This document shows positions 1-64,000 of a DNA stretch of 64,000 nt, in pieces. The DNA is taken from the NCBI GenBank assembly GCA_022497155.1, contig MU385732.1, positions 372,001-436,000 on the forward strand, written 5' to 3'. Positions within the stretch are counted from its first letter, which is position 1, and each line of letters opens with the position of its first letter. Both the position numbers and the translations under genes were made by a program. The stretch is from Whalleya microplaca (lineage: Eukaryota; Ascomycota; Sordariomycetes; Xylariales; Xylariaceae). The notes under the pieces are model-generated. The model had not been told where the DNA came from and made no database searches. It saw only the letters and a program-made list of their open reading frames with translations.

Positions 1-145
1 GAGGCACATGGGCTTGACCGACTACGCCAACAGGATCGAGAAGGCCGCGTTTGATACCCTGGCGGAAGGAAAGTCGCTGACAGGCGACCTGGGCGGAAAG
101 GCAAAGACGGGCGAGTATGCCGGGGCTATCATTTCCAAGTTGTAG
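1..145 (+). CDS. NAD-dependent isocitrate dehydrogenase subunit, C-terminal end (partial)
   Basis: The open frame starting at base 2 encodes the last 47 residues of a protein and stops at TAG 143-145. It begins with RHMGLTDYANRIEKA and contains the LTGDLGGKAKTGEYA stretch followed by a hydrophobic end. That HxGL..YA..I, then T.DLGG, then terminal I/L pattern is typical of mitochondrial NAD-isocitrate dehydrogenase subunits, which convert isocitrate to 2-oxoglutarate in the TCA cycle as a hetero-oligomer. The catalytic part lies outside the window, so I cannot decide whether this is the catalytic or the regulatory subunit. A homoisocitrate or isopropylmalate dehydrogenase is a less likely alternative. 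The gene is truncated only by the window edge. Confidence 0.82.
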   Translation, partial: RHMGLTDYANRIEKAAFDTLAEGKSLTGDLGGKAKTGEYAGAIISKL

Positions 146-3110
146 ATACTTACCTTCCACATCATCCGCATAATGGCGTCCTTGCAGGGGGCTGGGCAGT
201 TTTGCAGTAGACTGTACAACAACATCAACAACAATGGATATGAGTTTGCATGAATTGTATTGAGTTCAGGGGTCGGGGGTTCGCGATCGTTGGAACTGAT
301 GTAATCAATGCTCTGTGTGTGGGCTGAACTTTGGATGATGCCTTTGAAACCCCTCACCTATGTGGTCCAGGTATCTATTTAGATGTTTGTGTGTGTTGTT
401 TGTGAAGACAGGAACATGGTTTGTTCTAATTTCTTACCAGCCATAGATCTGCGTCTGACCGCTATGACGCTTGGTGTAACGCTATCTGAGCGTAGAACAA
501 GATAGAGTGTGTGCGAATGTTACCTACCGTTGCCGTTGTTCAGCTTCGGCTGGGGCCAATCTTGTGATACGCAATGCGAAGAGACGAGTTATCGTCGTCC
601 CAGTAGTAGGGAAATCTGCAACCCGTTCTAGAATGGAATTATGACTTGTGAAAATGCTCTCCAAAGTTGTCGTGTTAGCCTTGAGCTTATTATACTGGCG
701 CTAGTATTGAGTGTTATGAGAACGTTGGGTTTTCATATGAGTTTCATGGCACTTGCTAGCATCAAAGCTTAAGAGAAGAGGAGAAGCTATCCGAATTTTC
801 AACCAGGGGCTGGCAAGTTTGGTATCACGCACAATTTAAAACAGGATAGAGGGGTATTACAAAGGCTTGGGCAAAAGCAATGTATATCCGCAAAGTGGAG
901 GTTTCGCAAAGTATGTGGTCGTTGTATGCAGGTATGCTCTTCTATACAATTACTATGTAAAATAAAATGAAGTCAGGCTTATGAACGGTAGCTAGTTGTT
1001 TGACAATTGCTTCTTACAGGAAGGATGACAATTGTGTGTAAATGATACTATAGCACTTACTATATGCGGGATGTTGAGGTGCGCATTTGAACTCTGGGCT
1101 TGACCCTTCATGCTGTAAGGCAACATTGCAGCCACAGGCAGTAAGGGGGGTGGAAGGCCATGCTAGGCCAAGCCACGACATATAGTAGAAACTAACAGAC
1201 GGGTCAGCAAGGCGAGCCGCTGCCCCTATATACCCGTGGCCTAGGTTGGACACCATATACATAATGATTAACTTGCTATTTCATATATATTTCGCCTACG
1301 GAGGTGCCTTTCAAAAGGAAGGGCCATCGTACTTGCGTATCGATTATAATTGTTATGTCAATTTAAATATTTACTGTTGATATATACATGCGTGCTTGAA
1401 TCGGATCATCATGCCTCATCTGAAGAACAACCGGCTACTCATAAATCACCTAGTTCAGACAGAGACTCTTATGTATTCTATAGAAAGTTGGGTTGGGATG
1501 TCATAGGTACATTACGAGAAAAGGCACGAGAACCTGGGCTCACGCAGTCCCAGACTCCCCATCCAGATATACAAGTCAAATTTAAATAGCGTGACTTTTA
1601 GGTCACTCGTGTCCCTAGTGGTCATCGAGGTCAATACTCGTATACAGCTCCATCTTGGCCTCAGACATTCTCCCGCGGAGATGAGGACAATCTCTCAGTG
1701 GCCTTGATTGCAAGCATCATACCCAATATCTCTCTTCATCGCGATTGCTAAGGTACTCGATGAAGAAGTGTTGGTTGTCTGTGTTGAGAAAAATGTCTCC
1801 TGTAAGCTGACGGAAGATCAAAACAGACGGATTACTTCATTTGGAGGGGGGTATCATGCGCCTAGCAGCAACCGTCGATAGGTGACTAAACAACACAAAT
1901 AAATCTAACCTGATATCCGTGCATTCAGTGAACCTATTTCGACTATGACGTCGATGGACCACAAGCCTATAAGCACTATCTCAAGCATAACTCTAATACG
2001 GTGAGATATTTCGTCTAAATCTAGTCTTACCTTAGAAATGCCATTCGAAGTAGGGCCTCAACACAAACGTTAGCGATTATCATACCCAATACTAGAATTG
2101 TTACATGAGAGTGGAAATCAAAGTGAGCAGCCATAATCGGGCGACAGTCAGTGCGAACTTGACTAGTTCACTTGTGGCGGCTTGATTATCTAAATATTCA
2201 AATATTCGTCTGAACTTCACGAGGCACCTTGGTGTAGCAATAATATGGAACCCAAGGAAGTCCAAAGAAAGCTAATCGACATTAGTAAGATCGATTATTA
2301 CTAACTTCTGGGGCAATACGCGCGTACTCTCTGTTTTCTCGTGGCTAACTGAGAAGTTGAAGATCACAGGAAGATCTGATATCTTCCCTACTGTCCCCTA
2401 TTGCAGCATTTACTATAGGGACCATTGCGGGTGTGAAGGTTTTCTTGAAAACACAAAACCCGTTCGGTTTAGACAAACCTTAGAGACAACCCCTTGATTC
2501 ACATAGTATTGTGAGTTAGGTGCTTGTGGTATAGTTTGCTGGGTAGATCGGAAGCTATACTACAGGCTTCCATTTATATCATATTACAAGCTAAGTTTCT
2601 TAGAGAGTTGTAAATGCTTCTAGCTTCGCAGAGGTCACGGCCGGCACTCGCTGTCCAAGATTGGGTTGACTATCGACGGTCCGATCTGAAGCACTTGCCA
2701 AATAGAAAGTTTATATGCTAGGTCTGACTACACGTGCCTTACAGGTGAGTGCCTACCTACTTAGAGTATAGTGTAGATGTCTTTAGACAGAACTATAAGT
2801 TTATACGTACCTTTTCTAAAAAGGTGAATGCGCTGGATCGTTTCTAGATTAACTTAAGGGCTTAGTTAGAATCAGGAGTCTAAGTGGCTAGGGGGTTCTT
2901 AGACCTCCTCAGCGTCGAGGCTTATATACCGGTCGTCTCTCTTCATTCTTGAATTTTCTTCTCTCTTGACCAAAACCAATTATTGCAATCGATCACTGTC
3001 TAAGACTACTATCCACCCCAAAGTCTTCGGTTCACATTCCATTACGACTATCTAAGTGTCACCCATTCAATACTCTACTCAATAAACACCAGAGAATAAC
3101 ACTCGCCACA
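146..3110. other. Intergenic region, about 3 kb
   Basis: I find no gene here. The open frames are short, start or stop at random and show no fungal intron grammar or recognisable motifs. From about 2900 to 3110 the DNA becomes pyrimidine-rich with CAAAACCAA/CACTC stretches, as expected for the promoter and leader of the gene starting at 3111. Confidence 0.5.
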
Positions 3111-3931
3111 ATGCCTAAAAAGCCGATTGACATCTACCAAGTGATTGACAAGTGTCCTGTCAACTTCTATATCAGGACCAAAGGCAAGGAGCTCACTTAC
3201 CTCCTTCAAACAAAGGCGTCACAGTAAGTTTGCACCTTGGTACAACATCACCTTTGCAAGCCGAGGCACTAACGCCCAAACCAGCCGACGCATGGAACTC
3301 GAGATGGCCGAGAAGGCCGCCAAAGAGAAAGGCGAGGAGCTAGCCAAAGAAGAAGCCGCGAAGCTGGCTGCAGAAGTGGAGAAGGAAGAGGCTGAAGAGC
3401 AGGCCAGGCTAGAGGCCGAGGCACTGGCCAAGGAGGATGAATGGAAACACACCTGGGTGGAAGCATCCAGATTCGCCGAGGAGCAAAGCGACGAAGAAGA
3501 TTTCATTCCCAAGCAGCCCAAGGATACCAGGTTAGTTCCCCGAGCTTTCATTCATACGTTCCCCCGTCGGGCCCAGGAATAAGTCGCCCTCGCCTTCGAT
3601 ACATGGCTCTGGCTTCATGCTCGATCTGGCCGCTCTCAGCCATACCACCAAAAGCTCCCTGAAATCGCTAAATAGAGTAATTGCTAACTCCTGAACGTCG
3701 AGTAGAACCGCAAGACCCGGGCGATCAATCCTTCGCAATGGCTCCGGAAATTCCGCATCGACCTCGCGTACATGTACATGGTCGCCACGGTCGTCAACGT
3801 CAAGGACGTCGTTCTCTTCCGTCGAGAGCACGTCTCCAGCTCGTGGAAGGAAGAGGGTACGCCCTAGTGAGGAAAGCGGCGACGATGCAGACAACGAAGC
3901 AGACGACGATGAGCCCTCAGGGCAAAATTAG
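3111..3931 (+). CDS. Coiled-coil protein of unknown function (three exons, last exon ambiguous)
   Basis: Exon 1 (3111-3223) begins MPKKPIDIYQVIDKC. Intron 3224-3284 has GTAAGT, a CTAAC branch and a CAG acceptor. Exon 2 (3285-3530) encodes a highly charged Ala/Glu/Lys helix (RRMELEMAEKAAKEK and onward) that should form a coiled coil of about 60 residues, then an acidic EEQSDEEDF segment. A GTTAGT donor at 3531 and an acceptor near 3702/3705 lead into exon 3. The phase-correct frame gives a Ser/Arg-rich segment with an acidic tail (stop 3929-3931). A second frame over the same bases reads KTRAINPSQWLRKFRIDLAY and looks more protein-like, stopping at 3867, but it needs a different splice. I recognise no family. 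The first two exons are well supported; the C-terminus is not. Confidence 0.5.
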
Positions 3932-5899
3932 CCGCGTCAAGTGCTGCCAATACCGCAACTTTATCTGGGAATACATTAATCGACTAAGGAGGAAAGGATG
4001 TCATCCTACCGTCCTACCCCAGCTGTTGCAAGGCATGCATGATCATCGCACGGAACGGGGAACGAATCGATATGATAATATGGAGGGCAACTCTTGCCTG
4101 TAATAATGAAAGCGGGATGTAATAAGGGGATTTGTGTGTTTCGTTGCCGGCGTGTCGCAGAACTAATACCCTCTACATCAAGTCTTGATGAACGAAGCGG
4201 AGTATTTGGGGAATGGTGCATTGATCTTGAGCGTACCGAGAGAGTGGTCGCTTTGCTTTATCAAATCAACATTGTTTTTCCTAACAAATCATACATTATT
4301 ACCTCTAACATAATATCCTAAATACAACCGAACATTATGTGATCCCTACCTTGTGCTGTATATTAAATATTGGTTTAGATTGTGAGTTATATGCAAGAGT
4401 AAAATATGCCGATACATGTATTATTATATTCAGGCACCCAGCAGCCTATGCACATACTGTATTACATAAGATACATGTACGGAATAGGCCCTGGTCAATT
4501 ATGACGTATTGCTCCTTAATGATAATACATGTAGGGCTGAATCTTTAGACACCTCATCCTTGAAGCAACTCATGATCTGTCAATCTACAATAATAATTGC
4601 AGACAAAATTCATGTGGGATCCAGGACTGTGGTCGCTTAATAAGAGTAATATGAAGCGACCGGCGTCAGAGATCTATTAAATCTCTCAAGTAGGAAACCT
4701 GTGTATCGTCCTTGGGTATGTATGTACAACACAGGCTGCAACCACAACTATCCTCACATTGTCTGGGTCTGTCGCGTTACCTATTAGTCTCGAGGAATTG
4801 AACTTACCACCTGCAGTATGGGCCGGACCACTGCGAATCTTTGGCGTACAGCATGATGTGCAACCAAACCCTTGGACCCTCTCCGCCTTAGTCGCCAGAT
4901 TCTCATCAGGTGGCTTGATAGATCTCATGCAAGGAGCCGTATCTGATGGGTTTGAGACTGCAGGAAAAGCCTCCGTGATGAAGAGACGACGCTGATTCGG
5001 CCTCTATACCGCTGGGGATTCAACCTCTTATCTTACTCTTATAACGTCGCCTTCGAAGTTATTATACATCCATCACAATGCCTACGTGTAGTATCTATGT
5101 ATCCGGAATAGTAGCGAGTGGGCAGGCAGCTGCATTCAACTCGACCGACTCGACCGACTCGGTGCTAGACAAGCACTGCGGGGCAAGGGACGCAAATAAT
5201 TGCCCCGCTATTGATTATATCCAGTATTATGAACCCCTCCAAAGCTCATCTTGTAGGTACATATTTCCTACGTACATACAGAATGCATACATACCTCATC
5301 AAGACTGAGATGATAGCGTTCACTTGAACAAATTAGCATATGAACTACGAAAAGTAGCACCTAAACAGCTCAAAGCCAACTTACAACGAATGTCATTGCG
5401 AAAGTTCATTCAATTCCCCAAGTACAAGCATAAATGCGTACATATTCCTTACTAAGTAATACGTTTCCCCGGTAGGATCTGCACCTAGTCGTCAAGTACC
5501 CAATAACATATGGTCCCTTTCTGAGTCTGCCCCGAGCCAGGCGCCAGGCGCGAACTCATTAGTCCGCCGCCCTCTGCACGTCACGCAATGAGGCGTTAAG
5601 AGGGTTAAGGGGGTTAAGGAGCTTTGCGTAAGTACCTAAGGTTGCGTTGGTTGCTACGGAATACTGCGCCCTGCTTGCTTTTAAGCAGCCGGCTTAGCCT
5701 CGAGCTTATCATTAGGGGCGGCATATGAGAGAGAAGAGGCTCATCCTCTTTTCTTCATACCTACTTTAGGGTACTTAGGTTCATGGCATCCCGCATTCTC
5801 TTCTTCACATCCCCTTTCCATCTTCTACTGCCCTACGCCTTGTGAGGGCACTGCAGCCATCGACATTCGTTCTTTTGTTGCGGGCTCGGGACTTGCACC
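3932..5899. other. Intergenic region, about 2 kb
   Basis: No supported gene. The open frames are short and lack splice signals or motifs. There is a short CTCGACCGA tandem repeat near 5139-5160. The 5.7-5.9 kb part is pyrimidine-rich leader sequence for the following gene. Confidence 0.45.
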
Positions 5900-7423
5900 A
5901 TGCCTGTACCCATTGTCGCCAAGGGTAAGTGAACAAGCCTGACAAGTCAAGTCTCCGAGCATTCGTCCACATCCCTAATTTACCCCACGTCAATCTTTCC
6001 TGTCTGCCTGTGCCTGCTATGATCGCTCGAGTCGGGTGGCGAAGGCTTCAAAACGGACCACGCAAGCGCCTGTTTCTACCTGCCTACAACACAAACACTA
6101 CTAACTAACATTCTCCGATCCCTCCTTTCTTCTTTTTTGCATCTGACATCCATCCCCTAAACAATCCATTTCCTGATAGCGACACATACACGTGTGACAC
6201 CGTGTTGGAAGCTACAATTATTGATATTCCATTCATCTATCCATCCCATCTTGCCATTCGCTCATCCTCTTCTTAATCACCTAACTCGCAACCCTATTTA
6301 CGTCATGCCACCTATTAATCATCCTGCTATGTCAGCGGGCGTTATCGCCGTCTCGGTTGCCGTCGCAGCCGCAATAGCAGTTTACGAATCCCCCGAACTT
6401 CAACGCATGGCCTCCGACCTCCGACGTCGAATCGCCATCGCACTGCACTCCCTCGGCGATAATATCAGTCCTGCAGAACGAGAGAACCTTTTCAATAGAC
6501 CTGAAGATGCCGAGGGTTTCTTGCAGTCTCGTGGTTTTGGGGCAGGAAGCGAACCTGGTGTTGACGCCGATGACGAAACTCGCCGGCGACAGCGAGAAGA
6601 GTTGATGTACTGGAATGCCATGCGCGAACACAAGAATGAGAAGGAGCGCTTTTCTGAGAAAGGAGCATCGCGCCCGACTTCATCGAGACGAGTTTCGAGT
6701 TTCGACGACTTCCTGCGACAGGATTCCAACGCCGAAAAGGGTGCATTCGTCTTCCAATCCGGGTCAGAGATTCAAACTAGCGAGGGCTTAGTCCGACGAC
6801 GTGGTGACGGAGCTCGAGGCTTGAACTGCTCTGCTTATACGAACCCTTTCGCCGACTCGCACGGGATTGACGAGGACATCGCCTTCGAAAACAGTTTGAT
6901 GGAGCCCGAAAAGGAAGAGCTTATGTCTGACGTCTACAGCGCAACCGACCTAGGTAACAACAAAGAGCAGCGTTCGCGGTCTGCTACCCTGTCAGCACCC
7001 CAAACTCCCGCCCTTCCTGCCCTAATCGACGTCAATGAGCATGCGCCGGCCACTCCAGAGCGACCCCTACCTGCAGAAGAGGAGCTCGGCCCAGACGAAT
7101 ACATGACCGCAGGACAAGATGATCGCGACGAAGCTTATAGTTCGATCCAAGCTTGGGCTAATAACACTTCGGACGCCAGCTTTTACTCGCCTCTGCCAGT
7201 GTCTCCAGAAGCTCCCATGTCAGAGCCAGAACTTATCAGCGAAGGTGCTCTAACACCAACAGACTCGGCTTCGCTAGCCGGCTCGGGTGAAGATATCGGG
7301 GACGAGGTTTCCGCCCGATCCTACAGCGTGATGAGCGATGATGAGGGCATCATGACGCCGGCGAGCTGGACCGAAGTTGGAAGCGTGGTCAGCGAGAGCG
7401 AGAATGGCGCGGCCCATGCGTGA
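5900..7423 (+). CDS. Membrane-anchored acidic, Ser-rich fungal protein of unknown function
   Basis: I place the start at 5900 (MPVPIVAK), followed by a perfect GTAAGT donor at 5925 and a long 411-bp intron ending at CAG 6333-6335. Splicing joins the start directly to AGVIAVSVAVAAAIAVYESP, giving a short N-terminal membrane segment (about residues 9-25). Next comes a conserved-looking basic stretch (LRRRIAIALHSLGDNISPAE), an FNRPEDAEGF motif and RRRQREELMYWN. The remainder, to the stop at 7421-7423, is disordered, acidic and rich in Ser/Pro/Glu, ending SVVSESENGAAHA. From memory, similar N-termini occur in unnamed Pezizomycotina proteins; no function is known to me. An internal start at 6305 without the intron is possible but loses the MPVP-type leader. 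Confidence 0.7.
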
Positions 7424-8218
7424 AGGAGATAAGTGTTTTCTATGTTATCTAATTACCAAGGGTTTTTCTAGGGGGCATGGCGTCCAGAGGTAGGAAAGGA
7501 ATTTGCGCATCTCCAACAAGGAATGATAGGTTAGGCTTTTTGATACATGAGCATCAATGAATATTGAATGCAATTCGTTCCTGCGACGAAGAGATTGTAG
7601 GTCTCATACATCTCAAGTCGGATCATACTCAGATGCTTATTAAATAGCCTCCTGATCGTAAAACTATCAATTCGATAGATGTCGGATAGGTTAGGTAATC
7701 TTAGATTGTATATACTTATTTCTTGAAGTCGACCAAAACAATCCCAGATTCTATAAAGCGCTGAATAAGACCAATGTATAGCAAATCTCGGGGACTTGAA
7801 CGTGTTTCACTCCAACAAGGAAACAAGATAGCTTTTGAGTTGGATAATTATACTCGCAGCGGTTTAGTGATTATACTTGAGTAGATTTATGAGAATATAC
7901 AGAATCTAACTTACCACCCTGAATTAAGTCCTCTTAACAGTCACCTGAGCGCTCATAAGACGAACGAGGAAACCAACAATATGAAAGACTACAAACCACG
8001 AGATAATCGGACTCGTCACACATATGCACTATGATATTGAGCTACCCCGCGAGTTCCGTCGTCTACGTTAGTGTCAGATGTCGTCATATATATGCATCGT
8101 CAGGAACGACATCACATGCAGGCACGATGACTTTCCTCTCCTCACGTCTCACCACCCCTAGAACTCCAAACTTCTAGCCCCCCCCCTCGGACTGCCGGAA
8201 ACCCCAAACCCCCCAAAA
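7424..8218. other. Intergenic region
   Basis: No gene seen. AT-richer than the flanking coding DNA; from about 8100 it turns into the C-rich leader of the dehydrogenase gene. Confidence 0.5.
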
Positions 8219-9196
8219 ATGGCGCCCGCGAACAAAGCCGCCGACATCTTCACGGTCCCCGGCCTCGTGGCCGTGATCACCGGCGGCGGCAGCGGGCTGG
8301 GCCTCTACGCGGCGCGCGCCCTCGACGCCAACGGCGCCAAGGCCGTCTACATCGTCGGGCGGCGCGAGCAACCCCTCCTCGCCGCCGCGCGCACCGGCGC
8401 CAACGGGTCCATCCGGCCCCTCGTCGGCGACGTCACGGACAAGGCGTCCCTCGCGCGCGTCGCGGCGGTGGTGCGGCGGGAGCAGGGGTTCGTCAACCTC
8501 GTGTTCGCGAACGCGGGGGTCGGCGGGCCGAACCATGCTGAGGCTTTCGCCGCTTACGCTGGTAGTAGTGAGGGTGGTGGTAGCGGCGATGGTGGCCAGG
8601 ACTCGGTAAGGCAGCTCCAGGAAACTCTGTTCGCCGCGCCGATGGAGGCCTTCACGGCGCCGCTGCACGTGAACACGGGCGCGGTGTTCTACACCGCGGT
8701 CGCCTTCCTCGACTTGCTGCACGCGGGGAATGCTGCGGGGAACGTGCCCCAGGACGCGCAGGTCCTGGTGACGACGGCGGTGGGCGGCTTCGCGCGGGGC
8801 CTGACGTCGGGGTTCGCGTACACGCTGAGCAAGGCCGCGGCGGCGCACCTGGTCAAGATGCTGGCGACGGCGTTCGGGGCGCACGGGCTGCGCGTGCGTG
8901 TTAATGGGGTTGCGCCGGGGTTGTTTCCTAGTGAGATGAGCGGTGCGTTTACGGCGGGACTGCCGCTGTTTGGTAGGGGTAAGGGTGAGGGTGAGGGTGA
9001 GGGTGGTGATGGGACGGGTGCGTATGAGGGTGCGCGGGAGGTGGGCAGGGAGATCTGTCCGGCGGCGAGGACGGGGAGCGAGGAGGATTTCGCGGGGGTG
9101 ATATTGTTTTTGGCGAGTCGGGCGGGTGGGTATGTGAACGGTGAGGTTTTGTTGACGGATGGGGGGAGGTTGAGCCAGGTGCCTGCTACGTATTAG
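8219..9196 (+). CDS. Short-chain dehydrogenase/reductase (SDR), single exon, very GC-rich
   Basis: A 325-residue protein with a Rossmann NAD(P) fold. The cofactor loop TGGGSGLG is at residues 21-28, GD near 70, NAG at 98-100 and the catalytic YxxxK (YTLSK) at 201-205. It is followed by VNGVAPGLF and a C-terminal GGYVNGEVLLTDGG, all in classical SDR order. Substrate is unknown; a fungal secondary-metabolite or sterol-type alcohol oxidoreductase is plausible. Oddities: the Ser normally about 13 residues before the Tyr is replaced (Val188, with only Thr185-Thr186 nearby). Two Gly/Ser/Glu low-complexity inserts are present, around residues 115-127 and 255-266; the latter is encoded by a GGGTGA hexanucleotide repeat. 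GC content and codon use are far higher than in neighbouring genes. No signal peptide. Confidence 0.88.
   Translation: MAPANKAADIFTVPGLVAVITGGGSGLGLYAARALDANGAKAVYIVGRREQPLLAAARTGANGSIRPLVGDVTDKASLARVAAVVRREQGFVNLVFANAGVGGPNHAEAFAAYAGSSEGGGSGDGGQDSVRQLQETLFAAPMEAFTAPLHVNTGAVFYTAVAFLDLLHAGNAAGNVPQDAQVLVTTAVGGFARGLTSGFAYTLSKAAAAHLVKMLATAFGAHGLRVRVNGVAPGLFPSEMSGAFTAGLPLFGRGKGEGEGEGGDGTGAYEGAREVGREICPAARTGSEEDFAGVILFLASRAGGYVNGEVLLTDGGRLSQVPATY
8976..9012 (+). repeat. GGGTGA-type hexanucleotide repeat inside the SDR gene
   Basis: Tandem GGGTGA/GGGTAA units encode a Gly-Lys-Gly-Glu-Gly-Glu run in the loop after the PGLF motif. It is in frame, so it lengthens a surface loop without breaking the gene. 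Confidence 0.7.
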
Positions 9197-9939
9197 ATGG
9201 TGAGTGTGGCCTGGGTGTTGCTGGTTGATGAAGGTTTTCTGTGGTTGAGTGTGTTGATAGGGGAATGTTGTGTGAGCTGTGAGCTATAATCACTATGGCT
9301 GGTTCACGCTAGATCAGAACCAAAAGTAAAAAGTAGGAGTATCGGTATATATCAGGGTAGATAGGGACTATATCATACACATATATTATAATATCGGTGG
9401 GCATATAGGTTGTACAATCCGTTTACGATTCTTCATATCCCAGCTTCTTAGAGAGTTGCTTAGATTACTCTACCTCTCCTACTAAGGGTAGAGGTAGTGA
9501 GAAAAGAAGCAAGCCGGAGGCCACCATGTGCTGAAAAGGGGAACCCTAAGATTAGCTAGAGCTGACATCGCAGACTTTGGAAAAGAGATAGTGGTGTAGC
9601 TATGCTAGAATATATCGTCAATCAGCGAAGACGACAGAGCTAGCCATAGACTGGAAGGTTGCAAAGCGCCTGTTGTGGATATCATAGGTATGTATTATGT
9701 CTCTAGAACGACTTCACGATATGATATCACTAGAAACAGGTACCAATGTATGCGCTCACTCGGCAAGATTATAAGAGTCAAATTTCGCGGGAATCTCGTT
9801 TAAGAATTGTTATTTCAATAGTAAGATTATTTGGAACCTCTTCCCGCCTGCCTAACAAGATTAGCAGACGATTGACATCACGATAGTCACAATTGCGCTG
9901 TGTTCTTTGTAGGAATCACTCAATTCACGAGCTATCTGC
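9197..9939. other. Intergenic region
   Basis: No gene seen. A small inverted stretch (CTACCTCTCC and GGTAGAGGTAG) is present near 9467-9496. Confidence 0.4.
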
Positions 9940-10585
9940 TTAGTCACCAGGGTGGATAATAAGCACCACAGCCTCCTCTGATGCTTCCTCATCTAGGATC
10001 TCCTCCATATGTAGGATATGTCCGATCCTCCTGTTCTTCCTGCAGCTGACTAGCAGCTATCGCACCTTGTTGAAGGTCGAATAGCCGCCTGGCGGCACCG
10101 TTCCATGATCTCTTTAGTATTCAGGCACCATGACCTCTGCCTCTGTCGGCGCCTCTGCCACGCTGTATTCCTCTTGTTGACCCTTTTCCCATGGATCCTG
10201 ATGGATTGCTTTAATGGCTTCTTTTTTATAGCCTCCGAACGACGTTTCCCTCCAGCTTACTGGGTATCATAACTCTCCCTCGCAGTTTACGCGTAAGTCC
10301 GTGATCTTCTCTCAACACCGAAGAACAGGAAGGGGGGCGGGCAGGCCATGTAAGGCCAACATTGGAACTGGAGAGAGAACTATCAGCAAGTTGACAGGGT
10401 ACAGTGGACTTAGGGGGGCATACTGATAGACATTCCCTCCTTACGCATCTATCCTTATGGATTGTCTCCAGTTGACCATAGATTTCATTGGTCTGGGGGG
10501 TATCCCTCAACTGGAGCAACATAAAGTTAGTAAGGAAACCATTATATGATACACTGTAGAGGTGAAGGGAACTGGGTGTGAACAT
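9940..10585 (-). pseudogene. Degenerate coding remnant of unknown family
   Basis: Two overlapping minus-strand frames look like former coding sequence. The first (10585-10226) contains NFMLLQLRDTPQTNEIYGQL. The second, shifted by one base near 10240, continues with KKEAIKAIHQDPWEKGQQEEY and on to HMEEILDEEASEEAVV. The second frame is interrupted by TAA/TAG codons, ending at 9940-9942. It lies downstream of the genes at 10690-12307 on the same strand and may be a decayed part of the same locus. I do not recognise the family. Confidence is low because composition alone supports it. Confidence 0.25.
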
Positions 10586-10689
10586 ACCATGGAGTTTACT
10601 TCTACCCGTGTGTTTTGCTGCGGCATTCCGTCATGGACCGTCGATCGTAGTCCCTGTGTGATCACATGACCCCTATACGCCAACCAGAG

Positions 10690-11413
10690 TTAGGAAAAGC
10701 TGAAAACAGTTCTCGAGACTTTCAATGTCTCGGGCGAGTTAGACACGGTTCTGAAAGTAGGTTGGGATAGGGAATAAGGAGACATAGAATACTTACTGTC
10801 GCCCCTCGTCAGTGGCAAGGTAATTCCCATTGCAGCCATTGACTCCAAAATTACGAATATGGAATGTCTCGGGCTCTGTATCGCTTTCGTTCATGTTGAA
10901 TGAACGAAAGCCGGCTCGGTGATTGCGAGGTAGGTGATCGCGAGCTAGAGAAGCTCGAACGAGCTGATTGTTGGGAGTGACACCTTCTGGAAAGGCCACG
11001 CGATGCGGGGAGATCTTCTGGCGGAATTCGGTACCCGAATTCTGCATTGCTAGGGAGGTCACAAAGCCGGCAAACTCACTTATCCCAAGGAGTCTCTGAT
11101 GATGACTCCACGGCTTCATGGCATTTGGCCAATCAGCCGCCTCGTACTTGGGACCTTTGCCTTTCGCCATGCTCTTCTCGGTCACAGAAGAGAAGACGTT
11201 AACCAGGTCGTACAGCCACTTTATTGTAAATGACCGCCTCCATCTGATCCTCTGTTCCTCGGTAGCTTGGACGAGGTCGAAATTAGGATCCCAGTCCCTG
11301 ATGGTTTTGATGGTCAAAAGGTCGGTGGACCAATCTTTGGTCCACAATCGTCGCCATGTTATCCACTGGCTGTTCGATATCGACCAGGACTCGTGAGGTG
11401 CAGTGGTTGTCAC
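10690..11413 (-). CDS. Fungal protein of unknown function (two exons, 5' end uncertain)
   Basis: Exon 11413-10797 encodes a Trp-rich protein with RRLWTKDWSTDLLTIKTIRDWDP and RIRWRRSFTIKWLYDLVNVF. Next come WSHHQRLLGISEFAGFVTSL and FRQKISPHR. A GTAAGT donor (from 10796) and CAG acceptor (10753-10751) give a 46-bp intron. Exon 2 (10750-10690) adds about 19 residues ending FSFS. I recall similar RRWRR-type sequences in unnamed ascomycete proteins but know no function. The frame has no ATG at its left edge (only a GTG at 11413), so the true start may lie upstream, or the gene may be truncated where it abuts the AlkB-like remnant. A 12-bp perfect hairpin (10883-10911) lies inside the coding sequence. 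Confidence 0.45.
10883..10911. repeat. Perfect hairpin, 12-bp arms, 5-base loop
   Basis: Left arm GCTTTCGTTCAT (10883-10894), loop GTTGA, right arm ATGAACGAAAGC (10900-10911). The arms are exact reverse complements and sit inside the coding region of the 10690-11413 gene. Confidence 0.9.
11024..11042. repeat. Short hairpin, 8-bp arms, 3-base loop
   Basis: GAATTCGG, loop TAC, CCGAATTC. Exact complementarity; part of the hairpin cluster of 10.9-12.5 kb. Confidence 0.8.
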
Positions 11414-11595
11414 TATAGATAGGACTGAATAGAGTCCTCGAAGGGTACTCCAGCTCCTTTCTGAAAGACGATGTCTCCGTGCTGATGGGAGAACTCCAAT
11501 ATCTTGAGTGGAGTTCTCTTGCTTCGGACCTTGTGCTTTGCCACGATCTCCCGTATCTTTTCACCGCATTCCTCGTCTTTCAGCCGTCCCTCTTC

Positions 11596-11620
11596 GACCT
11601 CCTGTCTTTCACAGGAGGTC
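11596..11620. repeat. Perfect hairpin, 10-bp arms, 5-base loop
   Basis: GACCTCCTGT, loop CTTTC, ACAGGAGGTC. Lies inside the coding remnant of the AlkB-like gene. Confidence 0.85.
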
Positions 11621-11744
11621 AGTTGTTCATGACTGTGACATCCCTGCAGAATCGGGTTATTGTCGACTGATCTATTATCAGCATATTTGCCGGCTTCGAA
11701 CTCGGGCTTCATAAAGAAAGCCATCGCCGTTGCTCCCCCCAGTT

Positions 11745-11834
11745 GTACTTGAACGATATGGCTATGAGTGCACACTCCGACCCAGCCTCTCTTCTGAGTC
11801 GGAGTGTGCACTCATAGCCATATCGTTTAAGTAC
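11745..11834. repeat. Long near-perfect hairpin, 37-bp arms
   Basis: The left arm 11745-11781 and right arm 11798-11834 are reverse complements at 36 of 37 positions, separated by a 16-base loop. The right arm (in plus orientation) carries the AlkB-like coding sequence up to the HxD motif, and the left arm is its inverted copy. Confidence 0.95.
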
Positions 11835-11851
11835 GAGCATAAAATTGCTTC

Positions 11852-11944
11852 GTTAAACTCTGCTGGGGTATCAAGTTCTTCTTTTAAGGTGCCGACGACG
11901 TAATCTCGCATACGCCCAATCATGATACCCCAGCAGAGTTCAAC
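11852..11944. repeat. Inverted repeat, 18-22-bp arms
   Basis: Arms at 11856-11873 and 11923-11940 are perfect 18-bp reverse complements, and extending outward gives 21 of 22 matches. On the minus strand the second arm forms the beginning of exon 3 of the AlkB-like gene and the first arm is coding sequence about 50 bases further on. Confidence 0.9.
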
Positions 11945-12149
11945 TACCTACACTACATCTGTATGAAGCGGCGTATGTGTGTAAGTAGAAAACGGTCCTC
12001 TCTAAGGGTGGGTAGCACTTGAAAATCCATAGTGAGTATTAGGTGAGGGACAATGCTGGATCAAGTGATAAAGGGATACTTACGAGGACCGATAGAAGCG
12101 GGGGACAAGTGACCTGCAGGAACATATGGCTTTGGAAGAGCCCGGCGAG

Positions 12150-12185
12150 TGAACTCGTCCAACATTCGGGTGTTGAACGAGTTCA
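12150..12185. repeat. Hairpin, 15-bp arms with one mismatch
   Basis: Arms 12150-12164 and 12171-12185 pair at 14 of 15 positions around a 6-base loop. Located in exon 2 of the AlkB-like gene. Confidence 0.85.
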
Positions 12186-12389
12186 TTCGGAAGTGCGCGT
12201 CATCGTTCGACAGGCTTTGGTAGGCTCTTGGTTAGTAAAAGGAACTGCGATTTAATGTATGTGATCAAAGTGAACTTACGAGATGACCCGGTTCTCCCGG
12301 ACTCCATTTTCGACCTGAAGGGTATCTTCTGAGGTGAGGGTGAAAAGAAGGTGAGGGGGTTGAGGTTACATATGTGTAAATATGTTTTG

Positions 12390-12449
12390 AAATGTTCAAT
12401 GTTAGGAATGTCTAGAAGTCATAGACTCTAGACTAAAAATTGAACATTT
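12390..12449. repeat. Nested hairpin upstream of the AlkB-like gene
   Basis: The outer arms AAATGTTCAAT (about 12390-12400) and ATTGAACATTT (12439-12449) enclose inner arms GTCTAGA (12410-12416) and TCTAGAC (12427-12433). It lies 5' of the gene, in its promoter region. Confidence 0.75.
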
Positions 12450-12459
12450 ATGCTGGTGA

Positions 12460-13045
12460 TTTTCCAGGTTTGTTTGGATGTCTGGAAAGAAGAGAAGAAA
12501 TCCAAGATTAGGATGGGTGGAAGAAATGGAAAGATTTTAAAAGTATGTATGTTGTGCCTTTATGTAGACAAAATGCCATTGTATTTTACATAATTATTCA
12601 TAGGTACCTAAGCTGAAACAAACAAAGACTTGCAATCACTAATGTACTGATTTAACTTACTGATGCCCAAGGTAATGACGGAAAATACCTAGTTACATCT
12701 GGGGTTGCTTGATGCTCATTCGTTCTCGGCTTATGATTCTACAATGTTTACAAGCCAATTATACAACTGGGAGAGTTTGATCTTGCTTGTAAATCGTGTC
12801 AACAAATCACCTAGGTAAGGTAGACTTACAGTGACTTTTACAGTTGATGACGTTTGAACATAATGCTCTTCAAGTAGAATTCTGACAAATTTTGCTCTTG
12901 TTCTCCTATCCTGTATTTTATACAAGGTATTTTCTACGATTCCCTTCCACCAAACCCAATATGACACCAAGTTTCCTACTTTAAGGGTTGTGTACCCTCA
13001 CTTATCACATTGAAACTCCCATCATCTGTCTGTAAGTCCCCGGCG
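12460..13045. other. Intergenic region between divergently ending genes
   Basis: AT-rich, no supported gene. It is the upstream region of the minus-strand AlkB-like locus and the downstream region of the metalloprotease gene. Confidence 0.4.
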
Positions 13046-14017
13046 CTATATCGTCTTTGTTGGCGGGCGTTTTCCGTCCTTACCCTCACCCTCACGTTTC
13101 AACTCCTCTTTGTAATCCTCAAACAACTGCTCCACGGGCCTCCCCACCAGCTGTGTCCAGAAAGCCTTCTGCTCATAACGGCCCGTCCGTAACTTCTCAT
13201 TCAACCGCTGCACCGTCCCCTCTCCGAAACGCCCCTCCAGGTACTCGAGGAAGTACGCGGTCCGCTGGTACCCGCCATCCCACTTATCCCCCGCCTCGCG
13301 CTTCCAGTGCGGCGGCGCCAGATCGCAGTGAAGACGCACCCAGTCAGCGACGCCCTCAACTAGTCCGCTCGGCGCCCCTCCTCGCGCGTTCCACTGGTAG
13401 CAGTGCACCAGCTCGTGCGTGATGACGCCGGTGATCTCGGCCGTGTGTCGGGCGGCCGGGAGCCCCGCGATGTACTTCAGCGAGAAGTGGATCTCCTTGT
13501 GGTCCTCATCCAGGTCGGAGCCGGTCGTGTACGCCACGCCCTCCATGTCCCGCAGGATCAGGGTCACGGACCGCGTGGCCGGGCAGTGCGTGTGCGGCGT
13601 TGCGGGGCTCGTGTATAAGAGCCGCTGTACATTCCGCACACTCGTGCGGAAGACGGCGGACGCGTTGATCGCGGACAGGAAGATGGAGGCTCCGGGATGG
13701 CTTATGTCGTTGATGTGGAGGCGGAGAACGGGGAGGTCGAACTCTTTCTTGCTTGAAGATGAAGTGGTTGCTTCCGTGGACTCGGGACTGGCATCCCCGG
13801 GCTGAACGGGAAGCGGAGAGGCCGTCGGTTCTGAGGTCGGAGCTGGGCCTTCGCTGCGGTGTGACATGCCGGGCAGGAGAACCGACCGCGGCACCGGCGT
13901 GGTCTCGGGCGGTAGAGACATGGTCGTTTTAGTCGCCTCCTCGTTCTGGTAGGTCAAGTCGAGGTCTATATGAAGATTTGCTCTCGAAAAATCGTGGTCT
14001 GAATCCTCGTGATTCAT
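13046..14017 (-). CDS. Basic secretory protein (BSP) family zinc metalloprotease
   Basis: A 323-residue single-exon protein. The N-terminal ~95 residues are Ser/Thr/Pro-rich and disordered. Then the BSP domain starts at FDLPVLRLHINDISHPG and runs to about residue 305. The zinc motif HELVH is at residues 201-205 (THELVHCYQWN), followed by GLVEGVADWVRL, a second conserved BSP signature. WDGGYQRTAYFLEYLE and the C-terminal FWTQLVGRPVEQLFEDY also fit. BSP proteins are predicted peptidases found in plants, fungi and bacteria. Plant members are secreted and defence-induced, but this one has no evident signal peptide at its chosen ATG, so a cytosolic or unconventionally exported role is possible. 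The C-terminus is Lys/Arg-rich. GC-rich relative to its flanks. Confidence 0.85.
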   Translation of the reverse strand: MNHEDSDHDFSRANLHIDLDLTYQNEEATKTTMSLPPETTPVPRSVLLPGMSHRSEGPAPTSEPTASPLPVQPGDASPESTEATTSSSSKKEFDLPVLRLHINDISHPGASIFLSAINASAVFRTSVRNVQRLLYTSPATPHTHCPATRSVTLILRDMEGVAYTTGSDLDEDHKEIHFSLKYIAGLPAARHTAEITGVITHELVHCYQWNARGGAPSGLVEGVADWVRLHCDLAPPHWKREAGDKWDGGYQRTAYFLEYLEGRFGEGTVQRLNEKLRTGRYEQKAFWTQLVGRPVEQLFEDYKEELKREGEGKDGKRPPTKTI

Positions 14018-14994
14018 GGGGAATAGTTGTGTCTGTGTCTAAGATGTCTCGTTCAAGCGGTGGAGACGAAATGAGATCTAGGTGATGTAGATGAGACTAC
14101 AAGCTATATCAAAGTACAGTCTACTAGGGTTGTAGGTAAGTCGCCTTTATCCTTTGTGAGCAGCTTCTTATTTTTGTATTGTCGAACTATATGACCCAAG
14201 GAATATTGTATGAGAGAGAGTCATGTGGTGTTTAGAATTTGAGCTGATGATGAGTTGTACATGTAGGTACGCTAGGCATGTAATATGATCCAACTTATTC
14301 CCTTATTAATGATGTAGCTGGTTGATGGGCGGATGGGTCATGCCCCTCATCAACTCACGTTTGTTAAGCGGGGCCCAGTCGGGCGGCTGTTGGAATTAGC
14401 AAGGATCACACAGGAACACACAGGGGCAGGTGGGCCCTGCAGTTGTCCAGGCAGGCCAGGTAGTGTTTTAGTGGTAGTACCAATAAGTCCTTCCCCAACT
14501 TATGCATCAACAACAGCTGCTTAGCGTACTGGCGTAGCAACTACAGCAACAACAACAATCTGAAGAGAGAAATTATTTTCGATTGTTGCTGCTACGTACT
14601 TTACATACTTTACATACTTTACATACAACGTACAATCAACCTACTTACTTACTTACTTACTGTACGTAACATCATTCATTCGAGCCACCTACATTCAGAC
14701 TGCCGAACCCTACAGGACGTGTACTGCTTGCTTGCGCATTCGATATTAGCCTCGATCAAGTGTCGCAGACTTTGCTGCTATAAATTGAAACATTGAAACA
14801 ATTTCAATCTATACGTAGTAGAGATTCGCGTCAATATTTTCTCCTCCTTGGTCGCCATCACCCCTATCAGGCCTGCCTACGTACTTAGTAGGTTGATATA
14901 ACCCCATCGATCTCCGCATCGCCTCGACGACACGGACCCGCGGATATCGTGACGGCCTACGACCGATTGCCGGATCCTCAATTCCTTGAGGATC
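14018..14994. other. Divergent promoter region with microsatellites
   Basis: Shared upstream region of the minus-strand metalloprotease and the plus-strand stu1-like gene. It contains TTTACATAC repeats and a (CTTA)n run at about 14596-14664. No gene supported. Confidence 0.55.
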
Positions 14995-17900
14995 ATGGCC
15001 GAAAAACTCACGGACGAGCAGGCTACGGCTCTACTGGCCATCCTCAAGAAGGATGTCTCCGTTGACGTGAAAATCCAACAGGTCACCGCCATCAAGTCTG
15101 GCATCAAGCAGCACAATGTCCCCGACACCTGCGTCGCCCCTCTGTTCGAGGGGCTTCGACTCGCCTCCAGCTCCCAGCACTCGGCCCTCGTCAACGTCGG
15201 CTTCACCGCGCTGAACCATCTCCTGACGCGCATGTCGCGACAGGAGCCTAAGTATCTTATCAAGGAGGCGAAATACACCCTGCCGCTCCTCGTCGAAAAG
15301 ATGGGCGACCAGAAGGACAAGTTTAGACAATTGGCTATACAAGCCATGGCAACCATGTATGGGAATGCGCCGACGGAAGCTGAGAGGTTTGTCCGCAACG
15401 TAGCCATGGTCGGTAAGAACCCAAGGGCAAAAGAGTCGGGCATGCAATGGCTACTGCAGGTACGCGCATCGAAAGTACCCTTTGACACGTAGACCTGGCG
15501 CGCTGATACACGGTAGATGAACAAGGAGCATGGCTTACAATTCCGTACCTACGTGCCGACCTTAATGGAGTTACTCGAAGACGCAGACGGCATGGTTCGG
15601 GATACAGCCAAATCTACCGTCATAGAATTATTCAGGTGGGAGAGACTCGCCCTCACTGTTGCGCATAACTTCTAACCCTATTTCAGAGATGCGCCAAACG
15701 CAGCCAAGTCCGATCTGAAGAGGCAGTTGAAGAACTTCAAGGTACGACCGGCCATAGAGCAGGCTATCGTGAAGGAATTAGCCCCGACGTCTACGCGAAC
15801 GGATCCGGAGTCACGGCCAGGCTCGGCGATGCAAACGAGACCCAACCTCGCTGCAAGCGTTTCGTCCATGGGTAGCGAACGACCAATAACTCCAATGCCT
15901 GCGGAGGCAAAGGCTGACCCGGTCGAGCCCTCCTACGTCAATACTCAACGAGAATTGGAGGACATATTCAAGGAGATGCATACGTGGTTTGAAGGCAGGG
16001 AAACCGAGCAGAATTGGTTGAAACGAGAAGAAAGCATGACGAAGCTACGAAGACTCGATGCTGGCAATGCGCCATCGGACTTTCCTGACGTATTCATTGC
16101 CAATTGTCGAAGTCTACTAGATGGCATCATCAAGGCCGTCACCTCGTTACGAACTAGTTTATCCAAAGAAGGTTGTGCTCTCGTGCAAGACCTGGCGAAC
16201 ACTTTTGGTCCGGGTATCGATCCCTTGGTGGAGCTCCTCATGCAAACGTTCATCAAATTATGTGCCGCTACCAAGAAGATAGCCTCTCAACAGGCCAACG
16301 TTACGGTGGATACAATCATCGGAAAGGCTTCATACAATGCTAGGATCATGCAACACATATGGGGAGCGTGTCAAGACAAGAACGTGCAACCGCGGACATA
16401 CGTCGCCGGATGGTTGAAAACTTTACTGAAAAAGGAGGCCCACCACAAGAATCACCTTGAACACGCCGGCGGCCTCGAAACAATTGAGAAATGCATCAAA
16501 AAGGGTCTCAACGACGCGAACCCTGGTGTGCGTGAGAAAATGCGATCAACATATTGGGCATATGCAGCCTTGTGGCCCAAGAGAGCAGAAGTGTAAGTCT
16601 GATCACCTCATTCGCCCCGAATAGCCAGCTAACATTCGAAAAGGATCATGGACGGGCTAGAAGCTACTGCCCAGAAACTATTACAAAAGGACCCTAACAA
16701 TCCGAACTCGCCGAAGAAAGGTGATCCTGCACCGCCGCGTCCAGGGTTAGGCCTTTCCAAGAGTACGATGAGCAGTGCGAAACCATCGTTGAGAGAAACG
16801 ATGCTGGCACAGAAGAAGGCTTTGTCCTCGAGAAATTTGCCTGCCAGGCCCGGATCTGCGATGGCGACTATTTCACCGGTCCGGACAGCATCCAACTCGT
16901 CAAATATGACACCGGCGTCGCATGCAACGGCTCCTGCCACTGCCACTCGAACTCGTGCCGAGACTTCGACAAAGACCCATGGTGGCATGTCGGTGGCTCC
17001 AATGCGGCCAGCTAGGAGGAGGCCAGATATTGCACCTCGACCTGCTACTGCTGGGCCTTACTCTATTAGGAACCACGATGGGCCATCGACAGAGCGATCG
17101 AGCCCCGCCGAGCCTGTGAAGAAGGCTGTTACGCCAAAGACGATCTCGGGGTCTCCTAGAAGGACGGCCCCGAGAAATCGACCCGGTCACGTTTCTACTG
17201 CTAGTGAATCAAGTGTTCCGTCGCCCTCGAGGGCAGCCGCTAGTAAGGCAGCCGCTTCTCCACGAGCCAGTCCAGTGAGGGTTAAGCCGCCTACGAATGG
17301 ATTCAATGACAGCAGTCCTTCCAAGGCAAACGAAGACTTTTCGCTCGTGGTACCAAATATTGCCCATCTGAAAGAGAGCCTCTCGTCAACGTCACCCAAG
17401 GCTTCTCCCAAGCTTTTCCCCAAGCTTTCCCCTACGGCACCAGCTGTTGAAGATGACGATGTTACAATAATGCCAGTATCTGCCAAAACAACCCCACTAA
17501 AGGTCTACGAAGACCCTTTTACGGAGGAGAAGCAACCCACTCCTTCCCCAGCACCAATTGAGACGACGGAGCGGCCAGCTCTCGAAGACAAACCAGTCAA
17601 CGAGGACGCAGTCAATCTGGCTCGTGCTCCTGAAGAATCAAACGAAGTACCAGGTACCCCAGCTCCCGCCCCTGATAAATCTCGTCAGAATTCCCGCCTG
17701 CTCGAAAGTGGTATCGCTCGAGTGAAGGCGCAAACCCTCGATGTGCATGGTTTCCGCAAACTGCAGAGTATCATCCGTGATAACAAAATGGTCTTCGTTG
17801 GTGACAAATTTGATAATCTATTGCTTGGCCTGTTTGAGTATCTCGAATCTCCGCTCGCCAACCTTGCCACTGAGAAAATCCAAGACGTGAAAGCACAGAT

Positions 17901-18423
17901 CCTCGCCACCATCAAGCTCCTGCTCAAGAAGTCCCGTGACAGCTTCCAGCCCCACGTCTCGCGCGGCCTCGAGGCCCTCCTCGCGACGCGCATGTGCTAC
18001 GACGCGCGGACCCACATCGTAAGCGGGCTGGAGCTGCTCGCGGACGAGCTCGTGACGATCGGGGACGCGGACGAGATCACGGTCACCCTAACCCAGACCC
18101 TGGGCAAGATGGACACGGACACGACGGGCTACCGCAGCCTGAGCATGGGCCTGCACGTGCTGAAGGAGCTGATCGATTCCCGGGCCGCGTTCGTGCCCAG
18201 CGAGGGCGAGATCGCCGGGCTCCTGGCCCTCGCGAGCCGCTGCTTCGAGAGCCGCGAGAGCGGCGTGCGCATGGACGCCGTCCAGCTGTGCGTGGCGCTG
18301 CACGCGCGCCTCGGCGAGGCGCGCTTCTGGGAGGGTATGCGCGGCATCAAGGACGACCCCAAGAGCCTGATTACGTACTACATCGTCAAGCGCCAGCGCG
18401 AGAGGGGAAGCACCCCTTCCTAG
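14995..18423 (+). CDS. stu1: Stu1/CLASP microtubule-associated protein
   Basis: Four exons: 14995-15459, 15517-15635, 15687-16592 and 16644-18423. All junctions have GT/AG and correct phase, giving 1089 residues. The N-terminus MAEKLTDEQATALLAILKKD opens a TOG/HEAT-like array (about residues 1-200). A CLASP_N domain follows (about 290-500), with the motif YNARIMQHIWGACQDKNVQP and GVREKMRSTYWAYAALWP. The middle (about 500-850) is Ser/Pro/Arg-rich and basic, typical of the microtubule-binding linker. The C-terminal 230 residues (GFRKLQSIIRDN and onward) are helical. CLASPs add tubulin at kinetochore and spindle microtubule plus ends and are needed for spindle integrity. The length matches fungal Stu1. 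The last ~450 bases are strikingly more GC-rich than the rest. The upstream in-frame codons lack ATG, which fixes the start. Confidence 0.9.
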
Positions 18424-20522
18424 AGGACGACTGGGTGGTCCTGCTTCTGTTTGTTCTTACCGCTGCTGCTGCTGGTTCTCTTGGGGGTTGGGGGTCTTGT
18501 TGTTCTTTGCTGCAGTAGTAGAGGCTACTGTTTTTTCCTCGAGGGTTTCGGATTCTTCTGTCGTCGCGGATGGTAGGCGCTGGGGGATTGTTGCATTACT
18601 ATTACTACTACTACTGTATTATCAATAGGGGGGTTTCGTCTTATCTTCTTGGTTTTTCTCTCTCGGTTTCTCTCTCTCTGACAGGCATGTAAAAAAGACA
18701 AAGAGCGCCCGGGAAGAAAAGAAAGAGTTCGGACGGAATGGAAATGCAATGCAATGCAATCAATCAATCAATACCCACACCCGGGCGGGCTGCTTTAAGG
18801 AAGTAAGTAACAGGGGGTTGCTACTACTGCTATTTGAAATCGATATTATTGTACACACACTTCTTGTAATGATAGCGCAATTGTAGCGACGCAGTTTTGA
18901 TATTCACATACCTGGGGAAGAAAGAAAGAAAGAAAGATATTAGGTTAACTAATGGATGTCTGAAGAAGAAGCAGCAGTTTTTTGCTCAGCCTCCATTCTC
19001 CTCGTATCGTGTGATGTTCTGATTTTAGATGTAAGCTTGTGTCTGTACGTAAGGGGTTAGATGTTGCTTCCGAGTACTCCGGGTCGCACGATGAGTTGCT
19101 GTTGATTATGGGAGCTGGCTTATGAATGCCATCGCATCCGAGAGGGCATTTGGTGGTTGGCTATCGTCTATACGGGCCGGGAGATGTAGGGATGCATTGT
19201 TGAAAAGGGGTGAAGACAATGCGTTCATGGACAAGGCTGTGCTGTTTCGAAGTAGCCAATTGAGTTGAGCAAACATAGATTCTCGAGTAGTCTCACTTGA
19301 CTTGAGATTGCATTCATTCGTTGGTATTGCGTCCTATTCGGTAGTCGTACAACAGGTTGAGATGTGCTATCAATGCACATCTTGTTTAAGATAATTGCTA
19401 CTATGGTAGCAGTGGTGTAAGGGAGTGACCTCGTGAGGGTAACATTAGTCTCATTGCTGACGTGTAGGTAAGTGAATATGGCCGCAACTTGGGACGTTGT
19501 TTGTTGGCAATGACATGATGTGTGACATCTACGAGTAGTGTTTTCCTTAGAAGAACACTTGCAATCATATATTAACTGACTAGAGACTCGATATTACTTT
19601 GAGTAGTTTCATGGATTACTAAGCGCTCGACATGTGTTTATAATGGATGTCTATATGAACAAGAACATCTGTTGTGTTAAGCAAGCTACCCAGAGTCTCC
19701 TTTATCAATGTTTTCTCTGTAAACGGCTACAATACGAGACTAATACGAGGTCATTAAGCACTATGCCTGGCGGTAGGTTAATTGAATATTTGATCTTGTG
19801 AAGTAGGCCTATCAACTAATAGAAATGATTTCCCGGGAACTCGAGTTACCGTCCATATTGTAGTCAGGAGGGAATACGACGCGTCTACACACTACAACCC
19901 CCAGAGTTGTATCGTCATTTACGCCTACAGAACTATATATCTATTTCCTGAATAAGTAGGATGAGGCGATGTTATATTAGCCATAGAAACGCGTCGGCAA
20001 GGAACAAGCCTCAGCTGAAGTCAGCCGCAAGCTTTCTTAATATAGCAATTGTAGGTGAATCTACTTACACCTAAAGTAGGTTCGGCTGGGAAACCTTCCC
20101 AGATCCTCGAGTAAATAAACACCAATTGCGAAGGCTGAGAAGGTATCACACGGCTACTCGATCAAAAGCCACCTCGTCACTAGATTATCAAGTAGTGCAT
20201 TCTAGCTCGCGATTGGAGCTTCGTATCAGCTCTGTACTACCGCCCAGTAATGACAATGCTTGGTAGGGGCGGAAGACCGTGAAGACTCCTATTCAATCCG
20301 CGTCTTAGAGGATCGCATGATGGACCCCTTTCTGAACATCTCAGGGTTGCTCGACTGAGCTGTCGACTATTCTGGAGGATGATGGGATCGAGTATAAATA
20401 ATGTCTGGTCGTCACCAATTTAGCTTCCTGGCAACAGCATCAACACCCCCAAGCATTCACAGCTCTCTCGTGCTTTACACCTTAAACACCGTCTTAGCTT
20501 CTTCCACCTGATTCATTCGACA
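18424..20522. other. Long intergenic region, about 2.1 kb
   Basis: No gene supported. It contains microsatellites: CTACTACTA near 18600, GCAAT and CAAT repeats near 18745-18770 and GAAA repeats near 18915-18935. The last 130 bases form the promoter and leader of the glycosidase gene. Confidence 0.5.
20393..20400 (+). promoter_or_regulatory. TATA-box-like element upstream of the GH26-like gene
   Basis: TATAAATA lies 123-130 bases before the ATG at 20523. It is followed by a CA-rich leader with CACCCCC and CAATG just at the start, as in many fungal promoters. Sequence match only. Confidence 0.4.
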
Positions 20523-21686
20523 ATGAAGTCCGCAACCTTAGTCTCAGCTGTTACTATCCTGGCTGCCACGGCCAATGGCTCGCCTGTTGACAGTGCCCCC
20601 CAGCCACGTTCTACGAACACCGGCACCACTCTGCCCGGTCTTCCAAAGGGGTGCATGACCTCGAAGAACGGAATTGCTTGGGGTTGGCTGCCAGATGACG
20701 GTAGCAACGGCGCCGTCAACATGAAGGTGCTCAACTCTGACACGGGCAAGAAAGCCTGCTTTTTCGGCGACTACTCGCACATCAGCAGCACTTCCTATGA
20801 GTATGTACTCGGGTTTCCAAAGTTCTCCTATATCAACTTATGTCACGAGTCAATTTGGCTTAGATCTTAGAAACTCTGATATAGGGCCAATAGCCCCCAA
20901 CTTACCCAATATAAATCTATACTGATTCCATATTGTATATAGCGGATCCGATATCACCGGAAAGGCCGGTAGCGTAGAGGGTGCCATCATGGTCCCCTCC
21001 ATCATGCCGACCGGCGTCAAGTGGAACCAGATCGACAGCACACTAGCCGGAAAGATCGGGAACGCGGTCCGCGCATTCACCCAGAAAGGGATCACCACGT
21101 ACCTGCGGTTCGCGCACGAGATGAACTGCTACGGCAAGCCGAAGTGCGCCTCGCCGGCGTACCCGGGGTACCAGGACTACGCGGGGTTCAAGCAGGCGTG
21201 GATCAACGTGGCCAAGGAGTGCCGGGCCATCGACGGCTGCTACATGGTGTGGTCGCCGAACCTGCAGGACCTCGACTCGCTGAACAACTGGTTCCCCGGA
21301 AACGACTACATCGACGTCATCGCCGTCGACCACTACCCGCGCAGCGACTCCGACGTCGCCAACGGCTTCGCAGGAAACTTCGGCACGTTCTACGACCAGT
21401 TCGTCAAGCCCAACAACAAGCCCTTCATGATCGGCGAGACCGCGTACGGTGGTAGCTTGGCGCAGAAGGATGCCTGGGTTAAGGCCCTTACTACTGGCGA
21501 CTTCAGCAAGTACCCGTTGTACCACGGTGCTATGTGGTTCGAGTAAGTGTTCTTACCTAGGTTAAAGGGGTTCATGAATGTGTGATACTGATAAGTTATG
21601 ACAGGTACAACAAGGAGGCCAATTTCTACGTCGTGTACGATCAGAGCCAGGATCAGATCAAGACGTTCGATGGGAACTTCGCCTAA
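20523..21686 (+). CDS. Secreted GH26-like glycoside hydrolase
   Basis: Three exons: 20523-20800, 20943-21542 and 21605-21686 (GTATGT/TAG and GTAAGT/CAG introns), 319 residues. A signal peptide is evident (MKSATLVSAVTILAATANGS, cleavage near 19-21). The catalytic barrel shows TYLRFAHEMNCYG, with HEMN at 151-154 (Glu152 as likely acid/base). CYMVWSPN follows, then IDVIAVDHYP and FMIGETAYGG, with Glu258 the likely nucleophile. This order (HEMN, WSPN, GE) is that of GH26, a family of mannanases and related beta-glycanases acting outside the cell on plant or fungal polysaccharides. Exact substrate is not predictable. The single-domain length is normal; no carbohydrate-binding module is present. 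Confidence 0.83.
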
Positions 21687-23231
21687 TCAACGGGTTATTC
21701 CCTGTAAAGGGGATGGCATAGTGATGGAGTGAGGCCAATACAACGTCCGCGCTTTGCTAGTCCATGAGTCAACTAGGCCACGTTCTGTTGTTGTCAGAGA
21801 CGGAATCCTTGCCTACCTGGATCAGTGTCTTGTGTATCCCACAAGACACAGGCTCTCATGACACAGTAGAAACCAGTCGGCTTTTCATCTTCTTTCTTTG
21901 ACTTTGGCGGTATTTGAATTTTACGGGTACACATGGAGGTCGGTTTGCTGCTAGATGTATTAGTTACTGCATGTAAATTAGAGGTCTGGCATGGCGTAGT
22001 CCAGAACTCTTCAATATAACCACGTGCATTATACGTACGTATATGAAGCCTAGTGCTAGAAAACGATGTGATCGAAGAGAGTTTATTTGGTGATATGTGA
22101 TTTAGTCCATTGAAATTATATCCTGATGTCAGATATACTCTTCATATGTTTCACGACAGTGATGATGAAGGATATCTCCTCCACAGTCACTTGCCATAGT
22201 TGAAACCCCTGGACGTTGGAAGAATTCTGACGTGCTGCTTCTAGTATATGTAATCAATGATCGCCAGAGCTTCGAGAAGTCAGCTGCCCTAGAAGACGAT
22301 ATATCTAGCGACAAGTTGATCAGCCAATTTTATAGAGTGATTGTGGCTACGAATGTTGACTTGAAAATCTGGCAAGTTAGCGAGCACGAAGGGCAAGAAT
22401 TTGCCGACCGGCCCGGCTGCAGATTTGTGTAGACATCGGCTGTCAATAGCCAAAGTGTCCCTGAGTTATTCGAGACATGCTTGAAAAAAGTAACTAACGA
22501 GAGGAAAGCAGAGTCTGGGTTGAGGAAAGAGCTTGAACTGGTGAAAGAAAAGAAAAAAGAATTGCGAGCATAGGGCAAGTCCGGTCTATGAAATTTGCCT
22601 AAGACTAGTAAAATGGCTACTTGGTAATTGGGGAGGGCTAAAGTAGCACAAAGCGTTCCGGATTGTAAAGCGGTGAAATGGGGATGTGAAGCATGCGAGA
22701 GTGTACACCTTACTTGATACATGCTAAGTTTAGCTTTTGACACTAAAATACCTAAACTCCTAGATAGTATGACTGTGGTTTGATAACAAATAATCTAATA
22801 TAGAGACAGGTAGTTTACATCGATTTTTAATAAAAGCTGTATAGCCATGTTAAGACTCTATAATAAATCATTTATTATAAAAGTTTTATGAACAGTTGAG
22901 AATTTTATAATAGTATAATTGTTACGGGAAGTTTATAGGAGTCCTCCTATTTCCCATGTGAACCTTACGTACAGATCTATCCCCTGTTATTTTCCCATGC
23001 ATTTCATTCCTGTCCTGTCTTCTTTGCCTAATATTATACAGAGAACCACAGGAAACTTCAAGGTACGGTGCTATTCGGTTGCGAGCTCTCTGTTGCATAG
23101 TATAGTCTTGTCCATTTGGGAGCCTGCGGTCATGAGATATATGCACAGGTGGAAATGGGATACCCCTAACATCTTATCGATAAAGATAAACCTCATTGAA
23201 TTCAATTTGTTGTCAGTTTCAATTTTACGTA
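21687..23231. other. Intergenic region, about 1.5 kb
   Basis: No supported gene; the open frames are short and without motifs. AT-rich from about 22750 to 22930. Confidence 0.45.
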
Positions 23232-24034
23232 TCATAAGGTATTATGTATGTGAGCATGCCCATGATCCAGCCCAAGTGCTAAGAAACCACTGGCATTAAA
23301 CACCCTCCACTCCTCCACAAACTTCTTTAGCGTATTGAAGTCTCGACACTGGCGCTGAAAACCGCTTCCCAAGAACTCATGTTCTCTGCCTATGGCCGGC
23401 TCGACAGTGGAATCCGCTGAGCACGTCAGACTTTGCAGGAGATAATCGAAACAATGCGCAGCATGAACCGTCCGGTTTTTACCAAAGTCGAATTCCTGGA
23501 GATCATCGGATTGTGAATAGTAGGCGCGCCGCAAGATGTATAAGCAGTGCAATTGGTGGAATGCAGTAGGTATAGACGGTTGGGGGGCGAGATGGCCGTC
23601 TTTGAAATAGCCAAGCCCATCTGGTGGTAGGTAATCGATCAGTCGGATGTTGGGTAAAGCAATATTCACGGCAACTTACTTGGTATTAGAGCATCCCAAA
23701 TCGGTTCCGACTCTGCACCAGATCCCGGGCCATGTGGAGGTCTTTTGGAAAAGGGAGATGAATAAACGAATTTTCGTTGAACGGTTGGGAGTGGTATACG
23801 TGTTGCCGTACTCGGAAACACATCGTTGCCTCGTACTTGGGGTGTACTCTTTGTGTAAAACACCCCAGCAGCAAAGCCTGCCAATACAGCAAAAATGAAA
23901 CCGACAACGATGAACAAGTTACAAATACGCACCAACGTCGTCGACTCTCGCCAGGAAGATGCTGAAGATATGTCAAAGGGCTCCTCTAAATCGTGCTCTT
24001 CGCCATTGTTTGTGAATAGATCATAGCTGTGCAT
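23232..24034 (-). CDS. UstYa-family (DUF3328) oxidase-like protein 1
   Basis: Two exons, 24034-23680 and 23620-23232, with a 59-bp intron (GTAAGT to CCAG). Splicing joins DALIP to NGLGYFKDG and restores the family's W..L.P.G.GY motif. The product is 247 residues. A cytosolic N-terminus of about 36 residues is followed by one membrane segment (about 37-58) and a lumenal domain. The domain carries two copies of the HxxHC signature: HQLHC (140-144) and HAAHC (171-175), followed by LTCSADSTVEP. UstYa-type proteins catalyse oxidative cyclisation of ribosomal peptides in dikaritin pathways (ustiloxin, phomopsin, asperipin), and others act in different fungal pathways. It lies 1.05 kb from the precursor-like gene at 25085. 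Earlier in-frame ATGs at 24070 and 24130 are possible starts. Confidence 0.87.
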
Positions 24035-25084
24035 TGTTCTGCAAAGGCTCAACCTCCGGAGAAGTTTCATCACGTATTCTTCTAGGTATTGTCTAAAGTG
24101 ACCAGTGATACAAGTAACGATACAATTCAAACTGAGGTATTAACTCCCGCAAGGCGTAATCTTGAATGTAGGACAACTTCTTCCGCGACAGAAGAACCAA
24201 AGGTCGCAGAGATGATCACAGTGTCAAGCAGGCTTTGAGATCCTATCATATGTTGTACGTGGCTTGCATGTCGTCGTAATAGTTTCGTCCGTATCGTAAG
24301 CGTCTGATCTATAGTTTTAAGCCGAACGGAAAGTTTTTGATTGGCTGGACGATATATGTTCAACCCTATAGAAACCAGGGGATACTTTCTAAGGGCATCT
24401 ATTACGATGTCTTCGGTGAGTTATGCATGGTATCTGCCGGCTTTGGGCGATGTATTATATATCAAACATGTTTTGATAATATATGATTTAGGTGGCTTCG
24501 CGGGTTCTTGCCTAATTACTTCTGTCAGACACCAATTGCACAAGCTACGTTTGAACAGCCTCATTGCCTTGTAGCTCAGAGTCCTGAATCCTTCATTGTA
24601 ATGTCAGTGAGAAGCGATCAAGAAGCCTCTTAGTGGATGTACATGGTCCAGGTGACTGCAGTCTACCTAGTGAGTCATTTTACGGCTGCGGGTTACAGCC
24701 TCGGGGAATAGTTAGGATGTTTTGGTTATGTCAGACGCGGAGCTGACTTGTGGCGTAAGTGAACCAAACTGCTTCATGCTTCCTCGGGCGTCATATTTGT
24801 ACCGAAATTGTACCACCTACTGAATGCGTTCTCCTACCCCGTGGACGGCAGTTGCATATTGCAGGACATCCCAGGCCAGAAGAGAGAAACATAAGTGTAC
24901 ACCGAGCCTTACATAAGGTAAAAGCTGACGTCCTGGTGACTTCAAAGAAGGCCTTCTCCCCAGTCACCAGCATAACCGGACGTTAACAAATTCATCACCA
25001 TCATCCCCGGTCCTCAGTCGAGTCAAACATCTCTGCCTTAAGCTAATCAACATCAACGGTATTAGCATCAGCTCCACGAAGAAA
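24035..25084. promoter_or_regulatory. Divergent intergenic region between UstYa-1 and the precursor gene
   Basis: About 1 kb separates the divergently transcribed oxidase and precursor genes and may hold shared control elements. I see no gene in it; the short open frames lack motifs. I could not identify a specific regulator site. Confidence 0.35.
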
Positions 25085-25372
25085 ATGCAGTACCTCAAGC
25101 TATGCGCCCTTGTCCTCCAACTTTCCGCCATTGCTGTCGCGGCCCCTGCTACTAGTAAGTGCCAATCCCCAATGCTATACGCAAATGCGTGTGCTGAGTA
25201 CTTAGGCATGGACGGCGTAAGCATTTTGCAGCGCGGAGAAGCGGATATTGACGTTTCAGAGGCCTTCAAGCGAGAAGAACCCAGTGTCGATGTTGGAGAT
25301 GGCTTTAAGCGAGAAGAACCTAGTGTCGATGTGGGAGATGGCTTCAAGAAGCGTGCTGATAACTCCGAGTGA
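25085..25372 (+). CDS. Dikaritin-like RiPP precursor peptide with tandem Kex2-bounded repeats
   Basis: A small gene with a typical signal peptide (MQYLKLCALVLQLSAIAVAA). It probably contains a 51-bp in-frame intron at 25155-25205 (GTAAGT donor, GTGCTGAGT branch-like site, TTAG acceptor), giving a 78-residue precursor; unspliced it would be 95. After the leader come three 13-14-residue units, each ending in a dibasic Kex2 site: GEADIDVSEAFKR, EEPSVDVGDGFKR and EEPSVDVGDGFKKR, then a short tail ADNSE. Signal peptide, tandem cores separated by KR, and UstYa-family neighbours on both sides form the diagnostic set for dikaritin RiPP precursors (UstA type). Secretory-pathway Kex2 protease would release SVDVGDGF-containing peptides for cyclisation. 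The core lacks Tyr and is acidic, unlike ustiloxin or asperipin. A small secreted effector or pheromone-like peptide is the alternative. Confidence 0.75.
   Translation: MQYLKLCALVLQLSAIAVAAPATSKCQSPMLYANACAEYLGMDGVSILQRGEADIDVSEAFKREEPSVDVGDGFKREEPSVDVGDGFKKRADNSE
25155..25205 (+). other. Predicted 51-bp intron of the precursor gene
   Basis: GTAAGT donor, branch-like CTGAG and a TTAG acceptor. Length is divisible by three and no stop lies inside, so the unspliced frame stays open. Removing it places the leader (APATS) directly before MDGVSILQRGEADIDV. Strongly matches the intron grammar of neighbouring genes. Confidence 0.65.
25259..25349 (+). repeat. 39-bp tandem repeat encoding the peptide cores
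   Basis: Two 39-base units starting at the CGA codons (about 25270 and 25309) differ at three positions only, all third codon positions (CCC/CCT, GTT/GTG, TTT/TTC). The encoded peptides are therefore identical. A more diverged unit precedes them. Confidence 0.9.
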
Positions 25373-25686
25373 TTCTAAGGATTATAGAATTATACATCTC
25401 ATGTACTAGGTAGTTGAAATACATAAAATGTGGCAGATTGGAGATCACCGAAGTTGAATAACCTAGTACTTATGGGGATACCAGGGGTAAGGAGTAAGAA
25501 ACTGTTTTTCCTACATATGACGTCCGTACAATAGCTTTGGCAACAAGTTGGTCTGGAAATATGGACATTCATTTGAATCTTGATTCTAACATTCATTTAT
25601 TGCACTGGCTTGATTAGTTTCGTGATGTAGTTTCACTCTGATGGCCTAAGATGCTAGACATTCTTATCTACCTCGTCATTCGAGGG

Positions 25687-25688
<2 letters not shown>

Positions 25689-25735
<47 letters not shown>

Positions 25736-25753
25736 AAAAAAAAAAAAAAAAAA
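25689..25753 (+). repeat. Poly(A) tract, 65 bases with one C
   Basis: Uninterrupted A run from 25689 except C at 25735. It lies between the 3' ends of the convergent precursor and UstYa-2 genes. It may be a natural homopolymer or a retroposed tail; length is likely error-prone in the assembly. Confidence 0.9.
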
Positions 25754-25792
25754 CCTGCTAACCTATACTGAATAGAAGAACAAGGTCTGCCT

Positions 25793-26785
25793 TTAGATAT
25801 TCTCTATAGACTCCTCTGGTAGTCCTACCATAAACTCATCTGTAGGCACATAATCGTCCGTTATAACGTACCCACTTTCTGGAGGACAGTGTTTGAACCT
25901 CTCCAGAATAGGTTTGCCATCTCTTTCTGGGTCTTCAGGGCGCTTATAGCACGCTGTATGCTTTTTTGCAAAAGTCTCCAGTTCCTCCCAGCTGCGGCAC
26001 TTCCGGTGCTGTAAAAGTCCACTTACGACCTCTTTCCGATGCTCCGTAGCTCGTGGTGTGTCGTCGGCATCGCACATGATCTGTCTGCGCAAGGCATCCA
26101 TGCAGTGACTAATGTGGTGCCAATCGCGAGATTGCGGATTCCCATGCTTGTATTCGACCAGAGAGATATGGATAATCTTAAGGCAATGTAGGTTGTGGAA
26201 TGCGTGCAAGATGTATATGCCTTTGCTCTGGTCCCATGGGAATCTTTGAGCAGTCCGAAGGCCATGTTGAGCTGCCCATTCATCAGATAGCGCGACTACA
26301 CCGTAATCAATATTTATGTCACGCCATAACTCTTCCTGAAGAGTCTCGTTATCGGAGCTGTACTGCGTCACGCGGACGTACGGTTCTTCGCGGTTACGCT
26401 GAAGGTTTGCGTATTTTGACGGGCTCTCGCTTTTCAACGCCAGATAGGATGAAAGGACAAGAAACACAAGGTTCAATAATGTTGATGTTAATAACAGGCC
26501 AAGCAATAACTTGGGCCTGGGGCTTTGGCATGGACGAGTTGACGGCAGAGGACACCTCTTGTCATCACCGCTAACTCCCTCCACATCAGCGAGAAGCCCG
26601 AGGTCCTCTCCGCGCTGGGAGATGAGGTCCATGTCGTAATCTAAAACTTGTTGTGTGTGCTCAAACGGGGGATTTTTCAGATACTTTGCAATATGCAGAT
26701 TGTCATTGAATAGAGCTTTGCTTTCGTAGCACGTAAGAGCGAGATATTGCTCTGCTTGTTTATTTGGGGAGGGGGGCAAGACCAC
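25793..26785 (-). CDS. UstYa-family (DUF3328) oxidase-like protein 2
   Basis: A single-exon frame of 330 residues. A membrane segment (about 92-116, LLLGLLLTSTLLNLVFLVLSS) precedes the lumenal UstYa domain. The two HxxHC motifs are HNLHC (197-201) and HISHC (224-228), the latter followed by CDADDTP, which matches the family's C.AD.T. The usual W..I...YGVV and FPWDQSKGIYILHAFH elements are present. The N-terminus is longer than usual; Met52 (codon at 26632) is a plausible alternative start that gives a normal length. It is convergent with the precursor gene, 420 bp away. Two UstYa-type genes around a repeat precursor mirrors the UstYa/UstYb pair of ustiloxin biosynthesis. The C-terminal extension after the second motif is rich in Cys and charged residues. 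Confidence 0.87.
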   Translation of the reverse strand: MVLPPSPNKQAEQYLALTCYESKALFNDNLHIAKYLKNPPFEHTQQVLDYDMDLISQRGEDLGLLADVEGVSGDDKRCPLPSTRPCQSPRPKLLLGLLLTSTLLNLVFLVLSSYLALKSESPSKYANLQRNREEPYVRVTQYSSDNETLQEELWRDINIDYGVVALSDEWAAQHGLRTAQRFPWDQSKGIYILHAFHNLHCLKIIHISLVEYKHGNPQSRDWHHISHCMDALRRQIMCDADDTPRATEHRKEVVSGLLQHRKCRSWEELETFAKKHTACYKRPEDPERDGKPILERFKHCPPESGYVITDDYVPTDEFMVGLPEESIENI

Positions 26786-27220
26786 ACCCAGCCTGAAAGA
26801 TAATCAAGGTCATTTCCTTTCCATGGAACCAGCCTGCAATGATATAGCCATAATGTGCTATCATTTGTAGAACGGGTGCATGTGGAGTCAGCTTACCGTT
26901 TGGATGATACAGGATGAATCGGTGCCTGATTGGAAGGTGGTCGCCTTCGGCTAACCCGGGCCATGCACTATACTAATACATCGGTGATCAACACAGCACA
27001 CTTAAAGACCTCAGGACTTCATATGAAGTGCAGGTGTTGGGGTTACACACGATCGTGAAGGATTTCAAAAATGCCAACCTAGTTGGCACTGCGGCTGACA
27101 CCCGTTTCCTTTGCCCCCTTCCCACTTATCTCATATTCTTCCCTTATATCCCGTCCTCTACTTTCTTGCTCTAGGTAAAAGAATGACAGAATCTAGATCG
27201 AACTGACTACATCTTGCGCA

Positions 27221-28471
27221 ATGGCTTATTCGGCACGGTTACAGCAAGCTAACGATCGCACGGGCCTTATCGTTATGGCCTCGCTCTTCTGCCCGTTGAC
27301 GATACTTATAGTCTCGGCCAGGTTCTATTCAAGGCATTTATGTCGAGCCGGTCTGGGTGCAGATGACTGGTTAGCTTTCACGGGTCTGGTAAGCGTCTTA
27401 TTTGGTCAGCCGCTACTCCAATCGTTGACATAGTGACCTAGGTCTTCGTACTTGCATTGAATGGAATCTTCATCGCCGGCACTGTCCAGGGTGCCATTAC
27501 CGGTCATTCTCCCGTTGTTAATGATTGGCCTGTCACCACAGACTTAGAGCACCTGGCACAGAAATACAAATATGCTTTCCAAACGACAGAAAAGATCGCT
27601 TTTGGTTTGATCAAACTGTCATTTGTATTCCTCTGGAAGCGACTCTTCACTCGCGCCAGACCCATGGTCATTCTTTGCTGGGTTATGGTAGGCGTTTTGA
27701 CGGCCTGGTGCCTAGCATTCTTCTTTGCAACTGTCTTTCAGTGTGGCACCCGTTGGACATGGAATTGGGCTCCCATTGGCATCTTTCTGACTCAATGCGC
27801 CAATACTCTTACATTACTCACTGTCTTTACGGCGACAGACCTATTGACGGATTTTATCATCATGTTTATGCCTGTTCCACTCATTTGGAAGCTTCACATG
27901 CCAACGAAAAAAAAGATTGGCGTAACGAGCATCTTCATGGTTGGTCTGTTGTAAGTCTCTCCACCTGTAAGCCTCATCACATACCAACTCCTCACCTCAT
28001 CCTAGTACAATCGGTACCGGTATAGCACGAATGTACATCTACCTCGTTACGTCTTACGATAAAGAGTCCAATCCCGATTTCATCGCGGATTTCACCTTGT
28101 TCATCCTCTGGTCCGAAATCGAAGCCAACGTCGCCATAATTGTGTGCTGCATGCCGACGTTAGGCCCGGTGATAGGCAATCTTCGGGACCGTTCTTATCC
28201 AATCTTGCACTCGCTTCTTTCCAGCCAATGGACACTCTTATCTGTTGATCGTAAAAGTAGTAAGGCATCATACAACGCCAGAGAACTACCCACCTTAGAA
28301 AGAGGATTTCAATCATCAAGGAAGCATTCACATGACGATATGCCCTGGCAAGGAGATTCCGGGGCAGTTATAACAGCTGGCTTCACGAATGCCAAGGAGC
28401 AATACCCGAATATTCAAGGGATTGTGACACGCACTGAAATTTCTAGGACTTCTGAAGTGAGAGCTCCATAG
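27221..28471 (+). CDS. Rhodopsin-domain (SAT4-type) seven-helix membrane protein
   Basis: Three exons: 27221-27388, 27442-27950 and 28006-28471, introns of 53 and 55 bp in consistent phase, 380 residues. Seven hydrophobic helices span about residues 15-270. The family's landmarks are visible: ARFYSRHLCRAGLGADDWLAF in loop 1, KLSFVFLWKRLF after helix 3, a Cys-containing FQCG loop, and WSEIEANVAIIVCCMPTLGPV near helix 7. The C-terminal ~110 residues are cytosolic and Ser/Arg-rich. Members of this fungal family (PF20684) are integral membrane proteins, frequently found in effector and secondary-metabolite neighbourhoods, with no established biochemical role. It starts about 440 bp from UstYa-2 in divergent orientation, so co-regulation is possible but unproven. 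Confidence 0.82.
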
Positions 28472-29677
28472 CCTGGGAAAAGCCCCACAAGCAGACCAAA
28501 TGATATCCTTCTCCGTGCAGCAAAATAATAAGATGAGGCTATCAGAATCGATGGATGTAGAATACCTACGTGTTGTACAATAGTTATACTCATTATCATT
28601 CTTCTATACGATCCAGAAATGAGGTAGACATGCTGCAAGGCTTGATAGTTTTACTACGCTGAATTCATGTCTTCTATCGGTGTTTTATTGTTAGTAGTAG
28701 TCGCCAGAGTCTATTGATAAAAGTCTCTGGGATTCGCACATTGCTGGCCTTGCTGATAGGCTCCTGTAGGCTGTTTGGCCAGATGATTCATGCATGCTGG
28801 TCCTTCTCGGTTGTGGCGCTCACGGATTTATTAGTTACCTAGGTACTGATCTGACCAACGTCGGAAGTGATGGTAAGGGGTATGTTGACACGCGTTGAAC
28901 TCAATCCATATGATGTAACAAGGCTGGGGACCTAAACTCACATGTATGTTAAAACAGGCCGTCACATATAAAATTTGTATGTGGCTTGTATGGCTTATAC
29001 CGGCAATGCAGGGCGTTTGATCCGCACACGGAGCTGACAGGCCATACGGACGAATAAGTATCATGGAACCCCGCTCTCTCACCCCTCCATCACCATCATA
29101 ACAGGTTGATCTAATGCCCATTACAGGTAGGAGGCAAGGATCAAGAGGTTTTGATCTCTCACTGTTAGGTTGGCACAGCCGTTGATTTGTTGATGCAATC
29201 GATTGATAAAAGAGCCTTGAATTGATGTCTCGGTGGCATTTTCAAACCATGCCTGTCAGCCTGTCAGCCTGTAAGCAAGGGTCCTGCCAGCCTGCCGCCC
29301 AACCCCTGCTAGTGTTGTGCTACTTTTGACGACACACACCTGATGGATGCGCCTGATACGTTGGTACAACAAGTACTTGATTGACTCAGATTGAGTATGT
29401 ATGGATAACTGGCTGGCTTTCACGTTGTGTTACCCAAATACCTAGGCAGACATTTGATGTATCGGCACCTCCCTAGATAGGCTGAGCCTCTCAACCTCCG
29501 CGGTATCCGTTCATACTGTTTTACCAATTATCAGCACTTGAAAAGGGGAAATTCTATATTTCAAGCTTTCTTGTCAGCCTCTAAAGCTTACCATACACTA
29601 GCCCAACGGTCCGCATTTCTTGACTGCCTACACCTTACTTTGAGCTTGACTTCTTTCGTATCAACCGCTTCGGTGTT
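28472..29677. other. Intergenic region, about 1.2 kb
   Basis: No gene supported. A short CTGTCAGC/CTGCCAGC repeat lies near 29251-29305. The end is the leader of the esterase gene. Confidence 0.45.
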
Positions 29678-31841
29678 ATGGCTAATCGAGCTTTCCCACG
29701 GTCCCTGGGGTTGGGAGCATTTCTTCTTGGGTTAATTGCCCTCTATTTAGGGCGATCCCAGGATATATTACTCCACTTGAGAGATGAATATGGCATCAAA
29801 CTCCCATTTGGAACCGAGGCTCCACCGCTCGTTGTCGACCCAGCCAAAGATATCAAATATATAGGCAGCCGTTTATATGATGTTGAACATTTTCAGAACA
29901 TCTATTATGGAGAGGACACTTCTGGCGAACGCCGGTTTGCACCACCTATCCCGGTACAGCCTTTGAAGGGGTCCACTATTGATGCCTCCCGACCCGGTGC
30001 GTGGTGCCCTCAGGGAACAGGTGATGTGCTGCCGTTCACTAGTCGCGTCACCAATATCAGCGAAAACTGCCTGAGCTTGCGAATAGCTCGACCGCGCGGC
30101 ACGCTGCCGGATGCTAGATTGCCAGTAATGGTGTGGATTCATGGAGGTAAGCTATCGCTGTTTTTATCATCCACGTAGACCCGCCAGGGTATTAATAATT
30201 ATAGGTGGCCATGCCCTAGGCTCTGCCTCGGAGATCCTCTATGAGCCTGACGGCCTGGTGAAGCAAGCTGTTGTGGATGGGCAACCGCTCATCTTTGTTT
30301 CTATTAATTACCGCCTGGGCTGTAAGTCATCTATAAAACTTACCGTGTTTAAGTGAGCAACCTAACTGGTCAGTACAGTCTTTGGCTTTGCGACAAGTAA
30401 AGCGTTGATTGATGTTAAACATACAAATGCTGGTCTACGTGATCAGCGAGCCGCCTTCGAATGTACGTGAGATAGTCGTCGCCATGATCATATCACATAT
30501 TCTTACTCAACTTTGGTGCGTAGGGATCCGCGACAATATCGAAGCATTTGGTGGTAATCCACAGAAAGGTAAGTGAGCATTCACATTATGCTTCAACTTA
30601 ATGTTAACGACATATCATACGACAGTAACGGCCGTTGGGCAGAGTGTGGGAGCCGGCGACATTAGTTTGCATTTGGCTTCCTATGAAGGGAAACGCGGGG
30701 TTCCCTTTCAACAAGCCATGTAAGAGCTTCTTTTCTCGTATGTCGTTTCTGTACTGACTGAGAATCAATTGGTAGAATGATGTCTGGCAGTCCTGGACTG
30801 AACTTTAATACCAAGTCAGATTTAGTGATCAACAATACGGCAGCCATTGCTCGTGAAATAGGATGTGTCGAGAATGGCGATAGTCAGTCAATTGAGACTT
30901 TGAATTGTTTACGGAGTGTACCCGCCGATATTCTGACAAACCTCTCGGTCTCAACATCTCGTGCCGCTCGCCCCCCTTTCGGAGAGGCTTTCTTCTATCC
31001 TACGTATGATGGCGACATCCTCCCCGACCGGCCTTCTCAACTCATACGTGCTGGTAAGTTTACCAAGGGAATCCCAATCATTTCCTCCTGGGTATCCAAC
31101 GATGGCGCATGGTATGCCCCTCCTACTATCTCAACCGACGATGCTGTTTTGGGTACTTTTGGACTCTGGCTCTCTGGCCTATCCAAACCCACTAAATCAA
31201 AATTACTTGAACTTTATTCAATCCAGGATTTTGAAAGCATGGTTCGACCAGACTACGATGGACCTATTTCTCCCCAATACTATCGTGCAGCACAGCTAAA
31301 CCGCGACATATGGTTTACATGCCCTATTATTGAATTCGCATGGCAATATGTCAAAAATGGCGGCGTAGAGAAGTCACAGATGTATTTATATGAGCACAAT
31401 TCGACGCGATATGCACCATCCTTCGAGATGATGGGGGTGCCGATGTGGCGTGTCGCGCATCTGAGCGACATACCGTACGTGCTAAATGTTCAACATCTCA
31501 GAGGCGCAGATAATTCAGAGACACAGCTTCGATTATCAAAGGAGATAAGTCGAAGTATAGCCAAGTTCGTCACCTCTGGTGTTCCCAAGGGGGACCTAGG
31601 CGCAGAAACATGGCCCGCGGCTTTCGCCGATGCGACGAAGGAGGAACTAAAGAGAGAATTCCCAACCAAGGTATCCCTGCAACTACTCGGAGGACCTCAT
31701 CATAACGTTCCTGTTAGCATTAGCAAAAACGGAGATGAGACCACCGCAACGGAAGCCGAGCGGGCTGTTAGATGGGAGAAACTATTTGAAAGATGTGAAT
31801 TCATCAACAGCGAGAAAGTGAGGGAGGAAATTGGTGTGTAA
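29678..31841 (+). CDS. Type-B carboxylesterase (alpha/beta hydrolase), membrane-anchored
   Basis: Six exons: 29678-30146, 30205-30321, 30379-30462, 30524-30568, 30626-30719 and 30776-31841. All have GT/AG and matching phase, giving 624 residues. An N-terminal hydrophobic segment (about 8-24) should act as signal anchor. Carboxylesterase landmarks are SENCLSLRIARP, the oxyanion region VMVWIHGGGHALGSAS and SINYRLGFFGFA. DQRAAFEWIRDNIEAFGGNP and the nucleophile elbow GQSVGAGD (Ser245) follow, and the C-terminal GGPHHNVPV holds the likely catalytic His. It hydrolyses carboxylic esters in the secretory pathway or outside the cell; substrate unknown. The intron-rich first third contrasts with a single large last exon. 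It is the same orientation as the upstream membrane gene and may be part of the RiPP neighbourhood or independent. Confidence 0.85.
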
Positions 31842-32922
31842 CAAGATTTATATACATCCCAACTCACTTTTACGCTGTTAAATATAATATGACAGCTTCG
31901 TGCTAGCACACTCTGAACGCTCGGATGATTTTTGATACATTTAAATGCATGGTCTATCTGTCTCATTAATGGGTGTCTTGGCCTTCGCATAGGAAACACT
32001 CACAAAGTAAGAACAGTTCAGCACTTCGGCGACCTAGCACCCCTTCTAGCTGTTCCATGGGCTGAGCGGCCGTTTCCATTACTGTTGACATATTCGCAGG
32101 TTATGGGTGTCATAGTAGTTATTATTAGGGAAATGCCGTCACTAGAGTCCTCGGGGACAGAGCCCCTATTATATATAGCCACAGGGTGTGGGCATATACC
32201 AGTCACCCCTATCCCAACATTTTCGACTCTTTTCTTAGTCGTGAGCAGTATACCGCACTTCTGTTTATCCGTCTTATACGTCAGCTTATATTCTGAGGCA
32301 GAATAATATTTCTCGTTGTGCACGACACCGCGATGTAGGCGGTGCAACCTGTGAAGAGTATTCTTATATGGTGAAGCGGCAGTAAGTGACTTCAGCATAT
32401 GTCCCGAAATACGGTCCTCATCAGTCTACATTTGTCCTATAGTCACTGAGACTCTTAATCTATCTATTTGCTTTAGAACAATTCAAATTATTAGAAACAA
32501 TGTTAAACGCTGGCAGCCGATTGGATGGTCGCAGGTTACACTAATTGCCACACCAATTATAATATAGGAACTCTAGGTCTAAATGCTCGATCCATTCTTG
32601 ATACCAAATCTCTCAACTCGATTTTTTAAAGGAAGTAGAGTATTTTGATGTCTCGGGCTAGCGGGTTGCTCGCTCAGCCAGCGCCCATGCCTTCCGGGAC
32701 TGTTCGTAATTAAATAAAGTAGAATCAAACGGCTGCCTATGACTGATCAAGAATCGATCTAATACAATACCAACAATTCCTATAACTCCTAATATCCCCT
32801 CGTATTCATCCATTCTATTTACTCCACCCTTTTAAATCTGAACCAAAAATCCCAAATCTCCCAGTCCCGTTGAATTTGTCCCTTTTCGTCAGAGGGCGGC
32901 ATAACTCGCTGTCCCAACCCAT
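31842..32922. other. Intergenic region, about 1.1 kb
   Basis: Open frames on both strands near 31.9-32.4 kb are shadows without motifs. No gene supported. Confidence 0.45.
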
Positions 32923-35900
32923 CTAGAATCGCGAAGACGGGCTAAATTTCTTCTGAACTGTCTCGGCCAAGCTATTCTCTCGACTTTGGGACTCGTGGTC
33001 AAGCAAATCCCCGCCGGCTAGTAATGCCATTACGCTTGCGATGCTGGTTGGACTCCGTGGGAGGATATTAACACGTGGCATCATAACCCAACTTGCTATG
33101 GATAGAAGAAGAACCACCGCCAAAATAGCTTCCAGTATGCGGGTGGGCCGAGACTGTTGGATCACGCGTAAAGGGCCGACAGCATTCGTCACATTAGCAA
33201 CATAAGTAAGCCTTGCATCATTTGCGGTGGAGATGCCCTCCGGGGGATTCAGAAGCGTCGCGTTGGTGAGATCGGACGGATTCCGATATTTAAAATTTAG
33301 TTGCTGTGCCCTCAAAATGCCGTGGTGGAAGAGAATAGAGTCTCTGACTGTTTGGGTTTGTCCCAAGTCCGCTAACGTAAGATTGGGGATGGCATATCGA
33401 GAGGTCGTGATGAGTGCGAAAAAGGGGTCTATCGAGAAAAATTCTGGGTTCAGGTGCATCTCGGATTCGTATAACGTGTTCTCGTATAGGCTTGGCAAAG
33501 GAAAAACCCCATTCTCGGTGTGTATCGGGCAGACCGAAGCATGTGCAGATGCCTCGTCAGGACCGGGAGGTTCGCGCGGATCGATGCGAAGTTCGTCCCC
33601 TTGGAATCGCACGATAACGTTAACGACCTCTAAAGTTTCGTTACACGCCATTGCTTGGAGACTTTCGACCGAGCTATTTGATTCGGCTGTAGACTTCCTC
33701 ACCCGACCCCAAGCCCAAACCATACATGCATTTGTGCGCGTATCGGACTCCATGCTCCCTGCGATAACCGATTCTGTATCGGCTATTCCAATTTCAAGTC
33801 CGAGCTCTCCTGTACAATTGTAGCGGTGCTTGCTACTTCCGGTTAGATCCGAGAACTTTGGAGTCGCCCAAGATCCCTCGACTATATCAATTGTATATCT
33901 CTCTGCTCATAATATCTACAAGAGAACCGGGATCGTACTGCCGGTATCAATGCATCCACTGTCATCGTAGACAGGTTCAAGCCTTTTTCTTCAATTATCC
34001 GTTCCTCGTTGTCTTGGAGAGAATATCGAGGAAATGCAAGATTTTCATAGGTGAATGCCGGGTACGATTGGTTTCCAGCTAGGACCAAATTTGATATCAT
34101 GGTGTCCATATTAACCATCGCCTCGATGGTATCATTGGGGCCAAAGTCATAGCTTATATTACCAGAAAACGAATCAACCACGCATAGATGTGCTACTGCG
34201 TTTAACGGGACTGGGATGACATCAAACAAGGAGCTGGCAAGTATTGTAAGAAATGCTGCAATAAAGGCAGCAATTGTTGCAGTGGAAGCAGTACCACTCC
34301 TGATGCGAAGCTCTGTTAGAAGAGCCGTTGGCATCATCTTGTCTAACAAGTCGAGGTCAATCGTTCGTTCTGCTATTGCCTCCTTTTGTAAGTTGAAATA
34401 CGGCACCATAGCTCGGGTCTGAAACTCTATCGAAGATAGGTTTAGAGACAGCAAGCTTAGCACAGCCGCTGGCAGAGTTGTCCAGAGGTAGTGGATGGTA
34501 CTACTATCGCCCGCCAAGCCGAGGCCAGTGTTCTGGATAGACTTCCGAAGTAGAATCTCCATTGCAATAACAAGTCCAATAATAGTGGCACAAGTAGCAG
34601 CGCGAGCGGCGGGATGGAGGGGAATGGGATACACAACCTTGCCTCTTTGCCGGGTCGGGTGCATCCGTTGTGTTTTGAGTGCCTCTGGTTTTGGCGCACC
34701 GAGGATAGTGAATCTCCCTTGAATGCCGCTACGACATGTGATATTGCATAGACGCGTTTCCATCTCTCGTGCTGTTGACCACCCTGACTCAGTTAGGCTC
34801 TCCATTGCCGTCGAATGAGGGGTGACTATTGAAGCAGTGCCAGATATCGTGTAGGGATTATGCGGTAAGAAACCGGCTGTCGGTGCTATAAAATATAATA
34901 CGACCCCCAAGACTACACATGCACCGATAAGCCCGGTCATAGTTTGACCAACAGATTCGTGAACGATCAATCGATTTTGGTGCGTAAGGACGGTCGCGGT
35001 CGATGGCAGTGACGCAGGTTCCATGAGTCTTGTGTGGGCGATGAAGGCTGCATATTGCCGCCAAACTTGTTTGACAGATTTCTCCCAAAAAGCATAATCC
35101 AGGGAGGTGGGCTCGGATATCTCACGATTGACACGAGATAGTATATCCATTGTTAAAGGGTCGGTTGATACACTCGCGTTGACGAGCCAAATGTCTCCAG
35201 GATAGAAAGTCCCGTCGTCGAGATATCTGAACTGGCTTCGTGACCCCTTTTGTGCATCATATAGAGCATCCATGATATCCCAAGCACGAACATTCGGCAG
35301 CGACTTTGGCGCTCCGCCTTGATGAGCGGTAAGACTCGGAAGGCTCGTACCGTTCTGTACCAATACCCCAGGAGTGATGCCGTAATTCGGTCTACATAGC
35401 ATCTGTGTTGAGCTTATTACGGTTCCTTTACCTTCAAGAGAATCATCTTCAGGGAAAGGGTGATACATGATATTTCCGAACATAAAGGCCAGTCTGTTTT
35501 CATGAGTGCTCTCTGGAGATGCATTACTCTTCGCCGATGAGTTACACGATCCAGAGCCGAGGCGAGCGAAAGGGTATGGATCAAGACCAAATTTCATGTT
35601 GGTGGAGAATGCTAGGCTGTAGTCAGCAGATCTGACTGTGAACTTTTGATGAAATCGACCCTCGTCGCGGCCTAGATCAGAAAGTACATCGTCGGATTGT
35701 AGGGTATCGTTGAGTTCCAAAGTTGCATGATCACACTCCATATCCGCCAAGAACGTGTCCACGACTGTGTGAAGTTCTGCGTCCAATGGTAAGCCGGATG
35801 TGTTTAAGCTTTGATAGGCATGTTGCGATGTGACCCCGTCAGGATACGAGAGATTATTCCAAAGTAGACCCTGCATGCTGCAATAAGGCAGCGAGCCTCC

Positions 35901-36723
35901 GAGATGTGATTCCCCCCAGCTGTTCAAGCCATTTCTAAACTGGGTTGCTAGCGTAATTGGATAATACTCGATGAAGACTTGGGTAGGTATAAGACTAATC
36001 AAACTCGTAGACACTATGATAGTAGCCATAAGCAGCAAGGAAATGGACGTCGTACAAGCAACCATCCAGTCCCGGTTCCTTACAGCCTTACCCAAGGCCA
36101 CTGGTGGAAGCATGGATACGTAATCCAGTAGAAGCGTGCGGTTGGTATTTGCGTAGCCTTTGGACAGGTTAATCCAAGGCACCGTCATCTTAGCCTGAAA
36201 GTCAACACGGTTCCAGACCCCAAGCAGGAGAGACAGGATGGCCGTGGGTCCGAATGTCCATAGATAATCTACCGGGCCTAAAATCAGAGACTGTTTTCTT
36301 CACACGTGACATGAGTCAAGAAATTACCCTAAGGAGTACCCAATGAGAGACATTGGGTATTTCAAGTGGCATATCTTGGGCATTGAAGGCTGCAAGTAAC
36401 GAAGAAAAATGCTTACGAATGTTATCCTGCGATCTTGCAAGCCCTTGGTTCCTTTTAGATGTTGATATCAATATTTGAAGCGAAGCGATAATCGCACCAA
36501 ACGAAATTAGAAATATGCAAAATACTCGTCTGTACAGGTAACGCGGACGCCACGGTAAAGGCTGTGAGCTCTTGAAGCCTGAGATATTTGAAGATGGTGC
36601 AGGCACTGGCTTTCGGGTGGAAGCTGTGTTGAAACCAGTCTGGATAATCTCGGGAGCCTCTGCATCCTGGACACGTCTTGTTGGACTTTGGCTTTGGACT
36701 TCAATCATCTCACCAGAAAGCAT
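32923..36723 (-). CDS. DUF3433-type fungal integral membrane protein, apparent frameshift near 33880
   Basis: Exon 1 (36723-36340) encodes a disordered head and a first membrane unit (WRPRYLYRRVFCIFLISFG). A 49-bp intron (36339-36291) joins it to SLILGPVDYLWTFGPTAILS at 36290. Exon 2 runs to about 33882 and contains the duplicated DUF3433 architecture. One unit has KMTVPWINLSKG and VSMLPPVALGKAVRNRDW; the second unit, later, has IHYLWTTLPAAVLSLLSLNL. Large N-glycosylatable lumenal segments separate the two. The frame stops at 33882, but a different frame carries on at once (DIVEGSWATPKFSDLTGS, then to PRSPTSIASVMALLAGGDLL and a stop at 32923). That tail completes the expected length, about 1240 residues in total. 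No intron of normal size fits, so I infer a one-base frameshift or sequencing error. Function of the family is unknown. Confidence 0.68.
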
Positions 36724-39485
36724 CAGAAGCTGTATGAAGAAACTGGGGTAACGTGAACACTGGAGCGCAGCTTCTCTTCGAACTCACTGAGCTTGGGATC
36801 TTATACTGATTCCAAGCATTATCACGATGTTGTAGCACCAATGAGGCTTCTGAAACTGTATCCGACCAGATATGGAACATCCTGTGATTTGGGGTCAGAA
36901 TGGATTCTTCCTCATCACCAAGAGATAAGCAGTAGCGAGTCATATTGCCAAGAATGGTGCCTGAGAGGCGGTTCGACAAGATTGATGCCGCCTTGGAGGA
37001 TTGCAATTTAATCAACTTCAAGCAAGTCACGGTCAACTATATATGAAGAGTCGTCAAGAGGCTATTTATATATAGGACGAATGCCAGCTCTTCAATGCAG
37101 TGATACAAGGTTCGTTTTTTTCGAACGCGCCAATACTGGACCCCAAAATGGACCCCTACTTTACGGAGCAAATTGCTAAGTCGATGAGATTTACACTACG
37201 GCTCAGTGCTGTCGCTGCGCCTCTGGTATAGTGGTACCAGGATAACATCATGTCTACTCAGAGATTCAGAACGTATCGACAATAGTGATCCGCTTGAGAG
37301 TATCCGGACGGAGATAATCGAAACGTTTTAAACAACTATATTCATGGCTAAAACAACTATGTTAAACTTAATAGTAAATCTACTTACTCCGCGGTATATT
37401 TTACTAGTGAGTAGCTATAAATATTCTATATTTTAAACCCTTAGACAGTTATTTGTAACATCATCAAGAGAGTTTTTTTACTCCGGCTTTTTTCATAATA
37501 AAAATATCAACTTATAATTCATCACAGTATGTCAGCAACTGCAATAGCCATAGTTATCTCACAGGCCTATCGAACAAGGACTGGGGGCCTCTTGACCTCC
37601 CCTCATTATATAAAGGAGGCCTTGCCCCATTCTACTATAGCAGGCAAAGATTCAGTGCCCTTATCACCTTACCCTATAGGTTAATATACTACTTATGTCT
37701 GACTACTACCTGGCAGTGACAAGCAGTCCGCAGCTTGGCTAAAATATCATCCATTTTCCCCTTCAGCGATTGAATACATTCGGTCGTGCCACGTCTCGTC
37801 CCAAAGCAACATGAGTCTCGTCCGGTGGCCAGGTAGCTCGATGTGCATGAGCCGGGTATACCTTTACTTACTCACGAATTCATGGATATTTTGACCAAAC
37901 AGTCTACTAAGCGTGTCCTATAAATACCATTTAATGTAATCCTCTGCAGTTCCGCCATTCTATAACTCATCAACACTCTTATAAGTACTTTTTATGGCAT
38001 ATAATCAAAATTGATTGCGCTAATAGGAGTTCGGTTCACTTTGATGGACGATCGTTATGCCGTATCCATCAGTCCCCTGACGACATCAAAGCGCGCGACA
38101 ACTCTGCATCAGAAATTCCGACTTTATTTCAAATGTCTATGATGTATATAGTATTGGTGATATATATGTCACCACTGATATTTCGCGAGGTACTTAATTA
38201 CTATAACGAATTAACAAATATATCGGATATTGCCACTGAACGATACAAGCGCCAGCGTTACTCTGAAGCATAAAATGAAAAACCTACATCTTATTAATGT
38301 ATCATGTTTATATACAGCAAACGGCCGGCTGACTAGCCAGAAAGTTCGGTTGAGTCAGCACCATATCCAACTTCCTCCTTCAGCTCAGGATCTGCTATCG
38401 TGCGAATTGCGGCTACCTGTGTGATTGGCCATTATTTGGCTCTTCCGATGCAGTCAATCCTAACCACGCATTGTGCATAGTGCATCCGGTCACTGATCTG
38501 GGAATTGGCAGACCGACACGGACACGGTGGCTTCCGTTGTCAGATATCGTAAGTACATGCATGTGGTCGTACGTCCGCGCCATCCGCGCGGCAAAGCCTT
38601 CAGCGATCTACGTCAGCGCGCCTGGACTCTTGGCAAATGCCAGCTGTGTACATTTACAGGGACTTAATGTGGCACGCTAGCAACGGGCCCTGGCAGATAT
38701 GGCGATCAGGCGAGAGCTAAATTAGACTGCTTTCGATGATTCAACCGTCACATATCCCCTCTATTATAGCTCCCCTATATAAAGTAATTCCTCAGCTTTC
38801 TTATCTCTGGATTGCAACGTTTCAGGCTGGCTCTTCGGCATATACGCAGTACACCACTTAAGCATATTGGGGGCATGCTTGCATAGGAAGACACGTAACC
38901 GGCTCGGCTACTCGTTCGCTTCTGGTTGAAGGATTCGGTATAATACAACCAAAGAGCAGTTGGTCCGAAAGAAGTCTAGGCCGCAGCCGTAACACTGTGC
39001 CATCGATTGCTTCCATCCATCGTTTGCCCCGCGGGATTTCAGTTCACCCAATTATGTCGTTCATATGGCCTTGGGAGCTTGGGAAGCTCATTTACAGCGC
39101 CGCAGCCACGCGATTGATGAATCCTTTGCTTTGTAGAAGCTCTGCCGATTTGTTATAACTGCAGTTCCTGATTGACACACCGAAACGATCGAGATTACCA
39201 GGAAGTTTCGTTGCCAAGGCCTTGAGATTCCCCCTGGTGTTCCCACTGTGTTGGTTCATTTATAAACTCTGCTCTCGCTGCCTTGGAATGAAACTGCAAT
39301 ATTTCTTAATTTTCAGAACTTTGTGCTACAGGTAGGCTGAGGTAGCTGTTGTAGTAATACATACAATTAGCTACAATGAGTTCTTCTGCCCAGAGGAATT
39401 CTGCTGCTCTCGCATGCTTCTAAGTACCGGTTTCTCACAGTATAGGTGTTTCTCATAATGTTTAATTTTGGCTCCTGATATTCAG
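36724..39485. other. Long AT-rich intergenic region, about 2.8 kb
   Basis: No gene supported. AT-rich at 37.3-37.5 kb and 38.1-38.2 kb. Short open frames have no motifs or splice logic. A CAP/leader-like pyrimidine stretch precedes the kelch gene at 39486. Confidence 0.45.
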
Positions 39486-41425
39486 ATGCCCTCCATGAAA
39501 GGCTTATATATGCCTTTCGTGCTACTCTTGGTGCTGGGATGCCTGGGAGGAATTGCAAATGGGGCCAGACACCTCGCTACACGTGGCGCTGATAATCCCG
39601 GGCCTGATACCTTCATCCGATATCAATTCCCTTCAGGTTAGACAAGCCACCATAATCAAGACACCTCTTTTCGAGGCGAAGAAAAATGCCTGACCTTCGA
39701 GTTTAGTTGTGGTATTAGGCGACTACGCCTACATAGATGGGGGCGAGATATTTTCGCGGGTTAATGGTACTGGGTCGGAGGCATCCACATCTGCGCACAC
39801 TGGTATGTCTGCCAATGCAAACTCTAAGGTTCTCTATTAACCAACAAAAGTGAGCACTACGCTGTCTCTTGGATTGAATCAATCATGGACGAACGAGACG
39901 GTCGCACTGCGCTCAATCCCCAAGGCAGCACCTTTGCTAAGTCGGCAAATTTATTGGATTAATCACGGTATCAAGACATTCTACACTTGGGGAGGTATGG
40001 CATCCGGATCCGCATCACCACCAGCCAACGAGCTTTGGCGATTCGCCGCGGATGGCTCAGGCGGCGGACAATGGTTCCAAGTCCCACAGGGCGACTATCT
40101 TGATTTCTCGCGGCTCGTTCGCCCCGTCGGCGCTGCCTTTACGCAAAGCGCTGATGTAGGCTATGCTCTTGGCGGAGAGGTTACTTCAAAAACAGACACA
40201 TCGATTCAGAAGGATGACCCAGGATATGCTTTACCGGGACTCGTATCATACAACTTCGAGACGGGTCAGTGGAAAAATACCTCCTCAGCTGAGTATCAGG
40301 GGTATGGGACAAGCCTGAACGCACGCGCTGAATATGTGCCATTTGGTCCGAATGGTTTGTTACTTTTCTTAGGTGGTGCCGAGGCGCCCGTCGACGCAGA
40401 AGCAGGAAATGTCGACCAAATCAGTTGGGATACCCTCACGCTACACGATCCGGTAACAGGGAAGTGGTACACCCAAGCGACGACGGGGACACGACCACCC
40501 ACGGTGGAGCGCGCATGTAGCGTCGGTATTAATGGACCTAACAACACTTATGAGATGTAAGTCTTCCTCTTGAATTCGCTTGGCACCATTGAAACGAAAA
40601 CATAGAATGGGATTGGTTAACGGGCATAGTTTCATGTATGGCGGCGTATCAGACCACACAGGAAATGCTTCTTCTGAAGTATACGTGCTCTCGCTACCTG
40701 GCTTTGTATTCTTCAAATCCACTTCTGATGGTACTCCACGTCGCGATCATGACTGTGCGGTGGTCGGTAAAAGACAGATGTTGAGTGTGGGAGGCACCGA
40801 CGGCGGACGCGATTCTAATTCTTCAGCCGCATCACCCGATCCGTGGAAACAAGGCCTCGGAATTTTCGACATGAGTAAAATGGAATGGACCAAATCTTAC
40901 GACTCTGGGGCAGCAGACTATGAGAGTCCAGCCGTCCTGGATGAGTGGTACAGACGTGGGGGCATGGATTTTGTGAGTTGGAAGAGTGACGAAGTCAAGA
41001 GGCTATTTATCAATGGCACTTCAACTACATACGGTGGGGGTAGGAATTCTCCAACAAGTAACCCATCGGACGGCACTCAGCAATCAACACTTCCTACGGG
41101 CGCTATTGTAGGCAGCACCGTGGGAGGTGTCCTAGTACTCACCAGTGCTGGCGTTATCATATTCTCGATGCTACGAAGACGTAAACGTCGCCGCCACCGC
41201 CCCCGCAACACAATAGACAGTACGATAGAAGAGTACAGGCCAGAACCATGGCCGAAATCAGATCCGTGGCGATCTCCTACACCTGGAGCAATGAGCAGTC
41301 CAACACCAGTGGAAATAGACGATACGACGCCGGTGGAAATGTATACCAGGCACGCGGGAATGAACATAACACGAGCAGAACTAGACATTACTCCTGTAGA
41401 AATAGACTCTAAGCCGGTAGGATGA
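39486..41425 (+). CDS. Kelch-type beta-propeller protein with signal peptide and C-terminal membrane anchor
   Basis: Four exons: 39486-39636, 39707-39802, 39851-40556 and 40606-41425, phases consistent, 590 residues. A signal peptide (MPSMKGLYMPFVLLLVLGC and on to NGA) is followed by kelch-like blades: VVLGDYAYIDGGEIF, FYTWGGMASGS.PPANELWRF, AFTQSADVGYALGGE, GLLLFLGGAEAP and HSFMYGGVS...EVYVLSLPGF. Near 500 lies one membrane helix (GAIVGSTVGGVLVLTSAGVIIF), followed by an RRRKRRR stop-transfer and a cytosolic tail with PTPVEI/TPVEM repeats. Secreted or cell-surface kelch proteins of this layout are common in Pezizomycotina and often have unknown roles; cell-end or galactose-oxidase-like functions are only guesses. 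No Cu-ligand set is visible. Confidence 0.8.
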
Positions 41426-42059
41426 ATACCTAACCACTTTCAGCAGTTTCAAGGCTTTCGGTTCTCAGGGATCCGCAGGGGTTTGCGAACTTCTCACTGT
41501 GACCTCTCAGCCTACGGCGGCAGACATAGCTAAGGCAAATTAACAGAATACCCATAATCTATAAATACTAATTGATAATCACTTATTATAGCTTATATGG
41601 TAAGATGGCGTATATCAAATAGCTTGGCTTGGGATCAGATATCGTTGCTACGCCTCTCTGCTGACGCCAATATGTACTTCGTAGAAGTGGACCGATTTGC
41701 GATTACCTAGTAAACCCATATTAACAGAAGTGAAAACCACATAATGCTACATAGGGAAAATATAGGCATCTCATACAGAACTAATATAATAGTGATCGGC
41801 GCGACAAAGAACTATGCCTAGTTTAAATGTATCAATGAAGTGTATTCCTCACGACCTTTTGGCTTTGAAATGCACTTCTTGCCAACTGTCACGGAATAAA
41901 ACAACGAGCGAATATATGAGAAGGAAAAAATTCGATTCTAAAAGAAGTATCTCGCGAGCCTCGTGAATCTATAGTAGTGCTAATAAGATAGAGTTAAAGT
42001 ACAATTCAAGGTGTATGTAAGTGGCTCATGGCTTCTTCTCCACATGGTCTTGGTACCTA
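41426..42059. other. Intergenic region between convergent genes
   Basis: AT-rich, shared 3' flank of the kelch gene and the minus-strand secreted protein gene. No gene seen. Confidence 0.5.
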
Positions 42060-42914
42060 TCACAACCCCTGTGCGATTATCATCCCAACATCAAATACAA
42101 TCTCGTTAGTAATCGCGTCTCTGAACAATGCGGTTACTTGGCTGACGTGCTCGTCCCCAATTCTATGGGCCAGGGCACTCAGGAGGGTTGCCCACGTGTC
42201 AGCATTAGGAGTGTGCTCAAGGGCACCCATTCTGTTAAATGTGAGGAAAAGTTGATGAGGGTTTAAAGTTTGCCGGGTCATCCCATGGGAACGAATCTCT
42301 TGTGCCAGCGCCCTGGCGCCGGCGGGAACAAGGCCGGTGAGGAGCCCGCCGGTAATAGTTGGCACTTGCGTCCCAATAGGATACCCATAGTTGAGTGCAG
42401 CAAGGACGAGGGTTCTCCCGGCGATGCGGATAGTATCACCGGGACTTGGTGCTCTAGAGGCACTGAAATCGGCGCGAGGAGCAATGACGTCTCGCTCGAT
42501 TCGAGACCGGGGCTTAAGCTTCTTGGACCCTCCGCCCACGGTGACGCATCCGTATCCTACGGGACCAGGCTTAGTTTGTGGATTGCCCAGAGCCTTCACG
42601 ACCAGATTCGACAAGTCCATGAACGGCTTTGCCGAGTCGGGAACGTGGGCTGAGACAGCGACAATGCCATCATGCATTTGGCAATCCACGTTTGTGATTT
42701 TAAAATTGGCGTAAGCATCGGTAAATCCCTTGATGCCCTTGCAGGCGTGGGGGTATTTTTTACTGTCTATGCCGACGTAATCAATCTCAGCCCTATATCT
42801 ACCGCTATCCATACGGTATTGGTAACATTGCTCGAATGTGAAAGTTGGTCTAGCTACCACGACAGCTGAAACGTAGGCACCAATAGCTAGTTGACTAAGT
42901 GTAATCAAATGCAT
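42060..42914 (-). CDS. Secreted protein of unknown function
   Basis: A 284-residue single-exon frame. It has a signal peptide (MHLITLSQLAIGAYVSAVVVA, cleavage near 21) and a Cys-containing N-terminal domain (QCYQYRMDSGRYRAEIDYVG, HACKGIKG, NVDCQMHDG, GYGCVTVGGG). A Lys/Arg-rich linker (KKLKPRSRIERD) that could be a Kex2-type processing site separates it from a helical C-terminal domain (MTRQTLNPHQLFLTFNRMGALEH and ALAHRIGDEHVSQVTALFRDAI). Four early cysteines could form two disulphides. I recognise no family. The size, signal and basic linker are compatible with a small secreted, possibly proteolytically matured, protein, but this is inference from composition only. Confidence 0.6.
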   Translation of the reverse strand: MHLITLSQLAIGAYVSAVVVARPTFTFEQCYQYRMDSGRYRAEIDYVGIDSKKYPHACKGIKGFTDAYANFKITNVDCQMHDGIVAVSAHVPDSAKPFMDLSNLVVKALGNPQTKPGPVGYGCVTVGGGSKKLKPRSRIERDVIAPRADFSASRAPSPGDTIRIAGRTLVLAALNYGYPIGTQVPTITGGLLTGLVPAGARALAQEIRSHGMTRQTLNPHQLFLTFNRMGALEHTPNADTWATLLSALAHRIGDEHVSQVTALFRDAITNEIVFDVGMIIAQGL

Positions 42915-45404
42915 TTTGAACGGGGAGTTTATGGTCTAATGTGAGGGACCAAAAAGGGACATTCAAGAAAGTATTAAGGCAGACAAGGAGATCCTGTAGG
43001 ACAAGCTTTGGAAGAAGAGTAGCAGGAAATGGGATAAATGATGATGATACTAACATGAAGCATTGGATCGCTTTTGGAAATTCTCCAGCTTCTTTTATCT
43101 ACATACTTCGTTAAGATTTGCATATAAGATTACATAGGAGACAAAAATAGCATCGTGCTGGCGTTGCAATAGTCGATCAAGGATCATCAAGCCTTTGACT
43201 CCACAATATCAGCATCTTGGCATAGGTTGTTAAGAAAGTGTGGAGGTTTGAATACAACTTACTATTCGTTGATCTCTTTACGATGTCGAGCTGTTATAAA
43301 CTTAGCATAAGAAGTACTCCATCAGATAAACGTGTATTCTATACATGACAGAATACAACCATCCATAGCCTCTATACGTTCGCTAAGTATCAATAGTTGA
43401 AGTCGTACAGCAGTGAACGAATAATAAGCCATATTCACACCTCCACATTTTCAAGTATCCTCGCTGCTCTCTAAATCAGGTTATAATCTATAATTTGTTC
43501 TAATACATTCGAACCTTGGTACTCTAAGAAAGCACACATGGATGCACATACACAGCCATCCTCATCGGTGTCCAGCACTTGTAATGAGCCAGGATAGGAA
43601 AACTGTTTATAGAAAGCTCCAAGGGGCCCGATATTGTAAGAAGCAAAGGTCAATAATAGAAACTTGGTACAGCACGTGAACATCTATCTTCAATTACAAG
43701 AGCAAATTGTAATTCATTGAGAACATTTGGGTACTGCTAATATACCATATCGTTAATTAAAATGACAAGTATGCCTAGTCTTTATTCTCTTCAATATTGT
43801 TGGTCATCTTGTAATTTGAGTCTAGGTACGCTGTATGGAAATTGGTACTTAAGAGAAAGGTAATAACTACTCGCATATACTCGTGTCGGTGCTACTGGTG
43901 TAATTCCATGAAGATATATTTGATTCATTTTCAGCTTGATCTATACCGCCATCGTCGTATACATCTACATTCTTGACCTAGTTGAGTGAAAGAAATTGAT
44001 ATATAATCCGTAACTTAGTTAATCATGCTCTTTGTATAGACTTCATCGGCTGGAGTTCGGTTCTGCAAGAAGTTGAAAGTAGCTCGGTTGTTATGGTAAC
44101 CCTCTTTATAATTCATCGGATGTCTGTGATACTAAAGAGCACATGGTACATGAAGTTGTGTTCCAACAAATGTACAATATTTTAATAAACGAAAATGATT
44201 AAGAAATCGGCAATGAGATTTGTGAGCTTCTATAGAAAGCAATAGTCACATATCTCCTCATAAAAGCTATTTGAATTGTGTATAATGTATAATTGCTGGT
44301 CCTTCTAATTCTAGTCGATATTCATTCACAAGGTTTAAGGTAGCTTGATAACTGTAGAATTTGTGAAGAAAATGGACTCATACCGAGAGAGATAGTTATT
44401 AGAGTAGATCTATGTGGTGGGGTATGTTTGTGGGATGCTTACAAGGAAGTTTGAGGGACCATCACGGGCTCCTACCGCCTGTTCTGAAATAATCGATATC
44501 TTGAGAAGTCGAGGGCTCACGAATTAACTTCATTTACACTTTATTATTCCTTGTTTGACGGGAAATATTATCAAGGGTCTCAACAAGGTAGTCAATGTTG
44601 ACAGGAGTGTATTGATGTTAAATAAAGCCGGCTAGTTCGGTTGCAGCTTGTCTCTCTGAGAAGCGAGTAAGATGACAATGACTACCAAGATGAACATGAC
44701 GAAGACAACACGTAAATTTTAGTAGCTAGAGCCTTTAGTTGGACTATTGTCATGTATGGTTGTGCATCGTGTCGTCAGGCGTCCTTTTATCTACATTCTT
44801 AGGAGTAGCTGTAGACCCCCCCTAGTTGCTAAAGGGCGAATGTCTGTTTGCTAGATCTGGTGCTGGCTACCCCTTCCTAGCAGCTGGGTTTTGGCGACAG
44901 CCGCATGTGTGCATTTTCTTCATGGCTAAACAAGTATCTTACAAGAACATATTCTGCTCTTTGACGTGACATGGTTATCTTGGCTGTATTGGCACGCCCT
45001 CGTGGTACTTCCCACTAGCAAATGGATGTATAGTTATATCCTATATCCTAGACCCTCGTAGAGCACTTTAAGGTGTTGCTGACCTCCTGTCTCTTAACTT
45101 CCCCTCTGGCCTTCTCGATATACTCTTTACTAGAGTTCTTAATAGAGGCCTCAAGACCAGCTTCGTATGATTGTAGGTCTGACTAAGGGCTTCAATCCGC
45201 TTTCGGCGCAACCGAAGTCGAATTGATGCCTGCTCGAAATGGCAGTAAAGAAGCAACTCAACAGGAAGACTCGGAATTCCGTCAAGAGTCCCGTGCTGCT
45301 AGAGCTTATGCCAGCTGAGCCGTTGGTTTAGGAAGCCTGTGCAAGTGAATATTCCAGTGGAAGAAACGACCAGAATCTCGAATCGAGATATTGACGTTTT
45401 CCTT
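42915..45404. other. Long intergenic region, about 2.5 kb
   Basis: AT-rich, no supported gene, no clear repeat. The 45.06-45.26 kb minus frame has no motif and no splice partner, so I leave it out. Confidence 0.5.
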
Positions 45405-46065
45405 TCACTTCCCACCCATGGCTATTTTCTTAGCCTTCTCGAGTAGTAATCCACTTTCCCGACCTAACCTGCGTTTACCGTCTCGTCCTGGGGTGCGCGC
45501 TTTCACCATAGCCCTCCTAAACTTCTCCCGCTCGGCCAATTTACGATTTCGCTCCTGGTTCCGTCTCTCAATCTCCTGCGCGCGCGCCTCGGTCTCGGCC
45601 TTGTTGTGTTCTGCGTCTGCTACGGCCTTGTCAAAATAGCCAGGCTTGCGCGGGTTCTGTTTGCGCCGGCGTCGAGGGCGATCACCTGATGGAGGCGGCG
45701 AGGATAGTTCTGGTTGCTCATCCTGATCAAGCATTGCTTGCCGCTCAGGATGAAACTGCGGTTCATCTACATCTTCTTCCGTGGCGGCCGTGCTAAGCTT
45801 GGAAGCAACTTCTTCAGATGCCTTGATCTTCTTGTATGCCTTCTTGACTTTGGCCTTGTGTATGAGATCCTTCTTTATTTTGTCAACTGAGAGGTATGTG
45901 TCAGTCATATTACACGGCTCAGGTGAGATTAGGGACGCTTTATGAACCTTTTCGCTTCCATGGACCATCCGGTAGATTCTGCGGTCCAACCCGAAAACCC
46001 TTACGATGCTTTTTAGCGGCTGGGCCTGCTGTACTATCCGATTCAAGGGCTCGTTTCGGTGCCAT
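45405..46065 (-). CDS. FYV7: rRNA-processing protein Fyv7 homologue
   Basis: Two exons, 46065-45948 and 45886-45405, with a 61-bp intron. Splicing joins GFRVGPQNLPDGPWKRK to VDKIKKDLIHKAKVKKAYKK, which is the Fyv7 N-terminal signature, and gives 199 residues. The middle holds an acidic/Pro segment. The C-terminal half is a basic coiled coil (KPGYFDKAVADAEHNKAETE and on), ending RRAMVKARTPGRDGKRRLGRES.LLLEKAKKI, the conserved Fyv7 tail. Fyv7 is a nucleolar 40S biogenesis factor acting in early pre-18S rRNA processing with the small-subunit processome. The unspliced longer frame upstream has no support. The gene sits about 700 bp from the left edge of the AT-rich element and is intact. Confidence 0.85.
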
Positions 46066-46776
46066 CCTCAAGGGTTACGCATATAGATGGTGGGCTTTGT
46101 GTTGAAGGAATGACGGGACAGCATTTGCGAAAGAATTGAGTGCATGTCTAAACAATATTTAGGTACGTAGTACATATGCATGCTTATCGATAAGACGGGG
46201 AAAAGTTCAAATCTTACCTAAGCAATCTGCTAAGTTACACGTGCATATCCATGTGTGTGTACATGCCTTTACGTAGTCCTCAGTGCTGTCTGCATGTGCT
46301 ACGTATCGAAGTCGGCAAAATATTTTACATAGTCACTATCATTTATTCATTAGTTCAAGCCCGAACATTCTCAATTACTGGTTCTGCAAATTGTTAGTGA
46401 ACATCTAAATTATTCTGTCATCAGGCTAGCCACTGGTAAGTACTTACAGCGTAGGTATGTATGCACATACGTAAGTACCAAAACTGTACATACTTATCAC
46501 AGGTCTAGCTTGTTTCGGCTGGCCCAGTGAGCCTGTCGGCGGTTTATCCTCGGCGACAAGCCCCCAACATGGCATTCCTAGCAGCCCGCAGCCTACCTAG
46601 GCAGCTAGGCTCAAAGAGATGTGCAACAGCCCGCTAATTATGACGCTGATGAGCTGGTTGCAACTTACAACTTGCAAGGTGCCAGGAGCGGATGATCAAG
46701 CGATCCACCCTTGTACAGCTGTACAATCTCTCCTTCTCACCCGTGGACGTCTTGACCGTTTCTTCCAACTACACCA
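46066..46776. other. Intergenic flank of the AT-rich element
   Basis: Normal-GC intergenic DNA between FYV7 and the element boundary. Microsatellite-like ACATACGTAAGTAC stretches near 46.15-46.5 kb. No gene. Confidence 0.45.
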
Positions 46777-46784
46777 CGTGTACC
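46777..46784 (+). repeat. Putative 8-bp target-site duplication, left copy
   Basis: CGTGTACC, identical to 53906-53913, lies directly outside the putative left terminal inverted repeat. Confidence 0.55.
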
Positions 46785-46789
46785 GGGCT

Positions 46790-46810
46790 TCGTTAACGGA
46801 GCACCTGTTC
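46790..46810 (+). repeat. Left 21-bp inverted repeat of the AT-rich element
   Basis: Begins TCGTTAACGGAG and is the exact reverse complement of 53880-53900. Confidence 0.85.
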
Positions 46811-47714
46811 GTTCCACTTATTTAGCTTCCCGCGACTTCAGGATATTGTACCCTTTGTACCCTACCCGCGTTTCGCGGCTATTTAATATGGAGATTAAAG
46901 GCGCGTATTTACGCGTAATATATTTATATATCGCGTTATATTAAAATTTCTTAACCCTTTTATTTATAACTTTTTTTTATAGTAATGAAAATTAAAGCTA
47001 TTTTAATATAACCTTTAATAATATTTTTAATAACTTTAAAGTTTTATAAGCCTTTTTTTTACCGCTATTTTATTAATATAACTATAGTTTTTTGTTTATT
47101 ATTTTTATCGGCGCATTAATTTATATATATACCTTTTATTAAGCTTATTATTAGCCGTTTTTAACGTATTTTTTATAAATAACTATTTACTCGACTTTAG
47201 ATTTTATAGCTTTAATCGATTTTAATTTTAATCTCGTTCGAAATCGAGATTTTAATTTATATATATTTTTTCCGGCCTATTTTTAGCCGCTTTAACATGT
47301 TTACGGATAACTGTTAATTCGGCTTTAAATTCCGATTTTATACTATAAATTATACGGCTTTAAATCTAAGAGAATTTTAATATTAAAAATGCCCGGCGGT
47401 AAATAATTTACGCTAATAATAATTAGGCTTATTAAATATTTTTTTCTTAAACTATTTAAATAAATATTAACGGCTTATCGAGATAAACTTTTTAATAATC
47501 CGCTTATAATAAACCTATATTTTAACGGCTTATTAAAACGGATTTTTTAATTCTTTTATTATAAATATCTTATAAATCGGGCTTTATTATATTAGTTTTT
47601 TATAGGAAAAATATAGCGGATTTTTGCGTATATAAACGGATAACTATCCATTTTTAAAAAAAAAGCACGTTAAAAATTGAAATATTATTAATAATAAACG
47701 GGAAAAATTAAAAA

Positions 47715-47880
47715 TTTATTAGTAATCGGGAGGGAAAAGTTGAAATTTTATTAGCAGTAATAAAGGGTATATTTAATATATATAATTACGCATAATATTT
47801 ATTAATAATCGGGAGGGAAAAGTTGAAATTTTATTAGCAGTAATAAAAGGTATATTTAATATACGTAATTACGTATTATA
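47715..47880 (+). repeat. Two tandem copies of an 83-bp unit
   Basis: The block containing CGGGAGGGAAAAGTTG recurs with a period of 83 bases (CGGG at 47727 and 47810), followed by TATTTAATATA in both. Lies in the decayed element. Confidence 0.75.
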
Positions 47881-48516
47881 TAAAGGAGTTATATATATAA
47901 TTATATATAATATTAAATATTATATTAATTTTTTAAAATTTTAATTTACGTAATTTCGAGCTATATAATTTCAAGCTTAAATTTAATTATTATATATATA
48001 ATTACGTATTAAATTATATTAATCCTTAATATTATATATATAATTGCGCATTTATAACTATAAGCTTTTTTAACGCTCTTTAGCTTTTTTAACGTTTTTT
48101 AACTTTTATAACCCCTTAAATTAACTACTTAAATTCCTTATTATTAAGCTATATTTAGACCTAATATAATAAGTTTATCGGCTATTTAAATGCCTTTTTT
48201 TATTATATTAATATATAATAAATCCTTTATAAAGCTTTAATAAACCTATCGTACTGGTATTTTAACTGCCTTAAAGTTTTATTATTGCCTTAAATATACT
48301 AGTTAAAACTTAAATATAATATAAAAAATAATATAATAAAGAATTTTATATTTAGCGCTTTAACGAAAATTAAAGTTTTTATATTCCTTTTTCGCTTTTA
48401 TTTAACGGTTTTATTTACGCTAAAAAATAAATTATAAAACCTTTAATTTTTAATTACTTAAAAGCGGCCGCTAAAATATAATAATTATAGTTTCGATCCT
48501 AATCCTATCTTTAAAC

Positions 48517-48521
48517 CTTAA
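48517..48521 (+). repeat. Target-site duplication of solo LTR, left
   Basis: CTTAA, matching 48757-48761. Confidence 0.75.
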
Positions 48522-48756
48522 TGTTACGGGGTATACGCTTACGAAAGACAGGGCTTAGGATTTGGCTGTATTACTAGTAAAATTATCAACATGGGGAGGA
48601 AAAGGAAAGGAAGAAGCAAGCCTGACAAGGCCTGCTAGAAATTACCATGTACGCAAGGTGGGGTAGCTTAGTCATCTGGGTGATTACAGCGTTTGCATAC
48701 CCCACCTAATCCTAATCCTAACCCCAGTTCTAACTAGTCCCGATTCGGCCGTAACA
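48522..48756. mobile_element. Solo LTR, 235 bp, inserted in the AT-rich element
   Basis: A normal-GC island in the AT-rich block. It begins TGTTACGG and ends CCGTAACA (8-bp inverted termini, TG...CA) and is flanked by a perfect 5-bp direct repeat CTTAA on both sides. These are the hallmarks of an LTR-retrotransposon long terminal repeat left behind after recombination. No internal coding or second LTR is present. The lack of AT-decay means it arrived after the surrounding DNA had mutated, or it escaped RIP because it is short. A MITE-like DNA element is less likely given the TG..CA ends. Confidence 0.75.
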
Positions 48757-48761
48757 CTTAA
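48757..48761 (+). repeat. Target-site duplication of solo LTR, right
   Basis: CTTAA, matching 48517-48521. Confidence 0.75.
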
Positions 48762-49699
48762 ATTCGAAAACTTTTATTTCTAATAATAATAAAAATTTTA
48801 ATAGATTTAATTAAAAGCTTTTAAATCCGATATTTCCGGCTACGCGATAAGCATTCCTTATTCCTATCTTTTTTTTCCTAAATTTTATAAAACAACAGAA
48901 ATAAATATTTCGACTTTATAAAAAAGTCTTTTATAATAAGCCAGATTTTATTACATAAAGCAAATTCGAAAAATTTAAGCCGTAATAATTTCCGACTTAT
49001 TACTAATAATTTAAGGCCGAAAATTAACTAAATAGTATAAAACTATCTTTTTATTATTGTTATTATAAAAATAAAATATAAGAATTTAAAGCTAATTAAC
49101 GTATTAAATATAAGAAATAAACTATTTATTAGCCTGCAAATTATAAAACTATTAAACTTTAAGGCAATAATATAAAGTATTTTTATAACAATTAAAAAAA
49201 TATAAACTATATAAAACTTTATAATAGCTTTCGTTTTTAAATTTAAACCTAACTAATAAACTAATAAATCCCGAAATAAATTAAAAATCTACTAAACGGC
49301 AAAAAAAAAACCTATTAATTCGATTAACACTTTAAAATTACGGAATAAAATATATTAAAACTTAAGATATTAAAAATATCTATAACGCTTTAAAAAAAAC
49401 CGCGGGAATAATTTAAAACCGACTTTAACTTTTTATACTTATATCGATAATTTTAATAAAAATATTTAGCTTAAAGAAGTCGATAAATAGTTCTGCCGTT
49501 TAAAATAACAGATTTATTATTACAAGCGTTTTATAAGATAATAAAATAACGTAAAATTTAAAGCTTTTATTTAATTACGCAAGAATTCTTTCGATATTTT
49601 TATATAATAAAACATAATTACGTTAATAGATTTTACGTATAATATAATAATATATAAACAAAAATAATATTTATTTAATATCCTAATATACGACAATTT

Positions 49700-51000
49700 T
49701 AATAACTAAATCTTTTATATATTTTTTTATACTAAATATTAAAATTTAATAATAATTCGCCTATATCTTTAGGTTATTATTAAGTGGTTTAATAGTTTCG
49801 AATATAGCTAAAAGCCGCGGTATATATTTATAAATAACGATAATGTTAAATAAAAGGCCGTATGTAAAGCCTTTTTTATTATAGCCGATTTAGGCAACAA
49901 TTAGCTAGCTAATGTCATTTATTTTTTCTATACGCATTACGTTAAGGAAACTTTAATGCGGCGTATTAAAGCTAAAAGCTTACCGCTAAAAGTATATAAA
50001 TGCTTTATAACTACGCTATATATACGTAATTCCTTTAATAGCTGCTATAATTTTATAAATAAAGTTATTACAATTTATAAGGAATGCGGGAGCCCTAAAA
50101 ACGCCGAATATATTATTAAAAATTACACTTTAAAATTATAGGTATAAATATATTATACTCGAATAAAAAATCCACTACTTTTTTAATACTTTATAACAAA
50201 TGCAGTCGAATTATAATATTTAATGTTAAAAATAAACGGCGCAAAATATTAAATAGCTATTTACGGGACTTTATTTATTAGCGTTATATTTATATAATAT
50301 AGGGAAAAAAACAAGCTTATAAAAGCCAAATTTATTATAAATAAGACTAAAAAAAGCATGCTACTTTTTATTTAAGGCTTTCCGGACTGGGGATTTAAAG
50401 ATCTGCCTTTTAAGGCGTAAGCTATTATCGAAAAGCAATATTTTAAGGCTAAGAAAACTTATAACGAAAATAATAATACGGCTATTAATTATTATAAAAA
50501 TGTCGTTATTTATAATTTTAAAAAGCTTATTAATAACGACAATAATAACGATAAAGATATATATAATAAGCCTAAACCTTTTTTTTACTTTTATTTATAA
50601 TATAAAAAATAGTTATTTCTTTATAAATATATCTTCCTTTATTAATTATTATATAGCCTCTTATTTAAAGAAACTTTCGCAGGCTTTATTTATAAATAAA
50701 AAAGTGATAGCTTTAAGATATTCGAGCATTTTAAACGGCCGGTATATAAAAGTAGTTACGATTATATATATAATATCCTCCTAAAAATAAAGGTAAATTT
50801 CGGGAAAATTATTAACTAGTTTTAAAGAAAAGTATATAAATATTATAATAAGTTATAAAACGGATTACAAGCGCCGTCTATATATAAAAAGAAAATAAAG
50901 GCGTTAAAAAAGCAGATACGGGTTGCCTTTCGATCGATAAACGAATTAACGCCGGCAGGGAGGCGTTAAGTTATAATATCTTTAAAAAATCTAATTTGCG
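49700..51000 (+). pseudogene. Transposase-like remnant (possibly MULE-type), RIP-degraded
   Basis: The plus strand keeps stretches of protein-like sequence in one or neighbouring frames between many TAA/TAG codons. They include PRYIFINNDN (a DxD-like block), KAFFIIADLGNN, MRRIKAKSLPLKVYKCF (the longest intact piece, 49956-50141), KECGSPKNAEYIIKN, TNAVE, GFPDWGFKDLP and, near 50.9 kb, RVAFRSINELTPAGRR. The order DxD-like, then a helical region, then TNAVE is reminiscent of the MULE-type transposase fold with its downstream C-terminal domain. Family assignment is tentative because so many residues have been lost. Many stops sit where Gln or Trp codons would be expected after C-to-T or G-to-A change. 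Confidence 0.4.
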
Positions 51001-51156
51001 TAAAAAAAAATTAATTTTTAATTAATAAATAAATTAAATAAGCTAAGATAAAAAAATATATACGTTTAAATATTATTATAGTTTTAAAGAAATTAGGCGT
51101 TATTAAATATTATTATAAGTTATTATAAGTTGTTATTAAAATACTTAATTAAAAAT

Positions 51157-51395
51157 ATTAAGATTTATTATATAAAAAATATATATTTATTTATTAATAA
51201 AATATATTACGGGATAAGTAACTTTATTATTAGGTAAAATATAGTTATTTTTATTTTATATTATTAAAAAAGTATTATAACATTTAATTAATAGTATTAA
51301 AATTTATTATATAAGGGATATATATTTATTTATTAATAAAATATATTACGGGATAAATAACTTTACTATTAAATAAAATAATCTTATATATTATA
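51157..51395 (+). repeat. Direct repeat of about 140-bp period
   Basis: A segment containing ATATTACGGGATAA and TATTTATTTATTAATAAA occurs twice, about 140 bases apart, with few differences. Part of the decayed element. Confidence 0.65.
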
Positions 51396-51404
51396 TATAT
51401 ATAA

Positions 51405-51925
51405 CTTACGTATTTAAAATAAACACTTTAGATTTATATGCGCAAATTTGCGCACCTAAAATAAGTATTTTAAATTTATATATATAAATTTATATACCTA
51501 AAATAAGCATTTTAAATTTATATAAGTATTATATATATAAATTTACATACTTAAAATAAACATTTCAGATTTATATATATAAATTTACGCATTTAAAGTA
51601 AGTATTTTAGATTTATATACGTAAATTTGCGCATTTAAAATAAGCATTTTAGATTTATATATATAAATTTGCGTACTTAAAGTAAGCATTTTAGATTTAT
51701 ATATATAGATTTACGTACCTAAAGTAAGTATTTTAGATTTATATACGTAGATTTACGCACTTAAAATAAGCATTTCAGATTTATATACGCAGATTTACGT
51801 ATTTAAAGTAAGCATTTTAGATTTATATATATAGATTTGCGTATTTAAAGTAAGTATTTTAAATTTATATACGCAGATTTACATATTTAAAGTAAGCATT
51901 TCAGATTTATATATATAATTACGTA
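51405..51925 (+). repeat. 42-bp minisatellite, about twelve diverged copies
   Basis: Units of the form AAGTAAGCATTTTAGATTTA plus TATATATAAATTTGCGTACTTA recur head-to-tail with a period near 42. Copies differ mainly at C/T and G/A positions (ACGC versus ATAT, GCG versus ATA). Confidence 0.85.
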
Positions 51926-52086
51926 TATAAAACATATTATAGAAAAAATATATAAATTATATATAAAATAAATTTATATTTATTCGGCTAGCCCGGCTAT
52001 TAATTCCGCTAAAACCTTATTATTGTTATCGTTATTATCGTTTTTTTCTTTATTTAAAATTTCTTTAAATAGCCGAAACTATAGGT

Positions 52087-52142
52087 TTTTTTTTTCCTTT
52101 TTTTTTTCTCCCTTTTTTTCTTTTTTTTTCTTTTCTTTTTTT
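52087..52142 (+). repeat. Pyrimidine tract
   Basis: Nearly pure T/C run (TTTTTTTCCTTTT, CTCCCTTT) inside the AT-rich element. Confidence 0.8.
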
Positions 52143-53264
52143 ACCTCCGCCTCCGCTTTTACAAAAGCGGCTAACCGAGCTTTTAAATTAATATAAGCGC
52201 CGGCCCGCTTAATTTCAGATAAAAACTTATAATATTTTATTAATTTTAAGCCGGCAAAATTAAAGGGTATAATAAGCAGCAGTAGTATTAATGCTACTAC
52301 TATTATTACTTATAAGGATATTTAGCTTATTGTTATTATAATAAACGCGGGGGCGGTAATATATCGAGAAATAATAACTATTTATTATTAGCTTTATATT
52401 TAAGTCTTATAAATTTTAGTGGCTATATATATACGCTAATAAAGAGCAGGTACTTTTTTGCCTATTATAATAGCAATAAATATAAGTATTATTTAATATA
52501 TTGGTTTAGCGGTTAAGGAGGGCCGGCTTACGTATATAAAAAGCCTAAAGACTTTTTTTTTCGATATAGTTATTATATTAGGCGTTATCCTGCCGTACCG
52601 GGCTATAAACTTAAGCATATATAGCTAAAATGTTTTTTTATAAACTTTTAGTTAATATATATAATATAATTAAAGCGGCTTATTATATTTATAATTAGCG
52701 CGGCTTTTAATAGCGGCAAAAGGGCGGGAGTTAATTAGTTATTTTAGATTTATAATTAAGGGGTTATTAATAATTAAATCTAATAATTTTATAATAAAGC
52801 TATAATTTAAGCGGGGGCGGGAGGTAAGGCATAAATAAACTGCCGAAATAGCTTTTTATACTATTTAGCGGCTTATAATATAGTTGATTATATCCGGATA
52901 TATTTAGTTATTTGGTATAAATTTATAAATACGTACGGGAGGCCACGCGGCGTTAGCGCTCGCGATAACGGAAGCGCGAAATGTTATTTTCCGAAAAAGA
53001 AATGTTATAAAGGTCGGCGATAGCGGCTATAATAATAATAGTAATAATGATAATAATAGTGGTGGTAATAGTAATAATAGTAGTAATAGTAATAATAGCG
53101 GCAGTAAAATTAGTTTAAAAAGGTTATAATTAATAAATTTAAGCCTAATAGGTATATAATTATATTTATATCTTATTTTATCACTTTAATATTATATATA
53201 TATATAGTTATATATATAAATTCCGATAGCTATTTATAATTTAATTGCTAAATTAAAAAGTAAT

Positions 53265-53610
53265 AAATTAATATATATAATTATATATATATATATATAT
53301 ATAATAAAACTAATAATTAAATAATATATATAGCCGAATTATTATATATATATATAATAAAACTAATAATTAAATATTATATATAACCGAATCATTATAT
53401 ATATATATAAATTACTATATATATATATAATTATATATATATATATATAATAAAACTAATAATTAAATATTATATATAGCTAAATTACTATATATATATA
53501 TAAATTACTATATATATATATAATTACGTATATATATATATATAATAAAACTAGTAGTTAAATATTATATATAGCCGAATTATTATAATATATATAATTA
53601 TATATATAAT
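53265..53610 (+). repeat. (TA)n-based tandem repeat array
   Basis: TATATATA runs alternate with AATAAAACTAATAATTAAATA and GCCGAATTATTA, each pattern repeated four or more times. Confidence 0.75.
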
Positions 53611-53879
53611 TTACTAGCTTAATAGCTTTAATTTAATAATAATAAGCAGGAAATAATTAAATAGCCTAACTGCTTACTATATTAGATAATTTAAATGCCT
53701 TAAACGCTCCCGTATTATATAAATAATATTATTTCCAGTTATATTAGTAAATATAAGCGCGAAAAGGCGATTACCTAGCCAATCGGGACTTCCGGCTTTT
53801 AATTACCGTACAAAATTGGTGGAGCAGCGAAGTAGCCAGTATATTACGCAAAGGTCAAAATCTGCCCTGTGCCGTGCAT

Positions 53880-53900
53880 GAACAGGTGCTCCGTTAACGA
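53880..53900 (-). repeat. Right 21-bp inverted repeat of the AT-rich element
   Basis: Exact reverse complement of 46790-46810. Confidence 0.85.
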
Positions 53901-53905
53901 CCCAG

Positions 53906-53913
53906 CGTGTACC
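53906..53913 (+). repeat. Putative 8-bp target-site duplication, right copy
   Basis: CGTGTACC, identical to 46777-46784. Confidence 0.55.
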
Positions 53914-54220
53914 TACCTACATTGACGGCTCTGTCTGGACCAGAGCATAATAAGGCAGTATTGTATTTAATATCCCGTTTGAAGTCGGCGGGCTCCTTAT
54001 GATATTAAAATTTAAGTCTCCAAAGGTGGATGCTTACTATCTCGTTTCAAATTACTTTGTGTTTCCAACCAATGGTCCAAGCAGCCAAGTTCGATGAGTC
54101 AGTTGCTCCAACTGATATCGACCAACATCCTCGCAATAGACAATCTTTTTTTCAGAAGTTTGACAATGCTTCAGATTCGCTTATAACCGCTCTAGACCAA
54201 CGTGACAGCCCAGATGCAGC

Positions 54221-56656
54221 ATGCCCATCTTCCCCCAATATCTGGAGGGGAGAGAGTCGTCGATCATGGGGTCACCACCCGACCAATTTCAACATGATAT
54301 GCCAACGCCACCTAACGTTGCTTTAGCCAGGAAACAGTCGGAGGAGAGCATTAGGACCGAGCTATGCGAGGGCCCAATTTCCGAAAGTCTGCCACCACGA
54401 ACCCCCGAACGAGACCATTTATCAGATACGTGCTCCGATCGAGCAGAGTTAATTGAGCGCCTGAAAAGAGGCGAAAGCCCGACTTGGATTCCCAACCGAC
54501 ACGTTTGTAGCTCCTTCTCCCCTCCGAGGGAAACGTGGCCTGTCCTTGAAACTAATCCCTCGGCTGTCCTCCAGCTAGAATCAATATGGAATCAAGAGCC
54601 CACCTCTCCTACCAGAAGTCCCAAGCGGGCCAATGCCACCTCACCGACTTTACTGCCGCCACCTACGATAACGCCCGAGAAGCGAGAATCAGATTCGGAT
54701 GATGAGAGGAGGCAGGAGGGATTAAACATCGAACGTCCACGTTCAGCTCTTCACAGTGGTGACTTCACCCAGGAAGAGGAGCTTCAAGATGGTAGCCCCC
54801 AAGATCGAAGGAAAACTCGTAACCATCAAAGTTTTAGCGGTATTAATGACCCATGGTTGGCCACCTCGCCCCCAAGAGATTTTTCCACTTTCCATTTTGA
54901 AAGACAGCATATAAATACGAGGCAGTTGGAGGAGACGCCCTCGGAATTTTCGTCTTTATCTTCGTCTATCTCTTCAAGCTTCGTCTACAAGCCGCCGACC
55001 AGCCCTCTAGTCCAGTCGGAGAGTAATGATGACATCGATCTAACCTCTCCAATGCATAGCATTGATATCCAGTCCTACCTTGCTGAGAATCCAAGGCGGT
55101 ACACCTTAATGTCTCGTGCTGCGTCTTTCGCATACTCCACAAGTCCATCACCAGGCCGGCCGTCTTCTTCACGCCAAGAGAGAAACTTCCCTTACCAAGC
55201 ACATCAACCAAGACGATCTCTCACTTCAAATCCCATTCATACTACAGCTGCATCACCACAGACTCCAGCATTCTTGCGATCTAGGCGACCATCTTACAGT
55301 TCAGATGTCTCACCGATACAACATGCATCTATGGTAGGGTCTTATGAGGAAAGCATCTTACGCGGACGCATGTCTACGACTCCATCAAAACCCCTCGACT
55401 TCTTAGCACAAATTGGTGTACTTGGCTTGGGCGAGTGCAAGTCAAGCCTAAGATGCCCGTCTCACGTGACCCTGCCATTTCCTGCCGTTTTCTACAGTTA
55501 CGCCAGCTCCTCGCAAGGACGCTCTAAGATGGATGACGGACCAAGTCCGTACGTGGGTCAGGTTGACTTGGAGAACGGTCTGTCAAATCCAGAGGAAGAA
55601 GCGAGATCAAAACGCAAGATTAAAAGTCGGGCTTTAGAACGGATGGTAGCGGAAGATGATCAAATGAGGATAAAAAACCGCCCTTCGGAACCATCAGAGC
55701 GCGACGCTCGTAGAGCTGAACGACCCAAACGCAGGTCGAGCTCTCCAAGGGCGCCCCCTGGCGGAAGCTACCGTATTCCTAAAAAGGGACAGATTCAAAT
55801 CATCATAAAGAATCCTAACAAGACCGCTGTGAAGTTGTTCTTAGTTCCATATGACCTAGCAGGGATGGAGCCCGGCACGAAGACTTTTATTCGCCAACGC
55901 AGCTATTCGGCTGGGCCCATCATTGACAATATGCCAGATTTGAAAGACAACAGCACGGCCGATCGCCCGGTCCTAAGGTATCTTGTCCATTTGCACATAT
56001 GCTGTCCCTCGAAAGGGCGGTATTTCTTGTACAAAAGTATCCGGGTTGTATTTGCGAACCGCGTACCGGATGGGAAAGAGAAACTTCGAAATGAGATAAC
56101 TCTTCCTGAGCCTAAATTCACTAGCTACAAACCAATTAGGATGATGCATCCCCCTATTTCGGGAGGCACTGGTCCTGGGGCCAACCTAGCTACTGACAAG
56201 GCATATAGACGACGTAGTTCCGGGCTCTATTTTGGAAGTACAACCCATGCGGCAGGCGGCTTTCCGCCAGCGCATACATTACACCAGCCCAACTTTTTTA
56301 ACTTTGGCAGGGACAACGTACCCATTGAGCCTATCCCGTCAAACAGTGGAACGAGATCAATGCAACAGAGAGGCAGCTCTTCAGGTGCAGCTAATATTCA
56401 GTCACCAGATTCGTCCCAACCTAGCCGTCCAACTACACAGGACACCAATGATATATTCCCTTGGGATGGTGTGGATAATCCACTTGACGATAGATACAAC
56501 AAACTTAGCAAAGGGGATGTTGGATACGGAGGCAATGCCTTCGCTGGCCTCATCAATGGCCAGCCTGCCGTTGCGGAGAGCTTGCTTTCGCAAAGACTGA
56601 GGTCGCTGGGGGTCCAAGGCCAGGCGAATCAGGAGTCGGGGACAATGGAGGAGTAG
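54221..56656 (+). CDS. Atos-like protein (DUF4210 and chromosome-segregation domain)
   Basis: An 811-residue single-exon frame starting MPIFPQYLEG. Residues 1-360 are disordered and Ser/Pro-rich but include ELIERLKRGESPTWIPNRH, a conserved-looking N-terminal block. The DUF4210 domain lies at about 370-455 (GSYEESILRGRMSTTPSKPL, FLAQIGVLGLGECKSSLRCP, LPFPAVFYSYASS). The chromosome-segregation/Atos C-terminal domain lies at about 517-640 (YRIPKKGQIQIIIKNPNKTA, VKLFLVPYDLAGM, LRYLVHLHICCPSKGRYFLY). A Ser/Gly-rich tail follows. The family (Atos/FAM214; fission-yeast relative implicated in meiotic chromosome segregation) is thought to act in the nucleus. A later start at 54266 is possible. It begins only about 300 bp from the edge of the AT-rich element but is itself intact. 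Confidence 0.82.
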   Translation: MPIFPQYLEGRESSIMGSPPDQFQHDMPTPPNVALARKQSEESIRTELCEGPISESLPPRTPERDHLSDTCSDRAELIERLKRGESPTWIPNRHVCSSFSPPRETWPVLETNPSAVLQLESIWNQEPTSPTRSPKRANATSPTLLPPPTITPEKRESDSDDERRQEGLNIERPRSALHSGDFTQEEELQDGSPQDRRKTRNHQSFSGINDPWLATSPPRDFSTFHFERQHINTRQLEETPSEFSSLSSSISSSFVYKPPTSPLVQSESNDDIDLTSPMHSIDIQSYLAENPRRYTLMSRAASFAYSTSPSPGRPSSSRQERNFPYQAHQPRRSLTSNPIHTTAASPQTPAFLRSRRPSYSSDVSPIQHASMVGSYEESILRGRMSTTPSKPLDFLAQIGVLGLGECKSSLRCPSHVTLPFPAVFYSYASSSQGRSKMDDGPSPYVGQVDLENGLSNPEEEARSKRKIKSRALERMVAEDDQMRIKNRPSEPSERDARRAERPKRRSSSPRAPPGGSYRIPKKGQIQIIIKNPNKTAVKLFLVPYDLAGMEPGTKTFIRQRSYSAGPIIDNMPDLKDNSTADRPVLRYLVHLHICCPSKGRYFLYKSIRVVFANRVPDGKEKLRNEITLPEPKFTSYKPIRMMHPPISGGTGPGANLATDKAYRRRSSGLYFGSTTHAAGGFPPAHTLHQPNFFNFGRDNVPIEPIPSNSGTRSMQQRGSSSGAANIQSPDSSQPSRPTTQDTNDIFPWDGVDNPLDDRYNKLSKGDVGYGGNAFAGLINGQPAVAESLLSQRLRSLGVQGQANQESGTMEE

Positions 56657-58869
56657 ATCTCTTAGTTTCATTCGTCCCTGCACTCTGGCGTTACAAGATT
56701 GGCTACGTTTGGTCTGAAGGCGTCGTCTACCAGCTGCTAGAATAGGGGAAACAGGACTTTAATAATGGAAATATCCCGGTGTGTAACTGAGGGTTAGGCT
56801 TTGCACTAGCTTGCCCAGATATGAATCAAATAATCAAATACAATCAAATTACTCATCTCATAAGTTTTCGACAGCCTGCTCATTTGGCATCTATTAAAGA
56901 CATAAACAACGGGCCTTTTCTATATGCATAAGGAGAGAATTGGGTATTAGTATTATAAACTAGTTCGACCGAGACCTTATATCAGGACTAGGAAGCTATT
57001 CGCAGAATCTATTGTAATACTTGCTAGTTCCATCTATACAACTTTTGTCACGATAATGGGGGTATTAAAGATCTCTTTTAAGCCTATGGATCTCGGAGCA
57101 AGTATTCTAAGTAACTAGAAGATCCTTCGGATCTTAGACCTTTACACAATTTTACTAGAGTGATCACGGCAGCACCTAAATGATCATTGCACACACTGTA
57201 ACTGTGATAACTTTATATTCAGGTATAAGGTTTGGTGAGACTTTCGTCAATTCGTTGTGGTATTCACATAAAATGAGAGCTTATTGTAGAATGCTTAATA
57301 CCAGCTAGCTGAAGCTAATTACACAACAAACCTATACTGGAATTTCATTTTCAGCCACTACAAGAATACCAAGACTCAAGTCAAAGGCCGCTTATCAACA
57401 ATCAAGAAAATACTTCCTCCTCACGGATAGGAGAAATGGCGGCAGGCATGTTAACCTCAAGACCAGTACGGTTTCCAATGCGGCTTGCGCCACGACTATC
57501 CGCAAGAACGTTGCTGGTTCGAGAGCCGACAGAGCCGATGTCCGCGGCGGACTCCTCCCGTTGAGTAGAGTGGACGGCAGCACCATTTCTGTCGACGACA
57601 GACGAGCTGTGTGAGCCTCGCATATTGCGGGAGATTATGATAGTATATACCTAATACTGGCTTGTTCTCTCAAATTGCTGATCTCAAACTTACATATCAC
57701 CGCTACGCGTCCAAAGTGAAGTCTCCGTGAGTAGGCATTATGCAAGCCAAAAGCCTTAAGGTTGGTAATCTCAAGTATAAGACGTTGCATTGAGTTTGAC
57801 GAGGAAGTATTTTGCTTCGCTTAATACTGCTACCTGTGCTGAGAATGAGGATGCTCGGTCCCAGGTGTGACCGGGTGTCGCAAGCCACGCAGGGCCTGAC
57901 ATCGAGCCTCTCATGATAGTCTCTTATAACCAAGCAAGCAACGCAACGCTGCATGCCTCTCTTTTCACGCTTCCCTCCTTGGTCTACCAGTGTAGCTCGT
58001 CGACGGTATCTGGAGAAACACCAAAAGGTGCTGTTGCATCGACGTAGATGCGTACTCTCCAAGTCCTCCAGGTATGGCATTTCCTGGCCATTGGAAGTAT
58101 TTCCATCCATCCATCTAGTACTCGCATGTACTTCGTTAGCAGCCTCCAGCTCAGACTTGAGTTTACGGTATGACATTGTCACCGTAGGTTAGGCGTGTGC
58201 GAAACAATGATCGCGCAATCCCCACAATGCATTTTTCGAATCTCTCGTCATTCAAAACCGATTCGCATATATTTCTAATACAGAATCAGTTGACCAGTTT
58301 TAACGCACAGTGACTACATGTACCGCCCAGGTACTCACCTTGCTCCATCGTAATCTTCGGATACATATCGGAGAGCTGCAGCCATGTAGAAGCTCTTTAG
58401 GATATGAACTCGTCTAAATGGGAAATTCTTACGGAGGCGGAGGCAAGAGAGGCGTGGAATTCTCGCGTCTCGGCGAAGGAGACTGTGCAGCTTTCACTTG
58501 TGCCTGGCGTAGCGTCAACGTAGCGCGTCATCTCGGCCAGTGTACACACTATGCTGGTACTGGCGGCCCGGTGCTCATAATTGGTCTGAGGTATGGTGCT
58601 CATAATTGGTCTGAGGTATGTTAGAGACGCTCACAACAAGCCACAAAGTTTATGCGTTAGACTTACAGTCGGGTTGGCCTGGTGATAGGCGGCAACGATG
58701 GCACGGAGACGAGGAGCTGTGGCAGTGGCAGTAGGGTGTATAACAAGCTGCAAGAAAGTGGTTTAAGAGCAGTTCATTTTGTTAACGGACCCTCTCCCGC
58801 GTACGGCTAGGGTAGTCTCACGCATTCGCATTGCCTCTGCTGTTGGCCTAGCACGATGATAATCTGTTA
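56657..58869. other. Mostly non-coding region with coding-like fragments
   Basis: No complete gene. Minus-strand fragments such as 57623-57402 (SVGSRTSNVLADSRGAS, ending EEEVFS), 58603-58397 and a segment with acceptor/donor signals at about 58668-58748 (HPTATATAPRLRAIVAAYHQ) look like leftover exons. I cannot join them into one frame. They may be a decayed gene. A perfect 25-bp tandem duplication lies at 58571-58620. Confidence 0.3.
58571..58620 (+). repeat. Perfect 25-bp tandem duplication
   Basis: GTGCTCATAATTGG and the following 11 bases occur twice in succession (58571-58595 and 58596-58620). A 25-base insertion shifts any reading frame across it. Confidence 0.9.
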
Positions 58870-59720
58870 TATAGACCATCTAACAGTGGTAGCATCATCC
58901 CGGGCCAAATGAGAATATGGCGGTAGGCAGATGAGCAGTAGATGCGTGTTGAGTTCTTGACACCTTCGAAGTTATTATTCGTTTGGCTCTTGTATGGGTT
59001 TTCGACGTCCATCTTGTGGCTAATCGCGTCAGCATTATCGTTCAGCTTTGCCTGTGCGTCAGCAGTATTATTTAATTTCGTTTAAATAGCCTGCTCCGAT
59101 TTCTCTCGCGCGCCAGCTAAATTGTTATAGCTCCTTATCAGAGCCTTGACCTGGCCTTTCAATTTCCGAATTTCCTGTTTAGCTTCTTAAATTTCTTCCT
59201 AATTCTCGAATGATACGGTACGAAGTTTCGTGTCTAACGAACTAACGCTTTCGTATACGTCGTCGTTTTGTACCCAGGACTTGCGGCTTTTTTCGGAATA
59301 TAGCACCGCCGGACAGTCTAGTACGCTTTTCATTCTTTTCTTAGCTTTTTCTAGCGTATCGAAAGTTTTTATATTGTCGGGTCCAAACTGCACGTCTTTC
59401 TCTTTATTTTTCGTTTCGTTTTTGCCAGCTAATCCCAAGTTCCAGGGTCCCGCAAAAGTTTCGTCTTCTCCGGTAAGATCTACCGTAGCTATATCAGAAA
59501 AAACCTCCTTTTTGACGCGAGGCTTAACGGGATTCAGGTCCGTCAGGGTTTCGCCTCGCCGAAGTTCGACAGGATTCAAATCCGTCAGATTTTTACCTCG
59601 CTGGGGTTCGACGGTCTAGGGTTCGACGGTTTGGGGTTTGTCGGTATATCCCTGTCCCAGTGTTGGCTCGTATAGCAATAATATTGATCTAGTTTTTCGA
59701 GGAGAGCTACAATCTTTCCG
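58870..59720 (-). pseudogene. Coiled-coil, Gag-like pseudogene with RIP-type nonsense codons
   Basis: One minus-strand frame is coding-like from about 59700 down to 58870. An N-terminal 13-residue-type repeat (TDLNPVELRRGETLTDLNPV) is followed by TVDLTGEDETFAGPWNLGL, a charged helix, and a coiled coil (EIRKLKGQVKALIRSYNN, DAQAKLNDNADAISH). In-frame stops at 59616-59618 (TAG), 59199-59201 (TAG), 59187-59189 (TAA) and 59082-59084 (TAA) sit in places where Gln is expected, so all fit C-to-T change of CAG/CAA. The composition and VDLTG-type motif suggest a Gag-like or otherwise repeated protein, but I do not recognise the family. The longest intact piece is 59579-59199. Confidence 0.55.
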
Positions 59721-60801
59721 GGAACGAAACATATACCGCGATGAGTGATAGTAGCAGTGTCGTTCTTGTAAGATGTAGTATTCCTGTATCAAGTATGAAT
59801 GTCTCGTTGATTCATGGAATACTCTGCATGTCCTGGTTTAGGAGGGAATCAGATGAGAGGAAGATATTGTAGTACTTTCACTGCGTTGGTGAATTTTGTG
59901 GTATCAAAAATAGAAAATATATATTCCGAGGAAAAGTGAATATTGAAGGCACAAAGCGACGGAAGTTTCAATTGGTGTGAATTAGAGTCCAACAGCCTGC
60001 CACAGAAGACTGGCCACACAGAGAACTTGATGAGTATCAGGTGAATATGAAATGGCTCAAATCGTTGTTGATTCTAAAGTAAAAGTGATGTCGTTGTGAC
60101 AAGTAAGTGAGCTGTCCTTGCTTTGTAACAGGAACTTCTGCGAATAGTAAACGGCTTCTATTCAGAAGGCTCTCAAGCTATTGGCAAGGTAGTTCTAGCT
60201 ATCTTCTCTGTTGAACGTAATGTTTTTGATAAGAATTTCCCCTACTATCCTACTATATAAAATTATAAACAAGACAACTCGGTAGATCGAACTCGGAATA
60301 ATTAGCATTCAGCCAATATAGCGACCATAGATCTTTAAATTCACATGAAGACCCCGTGATCAAAATGTATTACACCACCATCTGTATACATTTTAACAAG
60401 TATTTATCAGATACAATGTAACTCTAGTGATACGGCTGAGAGTAAACTGTAAAAACCTAGATACTTGCGAAATATATATTACCATGCATAAGCTTCGACT
60501 AACTACATAGGGGCTGTGTAGTAGTATGTGGTGGCACATGTTGCATATAGTCCTGAATAAAATCCGATGTCATGTTACAACGCTTGGCTTATGTATGTAC
60601 ATATACTACCGCCGCGTCTAAGCCATGGCTCAGCCTTACATCTAATGAAAACTTTTTGTTTGCATTCCGTGACTGTAATTAAATGCTCAATGTATAACTT
60701 CACTAGATCGAAGATCCTCTTTCTCCACGAGGGCAGAATCAAAACCACTCAAAAGTATATTGAAGCAGCCACAACGACAGTCACCCGCAGCCGACGGCAA
60801 T
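59721..60801. other. Intergenic region upstream of the HET gene
   Basis: AT-rich without a supported gene. The last 250 bases form the leader of the HET-domain gene. Confidence 0.45.
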
Positions 60802-62511
60802 ATGTGTGACCTATACGATCGCCAGCTAAACAATAAAGAACGCGAAGTACGGATTCTAGAGCTATACGAACCGGTTCATGACCGCGCCAAGTATCAGTTC
60901 AAATGTCGCCTTCGGCATGACACACTCAACAAGTCGCCGTCCTACGCCGCGCTCTCATACCACTGGGGCGACATGATATACCAACAAGACCTTATGGTCG
61001 ATAGCCGCGTGGTAAGAGTCTCGTCAAACCTACTGGCAGCTCTTGAGCAACTGTGGAAGATGAAACAGCGCCTCATATGGGTCGACTTCCTGTGCATAAA
61101 CCAGAGTAATAACGAGGAGAAAAGCGGCCAGGTCAAAATGATGGATACCATATTTGCGAAGGCCCAGTGGGTCTTCGCATGGCTGGGCCCTGAGGCCAAT
61201 GGCTCTGATCTGGCTATGGAAATGCTCGGAGCGCCGCAAGCAAGCAGTCAACAGTGGGAGTGGCCGGTGGAAGTCGAGACCGCGTGCGACGCCATTATCC
61301 GACTCTTCAGCCGCCCCTACTTTGAACGCATGTGGATCATCCAGGAGATCTGTCGAGCACAGGACCTCATGGTCGTGTGCGGTCAGCACGCTGTGGCATG
61401 GAAGATACTATCGAAGAGGCTAGACTTGCTCGGCAACTCAGTGCCGGCCCAATATGCCAGGCATCTGATCTCACAGCTACGTTGGATGCGGCGTCGTATC
61501 CAACACCGAGATGAAGCTGACGCCGACACAAGGCTGATTCCACTGATCATCCTGAGTCGGAAGGCGCTGGCCAAGGATCCCCGTGATAAACTGTATGCGC
61601 TTCTCGCGCTCGCGGAAGATGGGCGTGCGATAATACCGACGCCGAACTACTTAGACCCTGTCGAGAAGGTGTTCCAGGATACGGCTAGAGGCATGATCGA
61701 AAAGAACGACCGAACGGATGTGATCTTGCTGGCTCATCGCTCCCGGGGCCAGAGGAACCTGCCCTCCTGGGTGCCTGACTGGGCAAATCTGACCTCACGA
61801 CCGCCATTATGGGTTGAAGAGAGTCTTGTCAAAAAGCGCCCCATAATGAAGGCGCAAAATATAGTCCATGGTGACGTTCTTGAAGTGCGAGGCTACCGTC
61901 ACGACGTGATAGTCGACTTCCTCGACCTAGATGGTTTTGATGTTAAGCCTGCCAAGAAGGACCCGCACTCTGAGAATCTAAAGTGGCAAAGCATTGTAGT
62001 TAACCTCTGCATGGGTTTGACCACGGGTACGACGACCGATTGCGGCATACAAGATGTTGTGCAAGTGATGTACGAACTATGCCGCGATAGTGACGACATT
62101 GAAGACGCTGTGAAAACACACTTCTCAACCTGGATACTTCACAATAGGCGCCGTATGGTCGGTCTCCGCACCATCCAACAACATCTTGAGAAGCACGTCC
62201 GGATGATTGGGCCTAGTAGTCGTCGAGATAAGGAGTCCCGTAAAGGTGCACGCCAGACACTGGAAGAAGGTTTCGAGAGACTCGAAAGACTGCGAATGAA
62301 ATTTGCGGTAACTAAGGACGGCTCATTGCGAGTTGTATATCGAGCTGCAGAAAAGAATGACCACATCTATATACTAGAGAACTGCCCGCTGCCGGTGGTT
62401 CTACGCCCGAGTAATCGCGACCGCTTTCGGTTCATCGGGGAGGTCTTCGTGTCTGAACATTTCAAGAGCACGCGATATAAGAGCGAGTCTAAGTACATAT
62501 CAATTGAGTGA
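60802..62511 (+). CDS. HET-domain (heterokaryon incompatibility) protein
   Basis: A 569-residue single-exon protein starting MCDLYDRQLNNKEREVRILE. The in-frame extension upstream begins only with TTG, so the ATG at 60802 is the start. The HET domain covers about residues 40-200 with its three blocks: SPSYAALSYHWGD; RLIWVDFLCINQSNNEEKSGQV, then FAKAQWVFAWLGP; and FERMWIIQEICRAQ. The remainder is helical and ends in the usual HET-family C-terminal region with LPSWVPDWANLTSRPP. HET proteins trigger growth arrest or cell death when incompatible hyphae fuse, and relatives act as fungal innate-immunity-like sensors. No NACHT, NB-ARC or repeat domain is fused. Intact, with normal codon use. Confidence 0.88.
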   Translation: MCDLYDRQLNNKEREVRILELYEPVHDRAKYQFKCRLRHDTLNKSPSYAALSYHWGDMIYQQDLMVDSRVVRVSSNLLAALEQLWKMKQRLIWVDFLCINQSNNEEKSGQVKMMDTIFAKAQWVFAWLGPEANGSDLAMEMLGAPQASSQQWEWPVEVETACDAIIRLFSRPYFERMWIIQEICRAQDLMVVCGQHAVAWKILSKRLDLLGNSVPAQYARHLISQLRWMRRRIQHRDEADADTRLIPLIILSRKALAKDPRDKLYALLALAEDGRAIIPTPNYLDPVEKVFQDTARGMIEKNDRTDVILLAHRSRGQRNLPSWVPDWANLTSRPPLWVEESLVKKRPIMKAQNIVHGDVLEVRGYRHDVIVDFLDLDGFDVKPAKKDPHSENLKWQSIVVNLCMGLTTGTTTDCGIQDVVQVMYELCRDSDDIEDAVKTHFSTWILHNRRRMVGLRTIQQHLEKHVRMIGPSSRRDKESRKGARQTLEEGFERLERLRMKFAVTKDGSLRVVYRAAEKNDHIYILENCPLPVVLRPSNRDRFRFIGEVFVSEHFKSTRYKSESKYISIE

Positions 62512-64000
62512 ATGGATCTCATTTGAGTTAGTTTTCTCATTGATTCAAAGCTGCCGATAATTTGTTAGGGAAGGGGGTATAACCTGGAGTCTGATAAGTC
62601 TCTTAGCCATGAATAGATCTTTTCTTATAATCCAATTCAATTCAATCCAATCATCGGCTCACAGAATATTTGCTCTTCTTGAATAAATGGGAAGAAGTAA
62701 GGACAAGCCCTTTTCCGGGTGCTGGCGTACACGAGATGGCTCAAGACACATGCAACACACCCTATCTTCCATTTGGACTGTTTCACCGACCTTAAGGGTG
62801 TGTGATTGACCACGAAGTCAATGAGCAGAGTCATATGAGATTTGGCATGATGATACACAGTTGGACTCTATAATGTGTGATTGCGCTTATGAAGTTTTCT
62901 TCAGCTGTAACTACGAGTCACACAAGGTACTAACTGAATACCACATGGGACGAATGTGTTCCTTGAAGTCTGACTCAGGGACAGAATGTAGAGAATTTGG
63001 CACAACGAACCGTCAATAGTGGACGCTGTACCACGGGACCAATACATCTATGTTATCGGGAGAACTCATCATGCGCAAATACTGTTGGAAAATGGAAGAA
63101 ATCTACGTAGTTGTAGGATAGAATATGGTAAGCTGATGCTCTACAAGGGTAAAACTTAGGTAGTGCTGTTAATTACTGCTGTATATTGAGTTCTTTGCGT
63201 GATACACTATATGCTGAATACTATGCCTCGATGTTCTACAAGGGTAAAACTCAGGCAAAGCTGTTAGTTACTAACACATATTGAGCTGTTCACGTGTGAT
63301 ATAATATACGCTGAATATCATTCCTGAATGCTCCCATGTAACAGAGACTTCAATTAAATGTAACCAGAGAAAAGGGGTAAAAAGTACCCAAGCAGTGGCT
63401 ACGTAGACTACAGTTTCGACAACATCATAAGCCGCTATTCATCATCAAAGTCACGACACACCGCGAGGTGCTAGATGCTCTCTAGTCAGGAAATTTGTAA
63501 CAAGTTGCAGAACTTCGAATCTCTGTTCACTGAATTTGTCTGTATGTCTGCCTCTCTGCCTGCCTGTCTGCCAGCCTGCCTCTTCCGAAATGTATTGCTC
63601 TGCAGGACGCAGTACCTAAAGTTCCTGTTCCTCAAAGTGCAATCTGCAGGCCCCTCCTCTCTCCTCTCCCCATTCTTCCTTCTGTTCTGTAGGTATTTAC
63701 GAGTAGTACTTCTGATCTGGGGCACACTACGTGTATGAATCGCTTCTCTGCCCCCTCCCTGCCCCCTTACATTCGTAAAGCACTGCCTCTCACTCACACA
63801 TACACACACACACACACTCTCTCTCTCCACTTGCTTCGCCTCCCGCACGCCATGGCTCCCGAGAGACAGGAGGAGCAAGAAATCCTCGGGAGAAAGAAGT
63901 AGAAGAAAAAAACACATGAAGACCGCGATGCTCTCAAGGATATCATTAAATTTCCTACCTTGAAAACAGAAAAAAAAAAAAACTTCGCTGCCAGGACACT
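62512..64000. other. Intergenic region to window end, with microsatellite
   Basis: No gene supported. A direct repeat (TCTACAAGGGTAAAACT) occurs near 63140 and 63235. A CA/CT microsatellite lies at about 63795-63828 and a short poly(A) run near 63970. Open frames at 63.5-63.9 kb follow these simple repeats and are spurious. Confidence 0.5.
63790..63828 (+). repeat. CA/CT dinucleotide microsatellite
   Basis: ACACATACACACACACACAC followed directly by CTCTCTCTCTCC. Confidence 0.85.

Follow-up and report, generated by a model that had tools for sequence, protein, structure and literature searches.

Whalleya microplaca (Xylariales) carries a gene for a small repeat protein between two genes of the UstYa family, and the repeats lack Tyr. 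This raises the question of whether such a locus makes a ring-closed ribosomal peptide, and if so of what kind. Analysis of the locus within a 64-kb stretch of contig MU385732.1 (the window) indicates that it is very probably a compact dikaritin-type RiPP cluster, in which a core released by Kex2 would be oxidised and crosslinked by UstYa enzymes.

Organisation of the locus and the precursor

As proposed in the initial annotation, a small secreted-type precursor of 78 residues, with units ending in KR, KR and KKR, is flanked by two UstYa genes that each encode two HxxHC motifs (Table 1). The region and architecture described there stand, but the start of UstYa-B is corrected from 26785 to 26632, the same Met as the first residue of a 76%-identical homologue in Hypoxylon trugodes. 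The public model of UstYa-B has 355 residues and starts farther upstream. All three genes have intact reading frames, and the precursor is separated from UstYa-A by 1051 bases and from UstYa-B by 421 bases. An A-rich tract of 65 bases lies between the precursor and UstYa-B. Each UstYa protein has a single strongly hydrophobic segment, at about residues 40–58 in UstYa-A and 42–60 in UstYa-B.

Table 1. Features of the Whalleya microplaca locus, with positions in the 64-kb window
Feature	Positions	Strand	Details
Locus	23232..26785		contig MU385732.1
UstYa-A gene	23232..24034	-	exons 24034-23680, 23620-23232 (predicted); 247 aa; PF11807 3.2e-22
UstYa-A second motif, HAAHC	23451..23465	-	sequence read
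UstYa-A first motif, HQLHC	23544..23558	-	sequence read
Precursor gene	25085..25372	+	ATG at 25085, stop codon end at 25372; exons 25085-25154, 25206-25372; 78 aa after splicing
Precursor intron (predicted)	25155-25205	+	51 nt, GTAAGT...TTAG
Signal-peptide-like segment, residues 1-20 (...AIAVAA)	25085..25144	+	hydropathy maximum 1.86 over 19 residues
Unit 1: core variant IDVSEAF, then KR	25247..25273	+	motif scan
Unit 2: core VDVGDGF, then KR	25286..25312	+	motif scan
Unit 3: core VDVGDGF, then KKR	25325..25354	+	motif scan
UstYa-B gene	25793..26632	-	single exon (predicted start); 279 aa; PF11807 2.6e-22
UstYa-B second motif, HISHC	26102..26116	-	sequence read
UstYa-B first motif, HNLHC	26183..26197	-	sequence read

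The precursor has the layout expected of a dikaritin-type precursor, with a hydrophobic N-terminus followed by three tandem units separated by predicted Kex2 sites. The two EEPSVDVGDGF units differ at three of 33 bases, all silently, an outcome with a probability of about 0.01 under random substitution. A scan for dibasic-bounded repeat peptides among the 457 six-frame stop-to-stop segments of at least 50 residues in the window matched this precursor only, as did a looser repeat scan. A chance repeat is ruled out by this lone match, the silent differences between repeats, and shuffled sequences that lack comparable motif counts (see below).

Core motif and related precursors

The core had been placed within EEPSVDVGDGF; that location holds, and the core is now narrowed to VDVGDGF, the seven residues common to the precursors compared. 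Two more precursors carry [VI]x[VIL][GAS][DE][GA]F ahead of dibasic sites, most commonly as VDVGDGF, namely the ENA protein P0002 (E = 5.1e-3) and P0123 (F5B19DRAFT_468784; E = 0.31) from Rostrohypoxylon terebratum; at the sequence level each match is weak by itself. This relaxed motif, derived from all three precursors on which it was counted, occurs three times in the Whalleya protein, four times in P0002 and five times in P0123, against at most once in their shuffles (20000 each), and it is present in none of 120 other fetched proteins. Tyr is absent from the three Whalleya cores and from the nine motif copies of P0002 and P0123, and Phe stands directly before all three dibasic sites in Whalleya and before eight of ten in the other two proteins.

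The locus tag of P0123 adjoins F5B19DRAFT_468783, which is P0010, a homologue of UstYa-B. Because of the adjacent tags, and because the contigs of the two proteins are equally long (158033), precursor and UstYa-B homologue are probably linked in Rostrohypoxylon terebratum. A search with both precursors, which reached predicted proteins of fitting length with exact shared words and scored 643 candidates, left just three proteins with E ≤ 10; among these candidates there was no partner precursor for the remaining UstYa-B homologues. A protein search of the Whalleya genome for paralogous precursors returned only the locus itself, as two exon matches. At the DNA level, a pattern for VGDGFK had one match at one further place in the genome (C2:569195).

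UstYa enzymes and comparison with known systems

A UstYa/DUF3328 protein near the precursor is described as the class-defining enzyme of dikaritin-type clusters (PMC12048977), and failure of the neighbours in a DUF3328 profile search had been named beforehand as evidence against the assignment. Both neighbours pass, UstYa-A with 79.9 bits and UstYa-B with 80.2 bits against PF11807 (cut-off 25 bits). Together with the probable linkage, in Rostrohypoxylon, between a UstYa-B homologue and a precursor that shares the motif, this makes the dikaritin-type assignment well supported at the level of sequence.

Relatives of UstYa-B comprise 124 proteins at E ≤ 0.001, its own entry counted, from Xylariales, Aspergillus, Penicillium and others. 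His146, Cys150, His173 and Cys177 are present in all 47 aligned sequences, His149 and His176 each in 46, and both HxxHC motifs are complete in 46 of the 47. In P0102, one of these aligned sequences, Tyr replaces the second His of both motifs. In CctR, a cyclochlorotine hydroxylase of the DUF3328 type, the paired HxxHC motif is essential and each monomer holds two coppers (PMC12435403). The AlphaFold2 model of UstYa-B, of moderate confidence (mean pLDDT 71), places the motifs on adjacent helices (residues 143–162 and 171–187), which would be in line with the dicopper site of CctR. Likened by description only, CctR shares the membrane helix and the HxxHC(x)nHxxHC arrangement that forms its copper site, but its substrate is a non-ribosomal peptide (PMC12435403). 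Among solved structures, UstYa-B had no sequence match, and none of the 24 fold matches listed was at E ≤ 0.001.

The cluster for victorin, a RiPP of Cochliobolus victoriae, carries UstYa-type genes. As for the Whalleya precursor, that of victorin contains multiple cores and is likely processed by Kex2, and the product has a Phe-Leu ring closed through the Phe side chain; victorin, however, is chlorinated and heavily modified (PMC9233826), whereas the Whalleya core, likened to it by description only, is acidic and Gly-rich. The ustiloxin locus likewise combines a signal peptide, tandem Kex2-bounded cores and UstYa homologue genes by the precursor (PMC10512285). Phomopsin is grouped with ustiloxin, both dikaritins, as sharing this layout. 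In these two, an N-terminal Tyr is linked to an internal Ile (PMC9233826), unlike in the Tyr-free Whalleya core, and a tyrosinase is used (PMC7329392), whereas a Pfam scan of 27 selected unspliced ORFs of the window, in which genes may be missed, gave no tyrosinase, methyltransferase, transporter or S41 peptidase. Asperipin-2a is an accepted cluster type that has neither a tyrosinase nor a peptidase gene (PMC12048977), but its UstYa-type gene is single and its two links are both formed through Tyr (PMC12048977, PMC9233826), whereas Whalleya has a pair of UstYa genes and a core whose sole aromatic residue is Phe. More broadly, the precursor fits the description of KEPs, of which 838 types were reported (Umemura 2020, PMC7329392) and 1758 of 7878 have a DUF3328 gene nearby (mean 1.7; PMC7329392).

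The initial annotation had argued that an acidic core with no Tyr, unlike known ones, makes a new product class member likely. This goes too far, since Tyr occurs in 65.6% of the repeats of the 1758 DUF3328-associated KEPs, so that about a third are Tyr-free (Umemura 2020, PMC7329392), and since the victorin ring joins a C-terminal Phe to an internal Leu (PMC9233826). By analogy, the Whalleya core could be crosslinked through its C-terminal Phe. The strings VDVGDGF, IDVGDGF, VDIGDGF and DVGDGFKR had no match in the open PMC full text searched. GDGF occurs in the main text of neither PMC7329392 nor PMC6339444, and DVGDG and VDVG are absent from that of the former, whose supplementary tables may list the core.

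Proposed biosynthesis and alternative readings

The signal peptide would direct the precursor into the ER, and Golgi Kex2, for which the Whalleya genome has one P-domain locus, would cleave behind KR and KKR. Removal of the basic residues by a carboxypeptidase would leave peptides ending in [VI]DV[GS][DE][GA]F. Calculated [M+H]+ values are 1150.4898 for EEPSVDVGDGF, 708.3199 for VDVGDGF and 1152.5055 for the first-unit peptide GEADIDVSEAF, and 1148.4742, 706.3042 and 1150.4898, respectively, after loss of 2H; a cyclised first unit would be equal in mass to the linear second one. UstYa-A and UstYa-B, as membrane-anchored lumenal oxidases whose paired HxxHC motifs would form a dicopper site, may then oxidise C-H bonds of the core and form a crosslink. 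The likeliest one would join the C-terminal Phe to an internal Val or Ile, as in the Phe-Leu bond of victorin; the odds of such a Phe-to-aliphatic bond are roughly even. The locus probably yields an unreported cyclic peptide.

The UstYa pair might instead modify the peptide that Kex2 releases, by hydroxylation, desaturation or other tailoring, and close no ring, which we consider unlikely but worth keeping in mind. DUF3328 proteins can hydroxylate, as CctR does (PMC12435403), and help to desaturate phomopsin residues (Sogahata 2021, via PMC10512285), and Tyr, through which most known crosslinks run, is missing from the core. However, all five RiPP groups with such precursors named in two reviews (ustiloxin, phomopsin, asperipin-2a, epichloecyclin and victorin) are described as cyclic (PMC9233826, PMC10512285), victorin through Phe (PMC9233826), and 11 of the 13 dibasic sites in the three precursors directly follow a Phe. 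An unmodified linear peptide, pheromone- or hormone-like and only by coincidence next to UstYa genes, is highly improbable. Although for 6120 of 7878 KEPs the 15 nearest genes include no DUF3328 member (PMC7329392), almost all pheromone-type KEPs lack such neighbours (PMC7329392), whereas this precursor has one on either side and the motif-sharing precursor of Rostrohypoxylon terebratum is itself probably linked to a homologue of UstYa-B.

Decay or silencing of the cluster, such that the peptide is no longer made, appears very improbable indeed. The repeats number just three, of which unit 1 (IDVSEAF) departs from the others, and the A-rich tract might be read in the same direction. However, none of the three genes has a broken reading frame, neither UstYa protein has lost an HxxHC motif, and repeats 2 and 3, compared over their 11 residues, differ by silent base changes only.

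Beyond the dikaritin-type cluster itself, it is improbable, though conceivable, that the locus founds a separate and widely conserved family of acidic, Phe-crosslinked peptides, in which the UstYa-B group (124 proteins) would generally join Phe to Val or Ile in cores of the xDVGDGF type, and the ring would be a metal-binding or signalling peptide and not a toxin. The D-x-G-D-G arrangement of the core is, we presume, reminiscent of calcium-binding loops, and the metal-binding or signalling role, if true, hangs on this likeness. A survey of Hypoxylaceae reported one kind of RiPP cluster, ustiloxin-like, with the full diversity beyond estimate (PMC8403587). Only five dikaritins had been reported by a 2022 review (PMC10512285), against 1758 KEP genes near a DUF3328 gene (PMC7329392). 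With three genes, and a Tyr-free core common to three precursors, the Whalleya locus would offer a small, clean system for UstYa crosslinking beyond Tyr, and the list of UstYa-B homologues points to the genomes in which partner precursors may be sought.

The repeat precursor and its neighbours

The initial annotation placed a repeat precursor between two UstYa-family (DUF3328, PF11807) genes, and the gene model, the repeat scan and the Pfam scores bear this out. The precursor has a hydrophobic leader followed by GEADIDVSEAF-KR, EEPSVDVGDGF-KR, EEPSVDVGDGF-KKR and a short tail; leaving the intron in still gives an open frame, of 95 aa, with unchanged cores. The window has 457 stretches of 50 aa or longer between stop codons, and only the precursor carries comparable dibasic-bounded peptides. 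Three base differences, none of which alters an amino acid, separate the two identical 11-residue units. Because 21 of the 99 possible single substitutions are silent, such an outcome would arise by chance about one time in a hundred, so constraint seems to act on the peptide sequence of the repeat units.

Both neighbours are genuine members of the family, and each has two HxxHC motifs and one strongly hydrophobic segment N-terminal to the domain. At 31% identity over an 88-residue alignment they are, judged by sequence, not recent duplicates of each other. The UstYa-B protein matches F5B20DRAFT_166791 of Whalleya microplaca with 100% identity; its start had been placed too far upstream, at 26785, as a Hypoxylon trugodes homologue begins at a Met matching 26632. 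The PF04450 gene, about 9 kb from UstYa-A, is probably unrelated to the cluster.

Features of the window and repeat-precursor-like ORFs elsewhere in the Whalleya microplaca genome
Feature	Location	Strand	Description
PF04450 gene	window 13046-14017		"peptidase of plants and bacteria"
UstYa-A	window 23232-24034	-	two exons, 247 aa; 79.9 bits (Pfam cut-off 25)
Precursor	window 25085 (ATG)-25372 (stop codon end)	+	51-nt intron (GTAAGT/TTAG ends) removed, 78 residues
A-rich tract	window 25689-25753		65 bases with one C, between 3' ends of precursor and UstYa-B
UstYa-B	window 25793-26632	-	one exon, 279 aa; 80.2 bits (Pfam cut-off 25)
PF20684 gene	window 27222-28471		fungal rhodopsin-like membrane domain; adjoins UstYa-B
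ORF	G000:C27 ~286410-287418	-	25 exact copies of SDADAATKYIAD, mostly then KR; Tyr-containing; near UstYa matches
ORF	G000:C13 ~917000	-	signal-like start; three near-identical units TNDYPKYGSASEYEAVNN, last slightly different; ~1.7 kb from UstYa matches
ORF	G000:C4 ~381976		two dibasic-bounded units DEDNYFEPGSFA/DEETYFEPGSFA; ~1.3 kb from UstYa match
ORF	G000:C78 ~61335-61524		four KR-bounded units with PPLWDGGV; Trp, no Tyr; ~2.3 kb from UstYa match

Possible chemistry and product

Judged by its matches, UstYa-B is a member of a conserved group of 124 proteins (E <= 0.001, its own public entry counted). Among the 120 of these that were listed, the next protein after its own entry is 76% identical, and the taxa include many Xylariales, Aspergillus, Penicillium and others. 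When UstYa-B of the window was aligned with 46 of the listed proteins, all 47 sequences had H146, C150, H173 and C177, and 46 also had H149 and H176; the sole exception, the homologue P0102, has Tyr for the second His of both motifs (HNLYC, HVSYC). In the predicted model (mean pLDDT 71, pTM 0.61), the two motifs lie on neighbouring helices that span residues 143-162 and 171-187. No solved structure matched UstYa-B by sequence, and none of the 24 listed fold matches to the model reached E 0.001. For CctR, a DUF3328 cyclochlorotine hydroxylase, Huang et al. 2025 (PMC12435403) report that motif mutants lose activity, that each monomer holds two coppers and that O2 is the source of the inserted oxygen. 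By analogy, similar copper/O2 chemistry may apply to the UstYa proteins of the window.

The precursor would probably enter the ER, be cut by Kex2 after KR/KKR and then trimmed, and the two UstYa proteins would oxidise the core within the secretory pathway. A single Kex2-type P-domain locus is present in the genome. The precursor cores lack Tyr, and Phe is their only aromatic residue. Because the victorin ring joins the C-terminal Phe side chain to an internal Leu (Ford et al. 2022, PMC9233826), a Phe-to-Val/Ile bond would be our first guess, with about an even chance of being right if the core is cyclised at all. The main rival to such a ring is that the UstYa proteins instead hydroxylate the core or help to desaturate it, and DUF3328 proteins are also described as able to hydroxylate (PMC12435403) or to help desaturate (PMC10512285).

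Frequency of comparable loci

From a core that is acidic, has no Tyr and is unlike familiar dikaritin cores, the initial annotation had concluded that a new product class member was likely. The absence of Tyr stands, but its unusualness does not: in Umemura 2020 (PMC7329392), 1758 of 7878 Kex2-processed repeat proteins are encoded near a DUF3328 gene, and Tyr is missing from roughly one in three of the repeats in these 1758. The Whalleya genome gave 34 PF11807 matches, counted by exon. With the 64 kb of the window as background, the same scan was applied to 19 ten-kb stretches around other PF11807 matches. Repeat-precursor-like ORFs turned up in 4 of these stretches; three contain Tyr and the fourth contains Trp. 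The latter, at G000:C78, is a second Tyr-free candidate. Given these frequencies and the similar ORFs in the same genome, the locus is not very unusual. We regard it as a probable dikaritin-type cluster of an already known sort, its core not found in print by a search of the main texts of openly available papers.

Other precursors with the core motif and a probable enzyme partner

Besides its own unspliced form, the precursor retrieved one protein, P0002 (ENA, 130 aa, E 5.1e-3), with four copies of VD[VI]GDGF, each before KR or RR. At its N-terminus, a sequence resembling a signal peptide precedes an apparent unspliced intron near the Whalleya intron position; if true, this intron would support a common origin. 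An alignment of the two as query found P0123 of Rostrohypoxylon terebratum (E 0.31, non-significant alone), whose five units end in IAVADGF, IGLGDGF, VQVGDGF, VDVGDGF and VDVADGF. Comparison of the precursors can define a putative core. The relaxed motif [VI]x[VIL][GAS][DE][GA]F, when followed by a dibasic site or by the C-terminus, occurs three times in the Whalleya precursor, four in P0002 and five in P0123, at most once in any of 20000 shuffles of each, and in none of 120 other fetched proteins. These counts show that the repeats are not due to chance; alone they do not prove common origin, since all three precursors went into defining the motif. The stricter [VI]D[VI][GS][DE][GA]F, drawn from the Whalleya precursor and P0002, has one copy in P0123. 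Counted independently of either motif, Phe directly precedes 3/3, 4/5 and 4/5 dibasic sites in the Whalleya precursor, P0002 and P0123, respectively.

With the two-precursor alignment as query, 643 scored candidates among predicted proteins gave no further precursor at E <= 10, so the search found no partner for the other species with a UstYa-B homologue. This counts against a general pairing, but the database may lack some short genes with introns. In R. terebratum, the locus tag of P0123 (F5B19DRAFT_468784) comes right after that of P0010 (468783), a UstYa-B homologue with 67% identity, and the contigs of both are 158033 long, which suggests that the two genes are adjacent. The precursor and a UstYa-B-type enzyme are thus a probable pair, and this is the most interesting feature of the locus.
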